Origin: Mucilaginibacter sp.
GTDB taxonomy: Bacteria; Bacteroidota; Bacteroidia; Sphingobacteriales; Sphingobacteriaceae
Direction of reading: 5' to 3'
DNA length: 40,478 nt
Assembly (NCBI GenBank): GCA_025929405.1
Contig: JAICMD010000003.1
Location: forward strand, 1-40,478
Shown here one piece after another: positions 1-40,478 of this stretch. The notes beneath the pieces are model-generated. The model worked only from the letters and a program-made list of their open reading frames with translations. It was not told where the DNA came from and searched no databases. How positions within the stretch are numbered: position 1 is the stretch's first letter; each line of letters begins with the position of its first letter. A program made the position numbers and the translations under genes.

Positions 1-2
1 CA

Positions 3-449
3 GCCTTAAATAAACTGCGCAAAAGGGTGCAGGAAATTACGCCTGCAAGAGTCTTGCTGTTAACAGATGACGAATTCAGGGCCTGTTATTGCAGTCGCCA
101 AAAAACTACTTATATAAAATATTTAGCCGAAGCATTGCTAAGCGGACAAATCAATCTGTATGAACTTGAAAATTTGCCTGATGATGATATACGAGCCAAA
201 TTGATCACCCTGAAAGGCATTGGCCATTGGACCATTGATGTGTACCTGATGTTTGTTTTGCAGCGCGCGGATATCTTTCCCATTGGCGACCTCGCTGCGG
301 TTAACGCCTTAAAACGGGTAAAAGGGTTACCGGCATCTGCAACCAAAGAGGAAGTTGCTGCTATTGCCATGCAATGGCAGCCTTACCGTACAGTGGCTAC
401 TATGTTGTTGTGGCATTATTATTTGTCGGCTAATAAAAAACCTAAATAA
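3..449 (+). CDS. DNA-3-methyladenine glycosylase 2 family protein (HhH-GPD), 5' truncated by the window edge
   Basis: Frame is open to the window start (ALNKLRKRVQEITPAR...); helix-hairpin-helix and catalytic-region pattern LKGIGHWTIDVYLMFVLQRADIFPIGDLA is typical of AlkA-like glycosylases. Confidence 0.85.
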   Translation, partial: ALNKLRKRVQEITPARVLLLTDDEFRACYCSRQKTTYIKYLAEALLSGQINLYELENLPDDDIRAKLITLKGIGHWTIDVYLMFVLQRADIFPIGDLAAVNALKRVKGLPASATKEEVAAIAMQWQPYRTVATMLLWHYYLSANKKPK

Positions 450-452
450 AAA

Positions 453-480
453 TGTCATCCTATGCAAACATAGGATGACA
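453..480. terminator. Perfect 12-bp stem-loop (TGTCATCCTATG-caaa-CATAGGATGACA)
   Basis: Inverted repeat directly downstream of the glycosylase stop codon. Confidence 0.6.
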
Positions 481-501
481 ATAAAAAAGGTTGGTTAAAT
501 A

Positions 502-539
502 AAAAAGCCTTGCTACTTATATAAGTAACAAGGCTTTTT
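502..539. terminator. Bidirectional intrinsic terminator between convergent genes
   Basis: AAAAAGCCTTG-c-TACTTAT/ATAAGTA-a-CAAGGCTTTTT palindrome with A/T tails. Confidence 0.8.
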
Positions 540-555
540 ACCGTCATTTAGTGGG

Positions 556-1461
556 TTATTTTAGCGTTATGCCGGTTTTGCCCATAGTATAACCATCCGC
601 ATAAAGTATAACGGTGTAGTTTCCTTTTTGGAAAGCACCCGGGTTTACCCAGTCAATGGTATAGTTGCTGCCATCATCTTTATAATCGATTGATGTTTTG
701 TAGGTGTATTGCAAGTCCTGCCCATCAGCATTAAAGGTTGCATCGGCACCAGGCGTTATCAGGTTGCCGGTTGGGTCAATAACGCGTACATAAATATCAT
801 GCGCGCCTTTATTTGCAATAGGGTTGCTGGCAATGGTAAAGTTTATTTTTAACTTTTTAGCCGGGTTTGCTCGGCTTACATCGCTTTCTTTACCGTTGCC
901 TTTTACTTTGTAAGCAACCACATTGGCTGCACCAACTTTAAGTGCTGATCCTAAAGTTACCTTGGTGTTCAGATCCTGATTTTGTTTTTCAAGATTGGTG
1001 GCCTTTTCGGTAACAGTGCCCAGGTTGGTTTTTAAAGTATCCCGTTCGCTGGTAAGAGTTACGTTTTGTTGTTTAAGTTCTTCAATATCGGCAGTGTATT
1101 TGGTTACAAAGTACCGTAATTGTTTAATGTCTTCCTGCGCTTTGGCAAGTTCGGCAAAGGTTAGCTTGCCTTTGGCCAGTTCCTGGCGTAATACTTTAAT
1201 TTTTGATCTTAGTGAATCATTTTTGGCCTGCATCTGGGCAGACATGCGGGTTTTCCCGGTATTTACCTGTTCAATCTGTGCCTCAAGGCTGTCAAGCTCG
1301 GTTTGTAACCTGGTTTTTTCGTCATTCTGGTAAACAATCTTTACGTCCGAGTTATTTTTTTTGATGTACAGATAAACATCGGTGCCCAATAACGCTATAA
1401 TAACTACAATAAGAAAATAAATAACGTTTGAATTTTTTTTAGGCTGAGTTTGATTTTCCAT
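556..1461 (-). CDS. Membrane-anchored coiled-coil protein of unknown function
   Basis: 301 aa; N-terminal TM segment (NVIYFLIVVIIALLGTDVYLYI), long coiled coil, beta-rich C-terminal domain. Confidence 0.8.
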   Translation of the reverse strand: MENQTQPKKNSNVIYFLIVVIIALLGTDVYLYIKKNNSDVKIVYQNDEKTRLQTELDSLEAQIEQVNTGKTRMSAQMQAKNDSLRSKIKVLRQELAKGKLTFAELAKAQEDIKQLRYFVTKYTADIEELKQQNVTLTSERDTLKTNLGTVTEKATNLEKQNQDLNTKVTLGSALKVGAANVVAYKVKGNGKESDVSRANPAKKLKINFTIASNPIANKGAHDIYVRVIDPTGNLITPGADATFNADGQDLQYTYKTSIDYKDDGSNYTIDWVNPGAFQKGNYTVILYADGYTMGKTGITLK

Positions 1462-1741
1462 AGAATAAGGATTTTAAAGATAATTAATACGTTAGCAAAG
1501 TTTTAGCTAACAACTATTGGTTTTGTGTGCTACTTATCTTTAAGTAACGGCATTTATAATTAAATTACTTAACGATAAAAAAGCAATTATATGATAAATT
1601 GTTTGTGTAAACATTCAATTATATACCATTGTTACCTGCTAAAGTAGATACATTATACTTAAAACGCAATTATAATCGGTCAATAATAAAACAGCTATGT
1701 AAGTAGTTTATATCTTTACAGTTTCAAATAAACTATAATTA

Positions 1742-3289
1742 ATGCATTTATACCGCCTGTTATTATTTGTGTTTTTGCTACCTGTTGTAGCTAAGGCACA
1801 AATTCCTGATACAACACATATTCCATACAAACCCGACCCAAAGCGCGAATTTAGAGGAGTTTGGATAGCCACCGTTGAAAATATGGATTGGCCAACCAAT
1901 ACAAAAACACCTGCCGCCCAGCAAAAGCAGCAACTGGCTGATTTGCTTGCCGCGCATCAAAAAACTGGCATCAACGCAGTAATGTTTCAGGTAAGGCCCG
2001 CTGCCGATGCGTTTTATGCGAAGAGCCGCGAGCCGTGGTCGCGATGGTTAACGGGTAAGCAAGGGCAAGCACCTGATCCTGCTTTTGACCCATTGGATTT
2101 TGCTATTACCGAGGCCCATAAACGCGGCATGGAACTGCACGCATGGTTTAACCCCTATCGTGCCACAATGGATGCGCGATACAGCTTATTAAGTCCAAAC
2201 CATATTACCAACACCAAACCCGAGTGGTTTATGGTATATGGCGGCCAAAAGGTATTTAACCCCGGCCTGCCCGAAGTGCGCGAATATATTGTACAGGTAA
2301 TTTTGGATGTGGTTGATAATTATGATATTGATGGCGTACACATGGACGATTATTTTTATCCGTACAGTATTGCCGGTCAAAAAATAAATGATGCCGATAC
2401 TTATGCAAAATACGGAGGTGACTTTGATAATATTAAAGACTGGCGCCGCAACAATGTGGATCTGTTAATTAAAATGCTTGCCGATAGCATACATAAACAT
2501 AAACCCCGTATAAAGTTTGGTATAAGCCCGTTTGGTATATGGGCCAATAAATCGCAAAATCCTGAGGGTTCTGACACCCGCGGCGGCGACTCGTATTATG
2601 AGTTATATGCCGATTCGCGCAAATGGATAAAAGAAGGTTGGCTGGATTATATAAACCCACAGCTATATTGGCCTATTGGTTACCGCCTGGCGGCCTTTGA
2701 AAACTTGCTGGATTGGTGGAGCAACAATAGCTATAACCGGCATTTGTATATAGGCCAAGCCATTTATCGCATTAATGAGCGAATGGTAACCAATTTTAAA
2801 CATGCCGATGAGGTGCCTAATGAAATTAAACTAATACGCGCCAATCCACGGGTACAGGGTAGTGTGTTTTTCAGGTCGCAGTCGTTATTAGAGAACAGGT
2901 TGGGCTTTACCGACTCGTTAAAACAAACCTATTACCGGCACCCGGCATTACCGCCGGTAATGTTATGGCTTGATTCGGTGCCGCCTAATGTGCCGCGCAA
3001 TCTGGCTATAAAAAAGGAAATTAAATCCGTACGTTTAACCTGGGAGGCTCCATTGCCTGCTGCTGATAAAGAGCCGGTATATGGCTACGTAATATACCGC
3101 TTTGAGGGCACGGAAAAGGTTGATTTAAACGACCCTAAAAATATACTGCATATACAATACAGCACTGAGCCTTTTTATGTAGATACTACAACCGAAAAAG
3201 GTAAAACTTACTCATACATAGTCACGGCAATTGATCGTCTTAAAAATGAAAGCGACCGCTCGCCGGCTATTGCTGTAACTGCACCGTAG
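1742..3289 (+). CDS. Family 10-like glycosylhydrolase (GHL10/YngK-like), secreted, with C-terminal FN3-like domain
   Basis: Signal peptide; KREFRGVWIATVENMDWPT, GMELHAWFNPYRA, VDNYDIDGVHMDDYFYPY motifs. Confidence 0.9.
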   Translation: MHLYRLLLFVFLLPVVAKAQIPDTTHIPYKPDPKREFRGVWIATVENMDWPTNTKTPAAQQKQQLADLLAAHQKTGINAVMFQVRPAADAFYAKSREPWSRWLTGKQGQAPDPAFDPLDFAITEAHKRGMELHAWFNPYRATMDARYSLLSPNHITNTKPEWFMVYGGQKVFNPGLPEVREYIVQVILDVVDNYDIDGVHMDDYFYPYSIAGQKINDADTYAKYGGDFDNIKDWRRNNVDLLIKMLADSIHKHKPRIKFGISPFGIWANKSQNPEGSDTRGGDSYYELYADSRKWIKEGWLDYINPQLYWPIGYRLAAFENLLDWWSNNSYNRHLYIGQAIYRINERMVTNFKHADEVPNEIKLIRANPRVQGSVFFRSQSLLENRLGFTDSLKQTYYRHPALPPVMLWLDSVPPNVPRNLAIKKEIKSVRLTWEAPLPAADKEPVYGYVIYRFEGTEKVDLNDPKNILHIQYSTEPFYVDTTTEKGKTYSYIVTAIDRLKNESDRSPAIAVTAP

Positions 3290-3298
3290 ACTATAATA

Positions 3299-3331
3299 AG
3301 ACTTACGAAGTTTTTAAAACTTCGTAAGTCT
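3299..3331. terminator. Stem-loop terminator between convergent genes
   Basis: AGACTTACGAAGTTTT-t-AAAACTTCGTAAGTCT inverted repeat. Confidence 0.8.
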
Positions 3332-3351
3332 ACACGTAAGTCATTGCTTTT

Positions 3352-3792
3352 TTAAGGCACAAACTTTTTGTAGTCATCTCGCGCGCGGTGCGGCTCATAA
3401 TGTACGCCGGGGGTAAGCCAGTACAACAATACCACACGCGAATACCTGAAATTAAACGGAGCCAACAAAAATGCGATGGTGAACAATATGCCCAGATATA
3501 GCCATGGGTTATTGCTGCCGGTTAATATATAGGTACCTACGGCAACGGTTACCATTTGGGCCACGTTAAACGCATAGCTTACAAACATGGCTACATAAAA
3601 ATAGCCCAGTTCTATCTCAAATTTAAAGCCGCAATGCGGGCAATACTCGTTCATTTTTTGGGATGAAAAAGCATACATTTTATTAATAAACATATCGCCG
3701 CGATGGCATTTAGGGCATTTGGCGTGTATGGCAGCATTTAATGTTGAAACTTCGGCGGGCATGGCTGTATCGTTTTTAATTAAGGTGTACAT
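3352..3792 (-). CDS. DUF983 family membrane protein with zinc-ribbon cysteines
   Basis: CPKCHRGDMF...CPHCGFKFEIELGYFYVAMFVSYAF; two TM segments. Start overlaps the upstream AraC gene by 17 bp, and an internal ATG start is possible. Confidence 0.85.
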   Translation of the reverse strand: MYTLIKNDTAMPAEVSTLNAAIHAKCPKCHRGDMFINKMYAFSSQKMNEYCPHCGFKFEIELGYFYVAMFVSYAFNVAQMVTVAVGTYILTGSNNPWLYLGILFTIAFLLAPFNFRYSRVVLLYWLTPGVHYEPHRARDDYKKFVP

Positions 3793-4663
3793 GGTTATCT
3801 GATTTTTTTCTGAACTCTTCGGGTGTTATCCCTTCCTGCTTTTTAAAAAACTTACTGAAATAGGAGTTATCTGCAAAGTTCAGGTGGTTAGCAATTTCCA
3901 AAATGGTCATTTCATGGTTTATCAATAAGCGTTTGGCTTCTAAAGTTATACGGTTGCGTATCACCTCGCCGGCTGGTATGCCCAACACATCATTACATAA
4001 CGCATTGAGATGATTGGGTGTTATATAAAGCAACTCGGCATATTGTTTGGGTAAACGGAGCTGCAGATAATTGCTTTCTATCAGTTTTTGAAAGCTACGC
4101 AGCAGGGTGTAGTTATATGATGGTGCTATACTTTCGGTTGTTCCCATTTTTAAACGGGCCACAGTTATAAAAAGCTGCAGCATAATAACACGGGCCATAT
4201 CAACCCCTAATGGATTTATGGTTTCGTTTTCGGCCACAAGCGCTTCAAACAAATCGATAATATCAGCCCTAAGGTTTTCAGGTATATCAATCACCGCATC
4301 TTTGGTTATGCCTGTAAAAAAAGGCATATCATCCAGGTAATTAGCTTTAAGTAAGAATGATTGAAAAAACGTGGTTGAAAAGTTAATGATGTAGCCATCC
4401 ACATTGCCTGCAAAATCCCAGCTATGTACCTGGCCGGGTATCATAAAATAAATTTGAAAGGGTTTTACCGGGAAGTTCTCAAAGTCGATAGTTTGTGTAC
4501 CACCGCCTTTGGTAAAAAATACTAAATGATAAAAGGAATGCTTATGCGCCAGATGAAGGTTTTTATGGCTTTTTAAATAAGGCGCAAAGCGGCTTATAAA
4601 AATATCATCCTTTTGCTGATGCGATAGGGTGCAGATATCATATACAGGTATTACGGCTTTCAT
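3776..4663 (-). CDS. AraC family transcriptional regulator
   Basis: N-terminal cupin-like domain, C-terminal HTH (LEIANHLNFADNSYFSKFFKKQEGITPEEFRK). Confidence 0.92.
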   Translation of the reverse strand: MKAVIPVYDICTLSHQQKDDIFISRFAPYLKSHKNLHLAHKHSFYHLVFFTKGGGTQTIDFENFPVKPFQIYFMIPGQVHSWDFAGNVDGYIINFSTTFFQSFLLKANYLDDMPFFTGITKDAVIDIPENLRADIIDLFEALVAENETINPLGVDMARVIMLQLFITVARLKMGTTESIAPSYNYTLLRSFQKLIESNYLQLRLPKQYAELLYITPNHLNALCNDVLGIPAGEVIRNRITLEAKRLLINHEMTILEIANHLNFADNSYFSKFFKKQEGITPEEFRKKSDNHVHLN

Positions 4664-4795
4664 TTTTTATTTTGATATAACAAAGGTAAAACCTTGCAAC
4701 CGTATTGTATGGTGATATTTATGCTGTTTGTGGTATTTTTTACTGATTAATAAAAAAAGGCGCTGCAGCCCTATGCCGCAACGCCCGATCAGTTA

Positions 4796-5380
4796 TTAAT
4801 ATACGATCTTTCCGGCAGAAGTAACCAATGATGCCAAACGCACGGCATCAAAAATACGTTCCTCGGTGGTGCCTAATTTAATCAGCGAATCTTCGTGTGC
4901 GTTAACACACATTTCGCAACCATTTACGGCTGATATAGCCAGGCTCATCAATTCAAAAAACTCTTTGCCGGTAACAGGTTTCATCATCAGTTGCATGCGT
5001 ATGCGTGCAGGTATCTGTGTGTATTTTTCTTTTTGGGTAAAATGCCTGAAACGGTAAAACACATTGTTTGATGCCAGCAGCGATGCACAGCCTACGGCTT
5101 CGGCAATTTCTGCAGCATCAGCTCCCTGCTCACCGGCGTAACGGATGAAGAATTGAGTTAGCGGCTGGTTATTGTTATTTACTGCGGTGCTTAATCCTAA
5201 CAGCGCACATTCTTTGGTGCTTAAATGCTCGGAAGTTAAGGTGCTGGTAAAGTTTAATTTCAAATCACGTAAGTAGCGCGATTCGCCATTTTCCAGCAAG
5301 CTAAGGCTTTCTGTGCGGTAATTATTATCCAGCCCAAGCGTGGTTAATAGCTCCTGTATAATTTCAGTAGATTCGTTCAT
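4796..5380 (-). CDS. ahpD: Alkyl hydroperoxide reductase AhpD / carboxymuconolactone decarboxylase family
   Basis: CEMCVNAHE matches the AhpD CxxCxxxH active site. ORF track uses a TTG start at 5392; ATG at 5380 (MNESTEIIQ) preferred. Confidence 0.85.
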   Translation of the reverse strand: MNESTEIIQELLTTLGLDNNYRTESLSLLENGESRYLRDLKLNFTSTLTSEHLSTKECALLGLSTAVNNNNQPLTQFFIRYAGEQGADAAEIAEAVGCASLLASNNVFYRFRHFTQKEKYTQIPARIRMQLMMKPVTGKEFFELMSLAISAVNGCEMCVNAHEDSLIKLGTTEERIFDAVRLASLVTSAGKIVY

Positions 5381-5396
5381 GGTATTGCTCAAGCCA

Positions 5397-5506
5397 AAGC
5401 GTCATCGCGAGGAACGAAGCAATCTCTGCAGATGAAATCAAAAACACAGTGATTTTTCTTTTAATATCCTATGTAGGGATTGCTTCGTTTCTCGCAATGA
5501 CGCTTG
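5397..5506. repeat. 110-bp inverted-repeat element (REP/MITE-like) with ~30-bp arms
   Basis: Left arm AAGCGTCATCGCGAGGAACGAAGCAATCTC (5397-5426) and right arm, reverse complement AAGCGTCATTGCGAGAAACGAAGCAATCCC (5477-5506), match at 27 of 30 positions by eye. Confidence 0.8.
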
Positions 5507-5522
5507 GAAAATTTAAAATTTA

Positions 5523-6068
5523 TTAAACGCTTAAAGTTTCTTCGCCTTTAACCCAGTTGCAAGGGCAAAGCTCGTCGGTTTGCAGGCCGTCCAGTACGCG
5601 CAAAACTTCTTTAACATTACGGCCAACGTTCAGGTCGTTAACGCTCACCCAGCGGATGATGCCGGTCGGGTCGATGATAAAAGTAGCACGGTAAGCAATT
5701 TTTTCATTAGGCTCTAAAATACCAAGCTCTTCGGCTAATGATTTTGAAGTATCGGCAAGCATCGGGAATTTAAGGTCGCGCAGGTCGTCATGGTCTCTTC
5801 TCCAGGCTGCGTGTACAAATTCCGAATCGGTTGAAGCACCAATCAAACGGGTATCGCGATCGCGAAACTCACCGTAGCTTTTATTAAATTCGGATATCTC
5901 AGTAGGGCAAACAAAGGTAAAATCCTTTGGCCACCAAAAAATCACGGTCCAAACATTATCATCATTAACTAAGTTGTCTGAAGTTAAAGTTTCAAACTCT
6001 TTTCCTTTTTCTAAACTAACAACAGCGGTTTTTGAAAACGCCGGAAATTTTTGTCCTATGGTAAGCAT
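5523..6068 (-). CDS. ahpC: Peroxiredoxin, mycobacterial AhpC type
   Basis: KDFTFVCPTEI peroxidatic Cys motif and C-terminal ELCPCNWVKG resolving Cys. MLTIGQKFPAFS start at 6068 preferred over the longer track ORF (6122). Confidence 0.9.
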   Translation of the reverse strand: MLTIGQKFPAFSKTAVVSLEKGKEFETLTSDNLVNDDNVWTVIFWWPKDFTFVCPTEISEFNKSYGEFRDRDTRLIGASTDSEFVHAAWRRDHDDLRDLKFPMLADTSKSLAEELGILEPNEKIAYRATFIIDPTGIIRWVSVNDLNVGRNVKEVLRVLDGLQTDELCPCNWVKGEETLSV

Positions 6069-6090
6069 AACTTTCTTTTTTTGATTTCTA

Positions 6091-6122
6091 CAAAGATAAC
6101 TACACCCGCTCTTAATAACCAA
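6091..6122 (-). promoter_or_regulatory. Candidate Bacteroidota promoter for ahpC (TTG-N21-TATCTTTG)
   Basis: Minus strand: TTG at 6122-6120, 21-nt spacer, TATCTTTG at 6098-6091, matching the TTTG/TAnnTTTG consensus; 22 nt upstream of the ATG at 6068. Confidence 0.6.
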
Positions 6123-6207
6123 TTAGAATAATTGATGGGTTATAGTTAATATCTATATCTTAAATATACATGTATCGGATATTTCTATATCCTAAAAAAG
6201 GAAAATA

Positions 6208-7941
6208 TTAAAGCCTTATAACGGTTACAGCGCCCATGCCGGGGCCATCGCTTTTTATTTCAAAAGTACCGTCATGGCTTTCAATTATTGAGCGGCAATT
6301 ATATAGGCCCAATCCTGTGCCGGTTTTTTTGGTGGTAAAGCCACGTTCAAAAAAACGTTTGCCGGTTTCGGGGGTAAAGCCTTCGCCGTTATCGGTAATG
6401 TTAATTTCAACTTTGCCTGCTTGCAAATGCGCCGCAATGCTTATGGCTTTTTCGGGTCTGTCCATATTGATGGCCTCAATGCTATTTTTAAGCACGTTTA
6501 AAATTACCTGCATTAGTTTGGTGTGGTCGCCTTTTATAATAGGCAGCCCTGGTTGTACAGTTATATTAAGCTGTATGCCTTTTTTATCCATTGATGCAAA
6601 AAGCATTGAGCGGCAATTGTCTATCAGGCTTTCAAGATTAACAGGTTTTCTGTTTTGCGATACACCATGATCCTTAACAAACTGGCGCTGTATGTTCAAT
6701 ATATCCTGTATGTGGGTGATAATATTCAACAGCTCGCGCATAGTAACCGCAATTTCGTTTTGATTTTCGGTGTGCGTATTGGCAAGTCCCTCGGTTAAGG
6801 TAACTAATGCGCCTGCTTTTTGTGCACCAATGGCACCGGCAATAGCATTTTCCTGTGCTTTTAAAAATTGAGCCAGGTTTTTAATAGTTTCCAGGTTATT
6901 AAGCTCCAACGACCGGTTAATGCGGTTTAAGTACGAGCCAAAGCCTACCAAAGCATTGCCAATATCATGCAATACTTCGGATGCTATTTCAAACTTACCC
7001 TGGGCAATGGCTTTTTCAAGCTCCTGTTCCTTTTGTTTGGTAAGCTGCTGGTTAAGCACCTTTAACTCTTCTGATTGTGCGTAAAGGTCCTGGTTTAGCT
7101 TATTTAATATTTCTTCTGATTCTTTGCGGGCAGTAATGTTATGCCCAATGCCCAGCATCCTGATAATTTTACCATTATCATCAATAACCGGAATTTTTGA
7201 GGTTAACATCCAGCGTTTACGGCCATCATCGTCCATAAAAAGCTCTTCCTTATTTAATAAGGATACCCCCTTTTTTAATACGCTCATGTCATCTTCAAAA
7301 CCCCGCAAGCCGCTTTCGTTAGGATATAGTTCAATATCTGTTTTGCCAATTACTTCTGCCTCGCTTTTTGCACCCATTGCCTTAACATCGGCCCGGTTGG
7401 CAATAATTTTACGACCCTCGGCGTCTTTTACAAAAATTATATCGGGCAGGCTGTCAATAAGCGTGCGTAATAATATGCGTTCCTGCAGTGTAGCTTCTTC
7501 GGCTTCTTTATGCTTGGTTATATCTACGTGGGTGCCTATAACAACAATACCATCCTGTGTATCATTGTCGTTTAGCAACCGCCCTCTTGACCATATCCAA
7601 ACCCAATGGCCATCGGCATGGCTCATGCGGAAATAGTTTTCATATTGTCCAACCGGGTTATTGATGTATTCTTTAAATGCTTTTGCTGCGTTTTCCCTGT
7701 CATCGGGGTGCAAAAGGTCATACCATGCGCGTTTCAGATCTTTATCGCCACCAACTCCATAGTCGGTAATGTCCCGGCCAAGCATAGAAAAGTATATGGC
7801 GTTGCACCAAAAAAACTCTGTTTCGGGCGAGTATTCCCAGGCGCCTGTATTTGATGCTTTAACAAGCGCCTTGTATTTTGCCAGATCCTTATTAACGTTT
7901 TCTGGCTGCGATGCTGATGGGGTTTGCAGTTTATTGTCCAT
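6208..7941 (-). CDS. PAS-domain sensor histidine kinase
   Basis: Two PAS domains, atypical H-box SEVLHDIGNALVGF, HATPase motifs NVLKNSIEAI, DNGEGF, GTGLGLYNC. Confidence 0.9.
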   Translation of the reverse strand: MDNKLQTPSASQPENVNKDLAKYKALVKASNTGAWEYSPETEFFWCNAIYFSMLGRDITDYGVGGDKDLKRAWYDLLHPDDRENAAKAFKEYINNPVGQYENYFRMSHADGHWVWIWSRGRLLNDNDTQDGIVVIGTHVDITKHKEAEEATLQERILLRTLIDSLPDIIFVKDAEGRKIIANRADVKAMGAKSEAEVIGKTDIELYPNESGLRGFEDDMSVLKKGVSLLNKEELFMDDDGRKRWMLTSKIPVIDDNGKIIRMLGIGHNITARKESEEILNKLNQDLYAQSEELKVLNQQLTKQKEQELEKAIAQGKFEIASEVLHDIGNALVGFGSYLNRINRSLELNNLETIKNLAQFLKAQENAIAGAIGAQKAGALVTLTEGLANTHTENQNEIAVTMRELLNIITHIQDILNIQRQFVKDHGVSQNRKPVNLESLIDNCRSMLFASMDKKGIQLNITVQPGLPIIKGDHTKLMQVILNVLKNSIEAINMDRPEKAISIAAHLQAGKVEINITDNGEGFTPETGKRFFERGFTTKKTGTGLGLYNCRSIIESHDGTFEIKSDGPGMGAVTVIRL

Positions 7942-7968
7942 TACGGCAATACTATTATTACCTTAAAT

Positions 7969-9534
7969 TTAAAGTGGAAGTATAATTGTAAATACAGCGC
8001 CATTTTTATTGCTAACATTAATGGTACCGCCGTGGGCATTTATATATTGTTTTACTATGGCAAGGCCCAGGCCGGTGCCATTGCTTTTATCGCGTGTAAC
8101 AAAAGGTTCAAACAAGGTGCCGGTTATTTCGGGTGGTATGCCGGGGCCGTTATCCTGAATGGTAAGTATTACGTTGCTGCTTTGAATAGCTGATGAAATA
8201 GTTATTGTGGCATTAGCGATGTTTTTATCATACAATACATCAATGGCATTATTTATTAAATTTACTATACATCTTCTCAGCTTACTTTCGTCGCCAACAA
8301 TAGTAAGGTCCTGAGGTACATTTTGGCTAATGGTTATATTTGATGCGCGCTCATTTATTTCGGCCTGTTCAATGGCATCATGTATTATTTTGTCCAGGTT
8401 AACAGATTCTTTTTTAACAGGTGTATTGTTAATAAAATCTAAAAAGTCATCAAATATTTCGCTCGCTTGCTCGGCAGACCGGTCAATAAAATCAATTACT
8501 TCACTTTCATGGCCATCTTCGCGCAGCAGCCGGGTTAACAGTTTTATGTTTTTTATAGGCGAACGCAAATCATGCATTACCATGCCCATTACCTGCCCAA
8601 CGGCTGATAATTTTTCTTCTTTGATCAAACGTTCATTTAATTCGGCGTTCCTGATGGCTTGCGCTGCGTTTTGCACAAACAATTTAAGCAGGTACATTTT
8701 TTCGGTTTTTAACCGCTCCTGTTTTTTAAGCACTGCAAAAACCGAATAGTTATCCATACGTGCCAGTACAAGCTCGTCCAACTGCCTTACTTCATCTTTG
8801 GCAAGTTTAAGATGGCGCACTTTTTCTACCAGCGCATCAAGGTTAACTTTTTCTTCGAGCGCGCCTATTGATAATATTTTTTCATAAGCGTAGGTGTCAT
8901 CAAGCTTGCCTATCAGTGCCATATCGGTTTCTAACGAAGCCGCTAATTGCTCTAAAATATTTTTTAATAATGAAGTAAGCTGATTTTTATTTAAACCGAT
9001 GGTGGATATCGACTCAATTAAATGCTCCAAGTTGCGCAGTTTATTATAGTCAGTAACCGCTTTGGTAGCTAACTGTATTACTTCTTCGGGCGCGTAAGGT
9101 TTGCAGTGATAACCTACATTTTCGCCGGCCTGCTCAATGATGTTTTCTATTGATTGATCGCTATAGGCGGTAATAAAAATAATTTCGGCCTTAATGTCGT
9201 ATTTGCGTATCTCAATAGCAGTTTCCAGTCCGCTCATGCCGGGCATACGCATATCCAGAAAAATAACGGCGTAAGGTTTGCCCTTTTCTAACGCCTCTTT
9301 TACACGTTTAACGCCTTCGATACCATTTGAAGCCTTATCAACCGTAAAAACAGGAATGTTGCGTGTACGCGGTGAAAGCAACGGTTTAGGCATATCAAAT
9401 AAGATGTTTGCGGCATCGGTAATCATGTCCTGATCCTCAGTTTGCCCCTTCGGAACCAATATATCCTCAATATTGTCCCTTACCATCTCTTCATCGTCTA
9501 TCACCAAAACAGACGTATTTGCTTCATTCCTCAT
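7969..9534 (-). CDS. Response-regulator receiver / histidine kinase fusion
   Basis: N-terminal receiver (VLVIDDEE, VIFLDMRMPGMSG, TAYSD, CKPY), H-box MVMHDLRSPIKN, HATPase NLINNAIDVL, DNGPGIP, GTGLGLAIV. Confidence 0.92.
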   Translation of the reverse strand: MRNEANTSVLVIDDEEMVRDNIEDILVPKGQTEDQDMITDAANILFDMPKPLLSPRTRNIPVFTVDKASNGIEGVKRVKEALEKGKPYAVIFLDMRMPGMSGLETAIEIRKYDIKAEIIFITAYSDQSIENIIEQAGENVGYHCKPYAPEEVIQLATKAVTDYNKLRNLEHLIESISTIGLNKNQLTSLLKNILEQLAASLETDMALIGKLDDTYAYEKILSIGALEEKVNLDALVEKVRHLKLAKDEVRQLDELVLARMDNYSVFAVLKKQERLKTEKMYLLKLFVQNAAQAIRNAELNERLIKEEKLSAVGQVMGMVMHDLRSPIKNIKLLTRLLREDGHESEVIDFIDRSAEQASEIFDDFLDFINNTPVKKESVNLDKIIHDAIEQAEINERASNITISQNVPQDLTIVGDESKLRRCIVNLINNAIDVLYDKNIANATITISSAIQSSNVILTIQDNGPGIPPEITGTLFEPFVTRDKSNGTGLGLAIVKQYINAHGGTINVSNKNGAVFTIILPL

Positions 9535-9857
9535 AAATAATAATTGGCACTATCGATTATTAGCGATGGTTATGATGATTAAGGCACCATAAAATTGCAT
9601 CGGCTAAGGTTTACTTAATATTATAATTGTTACAATTATACTAATTATATATGTATATAAACTATTAGTAGTTAAACTTTTATAACTTAACCAAAATATA
9701 ATTGATATTTAATTATTCGGAATTTTTTAAGATAAAATATTTAAATAAAAATTATTTTAATCTTAAACTGCGAAATTTTGGATTAAAACATTATTCAATA
9801 TTGTTGCTATTGTTTTTCAATTAATTGAGGGTTAAATTAAAAAATTAAACAGAAATA

Positions 9858-10181
9858 TTATTTTCCGCCTTGTTGGTATTTATAATGAAGATGCTTTAAA
9901 ACTTCGGCCGAGGTATCATCGGGCGATGAAGCGCCGTAGCCGGTTACCAATACGCCCTTTATGCCTGATTTTGAGGCTAAAGCATACACCGTAGCTTCAT
10001 CTGCCGGGTCAGACGGGCCTTCGTAACGGTAAAGGTCAACTATTTCAAACTCATCAGCCGGAAATTTTTGCCCATCGGTTTCAAAATAGTTGCCGTTTAA
10101 ACTCAAATCCAGTGTAAAGCCTTGCTTATGTAACTGCTCAGTAGCATCGCTAACTGTAGCATAGTGAAATTGTTGTTTCAT
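9858..10181 (-). CDS. Small conserved protein of a type often auto-annotated in Bacteroidota as phosphoribosylpyrophosphate synthetase; function uncertain
   Basis: 107 aa complete ORF; family resemblance from memory only (NGNYFETDGQKFPADEFEIVDLYRYEG). Confidence 0.7.
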   Translation of the reverse strand: MKQQFHYATVSDATEQLHKQGFTLDLSLNGNYFETDGQKFPADEFEIVDLYRYEGPSDPADEATVYALASKSGIKGVLVTGYGASSPDDTSAEVLKHLHYKYQQGGK

Positions 10182-10341
10182 GCTATAAATATAATTAATT
10201 ATAAACTTTATGGCTGGTGTAATAGATATGACGTTTATTTAAGACAAAATGTTTGCTTGGAAATTTATTGCAGCAACGGACAATTAAAACTTATGACAAT
10301 AAGTACAAATAAATTTATGTGGCTTTTTATAGGTTTGCCGT

Positions 10342-11013
10342 ATGGAACATGTACTTGATAACCCGGCATGGAACGCTTTAATAACCGGCAACAAAAGTTT
10401 AAGCCGGGGTAACAGTCAGGTGAAGTTTTTTGATAAAGAAGTTTCGCCATTTGTGGGGTTTGATACCGATACAGCCAATGCCTGGGAACTGCTTTATGAG
10501 GAATTACCGCATATAGGCCCAGCGGTATACATATCGCCACAACCAGTAAATATACCTGCACAGTGGAAGATAGCCCGCCATATAGTTTGCCTGCAAATGG
10601 TATTTGAAGGCGATTATAAAAAAGTAACCCAGCAAATAACGCCGTTAACTGATAGGGATGTTCCGCAAATGATGGAACTTACAGGGCTAACCAACCCAGG
10701 CCCGTTTTCGGCCCACACTATTGAGTTTGGGCATTATGAAGGTATTTTTGATGGCGATAAATTAATAGCCATGGCCGGCCAGCGTATGCACCCGCTGCCT
10801 TATGCCGAAATAAGTGCAGTTTGTACGCATCACCATCATTTGGGTAAAGGTTATGCCCGGCAATTAATACTTAGCCAGGCAAACCGTATTAAAGATGCAG
10901 GCGATATCCCTTTTTTGCACGTGCTTGAAAGTAACGATAGGGCCATAAAACTTTATAAAAGCCTGGGGTTTACTACCCGCAGTCAGTTGCATTTTTACCT
11001 GCTTAATAAATAA
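10342..11013 (+). CDS. GNAT family N-acetyltransferase (FR47-like)
   Basis: C-terminal GNAT motif HHHHLGKGYARQLILSQANRI...FLHVLESNDRAIKLYKSLGFTTR. Confidence 0.9.
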   Translation: MEHVLDNPAWNALITGNKSLSRGNSQVKFFDKEVSPFVGFDTDTANAWELLYEELPHIGPAVYISPQPVNIPAQWKIARHIVCLQMVFEGDYKKVTQQITPLTDRDVPQMMELTGLTNPGPFSAHTIEFGHYEGIFDGDKLIAMAGQRMHPLPYAEISAVCTHHHHLGKGYARQLILSQANRIKDAGDIPFLHVLESNDRAIKLYKSLGFTTRSQLHFYLLNK

Positions 11014-11077
11014 ACCTGTAAGCTATCAACAAACTATTTACTATATTGGGATGTTAACCAAATAAATCACAATAAAA

Positions 11078-11281
11078 ATGAACAGGTTTTTCAGGTTTAT
11101 CATAGCCGCCTGGGGTGCTAAAAAGTTAGGCGGAGGGTGTTTATCTACCATAGTTATATTTATTATTATTTATATGCTATTAGGTAAATGCGGTAATGAT
11201 AATCCACGCGCAGCTATTCCGGCAAAGCCTGTTAAAGCCGTTTCTATAAACAAGCCAGTTATCTGTGGCTATAAAAAGTAA
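11078..11281 (+). CDS. Small single-TM protein of unknown function
   Basis: 67 aa; hydrophobic STIVIFIIIYMLLG segment; weak evidence beyond the ORF and its position. Confidence 0.5.
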   Translation: MNRFFRFIIAAWGAKKLGGGCLSTIVIFIIIYMLLGKCGNDNPRAAIPAKPVKAVSINKPVICGYKK

Positions 11282-11334
11282 CATTTTTATAATTATTAGT
11301 TTTAATTTGTTCAACCCCGTGCGCATCTATTTCA

Positions 11335-12816
11335 ATGAAATATAAATTTGTATTTGCCTTATCCATATTCCTTTTAGTTAATCAAATTGTAAAAGCAAGC
11401 TTTGTGTTTAATCAAAATTGCGCGGCAGCATACCGGGCTATTTTTGATTTGCGGTTTAATGATGCCCGCAAATATATCCGCGATGAGCGGGCACACAATC
11501 CTCAAAACGGTATGCCGGTTTTATTGGATAATTACATTGATTACCTGTACCTGCTTACTACCGAAAATAAAACAGAATACGAAAAATTTAAGGATAAAAA
11601 ATCCGACCGCATTGATGTGCTGGAGGATAACGATAAAAATTCGCCCTATTACCTTTTTACACAGGCAGAAGTGTATTTGCAATCGGGCATGGTAAAGGCC
11701 AGGTTCGGCGATTATGTTTCGTCGACCCTTGATTTTAAAAAAGCCAAAGGCCTGCTTACAGATAATGAGGAAAAATATAAAGGCTTTTTACCGGATCAGA
11801 AAAGCCTGGGCCTTATTGATGTAGTATTTGGCGCTATTCCATCAAACCTGAAAAAAATGGCGGGCTTTTTGGGCATACGCGGTAATAGCGCTAACGGGCT
11901 TAGGCAGTTGGAAAGGTTTAGGGGCGCAATTGCATCAACCCAGTTTAACTATTATAATGATGAAGCGGTTTTTTTGTTAAGCTTTACCTATGTTGATGTG
12001 ATGCATAACCGTAATGCTTATAATTACCTTTCGCCATTGCTGGACGGGATGAATGATAAAAGCGCACTAAAATCATATTTACAAGGCTATGTGGCTTTTA
12101 AAACCGGCCATGCTGATGAGGCTATAAAATACCTGGAAGGTACTCCAAAAGGCAGCCAGTACACTACCATACCTATGACTGATTATTTATTAGGTAATGC
12201 CAAACTGTGCAGCATGGATACCGATGCAGATGATTACCTGGCCAAATTTTTAAATGAAACACAAAGCGTAAATTATATTAAAGATAGTTATTTAAAGCTG
12301 GCTTACTATTATCTGTTACATGCAAACGCTGCCAAATACAGTTATTATTTAACGTTTGTACGTAGCAAAGGAACCGCAGATGACGAAAAGGACAAGCAGG
12401 CATTAAAAGAAGCTAATGATGCAAGGCCTGATATTAACTTATTAAAGGCCCGTTTTTATTTTGATGGCGGATTTTATAACAACGCATTAACGCAATTAAA
12501 AACAGTAGATGTTAATGACTTGAATAATTTACGTGATAAAATAGAGCTTTATTACCGCTTTGGCCGTACTTATGATATGATGAACAATTTTGACGGGGCC
12601 TTAAACTACTACCAGCGAACAATAAATATGGGCAGAAACCAAAGCTATTATTTTGCTGCCAACTCGGCGCTGAATTTGGGGATGCTGTATGAGCAAAGAC
12701 ACGATAGTAAAAAGGCCGCTGATTATTATAACATGGCTCTGCAAATGAAGAATCATGAGTACCAAAACAGTATTGATACGCAAGCAAAAGAGGGGTTAGG
12801 CAGATTGGGTAAATAA
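11335..12816 (+). CDS. Secreted tetratricopeptide-repeat protein
   Basis: Signal peptide; TPR-like repeats (NNFDGALNYYQRTINMGRNQ, SALNLGMLYEQRHDSKKAADYYNMAL). Confidence 0.85.
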   Translation: MKYKFVFALSIFLLVNQIVKASFVFNQNCAAAYRAIFDLRFNDARKYIRDERAHNPQNGMPVLLDNYIDYLYLLTTENKTEYEKFKDKKSDRIDVLEDNDKNSPYYLFTQAEVYLQSGMVKARFGDYVSSTLDFKKAKGLLTDNEEKYKGFLPDQKSLGLIDVVFGAIPSNLKKMAGFLGIRGNSANGLRQLERFRGAIASTQFNYYNDEAVFLLSFTYVDVMHNRNAYNYLSPLLDGMNDKSALKSYLQGYVAFKTGHADEAIKYLEGTPKGSQYTTIPMTDYLLGNAKLCSMDTDADDYLAKFLNETQSVNYIKDSYLKLAYYYLLHANAAKYSYYLTFVRSKGTADDEKDKQALKEANDARPDINLLKARFYFDGGFYNNALTQLKTVDVNDLNNLRDKIELYYRFGRTYDMMNNFDGALNYYQRTINMGRNQSYYFAANSALNLGMLYEQRHDSKKAADYYNMALQMKNHEYQNSIDTQAKEGLGRLGK

Positions 12817-12846
12817 TTATTAAATTTGAGTATAACCAACCTATAT

Positions 12847-13731
12847 ATGAGCGAGATAAAAAAAGAAGACGTTAAACAGGAAGTGTTTGACCTTTATGAC
12901 GATTATGCGCATAGCCGTATTGACAGGCGCGCATTTATGCAAAAACTCTCATTTTTTGCAGTTGGCGGCTTAACGGTGCCTGGGCTGATGAGCTTTTTAA
13001 TGCCCGATTATAAAAACATACAAGTAAAGCCTGATGATCCACGGTTAAAATCAGAATATATTACTTATGATTCGCCTAAAGGTGGCGGTAAAATTAAGGC
13101 GCTGCTATCAAAACCGGTTGATGCTAAAGGTAAGTTAGGTGGTATAGTAGTGGTACATGAAAACCGCGGGCTTAACCCTTATATTGAAGATGTGGCCCGC
13201 CGCGCGGCCCTTGCCGGTTTTATTACCATTGCGCCTGATGCCTTAACCCCGCTGGGTGGTTATCCGGGTAATGACGATGCCGGGCGCGAAATGCAGGCCA
13301 AACGCAACGGCGAAGAAATGAATCAAAACTTTATTGACGCCTTTGAATATCTTAAACATAATAAAGATTGCAACGGAAAAGTTGGTGTGGTTGGTTTTTG
13401 TTATGGCGGTGGCGTAGCTAATATGATGGCCGTTCGTCTGCCCGATCTGGCGGCCGCAGTACCATTTTATGGCAGCCAGCCTAAAGCCGAGGATGTGCCG
13501 CAAATTAAGGCGCCGCTGTTATTACACTATGCATCATTAGATACCCGTATAACAGGTGGCTGGCCCGCTTATGAAGCCGCCTTAAAAGCCAACGGCAAAA
13601 AATACCAGGCTTACATTTATGAAGGCGCCAACCACGGCTTCCATAACGATACCACCCCGCGCTATGATAAAGCCGCTGCCGAACTGGCCTGGAAACGCAC
13701 CATTGATTTTTTTAAAGAGAATTTATCCTAA
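12847..13731 (+). CDS. Dienelactone hydrolase family protein with twin-arginine-like N-terminus
   Basis: Nucleophile motif [19 protein letters not shown]-terminal [29 protein letters not shown] at 12847 preferred over the track start. Confidence 0.88.
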
Positions 13732-13736
13732 TACAT

Positions 13737-13762
13737 CAAAAGCCGGGAATTACCGGGCTTTT
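13737..13762 (+). terminator. Stem-loop downstream of the dienelactone hydrolase gene
   Basis: caaaagccgggaattaccgggcttttg with T-rich tail; one mismatch in the stem. Confidence 0.65.
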
Positions 13763-13825
13763 GTGTTTCTTTCCCTGTTGCAATGTTGTATCTTGCGTAC
13801 TCCTTTTATACCTAAAAAATGCGCT

Positions 13826-15373
13826 ATGAAAAAACTAATCTTTCTGCTATCTATGGCATTATTAACTAATATTGATAGTGAGGCACAAACTAAAGCGCCT
13901 CAGGTTAAGGTGGCTAATGGCATCCTGCAAGGTGTTGTTGAAGCCAGCGGCATACACTCGTTTAAGGGCATTCCTTTTGCCAAACCACCCGTTGGCGATT
14001 TGAGGTGGAAAGAACCGCAACCTGCCGATAACTGGCAGGGCATACGCAAGGCCGATCATTTTGGTCCGCAGGCTATGCAGCAATATTTATATAGCGATAT
14101 GATATTCAGAAGCGACGGTAAAAGCGAAGATTGTTTGTATCTGAATGTATGGGCGCCTGCTAAAATCACCAAAAAGCTTCCTGTACTAGTATATTTTTAT
14201 GGTGGCGGGTTCAATACCGGCGATGGCTCTGAAGGGCGTTATGATGGCGAGAGCATGGCCAAAAAAGGCATAGTGGCCATTACGGTAAATTACCGTTTGG
14301 GCATATTTGGTTTTATGGCTCACCCTGAGCTTACTAAGGAGTCGCCACACCATTCATCAGGTAATTATGGTTTGATGGATCAGCACGCGGCATTGGTGTG
14401 GGTAAAAAATAATATTGCAGCCTTCGGCGGCGACCCTGCTCAGGTTACCATTGCCGGCGAATCTGCAGGTTCTATGTCGGTTTCTGCACAAATGGCGTCA
14501 CCATTGTCAACAGGTTTGTTTAGAGGCGCTATCGCCGAAAGTGGCGCTTTAATGGGTAATCTATCTCCTGCGCCTTTAGCCACTGCCGAACAATCAGGAG
14601 TTGCGTTTGCTGCAAAGGTAAAAGCAACCAGTTTGGCCGACTTACGCAAAATACCTGCTGATTCGTTGCTGAAATGGGCTGCGAGATCACGGTTTGGCTG
14701 TACAGTTGATGGATACTTTTTACCTGAACAACCGCAGGCCATATTCGCCGCAGGCAAACAAATGAAAGTAGCGCTGTTAGCGGGATGGAACTCGGCCGAA
14801 GGTGACTTTCATAGTATATTGGGTAGGGGCGTTGCTGCAACTCCTGAAAATTATAAAGCAGGTATAAAAAAATTATATGGCGATAAAGCCGAGGAGATTT
14901 TAACGCATTATCCCGGTAATAGTGAGGAAGAAGTTAAGGCTTCGGGAAACGCTTTAGCATCTGACAGGTTCATCGCGTTCAGCACCTGGAAAATGGTTGA
15001 TCTGCATGCGCGCACACAAACTAAACCTGTTTACCGTTACTGGTACGATCAGCCGCGGCCAATGCTTGCCACTGATAAAGAAAAACCTGCAGGCGCAGTA
15101 CACTCTGCCGAAATTGAATATGCGATGGGTAACCTGCATTATAACAAAGTTTATAACTGGACGCCCGAGGATATAAAAACATCAGAGGTTATGCATAACT
15201 ACTTTGCCAACTTTATTAAAACCGGCAACCCTAACGGCCCGTCGTTACCTGTTTGGAACAGTATGCAAAGCCAGGCTAATGATAAAGTAATGGTGATAGA
15301 TGCCAATACACACGCCATTCCTGATAATACAAAGACAAGGTATGCGTATATCGATAGTATAATGGGTAAATAA
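13826..15373 (+). CDS. Carboxylesterase type B family (alpha/beta hydrolase)
   Basis: Signal peptide MKKLIFLLSMALLTNIDSEAQ; SEDCLYLNVWAP; FGGDPAQVTIAGESAGSMSV nucleophile elbow. Track ORF over-extended; ATG at 13826 preferred. Confidence 0.93.
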   Translation: MKKLIFLLSMALLTNIDSEAQTKAPQVKVANGILQGVVEASGIHSFKGIPFAKPPVGDLRWKEPQPADNWQGIRKADHFGPQAMQQYLYSDMIFRSDGKSEDCLYLNVWAPAKITKKLPVLVYFYGGGFNTGDGSEGRYDGESMAKKGIVAITVNYRLGIFGFMAHPELTKESPHHSSGNYGLMDQHAALVWVKNNIAAFGGDPAQVTIAGESAGSMSVSAQMASPLSTGLFRGAIAESGALMGNLSPAPLATAEQSGVAFAAKVKATSLADLRKIPADSLLKWAARSRFGCTVDGYFLPEQPQAIFAAGKQMKVALLAGWNSAEGDFHSILGRGVAATPENYKAGIKKLYGDKAEEILTHYPGNSEEEVKASGNALASDRFIAFSTWKMVDLHARTQTKPVYRYWYDQPRPMLATDKEKPAGAVHSAEIEYAMGNLHYNKVYNWTPEDIKTSEVMHNYFANFIKTGNPNGPSLPVWNSMQSQANDKVMVIDANTHAIPDNTKTRYAYIDSIMGK

Positions 15374-15384
15374 AGCACATAACG

Positions 15385-17208
15385 TTAATCATCCTGCATT
15401 TCTTTTAATGCCTTTTTCTCAGCGCGCTTTTGTTGCCGCCTTAATTTACGTTCGGCTCTGCGTTGCTTACGTGTTTGTTTTTTTAGCTCCCGGTTTTTCT
15501 TTTTCAGTGCCTTTTTATCCATCATGGCGGTGGCAGCCTGTTCGGTTTTGGCATTTAAGCCAACGGCTGGTTTTATACCAGCCAGCAATGTTTGCCAAAT
15601 GGTTTTAAAAAACGGGTACTCATCAAGCCGCACATAGCGTACATTAGTGGTTCGCGGTACTTCGCCCGGCTTATCAGGATTATCATGCTTAATAATAAAT
15701 ATATTGGCAAACATGCTTTCAATGGTTTTGCGTTTAAGCATATCATTGGCGGTATCGGCCCTTAACAATTTTATTTTAAGGTTGTTGTATAAAATCGCCA
15801 CAGTGCCGTTGGCTTTTTTTGCATTGCCTTTAATATCAAAAGTAAATTCACGTAGCGTACCTGCTGTTACCTTAAACATGGCAAGCGGCATAGTAGCTGG
15901 GTTTAGCACCTGCAAATCCATTGGTCCAACCTTGCCTTTATAGCTATATGATAATAGCTTATCGGTTAAATTGAAGCTAAAAAGCACATTCAATTTGGCG
16001 CGGTCCATAAAGTAGGAGGTTAGCCGGGCCGTGGCTATATTGTTTTTTTGCAGGGCGGGTTTATTGGTAGTAACATTTAAAAATATGCCATGGGTATTAT
16101 TAAAAGTTATACCGCCTGATTGATGCGATTGGCGGTTATACTCACTGTACGATACCTTGATACGATTTACCAAAACAGTATCTATTTTAACATCAAAAGG
16201 TACATTATAAATGGCCCTGTTAGGGAAACTGCTTATCTTGCTTTTATGTTCAACAGGTTTATTAGGGTTTGTAAAAATATCGAGTCCGCCACCATTAATA
16301 ATCAAGCTTGATGCCCGTAGCCGGTTATATTTATGGTAGGCCAAAAAATCAAAATTATTAAGCTGTAATGAATCAACTCCGGCTTTAAAGCGGTCCTTTA
16401 AGCTTTTTTTGAAAAAGTTGTTAACCGGTTGTAGTGCAAGCCCTTCAATATTTAATTGCGATTTATAGGTAGACAGTGTTAAGTTATTAGCCGTAAAGGT
16501 ATACCTGCCATCATTGGTTTTCCATTTATAATTGTGCAGGTTGGCCACAATATCCTTAAAATATAACAGCCGTGAAGTATCCTTTTGGGTTGCCGAATCA
16601 ATAAGCAAATCGTTACCCTTTATATTCATTTCCTTTAAAGCAGATATAACCGGTTTATTGCCACTGCGGTCATCATACCTGAAGTTAATATCATTCAATA
16701 AAATTTGCCCTGCATGTGCCCAATGCAGCGTTTTATTTATTTTTTCCCATAAAGTGCGATGATCAATATGGATAGTATCCTTTACAGGCTGATGAAGAAT
16801 GTTAATCTCTGGCGCACTGAATATGATCTGATCAATGTTGAGTATCTTTTTAAAGTATAGAGTAAACGGATGAATATGTGATAATACCAGTCTTTTAACA
16901 TGCAGCGTTACCAGATGATCAGGCGCACGGTGTTCTTTTTTATGCTGATTATATACAGCGGTATCGGGCTTAAAGGTTATATCATATAAAATGATCTTGC
17001 CTTGTAAAATATGCAGCTTGGCATCGGCAAAATTTATGGTGTACAGGCTATCCGTAACAGAAGCAACCCCCTTTTTAACTTTTGAGGCCAGTATAGGCGA
17101 CCAATAAATATTTATTAATAGCCCTGCTATCAAAACCAGCGCTACCAATATCCCTATGGTAATGATAGTTACCTTTTGCCAGGTATGCTTTATAAAGTTA
17201 AGCGCCAT
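15385..17208 (-). CDS. AsmA-like membrane-anchored protein with strongly basic C-terminal tail
   Basis: N-terminal TM segment, long beta-rich body, C-terminus KKALKKKNRELKKQTRKQRRAERKLRRQQKRAEKKALKEMQDD. Confidence 0.7.
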   Translation of the reverse strand: MALNFIKHTWQKVTIITIGILVALVLIAGLLINIYWSPILASKVKKGVASVTDSLYTINFADAKLHILQGKIILYDITFKPDTAVYNQHKKEHRAPDHLVTLHVKRLVLSHIHPFTLYFKKILNIDQIIFSAPEINILHQPVKDTIHIDHRTLWEKINKTLHWAHAGQILLNDINFRYDDRSGNKPVISALKEMNIKGNDLLIDSATQKDTSRLLYFKDIVANLHNYKWKTNDGRYTFTANNLTLSTYKSQLNIEGLALQPVNNFFKKSLKDRFKAGVDSLQLNNFDFLAYHKYNRLRASSLIINGGGLDIFTNPNKPVEHKSKISSFPNRAIYNVPFDVKIDTVLVNRIKVSYSEYNRQSHQSGGITFNNTHGIFLNVTTNKPALQKNNIATARLTSYFMDRAKLNVLFSFNLTDKLLSYSYKGKVGPMDLQVLNPATMPLAMFKVTAGTLREFTFDIKGNAKKANGTVAILYNNLKIKLLRADTANDMLKRKTIESMFANIFIIKHDNPDKPGEVPRTTNVRYVRLDEYPFFKTIWQTLLAGIKPAVGLNAKTEQAATAMMDKKALKKKNRELKKQTRKQRRAERKLRRQQKRAEKKALKEMQDD

Positions 17209-17385
17209 ATAAGTTTATTAGTATTTTAGTTAGCATCCTCTATGCCCGGCGCTTTGGACTTTTTATTAAAAATAGCAATTATTATTAAACAATTAGTTGT
17301 TCTGGCTTTCATAATATCCCAATAACAACAAAAAACTTGTTTTGTTATTTGCTGACAATCTGTCACGCAATATTAAAAGTTTATG

Positions 17386-17393
17386 TATTTTTG
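17386..17393 (+). promoter_or_regulatory. Candidate Bacteroidota -7 element (TATTTTTG) for miaB
   Basis: TAnnTTTG match 20 nt upstream of the miaB ATG (17414); no convincing -33 TTG found. Confidence 0.45.
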
Positions 17394-17413
17394 CAGCTCA
17401 AATTTTATAAACA

Positions 17414-18907
17414 ATGATGGATTTGGTAATTCCGGATAAAACACATGATGAAAGCAGGCAAGGCGAGGCTTTGTTGTTAGATCCTGTAGAAGGGAAAAAC
17501 AATGGCCGCAAACTGTATATAGAAAGCTATGGCTGCGCCATGAATTTTTCGGACAGTGAGATAGTGGCCTCAATTTTGGCCGAGCAGGGATTTGAAACAA
17601 CCGGCGATTTTACCAATGCTGATGTTATATTTATTAACACCTGCTCCATACGCGAAAATGCCGAAACACGGGTGCGTAACCGCCTTAAAGAGTTTAAAAC
17701 AGCCAAAAGCAAAAACCCCGGTATGGTGGTTGGTGTGCTGGGCTGCATGGCGGAGCGCTTAAAATCTAAATTTTTAGAGGAAGAAAAACTGGTTGATGTG
17801 GTAGTAGGCCCCGATGCTTACCGCGACCTGCCTAACTTAATTGATCAGGTTGATGGGGGTCAAAAAGCAGTAAACGTATTGCTATCGCGCGAGGAAACCT
17901 ATGCAGATATTAATCCTGTGCGTTTAAACAGCAATGGCATAAATGCCTTTGTATCTATTATGCGCGGCTGCGATAATATGTGCTCATTTTGCGTAGTGCC
18001 GTTTACCCGTGGCCGCGAGCGCAGCCGCGACCCATACTCGGTAGTAAAGGAATGTACCGATCTGTTTAACAGCGGTTACCGTGAGGTTACCTTGCTGGGG
18101 CAGAATGTAGACTCATATAAATGGGCAAAACCTCATCCTGCCCTTTCCCAAGGAGAGGATTCTGATGAGCAAATTGAAAATAAAGACTTCCTCTCCCTTG
18201 GAAAGGGCTGGGGAGAGGTCGTAAACTTTGCTAACCTGTTAGAGATGGTTGCTTTGATAAATCCTGACCTGCGCGTTCGTTTTTCAACTTCGCATCCTAA
18301 GGATATTACCGATGAAGTGTTATATACCATAGCTAAGTACGATAATATTTGCAAGTACATACATCTGCCGGTCCAATCGGGCAATAGCCGTGTGCTTGAG
18401 TTGATGAACCGTACTTACGATCGTGAATGGTACATTAACAGGATAGATGCCATCCGCAGGATATTGCCTGATTGCGCTATATCAACTGATGTAATTACAG
18501 GTTTTTGTACCGAAACGGAAGAAGAGCATAAAGAAACCGTAAGCATGATGGAATATGTAAAATACGATTTTGCATATATGTTTATGTATTCTGAAAGGCC
18601 GGGTACCCTGGCTGCCAAGCGATATACCGATGATATACCCGAGGATGTTAAAGCAGCAAGGTTAACCGAAATTGTGGCCCTGCAGCAACAGCACTCGCAT
18701 AGCCGCTTACTTGACCAAATTGGCAAAGTGCAAAAAGTATTGATAGAAGGCTATTCAAAAAAATCAAAAAACGACTATTGTGGCCGCAGCGATCAGAATG
18801 CTATGGTAGTTTTCCCGGTTGATGAACGGTTTAAACCGGGACAATACGTGAATGTGTTGGCTGAGCGGTGCACAACAGCCACCCTAATGGGTAAAATAAT
18901 AAACTAA
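17414..18907 (+). CDS. miaB: tRNA-2-methylthio-N6-dimethylallyladenosine synthase
   Basis: Radical-SAM motif [35 protein letters not shown]-terminus, C-terminal TRAM-like region; intact 497 aa ORF with an in-frame repeat-encoded insertion. Confidence 0.95.
18131..18218. repeat. Palindromic repeat-like element (about 88 bp) inserted in frame in miaB
   Basis: Left arm CCTCATCCTGCCCTTTCCCAAGGAGAGG (18131-18158); right arm CCTCTCCCTTGGAAAGGGCTGGGGAGAGG (18190-18218) is its imperfect reverse complement. Confidence 0.75.
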
Positions 18908-18954
18908 AACCTAAAACTGTCTTGAATCTTGACACTTAATTCTTGATTCTAAAC
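18899..18954. repeat. Degenerate 7-bp-period array between miaB and the sigma-54 activator
   Basis: ataaact/aaaacct/aaaactg/tcttgaa/tcttgac/acttaat/tcttgat/tctaaac read in register. Confidence 0.55.
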
Positions 18955-18960
18955 ACAACA

Positions 18961-20205
18961 ATGGAAATACAAGAAATAAAACAACGCTTTGGTATCATCG
19001 GCAACTCGCCGTTATTGAACCGGGCCATAAATATTGCTAACCAGGTAGCACCTACGGATATTTCGGTTTTAATAACCGGCGAAAGCGGCAGCGGTAAAGA
19101 GGTGTTTTCGCACATTATCCATCAAATGAGTCCGCGCAAGCATGGGCCGTTTATTGCGGTAAACTGCGGCGCTATTCCGGAGGGTACCATTGATTCGGAA
19201 CTGTTTGGACACGAAAAAGGAGCCTATACCGGTGCTGTGGGCGAACGTAAAGGTTATTTTGAAACCGTAAACGGCGGTACCATATTTTTAGATGAGATTG
19301 CCGAAATGCCGCTGGGTACACAAGCACGACTTCTGAGGGTTCTTGAGTCGGGCCAGTACATCAAGGTAGGTTCGTCAAAGGTTGAAAAAACCAATGTGCG
19401 TGTAATTGCCGCTACCAATGTAGATGTGTATGATGCGGTAAAGAATGGTAAATTCAGGGAAGACCTTTATTATCGTTTAAATACCGTTCCGTTAAGAATA
19501 CCGCCACTGCGCGACAGGAAGGAAGACATATACCTGCTATTCCGCAAGTTCACGGCCGATTTTACCGACAAATACCGCACACCACCTATTCAGTTAGACG
19601 ATGAGGCACAGCAGATGTTAATAAATTATTCGTGGCCGGGTAATGTTCGTCAGCTAAAAAATATGGCCGAGCAACTTGCCGTATTAGAGCGCGACCGTAT
19701 AATTACAGCGCAAACGTTGCTGACCTACATCCCGCAGGAAACAGGTGGGCGCAACCTGCCTATGCGTATTGATAGCCAGCCGAAAGAAGATTTTTCTGAA
19801 CGGGATATATTATACAAGGTTTTGTTTGATATGAAGCGTGACATGGTGGAACTTAAAAAGCTGGTAGCTGATATTATTGAACATGGCGGTGTTAGCGTAA
19901 ATACGGCGGCACATTCGCAAACTTTAAAGCAGTTGTACCGCGATGTAGAAATTCCCGGCAGCGCCGATCCGCAATTTACCTTGCAACAACCCGTTAATAC
20001 CGTTATAAATAATGGTGCCGATACCTTTAATCTAACGCATCATGACGCCCAGGAAGTAGAAGAATCATTATCATTGATTGAAAAGGAATCTGATCTGATA
20101 CGCAAGGCCCTTAAAAAGCACAAGGGCAAACGTAAACTGGCCGCTAATGAGCTGGGGATATCTGAAAGAACATTATACAGAAAAATAAAAGAACTTAACT
20201 TATAG
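18961..20205 (+). CDS. Sigma-54-dependent transcriptional activator (AAA+ plus Fis HTH, no N-terminal receiver)
   Basis: GESGSGKE Walker A, GAYTGA loop, GGTIFLDEIAEMP Walker B, Fis-type HTH at the C-terminus (LAANELGISERTLYRKIKEL). Confidence 0.93.
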   Translation: MEIQEIKQRFGIIGNSPLLNRAINIANQVAPTDISVLITGESGSGKEVFSHIIHQMSPRKHGPFIAVNCGAIPEGTIDSELFGHEKGAYTGAVGERKGYFETVNGGTIFLDEIAEMPLGTQARLLRVLESGQYIKVGSSKVEKTNVRVIAATNVDVYDAVKNGKFREDLYYRLNTVPLRIPPLRDRKEDIYLLFRKFTADFTDKYRTPPIQLDDEAQQMLINYSWPGNVRQLKNMAEQLAVLERDRIITAQTLLTYIPQETGGRNLPMRIDSQPKEDFSERDILYKVLFDMKRDMVELKKLVADIIEHGGVSVNTAAHSQTLKQLYRDVEIPGSADPQFTLQQPVNTVINNGADTFNLTHHDAQEVEESLSLIEKESDLIRKALKKHKGKRKLAANELGISERTLYRKIKELNL

Positions 20206-20210
20206 CAGGT

Positions 20211-20726
20211 ATGAAGAGATTTTTGGGGTTGATTATTATGTTGGGTTTTGTGGGATTACTTTGCCCCTCATGTTATACATTAAAAAGTAATGTAATACCG
20301 CCAGAGATGAACACCATTAACGTTGGTTATTTTGAAAATGATGCCCCGCTGGTAGTAAGTACGCTTAGCCAAACATTTACCGAGGCTTTAAAACAGCGTA
20401 TACGGTCAACCACGCGATTAAGCATCGTAACCAGCAAGGAGGATGCAAGCCTTACAGGTGCAATAACTGATTACCGTTATGCGCCAATATCCATCCAGGC
20501 CACCAATAGTAGTTCTGCTCCGCCAATTGCCGGTGCATCTGCCCTTACAATTACGGTAAGGGTTAAGTTTGTTTATGATGCCAATAAAAAGCTGAATTTT
20601 GAACAGTCGTTTAGCAAATCAATGAACTATACCGGCGACCTGGCAGCACAGGAACAAAATCTTATACAAGCTATCAGCAAACAACTGATAGACGATATTT
20701 TTAATACGGCCTTTAATAATTGGTAA
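20211..20726 (+). CDS. lptE: LptE family LPS-assembly lipoprotein
   Basis: Lipoprotein-like N-terminus (LLCPSCYTLKSNVIPPEMNTINVGYFEN) and position next to secG/groE. Confidence 0.8.
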   Translation: MKRFLGLIIMLGFVGLLCPSCYTLKSNVIPPEMNTINVGYFENDAPLVVSTLSQTFTEALKQRIRSTTRLSIVTSKEDASLTGAITDYRYAPISIQATNSSSAPPIAGASALTITVRVKFVYDANKKLNFEQSFSKSMNYTGDLAAQEQNLIQAISKQLIDDIFNTAFNNW

Positions 20727-20747
20727 CCATTTAGTAGCTTCAACGCA

Positions 20748-21917
20748 GTGGAACAACTGAACGATATAGATAATGGTTTATTATGGAAGGCGCTTGCCAA
20801 CCCTGCCGAAAATGCTGCGGGCGTTGCGGTGCTGGTTGATAAATATCCGCAAAGCGGATTGTTACGTGCCATGCTTGCAGGTAATGGTAATGAACGCAAT
20901 ATAAAACATGCCGCCGTCTATATTAATCCCACATCATTATGCAAAATAGTTAACGCGCCTGATACCCTGCCGGTTGTTTCGCAAAAACAAATTATATGGG
21001 CGGATGGTGCAAGTGACTTGCAAGTTGAGGAGAAAGCTGATGAGGTTATTGAAGAGCCTGTAGCTGAATACCACTTTGGCGAAGATATAAAACACGAAGA
21101 AGTTAATAATGAACCTGATGCTATTGTGACGTACCGTGAGGATATTGAGGATGATGTGTATGACGAGATAGTAAGTATTGAGGATATATATTTAGAACAG
21201 ATATCGGCACCTGCGAATCAGGAGTCTGATCCAATTGAAAAAACGGATGCGGCTGAAGAACCGGTGAGCCAAATACCCGAAAATGATCATTTTGTAATTG
21301 ATTCGGCATTTACGCAGGAGCAGCCGGATAATAACATTGTACCCGATGCGCCTGCTACAAAACCGGCTAAGTTGCATATTAACAATAACGATCTGTCGAG
21401 GTATAATGACGAGACAATGCCTTACAGCTTTATGTGGTGGTTGGATAAAACCCGTAAGGAATATGCCGGTACCTACCAGCCCTATGTTGTTTTTAATGCA
21501 GGCCCTGCCCAGCCACCACAAGTGGCCGAAAAACCGGAGGTTGATGAATTGCAACAACAGTATGTAGAAAGCATATTTAATTTAAATGCTATTGAAGAGT
21601 TGGAGCGTAGCACTTCTGTATCCAAAAAAGAAATAAAATTTGATACCAGTAAAAAGGAAGACCGTATTATTAAACGATTTATACAAGCCGAGCCGCAAAT
21701 AAAGCATCCAACCAATATAATGGATAACGAGAACAAGGCCCGGAGAAGCTCGGAAGATGCGGATGAATTTGTAACCGAAACTTTGGCGCGCATTTACACC
21801 GAGCAAATGCTGTATCAAAAGGCAATAAATGCCTACAAAAAATTGATGTTGAAATTCCCGGAAAAAAGCGTTTACTTTGCCGGTCAGATTGAACAGATAG
21901 AAAAGAAATCAAATTAA
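20748..21917 (+). CDS. Hypothetical protein with acidic, probably disordered centre and TPR-like C-terminus
   Basis: GTG start at 20748; C-terminal ETLARIYTEQMLYQKAINAYKKLMLKFPEKSVYFAGQIEQIEK. Confidence 0.75.
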   Translation: MEQLNDIDNGLLWKALANPAENAAGVAVLVDKYPQSGLLRAMLAGNGNERNIKHAAVYINPTSLCKIVNAPDTLPVVSQKQIIWADGASDLQVEEKADEVIEEPVAEYHFGEDIKHEEVNNEPDAIVTYREDIEDDVYDEIVSIEDIYLEQISAPANQESDPIEKTDAAEEPVSQIPENDHFVIDSAFTQEQPDNNIVPDAPATKPAKLHINNNDLSRYNDETMPYSFMWWLDKTRKEYAGTYQPYVVFNAGPAQPPQVAEKPEVDELQQQYVESIFNLNAIEELERSTSVSKKEIKFDTSKKEDRIIKRFIQAEPQIKHPTNIMDNENKARRSSEDADEFVTETLARIYTEQMLYQKAINAYKKLMLKFPEKSVYFAGQIEQIEKKSN

Positions 21918-21924
21918 TATAAAA

Positions 21925-22290
21925 ATGTATTTAGTTTTAATAATCATATCCATTATTGTATGCTTCCTGTTAGGGGCTATTGTGTTGATACAAAATCCTA
22001 AAGGCGGTGGCCTTACTTCTAACTTTTCAAGTCAGTCGCAACTAATGGGTGTACAAAAAACCGGCGATTTTTTAGAAAAAGGCACCTGGGTATTGGCCAT
22101 AGGCTTAATGGTACTAACGCTTTTAATTAATATAGCTGTAAAAAGTGGCGTATCATCAGACGGTGCTGCAGGCGCAAAGTACCAGGAGCAAATTAATAAA
22201 TCATTAAAGGCTCCGGCATCAGCACCATCGGCAGCGCCTTTGTTGCCAGGTACAACACCTGCAAGTACAACACCTGCTCCAAAAAAGTAA
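21925..22290 (+). CDS. secG: Preprotein translocase subunit SecG
   Basis: LLGAIVLIQNPKGGGLTSNFSSQSQLMGVQKTGDFLEKGTWVLA motif and two TM segments. Confidence 0.93.
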   Translation: MYLVLIIISIIVCFLLGAIVLIQNPKGGGLTSNFSSQSQLMGVQKTGDFLEKGTWVLAIGLMVLTLLINIAVKSGVSSDGAAGAKYQEQINKSLKAPASAPSAAPLLPGTTPASTTPAPKK

Positions 22291-22312
22291 TTAATTAACC
22301 AATTATATTATT

Positions 22313-22337
22313 AAGGCCCGGAACATATCCGGGCCTT
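22313..22337 (+). terminator. Intrinsic terminator after secG
   Basis: AAGGCCCGGA-acata-TCCGGGCCTT followed by a T-rich tract. Confidence 0.85.
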
Positions 22338-22539
22338 GTTTGTTTTATATTTGTACTGACACGTTGGCACTTAACATTAAGCCATTGTAAACCATTAAAA
22401 CATCCGGTTACATAAATCTGACAATACAACAGTTATCCATGTCAATAAAGGCATTTTATGTCGGTTGGCATAATTGATGATGAGGGCAAGCGTAAACACA
22501 AACTTTTTTATAAACTCAAAAAAAAAGAAATATATAACT

Positions 22540-22833
22540 ATGTCATTAAAAATTAAACCGAGCGCAGACAGGGTAGTAGTTGAAGCTGCCGCTGCAGAAG
22601 AGAAGACCGCTTCAGGCATCATTATTCCTGATACGGCTAAAGAAAAACCTCAAAAAGGAACTATCGTAGCCGTTGGTCCGGGTAAATATGCTGATGTATC
22701 AGGGGTACTTATACCTATGGCTTACAAAGTAGGCGACGATGTTTTATATGGAAAATATGCAGGTACCGAAATTACTGTTGAAGGTAAAGAGTACCTTATA
22801 ATGCGCGAATCTGATATTCTTGCAACGCTTTAA
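22540..22833 (+). CDS. groES: Co-chaperonin GroES
   Basis: [51 protein letters not shown] at 22540 preferred over the track start. Confidence 0.97.
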
Positions 22834-22945
22834 TTAATGTAAAGTTGGGTAAAGTTATAAAGGTTGAAGTAGTTCAAAACTATAACATTACAACCCTTAA
22901 CAACAATTAAAACATAATTACTAACTCAAAAATTTAAAAAACACA

Positions 22946-24577
22946 ATGTCAAAACAAGTTAAATATAATGTTGAAGCGCGTGATGCCTTAAAAAGAGGTG
23001 TTGATGTTTTAGCAAACGCAGTAAAAGTTACTTTAGGCCCTAAAGGACGTAATGTAATTATTGATAAAAAATTTGGTTCGCCGGCAATTACCAAAGATGG
23101 TGTAACTGTAGCAAAAGAAATTGAGTTAAAAGACTCATTAGAGAATATGGGTGCCCAAATGGTTAAAGAAGTTGCCTCAAAAACTGCTGATATAGCAGGT
23201 GACGGTACCACTACTGCAACTGTATTGGCACAGGCTATTGTAACTGCCGGTATTAAAAACGTAGCAGCAGGTGCTAACCCTATGGATTTAAAACGCGGTA
23301 TTGACAAAGCTGTTACTGCAGTGGTTGAAAATTTAAGAACACAATCACAAACCGTAGGCGAAGACAATAACAAAATAAAACAGGTTGCTGCAATATCAGC
23401 CAATAATGATGAGTTGATAGGTTCATTAATTGCTGATGCAATGGGTAAAGTTGGTAAAGACGGTGTTATAACTGTTGAAGAAGCTAAAGGTACTGAAACC
23501 GAAGTTAAAACTGTAGAAGGTATGCAGTTTGACCGTGGTTACCTGTCGGCTTACTTTGTTACCAATACTGATAAAATGGAAGCAGAACTGGAAAATCCTT
23601 ATGTGCTTATCTACGACAAAAAAATATCTTCAATGAAGGAATTACTACCTATTTTGGAGAAACAGGTACAAACAGGCAAACCATTATTGATCATTTCTGA
23701 AGATTTGGACGGCGAGGCTTTATCAACTTTAGTGGTAAACAAAATCCGTGGTTCACTGAAAGTTGCTGCTGTTAAAGCACCCGGCTTTGGCGATCGTCGT
23801 AAAGCTATGTTAGAAGACATTGCTACCCTTACAGGTGGTACTGTAATATCAGAAGAGCAAGGTTACAAACTGGAAAATGCCGACCTGAGCTACTTAGGTA
23901 CTGCAGAGAAAGTAGTTGTTGATAAAGACAATACTACTATCATCAACGGCGGTGGCCAGTCAGAAAATATCAAAGGCCGCGTTAATCAGATCAAATCTCA
24001 GATGGAAACTACAACATCTGATTATGATAAAGAAAAATTGCAGGAGCGTTTAGCTAAGTTAGCAGGCGGCGTGGCTGTATTATATGTTGGTGCAGCTACC
24101 GAGGTTGAAATGAAAGAGAAAAAAGACCGTGTTGACGATGCATTACATGCAACCCGTGCCGCTGTTGAAGAAGGTATAGTTGCAGGTGGTGGTGTTGCCT
24201 TTATCCGCGCGGTTGAAGCTTTGGCTAATTTAAAAGGTGATAACGAGGACGAAAATACTGGTATCCAGATTATCCGTCGTGCTATTGAAGAACCATTGCG
24301 TCAAATTTGCGAAAATGCAGGTATTGAAGGTTCAATTGTAGTGCAAAAAGTAAAAGAAGGCAAAGCCGATTTTGGTTACAATGCACGTACTGATAAATAC
24401 GAAAACTTAATTGGTGCCGGTGTAATTGATCCAACCAAGGTAAGCCGTGTAGCTTTAGAGAACGCAGCTTCAATTGCTTCGATGTTGTTAACAACCGAGT
24501 GTGTATTGGCTGATGATCCTGAAGAAGCACCAGCAGGCCCACCAATGGGCGGCGGCGGCATGGGTGGTATGATGTAA
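22946..24577 (+). CDS. groEL: Chaperonin GroEL
   Basis: Full-length 543 aa, [34 protein letters not shown]-terminal GGMGGMM. Confidence 0.98.
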
Positions 24578-24610
24578 GCCCCCGGCCCTTTAAAGAGGAA
24601 TATATAAATA

Positions 24611-24647
24611 AAAAACCCTTGTATGCAAAAGCATACAAGGGTTTTTT
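24611..24647. terminator. Intrinsic terminator shared by groEL and the convergent TPR-like gene
   Basis: AAAAACCCTTGTATGC-aaaa-GCATACAAGGGTTTTT. Confidence 0.88.
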
Positions 24648-24786
24648 ATTGCACCATCTGTTGTAACGTTATTAACTGTTGTTTTTTCATTTCAGAAAAG
24701 TCAGACAACGCAATCCAACTATTGAACATGCCAAAATACCAATCGGTAATTTTACCATTTACCATAATATCATTAGTAAACTTGTT
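24646..24786 (-). pseudogene. Out-of-frame C-terminal remainder of the 24759..25547 gene
   Basis: Minus-strand -1 frame reads NKFTNDIMVNGKITDWYFGMFNSWIALSDFSEMKKQQLITLQQMVQ*, ending at the terminator. Confidence 0.7.
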
Positions 24787-25547
24787 TTTATTTGCTCAAA
24801 CAAAAGCGGATTTGCCAAATATTGTGCAACTGATGATAGATAGTTTTTTACAAGCATCTCTCGTTTTGAATAACTATTAACAGTGGGTTTGTTCAATATT
24901 TCAATTGCAGTGGCAGGTTTTTCGGCCATTAATAAAACTTCGGCGTAGTCAAGCATAAATGTTGGTTGCATTAATATATTCCGTTTAATATTTTGATCAA
25001 CAACAAGCTGATAGGTTATTACCGCACTATCTATCAGTTGATGATAACGCATCTCATTATGCAACTGTTTATATAAAATAGCAGCCTGTTGTATGCTGCC
25101 GAGGCCAGGGCACATGTTATTTTTTAAAAAAAATAAATGAGTTTTTGCAGCTTCTTCCAATTGACCTAAAGCATATTCTGCATTTGCTTTATTAATTTTT
25201 ACCCAGTTGGTAATGTTGATATTGTGTTTATCGTTCTTAATTTCCTTAGCTATAAAGCGGTTAAAATCATTAATTGCCCCTTTGTAGTCAGATAATTTAA
25301 AGCGGGCCTCACCAATTTGCTCCCATAGTACATTTTTATTGTAGGCATTACTATCTAATAGTATAGCTTGTTGAGCATTCTCAACTATTTTGGGCCAATT
25401 TTGCTGGTAATAAAGCGCCCGGATATTCCTGGTTAGCATTGTGGCACGGTCACTTGGCGATAAATTATCATTTTGCGACTGGGCAAACGTACTATTCGAT
25501 AATACGATTAATATTACCGCTAAAAGTTTTGAGAAAGGTTTAAGCAT
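24759..25547 (-). CDS. Secreted TPR-like protein, apparently truncated by a frameshift at its 3' end
   Basis: Signal peptide MLKPFSKLLAVILIVLSNSTFAQ; helical-repeat body; annotated C-terminus (TSLLMILW) looks out of frame. Confidence 0.75.
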   Translation of the reverse strand: MLKPFSKLLAVILIVLSNSTFAQSQNDNLSPSDRATMLTRNIRALYYQQNWPKIVENAQQAILLDSNAYNKNVLWEQIGEARFKLSDYKGAINDFNRFIAKEIKNDKHNINITNWVKINKANAEYALGQLEEAAKTHLFFLKNNMCPGLGSIQQAAILYKQLHNEMRYHQLIDSAVITYQLVVDQNIKRNILMQPTFMLDYAEVLLMAEKPATAIEILNKPTVNSYSKREMLVKNYLSSVAQYLANPLLFEQIKTSLLMILW

Positions 25548-25760
25548 TATTAAAGTTATAAAATATCCTAAATAATTTGTATTTAATTATATACAGCAAA
25601 TTTTCAATACTACACACTTCGGTTTTGTCAATTCATAGTAAACTGACGGTCATCAGTTAATCAAATGATTAATTTCATAATATCCGTGCTACAATTAACC
25701 ATATTTTTGTGTACTGATCTTATTATTTAAAAAAGGCACAACAATTGAATATACTATTAT

Positions 25761-25862
25761 ATGAAACATTTAACAGCTACAACAAAACATCTCCGTTTAA
25801 CCTTAGTGGATTGGGTGTTATTTAAAGGTCCTGAACTGTTTATAACTATTTACGGAAAATAA
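25761..25862 (+). CDS. Possible small ORF (33 aa, MKHLTATTKHLRLTLVDWVLFKGPELFITIYGK)
   Basis: Intergenic ORF downstream of a TATTTTTG match at 25702-25709 and upstream of mscS; no homology evidence. Confidence 0.2.
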   Translation: MKHLTATTKHLRLTLVDWVLFKGPELFITIYGK

Positions 25863-25888
25863 TAATTAGTAACTTCGTGACTCTAAAC

Positions 25889-26674
25889 ATGAAGCTACAG
25901 GAATTATATGATCTGGCCTATAAATGGCTTTTAATAAACGGCTCAAAACTAATAATAGGCTTAATAGTATTATTAGTAGGGTTAAGGCTCATTAAAACAT
26001 TCACGCTGCGTATTCGCGCACGCATGAGCCGCCGAAAAGTACACTCTTCATTACAACCATTTTTTCTTAGCCTTGCAATTACCGCATTATATGTATTGCT
26101 TATAATATTGGTATTAAATATTGTTGGCTTCCCACTGGCTGTATTTAGTACTATTTTGGGCGGCTTCACTGTTGCCGTTGGCCTTGCACTTTCGGGTACT
26201 TTTCAAAACTTTGCGGGTGGAGTATTAATATTATTATTAAAACCTTTTGAGCTTGATGACAATATTGTTGCCCAGGGACAGGAGGGCAAGGTAACGTCCA
26301 TACAAATATTTTATACTGTATTAATTACTGCCGATAATAAAACCATCATTATTCCTAACGGCAAGCTTTTTAACGAGGTAATAGTAAACATCACCCGCGA
26401 AGGTAAACGCCGTCTTGATTTTGAAGTACGTTTAGGTTACTATGTAGATATTGACCAGGTAAAGGAAATTATGCTGGAGACTGTAAAATCTACTACAGGT
26501 ATATTGGCTGATCCATCAAACCGTGTAGGCATAATTGCACTGGAAGTTGATTCGATACGTTTTGCAGTAAATGTATGGGTGCAGCCTGCCAACTTTTTAA
26601 CTACCAAAATAGCCCTGCAGGAAAACATCCTTAAAAATTTAAAAGCTGCAGGGGTAAGGTTGTTAGGGACTTGA
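25889..26674 (+). CDS. MscS family mechanosensitive ion channel
   Basis: Three-TM N-terminus, VGLALSGTFQNFAGGVLILLLKPFELDDNI pore/beta-domain signature. Confidence 0.93.
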   Translation: MKLQELYDLAYKWLLINGSKLIIGLIVLLVGLRLIKTFTLRIRARMSRRKVHSSLQPFFLSLAITALYVLLIILVLNIVGFPLAVFSTILGGFTVAVGLALSGTFQNFAGGVLILLLKPFELDDNIVAQGQEGKVTSIQIFYTVLITADNKTIIIPNGKLFNEVIVNITREGKRRLDFEVRLGYYVDIDQVKEIMLETVKSTTGILADPSNRVGIIALEVDSIRFAVNVWVQPANFLTTKIALQENILKNLKAAGVRLLGT

Positions 26675-26677
26675 TAG

Positions 26678-27394
26678 CTATATAATTTCCATATCGAATA
26701 ACTCAGCAATATGCTGCTGCAATTTTTGCTGTACCTCCTGCATATCCATTTCACGGCCCAATTCCTTTTGCAGTGTTGTTACCGCCTTATCAGTAATGCC
26801 ACAGGCTACAATGTTATTAAAATAGTTCAGGTCGGCATTTACATTAAGCGCCAGGCCATGCATAGTAACCCAGCGGCTGCAGCGTACACCCATGGCGCAA
26901 ATTTTACGCGCGTTTGCATTGTCGCTATCAAACCAAACGCCTGTATAGCCCTCATACCTGCCAGCCTCTAATCCATAATCGGCAAGGGTTAAAATTACGG
27001 CTTCTTCCAATGTGCGCAGGTAGCGGTGTATATCGGTGAAAAAATTATCAAGATCAAGTATTGGGTAGCAAACCAGTTGCCCCGGGCCATGATAGGTAAT
27101 ATCACCGCCGCGGTTTATAGGATAATAAACGGCGTTTTTTTCTTTCAATCCAGCATCATCCAGCAATAGGTTTTCGGGATTACCGCTTTTTCCTAAAGTA
27201 TATACATGGGGATGCTGGCAAAATATTAAATAATTGGGAGTGATAATATTGTCGGTATTTTCGCCGGCTGTTTGTTTTTCGCGCAGGGTTATCTTTAACT
27301 TAACCGTCTCGGCAAATATGGCTTCCTGTTTATCCCAGGCTTCTTTATAATCAATCAGGCCCCAGTCAAGCACCTGTACTTTTTTGTTTTTCAT
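26678..27394 (-). CDS. lipB: Lipoyl(octanoyl) transferase LipB
   Basis: INRGGDITYHGPGQLVCYPILDL, GVWFDS, MHGLALNVNADLNYFNNIVACGI motifs. Confidence 0.95.
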   Translation of the reverse strand: MKNKKVQVLDWGLIDYKEAWDKQEAIFAETVKLKITLREKQTAGENTDNIITPNYLIFCQHPHVYTLGKSGNPENLLLDDAGLKEKNAVYYPINRGGDITYHGPGQLVCYPILDLDNFFTDIHRYLRTLEEAVILTLADYGLEAGRYEGYTGVWFDSDNANARKICAMGVRCSRWVTMHGLALNVNADLNYFNNIVACGITDKAVTTLQKELGREMDMQEVQQKLQQHIAELFDMEII

Positions 27395-28029
27395 CCCTTC
27401 ACGTATCCAATCATATAATCTTCGTATTTCAAATAGCCTACTTTATAATCAATTGCCACATCAGCTTTTTGCAGGCGGGCGGTAACTGTGCCCTCATCAG
27501 CATAGGTAAATGGCTGTAATGAAATGTTGTCTAAAAACGAAACAGCCTTTTGTCCATAGCATTTATAAATGGCTTCTTTAGCGCACCAGCACACATATAG
27601 TTGCTGGATTTTATTATCTGTGTCAATTGCAGCCAGTTCCTGCTGACTCATAAATTTATGGGCAATACGTTCAACTTTTTCTTTTACATTTTCAATGTCA
27701 ATACCTACAGGGCCGTTTTTGCTGATCATTACCGCGGCATAATCAAACGAATGGCTAAAAGAGATATGGTAAGGCATCGAAACCAGGTAAGGCTTGCCAT
27801 GTTCATCAACCTTGCAATCAATATAATCATCGGTCAGCAACATTTTACGCAGCAACACACGTGTACCCAGCCAGTGCAGGTGGCGTTTGCCATTGCTTAT
27901 CTGGTCAATAAAGGTTTTTTCGTCGTCGTCTAACTGTAGTTGGCTGTATAACTCGTTTGCCTGCTCTTCTATCTTCCATAAAGCAAACTCCGTATCATCA
28001 TCAACCCGTTGCCGGTATGCTATTGCCAT
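27391..28029 (-). CDS. 4'-phosphopantetheinyl transferase superfamily protein
   Basis: PVGIDIENV, SHSFDYAAVMIS and WCAKEAIYKCYG motifs; the start could also be 28056. Confidence 0.9.
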   Translation of the reverse strand: MAIAYRQRVDDDTEFALWKIEEQANELYSQLQLDDDEKTFIDQISNGKRHLHWLGTRVLLRKMLLTDDYIDCKVDEHGKPYLVSMPYHISFSHSFDYAAVMISKNGPVGIDIENVKEKVERIAHKFMSQQELAAIDTDNKIQQLYVCWCAKEAIYKCYGQKAVSFLDNISLQPFTYADEGTVTARLQKADVAIDYKVGYLKYEDYMIGYVKG

Positions 28030-28100
28030 AGGGTAAAATTGCAAAAAGGATGGCAAACTTATGTCAATTAATTCTAAATTTAGGCCTCACAATACTCAGC

Positions 28101-28637
28101 ATGATCTTATCTGATAAACGTATTCTCGAAGAAATTGAAAAAGGCCATATTATTATTGAACCTTTTAAACGCGAGTGCCTGGGTACCAACTCGTACGATG
28201 TGCATTTGGGCAAGCACTTGGCCACTTATCGCAACCGGGTGCTTGATGCCAAAGTACATAACGAGATTGATAGCTTTGAGATACCTAAAGAGGGGTTTAT
28301 ATTGCAACCCAATACACTGTATTTGGGAGTAACTATGGAGTATACCGAAACCCATAAACACATCCCGTTTCTGGAAGGTAAATCAAGTACGGGCAGGCTG
28401 GGCATTGATATACATGCCACAGCCGGTAAAGGCGATGTTGGCTTTTGCAACACCTGGACGCTTGAAATATCATGCTCGCAGCCGGTAAAGGTTTATCATG
28501 GCATGCCCATTGGCCAATTAATATATTTTGTGGTTGAAGGCGATATAGAAACGCTTTATAATAAAAAGGATAACGCTAAATATAATAACCCTACCACCCG
28601 CCCTGTAGAAAGCATGATGTGGAAGAATAAATTTTAG
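28101..28637 (+). CDS. dcd: dCTP deaminase
   Basis: MILSDKRILEEIEKGHIIIEPF, LEGKSSTGRLGIDIHATAGKGDVGF; ATG at 28101 preferred over the track start. Confidence 0.95.
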   Translation: MILSDKRILEEIEKGHIIIEPFKRECLGTNSYDVHLGKHLATYRNRVLDAKVHNEIDSFEIPKEGFILQPNTLYLGVTMEYTETHKHIPFLEGKSSTGRLGIDIHATAGKGDVGFCNTWTLEISCSQPVKVYHGMPIGQLIYFVVEGDIETLYNKKDNAKYNNPTTRPVESMMWKNKF

Positions 28638-28691
28638 GCTTTTGTATCAATTATTTTAGTTGAAATCGATTACAATTAAGAAAATAGTTAA

Positions 28692-28699
28692 TATATTTG
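28692..28699 (+). promoter_or_regulatory. Candidate -7 element (TATATTTG) for the downstream plug-domain gene
   Basis: TAnnTTTG match 22 nt upstream of ATG 28722; no clear -33 element. Confidence 0.35.
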
Positions 28700-28721
28700 A
28701 TTAAAGCCAATAAAAGCCATC

Positions 28722-31208
28722 ATGATCAAATATTTGCGCGCAGTATTGTTTTTTGCCGTACTTATGTATAGCTACTGTGCAGGTGCACAAACCGCAACTT
28801 CATTAGATAAAACGCTTCAATCATTACAAAAACAGGCCACAGAGTATCCGTTTGAAAAAACCTACCTGCACCTGGACAGGCCATACTATACCGTTGGTGA
28901 TACTATATGGCTTAAAGGTTATACGGTAATGGGGGCAAGCCATACATTAACCAAAATAAGCAGCATATTATATACCGAGCTTATTAATAGCAATAACCAG
29001 ATTATACAGACACTAAAATTACCTGTGGGTAATGGCCTTTCGCACGGAGCTATTATTTTACCAAGTACGTTAAAGGCGGGTAATTACCGTGTAAGGGCAT
29101 ATACCAATTGGATGCGCAATGCAGGTTCCGAATACTTTTTTGATAAAAAAATAAAGGTATCGGCTGTTTCTGGCACTCAGAATAATGTGGCACCGCCCGC
29201 TGCAATAACCGATGTTGATGTACAGTTTTTTCCTGAAAGCGGTAATTTAATTAATGGTGTTAATAGCAAAATAGCATTTAAGGCAGTTGCCAGCAATGGT
29301 TTGGGTGCCGATGTAAAAGGCGTAATATTAGATGAGCAGAATAAAGAAGTAGCTACATTTACCAGCAGCCACCTGGGCATGGGTACTTTTATGCTTACGC
29401 CAGCAGCAGGCAAAAGCTATAAAGCACGGGTTACTTATTTAAATAACCAAAGTAAAACCATAAACCTGCCTGCAGCTTTAAGCAGCGGTTATGCTTTAGC
29501 AATTGACAACAGCAATGCCGATAATGTAATTGTAAAAACAATAGCTGCCGGTGGCGCAAGCATGGGTAACGTAACTCTTATTGCACAATCGGGCGGGCAG
29601 ATATTTTTTGCGGGAAAAGGCAGTGCCGAAAAAAACGAACTTACATCGGCTATACCTAAAAGCCGTTTCCCATCAGGAATTATACAGTTTGTTTTGTTAA
29701 ATAATGATGGTTTGGCTGTAAATGAACGTTTGGTATTTATCCAGAATGCTGATCAACTGGATCTGTCTGTAAGTTCGGCCAAAACAACGTATGCCCCGCG
29801 CGAGAAGGTGACCGTTAACTTAAATGCTAAAACTGCAGACGGGCAAGCATCAACAGGTAACTTTTCGGTAGCGGTTATAAACGAAACTGAAATGCCCTCG
29901 AAAGAGACAGAAGAGAGTACCATATTTTCAAACTTGTTACTTACCAGCGATATTAAAGGGTTTGTGGAACAACCTAACTATTATTTTACCAATGTAAGTG
30001 ATAAAACACGTGCCGATCTGGATGCATTAATGCTTACACAAGGTTATCACAGGTTTGAATGGAAAAAATTAATTAACGGCGAAATGCCGGTACTTACTTA
30101 TGCGCCCGAGGATGAATTAACTATTACAGGGCGGATACTAACCAACTCAAATAAACCCATAGCACGCGCCAAGGTATCGTTAATGAGTATGGACGGCGGA
30201 TCAATATTGGATACCGTAACTAATGAGCAGGGGCGTTTTGTGTTTGACAGGCTTACATTTCTTGATAGTACAAAAATGCTTTTGAAGGCACTTAATGCGC
30301 GGGGGGGCGAAAATGTTAAAATACAATTAGATCAGGATATAGTTCCACCTGTAGTAAGCAATACCCCTGAAGCTGTTGATAATAACTCAAACGCGGCTTA
30401 TGCAGCACGTGCAAAAAAAATATATGATGATAAAATGAATTATGGGATCATTACCGATCGTACCCATATTCTTTTAGATGAAGTAAAAGTTGTAGGCAAT
30501 AGTGTTGAAGAGGAAAAAAAACGCGCCATACAATATTCATCTAATTTAAATGGCCCGGGTAATGCCGACCAAGTTATATATGCTGATAACCAGATGATAG
30601 GTTGCCCTGATTTTATAACCTGTATGCTTGGCCGTCTTACCGGTGTACAGCGACAAACAGATACAGATGGTAAAACTTTTTTGGTTATGCAAAAAACTCC
30701 AAACATGACAACAACATCTATAAAACAGATTGCTATGGGAGTAGTTTATAATGGCATATTTGTTAACCCGGATGAAGTAGGTGATTTTTTTCAAGAAGTA
30801 GACATGAGCACCATCGCAACTGTTGAGGTTTTAAGGATGGGAGCACTTACGGCTGCGTACGGCAGCAGGGGAGGAAATGGGGTTATTATTATTACTACTA
30901 AGCATGGCCCTGATTTAAATCTTGATTATGTTAAAAATAGTTCATCCAGCATTTTAAAATTTAGCCCTAAAGGATATTACCGGGCACGTGATTTTTACTC
31001 GCCAAAGTTTAGTATAGCTGATGCTCAAAAACCTGATTTCCGCACAATAGTTTACTGGAACCCATCGGTACAAATAAATGGTGCAGGCTCAGGTAGTTTT
31101 GATTATTTTAACACTGATAGTAAAGGCACTTACAAAGTAACAATAGAAGGGATTGATCAGCAAACCGGCAAAATTGGAAGACAGGTTTACCGGTATACCG
31201 TTCAATAA
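28722..31208 (+). CDS. TonB-dependent receptor plug-domain protein with MG2/macroglobulin-like N-terminal region, no beta barrel
   Basis: PFEKTYLHLDRPYYTVGDTIWLKGYTV MG2-like region; late plug-like segment IATVEVLRMGALTAAYGSRGGNGVIIITTK. Confidence 0.85.
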   Translation: MIKYLRAVLFFAVLMYSYCAGAQTATSLDKTLQSLQKQATEYPFEKTYLHLDRPYYTVGDTIWLKGYTVMGASHTLTKISSILYTELINSNNQIIQTLKLPVGNGLSHGAIILPSTLKAGNYRVRAYTNWMRNAGSEYFFDKKIKVSAVSGTQNNVAPPAAITDVDVQFFPESGNLINGVNSKIAFKAVASNGLGADVKGVILDEQNKEVATFTSSHLGMGTFMLTPAAGKSYKARVTYLNNQSKTINLPAALSSGYALAIDNSNADNVIVKTIAAGGASMGNVTLIAQSGGQIFFAGKGSAEKNELTSAIPKSRFPSGIIQFVLLNNDGLAVNERLVFIQNADQLDLSVSSAKTTYAPREKVTVNLNAKTADGQASTGNFSVAVINETEMPSKETEESTIFSNLLLTSDIKGFVEQPNYYFTNVSDKTRADLDALMLTQGYHRFEWKKLINGEMPVLTYAPEDELTITGRILTNSNKPIARAKVSLMSMDGGSILDTVTNEQGRFVFDRLTFLDSTKMLLKALNARGGENVKIQLDQDIVPPVVSNTPEAVDNNSNAAYAARAKKIYDDKMNYGIITDRTHILLDEVKVVGNSVEEEKKRAIQYSSNLNGPGNADQVIYADNQMIGCPDFITCMLGRLTGVQRQTDTDGKTFLVMQKTPNMTTTSIKQIAMGVVYNGIFVNPDEVGDFFQEVDMSTIATVEVLRMGALTAAYGSRGGNGVIIITTKHGPDLNLDYVKNSSSSILKFSPKGYYRARDFYSPKFSIADAQKPDFRTIVYWNPSVQINGAGSGSFDYFNTDSKGTYKVTIEGIDQQTGKIGRQVYRYTVQ

Positions 31209-31217
31209 TATTAACAC

Positions 31218-31259
31218 TTTACCTTGGCAAATGTATTATTGCATATTTGCCAAGGTAAA
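31218..31259. terminator. 15-bp stem terminator whose right arm lies inside the 3' end of the convergent CDS
   Basis: TTTACCTTGGCAAAT (31218-31232) / ATTTGCCAAGGTAAA (31245-31259), 12-nt loop. Confidence 0.75.
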
Positions 31260-32066
31260 TGTTCCCCAAAAATCAGTTGCTTTTGATACTTCTACTTCTC
31301 CGGTACCCATAGTGCTTTTGGGCACCACGGCTGGTGTGACACGCTGATGCGAAACACTTCCACGTATGGCAGATTCAACTGCGGCTGATGATGGAGGCCC
31401 ACCGCCCGGAGGCCCGGCTACTAAAACCGTACTATATCCAACAGACAATTGTCTTTCGGGCGCAGCACCCATAGCAGCATTAATTTTAATATTAAATGCC
31501 CATTCATTTTTAATATCATCCGCATGGAATAACTGTAATGGTATGGCTTCTTCATATATCAAATCGCCTTTGTCATCAAAATTCAGGGCGGTTTGTATAT
31601 TAAATGCGTTTTCGGTATTTATCTGCTCCTCGTCAATATCTTTAAATCCCTTAACGCCTATTTTTTTCAATTTGGTTAAATCGGCTCTAAGTCGTTTTTC
31701 TTCAAGGCTGCTTTTTCGGTCAGCACCTGTTTCCAGCCCACTCATAGGGAAAGTAATTATAAAGGTTTTTTTCTTACGCCCTTTGGTATCAATGCTCAGT
31801 GTTACACCTGATGATAATATGGCCGACTGCCTGATATCATCGGTACATTTTATAAGCAAATACAGGTTTTGTTTATCATTAGATAAACTATAATAGATAT
31901 TTTTTTCGGAATTATAGATTAAATTATCGCCCCATTCTTTAGCATCACCATCAATTATAATGGGCTGTTGAGGTGATTTTAAAGCTATAACTTGCGCGTT
32001 AACTGATGCAGTTATTGCAAGCAGGCTCATGCCATACAATAAGTGCCTGTAACTTTTATTCATCAT
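31236..32066 (-). CDS. Secreted protein with CBM9-like N-terminal pattern, paralog A
   Basis: Signal peptide; IIIDGDAKEWGDNLIYN; clear similarity to 32149..32976. Confidence 0.75.
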   Translation of the reverse strand: MMNKSYRHLLYGMSLLAITASVNAQVIALKSPQQPIIIDGDAKEWGDNLIYNSEKNIYYSLSNDKQNLYLLIKCTDDIRQSAILSSGVTLSIDTKGRKKKTFIITFPMSGLETGADRKSSLEEKRLRADLTKLKKIGVKGFKDIDEEQINTENAFNIQTALNFDDKGDLIYEEAIPLQLFHADDIKNEWAFNIKINAAMGAAPERQLSVGYSTVLVAGPPGGGPPSSAAVESAIRGSVSHQRVTPAVVPKSTMGTGEVEVSKATDFWGTFTLANMQ

Positions 32067-32148
32067 AATTTAGTTTAGGTCTAACTTTATTAAAGTTACT
32101 AATTAAAGTTAAACCTCAAATACCAAACTAAAGTAAGTATAACTGTAA

Positions 32149-32976
32149 TTATTGTTTTGCTAAATTAAATTTACCCCAAAAATCTACTGATTTTGATCCA
32201 GTATTATCACCATCAGGGTTTGTTTTATCAATTGTTGCTTTGTCAATATGCCTTACAGTGCCACCTCTGGTTACGCCGCCACTGCCTCTTCCACCACCGG
32301 ATGCTCCTGCAGCCATTCCGCCGGCATCAGTCTGCATGCCGCCATCGTTCATACCATTGCCGCGTTCAATACCATTTACTTTAATATTAAAGGCCCAATC
32401 AGCTTTTGTTGCATCAGCATTGGCATGGAAAAGATCAAGCGGAATGGTTTCTTCATAAACCATGTAACCTTTTTCATCAAAGTCAATGGCTGCCTTTATG
32501 CCATACATATTTCCCGCGCTTATTTGCTCGTCGCTAATATCTTTAAATCCGTCAACGCCATATTTTCTTAATTGGGTTAGCTGTGCCCTCATCTTATTTT
32601 CTTCCAAACTATTACCAGGGCGACGTCTGCCTTCCTGCCCGCTTACCGGAAAAGTAACAGAATATGCCGATTTTTTACGCCCTTTAGGGTCAATGCTAAA
32701 AGTTATGCCTGATGATAGTATGTTATTTTGTAACGTAGGATTATTGGTTCGCACCACCAGGTAAAGATTATTCTTATCATTGGCAATGGCATAGTTTATT
32801 TTGTTTTCGGCATTGTAATAAGCCAGGCTATCACCCCATTCTTTACTGTCGCCATCAATAGTAACCGCTGCTGCCGGTGCTTTTAAGGCTAAAGTAACAT
32901 CCTGTGCAAAGGTTTTAACAGTAAACATCATTTGTATGCTTACTGCCGATAGTAAATAATAATATGATCTTTTCAT
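32149..32976 (-). CDS. Secreted protein with CBM9-like N-terminal pattern, paralog B (Gly-rich linker)
   Basis: Signal peptide; VTIDGDSKEWGDSLAYYN; shared KMRAQLTQLRKYGVDGFKDI-type block and DFWGKFNLA C-terminus. Confidence 0.75.
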   Translation of the reverse strand: MKRSYYYLLSAVSIQMMFTVKTFAQDVTLALKAPAAAVTIDGDSKEWGDSLAYYNAENKINYAIANDKNNLYLVVRTNNPTLQNNILSSGITFSIDPKGRKKSAYSVTFPVSGQEGRRRPGNSLEENKMRAQLTQLRKYGVDGFKDISDEQISAGNMYGIKAAIDFDEKGYMVYEETIPLDLFHANADATKADWAFNIKVNGIERGNGMNDGGMQTDAGGMAAGASGGGRGSGGVTRGGTVRHIDKATIDKTNPDGDNTGSKSVDFWGKFNLAKQ

Positions 32977-33060
32977 TTTAATTCAGTTTTGTATAAAGGT
33001 TTAAAAACGTGAATTTAATTTTTTATAGCTTCAATTTAAAACTTTTAGTTTGTTTTTAAG

Positions 33061-33068
33061 TAAATTTG
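33061..33068 (+). promoter_or_regulatory. Candidate -7 element (TAAATTTG) for clpS
   Basis: TAnnTTTG match 9 nt upstream of ATG 33078; would imply a nearly leaderless transcript. Confidence 0.3.
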
Positions 33069-33077
33069 TAATTACAA

Positions 33078-33359
33078 ATGCCAACAGAAACCCAGGAGCA
33101 AACCTTTACTCTCGAAGAATTATTAGTAGGACTTAAAGAGATACATCGTTTAATTTTATGGAACGATGATGTTAATACCTTTGATCATGTTATTTATTGC
33201 ATGATGAAGTATTTGGATTACTCGGAATCACAAGCCGAAAAAATTGCCTGGAAAGTACATAACGAGGGCAAATGTGCCGTATTGGAAGGATCATTCACCG
33301 AAATGGAAATATACCGCAAGATTTTACAGCAGGAAATGCTTACGGTGAGTGTGGAATAA
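33078..33359 (+). CDS. clpS: ATP-dependent Clp protease adaptor ClpS
   Basis: LILWNDDVNTFDHVIYCMMKYLDYSESQAEKIAWKVHNEGKCAVLEGSFTEME. Confidence 0.93.
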   Translation: MPTETQEQTFTLEELLVGLKEIHRLILWNDDVNTFDHVIYCMMKYLDYSESQAEKIAWKVHNEGKCAVLEGSFTEMEIYRKILQQEMLTVSVE

Positions 33360-33395
33360 TGAGTGGTAAATGGTGAATAGGTAATGGTGAATTAT
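33347..33395 (+). repeat. Degenerate 7-bp-period array starting inside the end of clpS
   Basis: gagtgtg/gaataat/gagtggt/aaatggt/gaatagg/taatggt/gaattat in register. Confidence 0.6.
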
Positions 33396-33406
33396 TATCA
33401 AATAAA

Positions 33407-33436
33407 AAAGGTCTTCATTTTAAAGTGAAGACCTTT
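33407..33436. terminator. Bidirectional terminator between clpS and ilvE
   Basis: AAAGGTCTTCA-ttttaaag-TGAAGACCTTT flanked by A- and T-runs. Confidence 0.88.
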
Positions 33437-33450
33437 AATTTTTTTTATTG

Positions 33451-33478
33451 ACTACTGACTAATCTCCACTCACCAAAT
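33451..33478 (-). repeat. Degenerate 7-bp-period array overlapping the end of ilvE, opposite orientation to 33347-33395
   Basis: Minus strand reads ATTTGGT/GAGTGGA/GATTAGT/CAGTAGT. Confidence 0.5.
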
Positions 33479-34535
33479 AATTCCACCCGTGGGTATCAGG
33501 CGCGTTGCCGTATTTAATATCGTTCATGGCTTTTAATGCGCGTTGCGAAAATTCTCTGTCTTTTGGTTCTATCTTCAAAGTGTATTCTGCACTATCATCA
33601 CTTATTGAACCAACTGATGCTATAGTGGCAGCAGTACCTGCGCCAAAGGCATCGGTAAGTTTGCCTGTTTTGGCGCCTTCAATTATTTCGGCAACAGATA
33701 CTTTACGCTCCTCAACCGGGAAGCCCCATTCGCGGGCAAGCGCAATAACCGTATCGCGGGTTACGCCATCCAAAATGGTATCCTGCGCAAGTGGGGTTAT
33801 CAGTTTGCCATCCAATACAAACATGGCATTGGCGGCTCCCATTTCTTCAATATATTTATGCTCCTTGGCATCTGTCCATATTAACTGGTCAAACCCTTCT
33901 TCGGTAGCCTTGCGTGCCGGGAACATAGATACCCCGTAGTTACCTGATGATTTGGCATAACCCATACCGCCTTCGGCAGCGCGGGTATAATGCGTTTCAA
34001 TTTTTACCCTTAATGTTTTTGAAAAATAAGGGCCTACCGGGCAGGTTAATACCATGTACTTATAAGTTTTTGACGGCGTTACGCCCAAATACTTATCGGT
34101 AGCAAACATAAATGGCCTGATGTATAAAGAATGGTTAGGCTTTTGCGGAATCCAATCTCTGTCCAAGTCAACTAAAGCAGCTATGCTTTGTATAAAAACC
34201 TCTTCGGGCATGGTAGGCATGCACAAACGCTTGGCAGATTTATTGAACCTGGCGGCATTTTTATCCGGACGGAAAATTGATACCGTACCATCATTGTGTT
34301 TATAAGCTTTTAAGCCCTCAAAAAATGATTGCCCGTAATGTAATGCTGATATACCGGGACCGACCAGAATATCACCATAAGGAACAATTTGAAAGTTTTT
34401 CCACTCACCATCTTCAAAGTCAGCCACAAACATGTGGTCTGAAAATATATGGCCAAAGGGTAAATTGTTAAAGTCCGTTTGCTCCAAACGGGAACTTTTT
34501 GTCTTGGTGATCTTAATGTCAAGCGTGTCGGTCAT
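33459..34535 (-). CDS. ilvE: Branched-chain amino acid aminotransferase
   Basis: ALHYGQSFFEGLKAYKHNDGTVSIFRPDKNAARFNKSAKRLCMP; EEMGAANAMFV; DAFGAGTAATI. Confidence 0.95.
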   Translation of the reverse strand: MTDTLDIKITKTKSSRLEQTDFNNLPFGHIFSDHMFVADFEDGEWKNFQIVPYGDILVGPGISALHYGQSFFEGLKAYKHNDGTVSIFRPDKNAARFNKSAKRLCMPTMPEEVFIQSIAALVDLDRDWIPQKPNHSLYIRPFMFATDKYLGVTPSKTYKYMVLTCPVGPYFSKTLRVKIETHYTRAAEGGMGYAKSSGNYGVSMFPARKATEEGFDQLIWTDAKEHKYIEEMGAANAMFVLDGKLITPLAQDTILDGVTRDTVIALAREWGFPVEERKVSVAEIIEGAKTGKLTDAFGAGTAATIASVGSISDDSAEYTLKIEPKDREFSQRALKAMNDIKYGNAPDTHGWNYLVSGD

Positions 34536-34709
34536 GGCTTTACGTTTTTAAATTTCAGAACTTGCAATTTACCTAAAAATCAATTGTGTTGCCAATATTT
34601 TTAACACTTAAAAGTAAATTTTAAGCAATAAAATATATTCAAAACATCATTTGGTATTATAACGAAAAGGTTTTGTTAGTGTTATTTGTACACTATTTAA
34701 ATGCGTATA

Positions 34710-35384
34710 TTATTTTGCAGGGATAATGTGCTGATAAGATACACTTACAGGTAAAATGCTGCCATTTATCATTAATTGGTGCCTTTCAATCTTGTCTATC
34801 TTATCAATAGCCACTATAAATGAGCGATGTACACGCATAAACTGCTTAACCGGTAATATAGCTTCTGCCTCAGTTATTGTTAGGCGCGAAACTATTGTTT
34901 TATCCTTTAAAACAAAATTAACGTAGTTGCCAGTGGCTTCTAAATAATGGATGTCTTCAAAATTTACACGTATTTGCTCGTAACCTGCTTTTAAAAAAAT
35001 ATAGTCTTTTTTACTACCCTGATTACGTAAACTATAAATTTCATTTGCCTTGTTACAAGCTTTAATAAACCGCACCAGCGAAAAAGGTTTCAGTAAATAA
35101 TCAATGGCATCAAGTTCAAAGCTTTCCACTGCATGTTCTGTGTAGGCAGTAGTAAAAATAACCATTGGTTTTTTGTTTAGGCAGTTCAACAGTTCTATCC
35201 CCGAAATATCAGGCATTTTAATATCCAAAAATATCAGGTCAACGGCCTCTTGCTGTAAAAATTCAAGTGCTTTAAAAGCATCAGTAAAATCTGCTTTCAA
35301 ATCAATAAACCCAACTTTAGAAGCATGCGAGCGCACTACATCTAAAGCTATGGGTTCATCATCAATTGCAATTGCGGTTAACAA
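34710..35384 (-). CDS. LytTR family response regulator
   Basis: Receiver domain (AIDDEP, IFLDIKMPDISG, LLKPF) plus LytTR domain (HYLEATGNYVNFVL...FMRVHRSFIVAIDKID). Confidence 0.95.
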   Translation of the reverse strand: MLTAIAIDDEPIALDVVRSHASKVGFIDLKADFTDAFKALEFLQQEAVDLIFLDIKMPDISGIELLNCLNKKPMVIFTTAYTEHAVESFELDAIDYLLKPFSLVRFIKACNKANEIYSLRNQGSKKDYIFLKAGYEQIRVNFEDIHYLEATGNYVNFVLKDKTIVSRLTITEAEAILPVKQFMRVHRSFIVAIDKIDKIERHQLMINGSILPVSVSYQHIIPAK

Positions 35385-35422
35385 GTGTTTGTTTTTTTAA
35401 ATATAAAAGTATGATTAAGTAT

Positions 35423-37849
35423 CTATTTTGAAGCATCATCATTATTAATACCTCTTTTATTTTTAGTAATGCCGCCTTTTAATTTACCAAAATTATAATT
35501 TAAGCTAAACCGAAACGATCTGTAATAAATCTGGCTATACCTGGTTTGCATAAAATCATCGCCGGTAGTTACCTGCTCACTCGTGCGGTATTTGGTAAAA
35601 GGATTGCTAACAGATGCAGAAAGCGTTATTTTATTTTTAACGATCTCTTTATTTGCGCTGAAGGACGAGCCAATAGAACCATTTGATGATCCTTGTAAAC
35701 CCGACGGGTTACGGCTGTTAAGATTAAACGAGCCATTGATACGCCATCCCCTGTCAAAAGCATAACCAGTAGATGCAGAGGCATTTAACAGGTCAAAATT
35801 AGTATATTGTAAATGGCCGTTTACCGTGCCTGTTAACCAAAAATGCTGAAAATTAGCATTCGTACTAAAATTCCATTTTTTGGTTATAGGGTAGTTGATG
35901 TTTAGGTTAGTACCTACCGCCGTTACCTTGCCAATATTGTCATAAGTAGTGTAAGTGATGTTGCTGGCGGGGTCAAATGTTGAAGACTGCAGCGCGAGGT
36001 CTTTAGCGAAATCATACTCTAAAGCTATATTAATACTTGCTTTTTTTGTTTCATGGTAACTTAACTCCATTGTATTAATGGTTGTAGGTTTAAGATTGGG
36101 ATTTCCTGATGATTGGAAGTTGGGGTTTGAGCGGTCAACAAAAGGGTTTAAACGGCTTACACCGGGTCGGTTTAACCTTTGCGCGTAACCAAATTTAATA
36201 CCGCTTTTATCTTTAAAATCCTTAGTAAAAACAACGGATGGCATGATGTTAAGGTAGTTTTGATGAACCGTAGAAGCTGTCGATACAAAGTCAGCATCGG
36301 TAGTAGTTTGCTCTATGCGTACACCACCTTTAATGGCCCAGGCCTTGCCTGCATATTGCCATGTATTATAGCCTGCAATTATGTGTTGGGTGTTTGTAAA
36401 GTTATTTGACAGTTGTGGGTTCACATCATACTGCCCTGTTACAGCATTAAACGACTGATATTGGTAGTCGCTCAAATTATTTCTGAAAATACCTTTTATT
36501 CCAGCTTCAAAATTTACCTTTTGTAAAGGCTTTACAAAATCTATCTGTATAGTTTGTTCAACCGGGACAGTATTATTGTCCTGCTTATAATCAGGCGTAG
36601 AGTAGTTAACACGGTTAAAAGCATTCAGATCGGCATTGTTAATATTGTTATAAGTATAATAACGGTAAGAAAAAGTTAAAAGCTCCGCTTTACTTGCTTT
36701 AAACCCTAATTGATAATTTAACGAAGCGTCGAACCCGTTACCTCTGCCTGTATTGGCAGTGGCCAGTGTATAAGCTTGTAAAATACCAGTAGTGCCATTA
36801 AGTAGCGATGTTTGCGTAGCTGCCCCGTTTGATCTGTCGGCACTGATGTTAAACTGCCCGGATATAAGGTTCAATGAGTCTATTTCATAGCTTAAATCAG
36901 CTCCGAAATACCCGTTTTTACTATTAGTGCCACCATTACCTTGCTGCAATAGGTTAGTAGGGCTTGCGCTTGTAGTACTGCGTATATAGGAGTTATTGGT
37001 TTGAGGCGAGTTATAAGTACTGGCACCGCCAAAAGTATTTATGCCAAATTTACCCGTTTTAACAGTTAATGAGCCTCCTATGCCAGGCCCGGTTGGATAG
37101 CGCTCATATATATTAACCGACCCGTTATATCCATTATCCACCTTTTTATTGGTGATAATATTAATGATGCCTGCTAAACCCTCGGCATCATATTTTGAGG
37201 GCGGGATAGTAATAATTTCTATACGTTGTATGGTGGATGCGGGCATACTGCGCAGAATGTTTTTAGGATCGCGCTCAACCATGCTTGATGGTTTGCCATT
37301 AATAAAAATTTTGTAGCTGCTATTACCTTTTAGCAGAATATTATCGTCACCGTCTAATGATACATACGGCACCTTGCGAAGCATATCCAGCACACTGTTA
37401 ACCTTGCTATCAGGGTCGGCCTGCAAATCATAACTAATACGGTCAATCTCCTGCTTAATTATAGGTTTATCGGCCGTAATAGTTACTTCCTTTAGATGAT
37501 TGGTTTCAGCTTTGAGCATTATAGTGCCCAGATTTTGTGCAGCACTTGTAACATCAATCATTAATGTTTTGGGCTGATAACCGGTTGCAACACACGTCAG
37601 CTTGTATTTTAAGGGTTTGATGTTACTAAACGTAAATGAACCATCAACATTAGTTAACGTGGATTTAATCGGTTGGTATTTATCGTTCTTCAAATTTACG
37701 GTGATATAGTTAAGCGGTTTTTGAGTGGCCGAGTCAATTAGTATACCTGTTATCTGGAATGTAGTAAGCTGTGCTTCTGCCGGTTTTGGAGCAAACAACA
37801 GGGCGGTGGCAATTATCAAAATACTGGCAATAAGGGTTATGGTTTTCAT
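35423..37849 (-). CDS. Outer-membrane beta-barrel family protein (TonB-dependent-receptor-like, carboxypeptidase-regulatory-like N-terminus)
   Basis: Signal peptide, FQITGILIDSATQKPL, plug-like IQRIEIITIPPSKYDAEGLAGIINIITNKK, barrel C-terminus FRFSLNYNFGK. Confidence 0.92.
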   Translation of the reverse strand: MKTITLIASILIIATALLFAPKPAEAQLTTFQITGILIDSATQKPLNYITVNLKNDKYQPIKSTLTNVDGSFTFSNIKPLKYKLTCVATGYQPKTLMIDVTSAAQNLGTIMLKAETNHLKEVTITADKPIIKQEIDRISYDLQADPDSKVNSVLDMLRKVPYVSLDGDDNILLKGNSSYKIFINGKPSSMVERDPKNILRSMPASTIQRIEIITIPPSKYDAEGLAGIINIITNKKVDNGYNGSVNIYERYPTGPGIGGSLTVKTGKFGINTFGGASTYNSPQTNNSYIRSTTSASPTNLLQQGNGGTNSKNGYFGADLSYEIDSLNLISGQFNISADRSNGAATQTSLLNGTTGILQAYTLATANTGRGNGFDASLNYQLGFKASKAELLTFSYRYYTYNNINNADLNAFNRVNYSTPDYKQDNNTVPVEQTIQIDFVKPLQKVNFEAGIKGIFRNNLSDYQYQSFNAVTGQYDVNPQLSNNFTNTQHIIAGYNTWQYAGKAWAIKGGVRIEQTTTDADFVSTASTVHQNYLNIMPSVVFTKDFKDKSGIKFGYAQRLNRPGVSRLNPFVDRSNPNFQSSGNPNLKPTTINTMELSYHETKKASINIALEYDFAKDLALQSSTFDPASNITYTTYDNIGKVTAVGTNLNINYPITKKWNFSTNANFQHFWLTGTVNGHLQYTNFDLLNASASTGYAFDRGWRINGSFNLNSRNPSGLQGSSNGSIGSSFSANKEIVKNKITLSASVSNPFTKYRTSEQVTTGDDFMQTRYSQIYYRSFRFSLNYNFGKLKGGITKNKRGINNDDASK

Positions 37850-37937
37850 GATTTTGTGTGTTAAATAAGATGTAGGATTCCCGTAAAAGACGCTTGGTCT
37901 TTTTTTTAAGGTTAATTGATTAAGATGCTGGTAAGCT

Positions 37938-39467
37938 TTATAGAATTACTGTAAGATGGACGTAAAACTCAAGTGAATTCTGGTATATCACCAATTCATG
38001 CTTACCCGGATAAAGCAGTTGTAGCCGTTGCTTTACATTGTCAAGTCCAATACCATTTTTATTTTTTTCGGGGTCTTTATCCGGCTGTAAGTGTATGCTG
38101 TTATTTACATTAAATAACAATTGGCCGTTGTTTACCTGCAATGTTATTTTTATATGCGATGGTTCGCGCAGGCTTATACCATGTTTAAAAGCGTTTTCAA
38201 CAAAAGGTATTAACAGCATAGGCGCAATCTTTAAAATGCCCGCTTCGTTTGCTTCAGGCGGATCAACAATATCAGTTTGAATAATAATATCAGGCGATAG
38301 TTGTGTACGCAACTTTTGCAAACTGATATAATTTTGCAAATAATTTATTTCACGGCCTAAGGCTATTTTATCCTCAGTATTTTCATGCAGCATAAAGCGC
38401 ATCATATCGCCCAATTTTTGTATGCCCTCACTTGTTCGGTCAGCATTTTCTTGCAGCGCAGTGCCGTAAAGCGTATTAAGTGCGTTAAATAAAAAATGCG
38501 GATTTATTTGCGAACGTAAAAAATCAAGATCGGCAGTGGATTGGCCCAGGGCTGTTTTTAAACCTTGCAGTTCTTTACGTTTGCTATCGCGATATTCATA
38601 TAAATACCAGGTAAAGGGCGCCGTAAAAAACAAATTGAAGCCGATGGTATAAATATTAGCCAAAAATGGTTCAATGTTTCTTCTTAGTAACGCAAAAGCA
38701 ATTAAAGTGACGGGTACAATTGATATTAATAATACATAGCCAACTTTAATAAAGTAAGCTTTAAAATCTTCTTTGTATAATAATGTTTGCGGAATGAGGG
38801 TTTTAAATGAAATCCAGTATACTACTATCCCTATTACAATGGTTTCTCCGAGGATTATGTTAAAACTTGATTGATGTTTCAAAAAAAACCATATACCTAA
38901 TAAACAGAATGCAACTATACATTCCCTTGTAACCAACGACAAATTTAGAGGTGAAATATTAAATGTTTTGATGGAGACTTGGATAATATATTTTATTACA
39001 CTGTAAAACCCAAATAGCATTATAAGCCTTATTCCGTTTACATATTCTATTGTAAAAACTCGTTTGTAAACGTATGCCTCATTGTGTGTTTGAAGCATAT
39101 AGCCTTTTAGCCAGGTATTGGTAGTACCTAATATGGTAGTTGCCGTCAGGTAAATTAAAATAGTAAGGATAATATTTAATACAACTTGTTTTTTGTTTGC
39201 CAGGTGTTTTACTACATAAAAGTTGAGGAACAAAAAGCTGCAATAAAATACCGTGTTGTTTATAAACTGCGGTATAAAATAATATTTAGTAAAAGAGTAA
39301 GGTACGTTATAGAGCTTGTATAATTCTCTGTTAAAAGCATACGCATTATACTCAGTATTTTGAAATAGCTTATTAACTAAATCAAATGTGACTAAGGCAT
39401 AAATAATTGTTGCCGTCCAAAATTCTATTTTATTAAAAGTGAAAATCCTTTTCAACAAATCTTTCAT
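37938..39467 (-). CDS. LytS/YehU-type sensor histidine kinase with multi-TM N-terminus
   Basis: FLRSQINPHFLFNALNTLYG phosphoacceptor motif; ENAFKHGI, NGIGLDNVKQRLQLLYP. Confidence 0.93.
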   Translation of the reverse strand: MKDLLKRIFTFNKIEFWTATIIYALVTFDLVNKLFQNTEYNAYAFNRELYKLYNVPYSFTKYYFIPQFINNTVFYCSFLFLNFYVVKHLANKKQVVLNIILTILIYLTATTILGTTNTWLKGYMLQTHNEAYVYKRVFTIEYVNGIRLIMLFGFYSVIKYIIQVSIKTFNISPLNLSLVTRECIVAFCLLGIWFFLKHQSSFNIILGETIVIGIVVYWISFKTLIPQTLLYKEDFKAYFIKVGYVLLISIVPVTLIAFALLRRNIEPFLANIYTIGFNLFFTAPFTWYLYEYRDSKRKELQGLKTALGQSTADLDFLRSQINPHFLFNALNTLYGTALQENADRTSEGIQKLGDMMRFMLHENTEDKIALGREINYLQNYISLQKLRTQLSPDIIIQTDIVDPPEANEAGILKIAPMLLIPFVENAFKHGISLREPSHIKITLQVNNGQLLFNVNNSIHLQPDKDPEKNKNGIGLDNVKQRLQLLYPGKHELVIYQNSLEFYVHLTVIL

Positions 39468-39557
39468 GTTTACAGGTTAAATATACCGCAAAGTAAACGG
39501 CAATTAATTACCTGCTAAACGAAATGGGATGAAACACTAAAAATATGGGACGAAAAG

Positions 39558-40418
39558 TTATTCTTCTACTATCGCCAGCAATTCATTCAGTTCAGCTACC
39601 TTTTCGGCTGATCCTAAGTGTTCGTAAGCGCTTATCAGGTTGCGCAATATGCGTTTAACAATCTCGGTATTTGAGCAGGGTTCGTAAAACTGCTTGTCTG
39701 CCTTCAGGTTCAGGTTCTTTAAAAATATATCCACATCCCTGCGCCCAAAAATCAAACCTTTATTAAAAGCATTAATGTAAAATAAAATACCGCCCTCAAA
39801 ATCGTTTTGCTGCGTTTCATCCACATAAGCTAAAATAAAATGCTGGGGCAGGTTAACGCCATAAACCGGTATGTCCAGTTTTTGTGCTATGATGGAGTAA
39901 ATAATAGCTAGCGATATCTGGTTGCCTTTTTTGGTTTCCAGCACCTGGCTCAGGTAGCTGTTCTGCGGGTCATGGTGATTGGTGATATTGCCACTGAAGC
40001 CGTATATATGATAAAATACATGGTTTATGAGTTTTATTTGCTCGGCCGGGCTGGCCTCGTTCATCATTTGTATCCATATATCGCGTTTTATAGCTTCTAT
40101 CTGGTTAATGATTTTTTGCTCGTCAAGGTCAGGGTATTGATAGCGGTTAATAATTAACGCCCCCTGCAATAAATCAAACGCGCCGCCATGCAGCCAAAGT
40201 TTTAAATCATTCTTTACAATACCGAACTGAATTTCGTGCACCAGGTTGGCAATACGTTCCTGCTGTATCGAATCAAAAGCCTGTTCAAAGGCGCTTTCCA
40301 AAGGTTCAATAGCCTCGATGCCATACGACAACAATTTATTATGAACGTGGTTGTATATCTCCTGGTCCGGGTCGTCCAGAAGCCGTATTAACGAATTTAC
40401 TTCTGTTTGATTTATCAT
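39558..40418 (-). CDS. Transglutaminase-like / SirB1-type family protein
   Basis: DPQNSYLSQVLETKKGNQISLAIIYSIIAQKLDIPVYGVNLPQHFILAY. Confidence 0.85.
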   Translation of the reverse strand: MINQTEVNSLIRLLDDPDQEIYNHVHNKLLSYGIEAIEPLESAFEQAFDSIQQERIANLVHEIQFGIVKNDLKLWLHGGAFDLLQGALIINRYQYPDLDEQKIINQIEAIKRDIWIQMMNEASPAEQIKLINHVFYHIYGFSGNITNHHDPQNSYLSQVLETKKGNQISLAIIYSIIAQKLDIPVYGVNLPQHFILAYVDETQQNDFEGGILFYINAFNKGLIFGRRDVDIFLKNLNLKADKQFYEPCSNTEIVKRILRNLISAYEHLGSAEKVAELNELLAIVEE

Positions 40419-40478
40419 TCTTAATGCTAAAATACTAAACGTTTATATAATTTTACAACCATGTTTAATTTACGGTTC

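Follow-up and report, generated by a model that had tools for sequence, protein, structure and literature searches.

The window, i.e., the whole 40,478-nt stretch of Mucilaginibacter sp. DNA that was analyzed, contains an open reading frame of 262 amino acids (24759-25547, minus strand) situated between groEL (22946-24577, plus strand), with which it is convergent, and a gene for an MscS-like protein identified by eye (25877-26674, plus strand), from which it is divergent. The encoded protein begins with a signal-peptide-like N-terminus that is followed at once by a TPR region, for which several Pfam TPR matches were obtained, all of them below the threshold, and it ends with FEQIKTSLLMILW and a stop codon. 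Another 46 codons and a stop codon are present on the same strand in the neighboring frame, where the sequence from 24786 to 24646 reads NKFTNDIMVNGKITDWYFGMFNSWIALSDFSEMKKQQLITLQQMVQ; upstream, this second frame is closed by a TGA at 24798-24796. The coordinates of the ORF, the second frame, the closing TGA, and the tail end, all given in an earlier note on this DNA, were borne out on re-reading the sequence. The stop codon of the tail lies inside the foot of a perfect palindrome resembling an intrinsic terminator (24650-24607; 20-bp stem, 4-nt loop, T-rich tail), which is common to the convergent groEL and the remnant gene.

Relatives of the window gene were sought in 150 genomes of the genus Mucilaginibacter. 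A single-sequence search of genome contigs with the window protein recovered no relative, and only weak family-wide matches were obtained with the single window sequence as a query. Relatives were found in only four other genomes, namely the metagenome-assembled genome LF-bin-485 (G218), M. corticis MAH-19 (G159), M. myungsuensis KCTC 22746 (G184), and, as a fragment, genome G186; the family is patchy in the genus, with any match at all in 5 of 150 genomes. The orthologs in LF-bin-485, M. corticis, and M. myungsuensis are proteins of 939-975 amino acids with a signal-peptide-like start (by eye), LRRs, and then a TPR region. All three are convergent with groEL, a conserved synteny landmark, and in the two genomes with contigs reaching far enough (M. 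corticis and M. myungsuensis) the ortholog lies on the groEL-facing side of the orthologous mscS-like gene on the opposite strand. The window gene thus occupies the position typical of the family.

The TPR region of the window gene is homologous over its length to this LRR-TPR family of the groEL-mscS gap; the remaining ORF shares 38-39% identity with the TPR part of the orthologs (35-40% for the TPR region), and the C-terminal motif, NGK followed by W-x-F-x-MFN-x-W, is also common to the three proteins and the window. In contrast, the N-terminal LRR region and the uninterrupted C-terminus of the orthologs are both missing from the window copy. The earlier note overlooked a 5' truncation, by which the LRR half of the orthologs, roughly 600-700 amino acids, is absent. 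No specific curated family for the secreted LRR-TPR protein was matched in the libraries searched, and nothing relevant on the groEL-mscS LRR-TPR locus was found in the literature. The LRR half of the LF-bin-485 protein (L054:4186-7110) has sub-threshold matches to type III effector LRR models and to a fibronectin-binding protein; assignment as a type III effector was rejected, since the NCBIfam score of 121 bits against a cut-off of 450 probably reflects generic LRR similarity.

The gap between groEL and the mscS-like gene varies in content. In M. myungsuensis (L055:5945-9769), a short SP+TPR gene and an SP+LRR+TPR gene stand in tandem, and in M. corticis (L053:4050-8977) an SP+LRR+TPR gene stands beside one with SP+LRR only. 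The LRR and TPR parts are therefore separable, as the TPR-only and LRR-only paralogs share the gap with the long forms. At five other loci (L058, L059, L060, L061, and L064), only about 400-600 nt separate groEL from the mscS-like gene, as in most relatives examined, and a profile search of the groEL-mscS region of nine relatives detected no vestiges of the family.

The earlier note had proposed that a frameshift detaches the last 46 codons of the gene, and comparison with the orthologs supports this. The ortholog C-termini (...VNGKITNWDFEMFNTW...KQQQLLDLQNIAK) have the same ending as the window tail, and the tail can be aligned without gaps to the C-terminus of the LF-bin-485 protein (...VNGKITNWDFEMFNTWLEFSGFSKTKQQQLLDLQNIAK) and to those of the other orthologs, which are alike. 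Conversely, the last eight codons of the window ORF, TSLLMILW, are outside the ancestral frame, and no relative compared has a similar ending; the observation that the earlier note had named as a refutation, orthologs stopping at such a sequence and lacking the downstream segment, was thus not made. The tail is 46% identical to two orthologs, and its BLOSUM62 scores against the ortholog C-termini are 120 and 118 (the two nearest orthologs) and 99. Since these scores are far above both the maxima of 2000 codon shuffles of the tail (50-51 for the two nearest orthologs, 50-55 across all three) and the scores of the remaining five frames against the two nearest ortholog C-termini (16-23), the similarity is not due to chance. 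A profile built from the three Mucilaginibacter orthologs, with the window left out, was searched against the whole genome of the window and matched the core (24777-25481, profile positions 13-243, E 3.6e-59) separately from the tail (24655-24798, profile positions 237-284, E 1.1e-12). Both matches lie in the window, and a second profile of seven orthologs gave the same pair (E 2.9e-64 and 3.3e-17). Thus, by alignment, shuffling, and profile search, the window frame is disrupted relative to the intact orthologs, and the conserved C-terminal segment of the family is encoded in the window DNA out of frame with the rest of the gene.

The frame changes within 24775-24795 (minus strand), around FEQIK/TSLL, in an interval that contains ATAAAAACAAG; the shift was placed 3' of the TGA at 24798-24796 because that codon closes the second frame. 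Ungapped alignment with the orthologs picks up again directly 3' of the junction, where the orthologs have TTAAAAAAGTCT, GCAAAAAAGGCG, and, in M. myungsuensis, ATAAAAACCAAG. The last of these is nearest to the window in sequence at the junction, and relative to it the shift would equal the loss of a C beside the A run. The A5 run to which the earlier note drew attention is indeed present in the shift interval, but an extra A is not singled out: judging from the ortholog sequences, the lost base may be a C, a reading that fits no worse than the loss of an A, which is possible too. Since one ortholog has ATAAAAACC at the A5 site, so that a C may have been lost, there is no need to invoke homopolymer slippage. 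The run itself is unremarkable. The gene has nine runs of at least 5 nt, one of them T8 and three of them A6, and the whole window has about 350; the T8 and A6 runs are located in the intact part of the gene.

Three causes had been suggested for the shift, namely a recent 1-nt deletion, phase-variable or transcriptional slippage, and a sequencing error. The recent deletion is the best supported. Phase-variable or programmed frameshifting, in which the A5 run would toggle the C-terminus between a short form and a long one, is highly improbable, even though an A-rich stretch lies inside the required interval and a ribosomal -1 slip at AAA would reach the frame of the tail. Tandem re-pairing is not possible on the zero-frame heptamer at the junction, A_AAA_ACA; apart from A5 and this heptamer, the shift site has neither a long homopolymer nor a slippery heptamer or a tandem repeat. 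The downstream RNA structure is not unusual (z -1.2), A5 runs are common in the window, and the orthologs are read straight through, so that the shift site is not conserved. Reported slippery sites are A_AAA_AAG and A_AAA_AAA, with A7 giving 10% in a reporter, and transcriptional slippage sites are An with n>7 (PMC3711429), all longer than the A5 considered here; insertion errors in transcription climb exponentially with run length (PMC5574713). Programmed frameshifting was rejected on the run length, the heptamer, the RNA fold, and the non-conservation, and transcriptional or phase-variable slippage likewise finds no support, given that the run is only A5, that longer runs occur elsewhere in the gene, that no ortholog is shifted at this site, and that a base other than A may have been lost.

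A sequencing or assembly error, with the true frame intact and encoding a complete short TPR protein of some 300 amino acids, is a more serious alternative, although we consider it unlikely. The assembly is a draft (3.24 Mb, 358 contigs, 87% complete), the tail has no sign of relaxed constraint, as expected of a shift that is not real, and a survey of prokaryotic frame transitions deemed BLASTP-validated singletons likelier to be sequencing errors than real indels (PMC3711429). The window gene resembles the indel pseudogenes and singleton frame transitions of that survey in having a single transition that is not conserved in relatives, with homology on both sides and no slippery site or tandem repeat, but differs from them in that its lesion sits close to the 3' end and the rest of its ORF is free of damage. 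To assess the general frequency of indels, the window and 60 other contigs, 510 kb in all, were set against 1.37 Mb of sequence from relatives. The comparison covered 95 kb of unique aligned coding sequence, in which the window gene was the only frameshift-like pair, and a generally indel-ridden assembly is therefore unlikely. Further arguments against an error are that the site is only an A5, whereas the same gene has T8 and A6 runs in its intact part, and that the opposite end of the gene has been reduced as well.

Whether the shift is a mutation or an assembly error, the tail evolved as an in-frame coding sequence until recently, since it is as conserved as the core, retaining nine of the ten columns that do not vary among five orthologs (26/32 for the core), and since its differences fall most commonly at third codon positions (24/50 relative to LF-bin-485 and 26/56 relative to M. 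corticis). The TPR core has kept about 240 codons open and free of further damage. In a tree built on the TPR region, the branches of the window and of the intact M. myungsuensis protein are similar in length. Both features point to constraint until recently.

The loss of the LRR half could not be traced to a remnant: no LRR half was found elsewhere in the own assembly of the window (a draft of 358 contigs), and nothing convincing was found in 25481-25880, including the 330 nt upstream of the window gene. More distant members, from other genera of this taxonomic family, likewise have open frames of 881-1026 amino acids, and thus the long form is probably ancestral. Because of these distant long frames, and because the TPR-region tree gives moderate support to a place of the window among the long forms, the absence of LRRs from the window gene is most likely derived. 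That the window gene is the ortholog of the short M. myungsuensis paralog was not supported by the tree, nor did the AU test reject placing the two together (p 0.27). This paralog (L055:5945-6937) is like the window gene in its signal-peptide-like start, TPR region, lack of LRRs, and location in the groEL-mscS gap, but unlike it in its intact C-terminus, about 28% identity to the window protein, and very long branch. As the paralog is intact, the absence of LRRs alone does not make a broken gene.

The consequences of the shift for the protein were considered on an AlphaFold model of the TPR region of the LF-bin-485 ortholog (287 residues, mean pLDDT 88), an all-helical array whose best Foldseek matches in the PDB are TPR proteins, headed by one from Parabacteroides. 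The post-shift residues, modeled with block confidences of 85-95, form the second half of helix 234-251 together with helices 260-267 and 273-286, and several invariant residues lie in this part. On this model, the shift cuts one C-terminal helix of the window product and removes the last two, and the product is thus probably non-functional or impaired.

The short TPR form with its new eight-residue end could also be a working gene, perhaps produced by recombination of tandem short-TPR and LRR-TPR paralogs. The intact SP+TPR paralog beside the LRR-TPR gene of M. myungsuensis, the LRR-only paralog of M. corticis, and the open and conserved core of the window gene are consistent with this; however, the lost end contains invariant residues and confidently predicted helices, and an end like TSLLMILW occurs in no relative, so that we regard such a functional product as quite doubtful. 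Equally doubtful is the broader version, in which the groEL-mscS gap would be a small domain-shuffling locus subject to repeated duplication and splitting into TPR-only and LRR-only genes, with the TPR-only window protein and its altered C-terminus as a working product.

The window gene is best explained, with a probability of roughly 0.72, as a secreted LRR-TPR gene in decay, reduced to a TPR remnant that recently acquired a single-base frameshift close to the 3' end. Genes of this kind stand between groEL and the mscS-like gene in a few Mucilaginibacter species, and in the orthologs a signal-peptide-like start is followed by LRRs, a TPR region, and a C-terminal helical cap that is conserved. 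We infer that the LRR half was lost first, leaving a short open TPR gene, and that a single base was then lost in the ATAAAAAC region, recently enough that the tail still resembles conserved coding sequence. The outcome would be a 262-aa TPR protein with its C-terminal helices cut or missing, although this short product may still work. In the one-contig genome G186, an isolated C-terminal piece of ~85 residues (L056:6131-6475) located away from groEL apparently changes frame near its end, the second piece not being significant alone (E 1.3); this piece is an independent relic of the family, which decays elsewhere too.

For annotation, the predicted 262-aa product would count as a truncated remnant. 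The locus would represent a snapshot of stepwise gene loss, with the front domain already gone and the end newly frameshifted, and looks like the ordinary decay of a gene, not like a novel mode of control.
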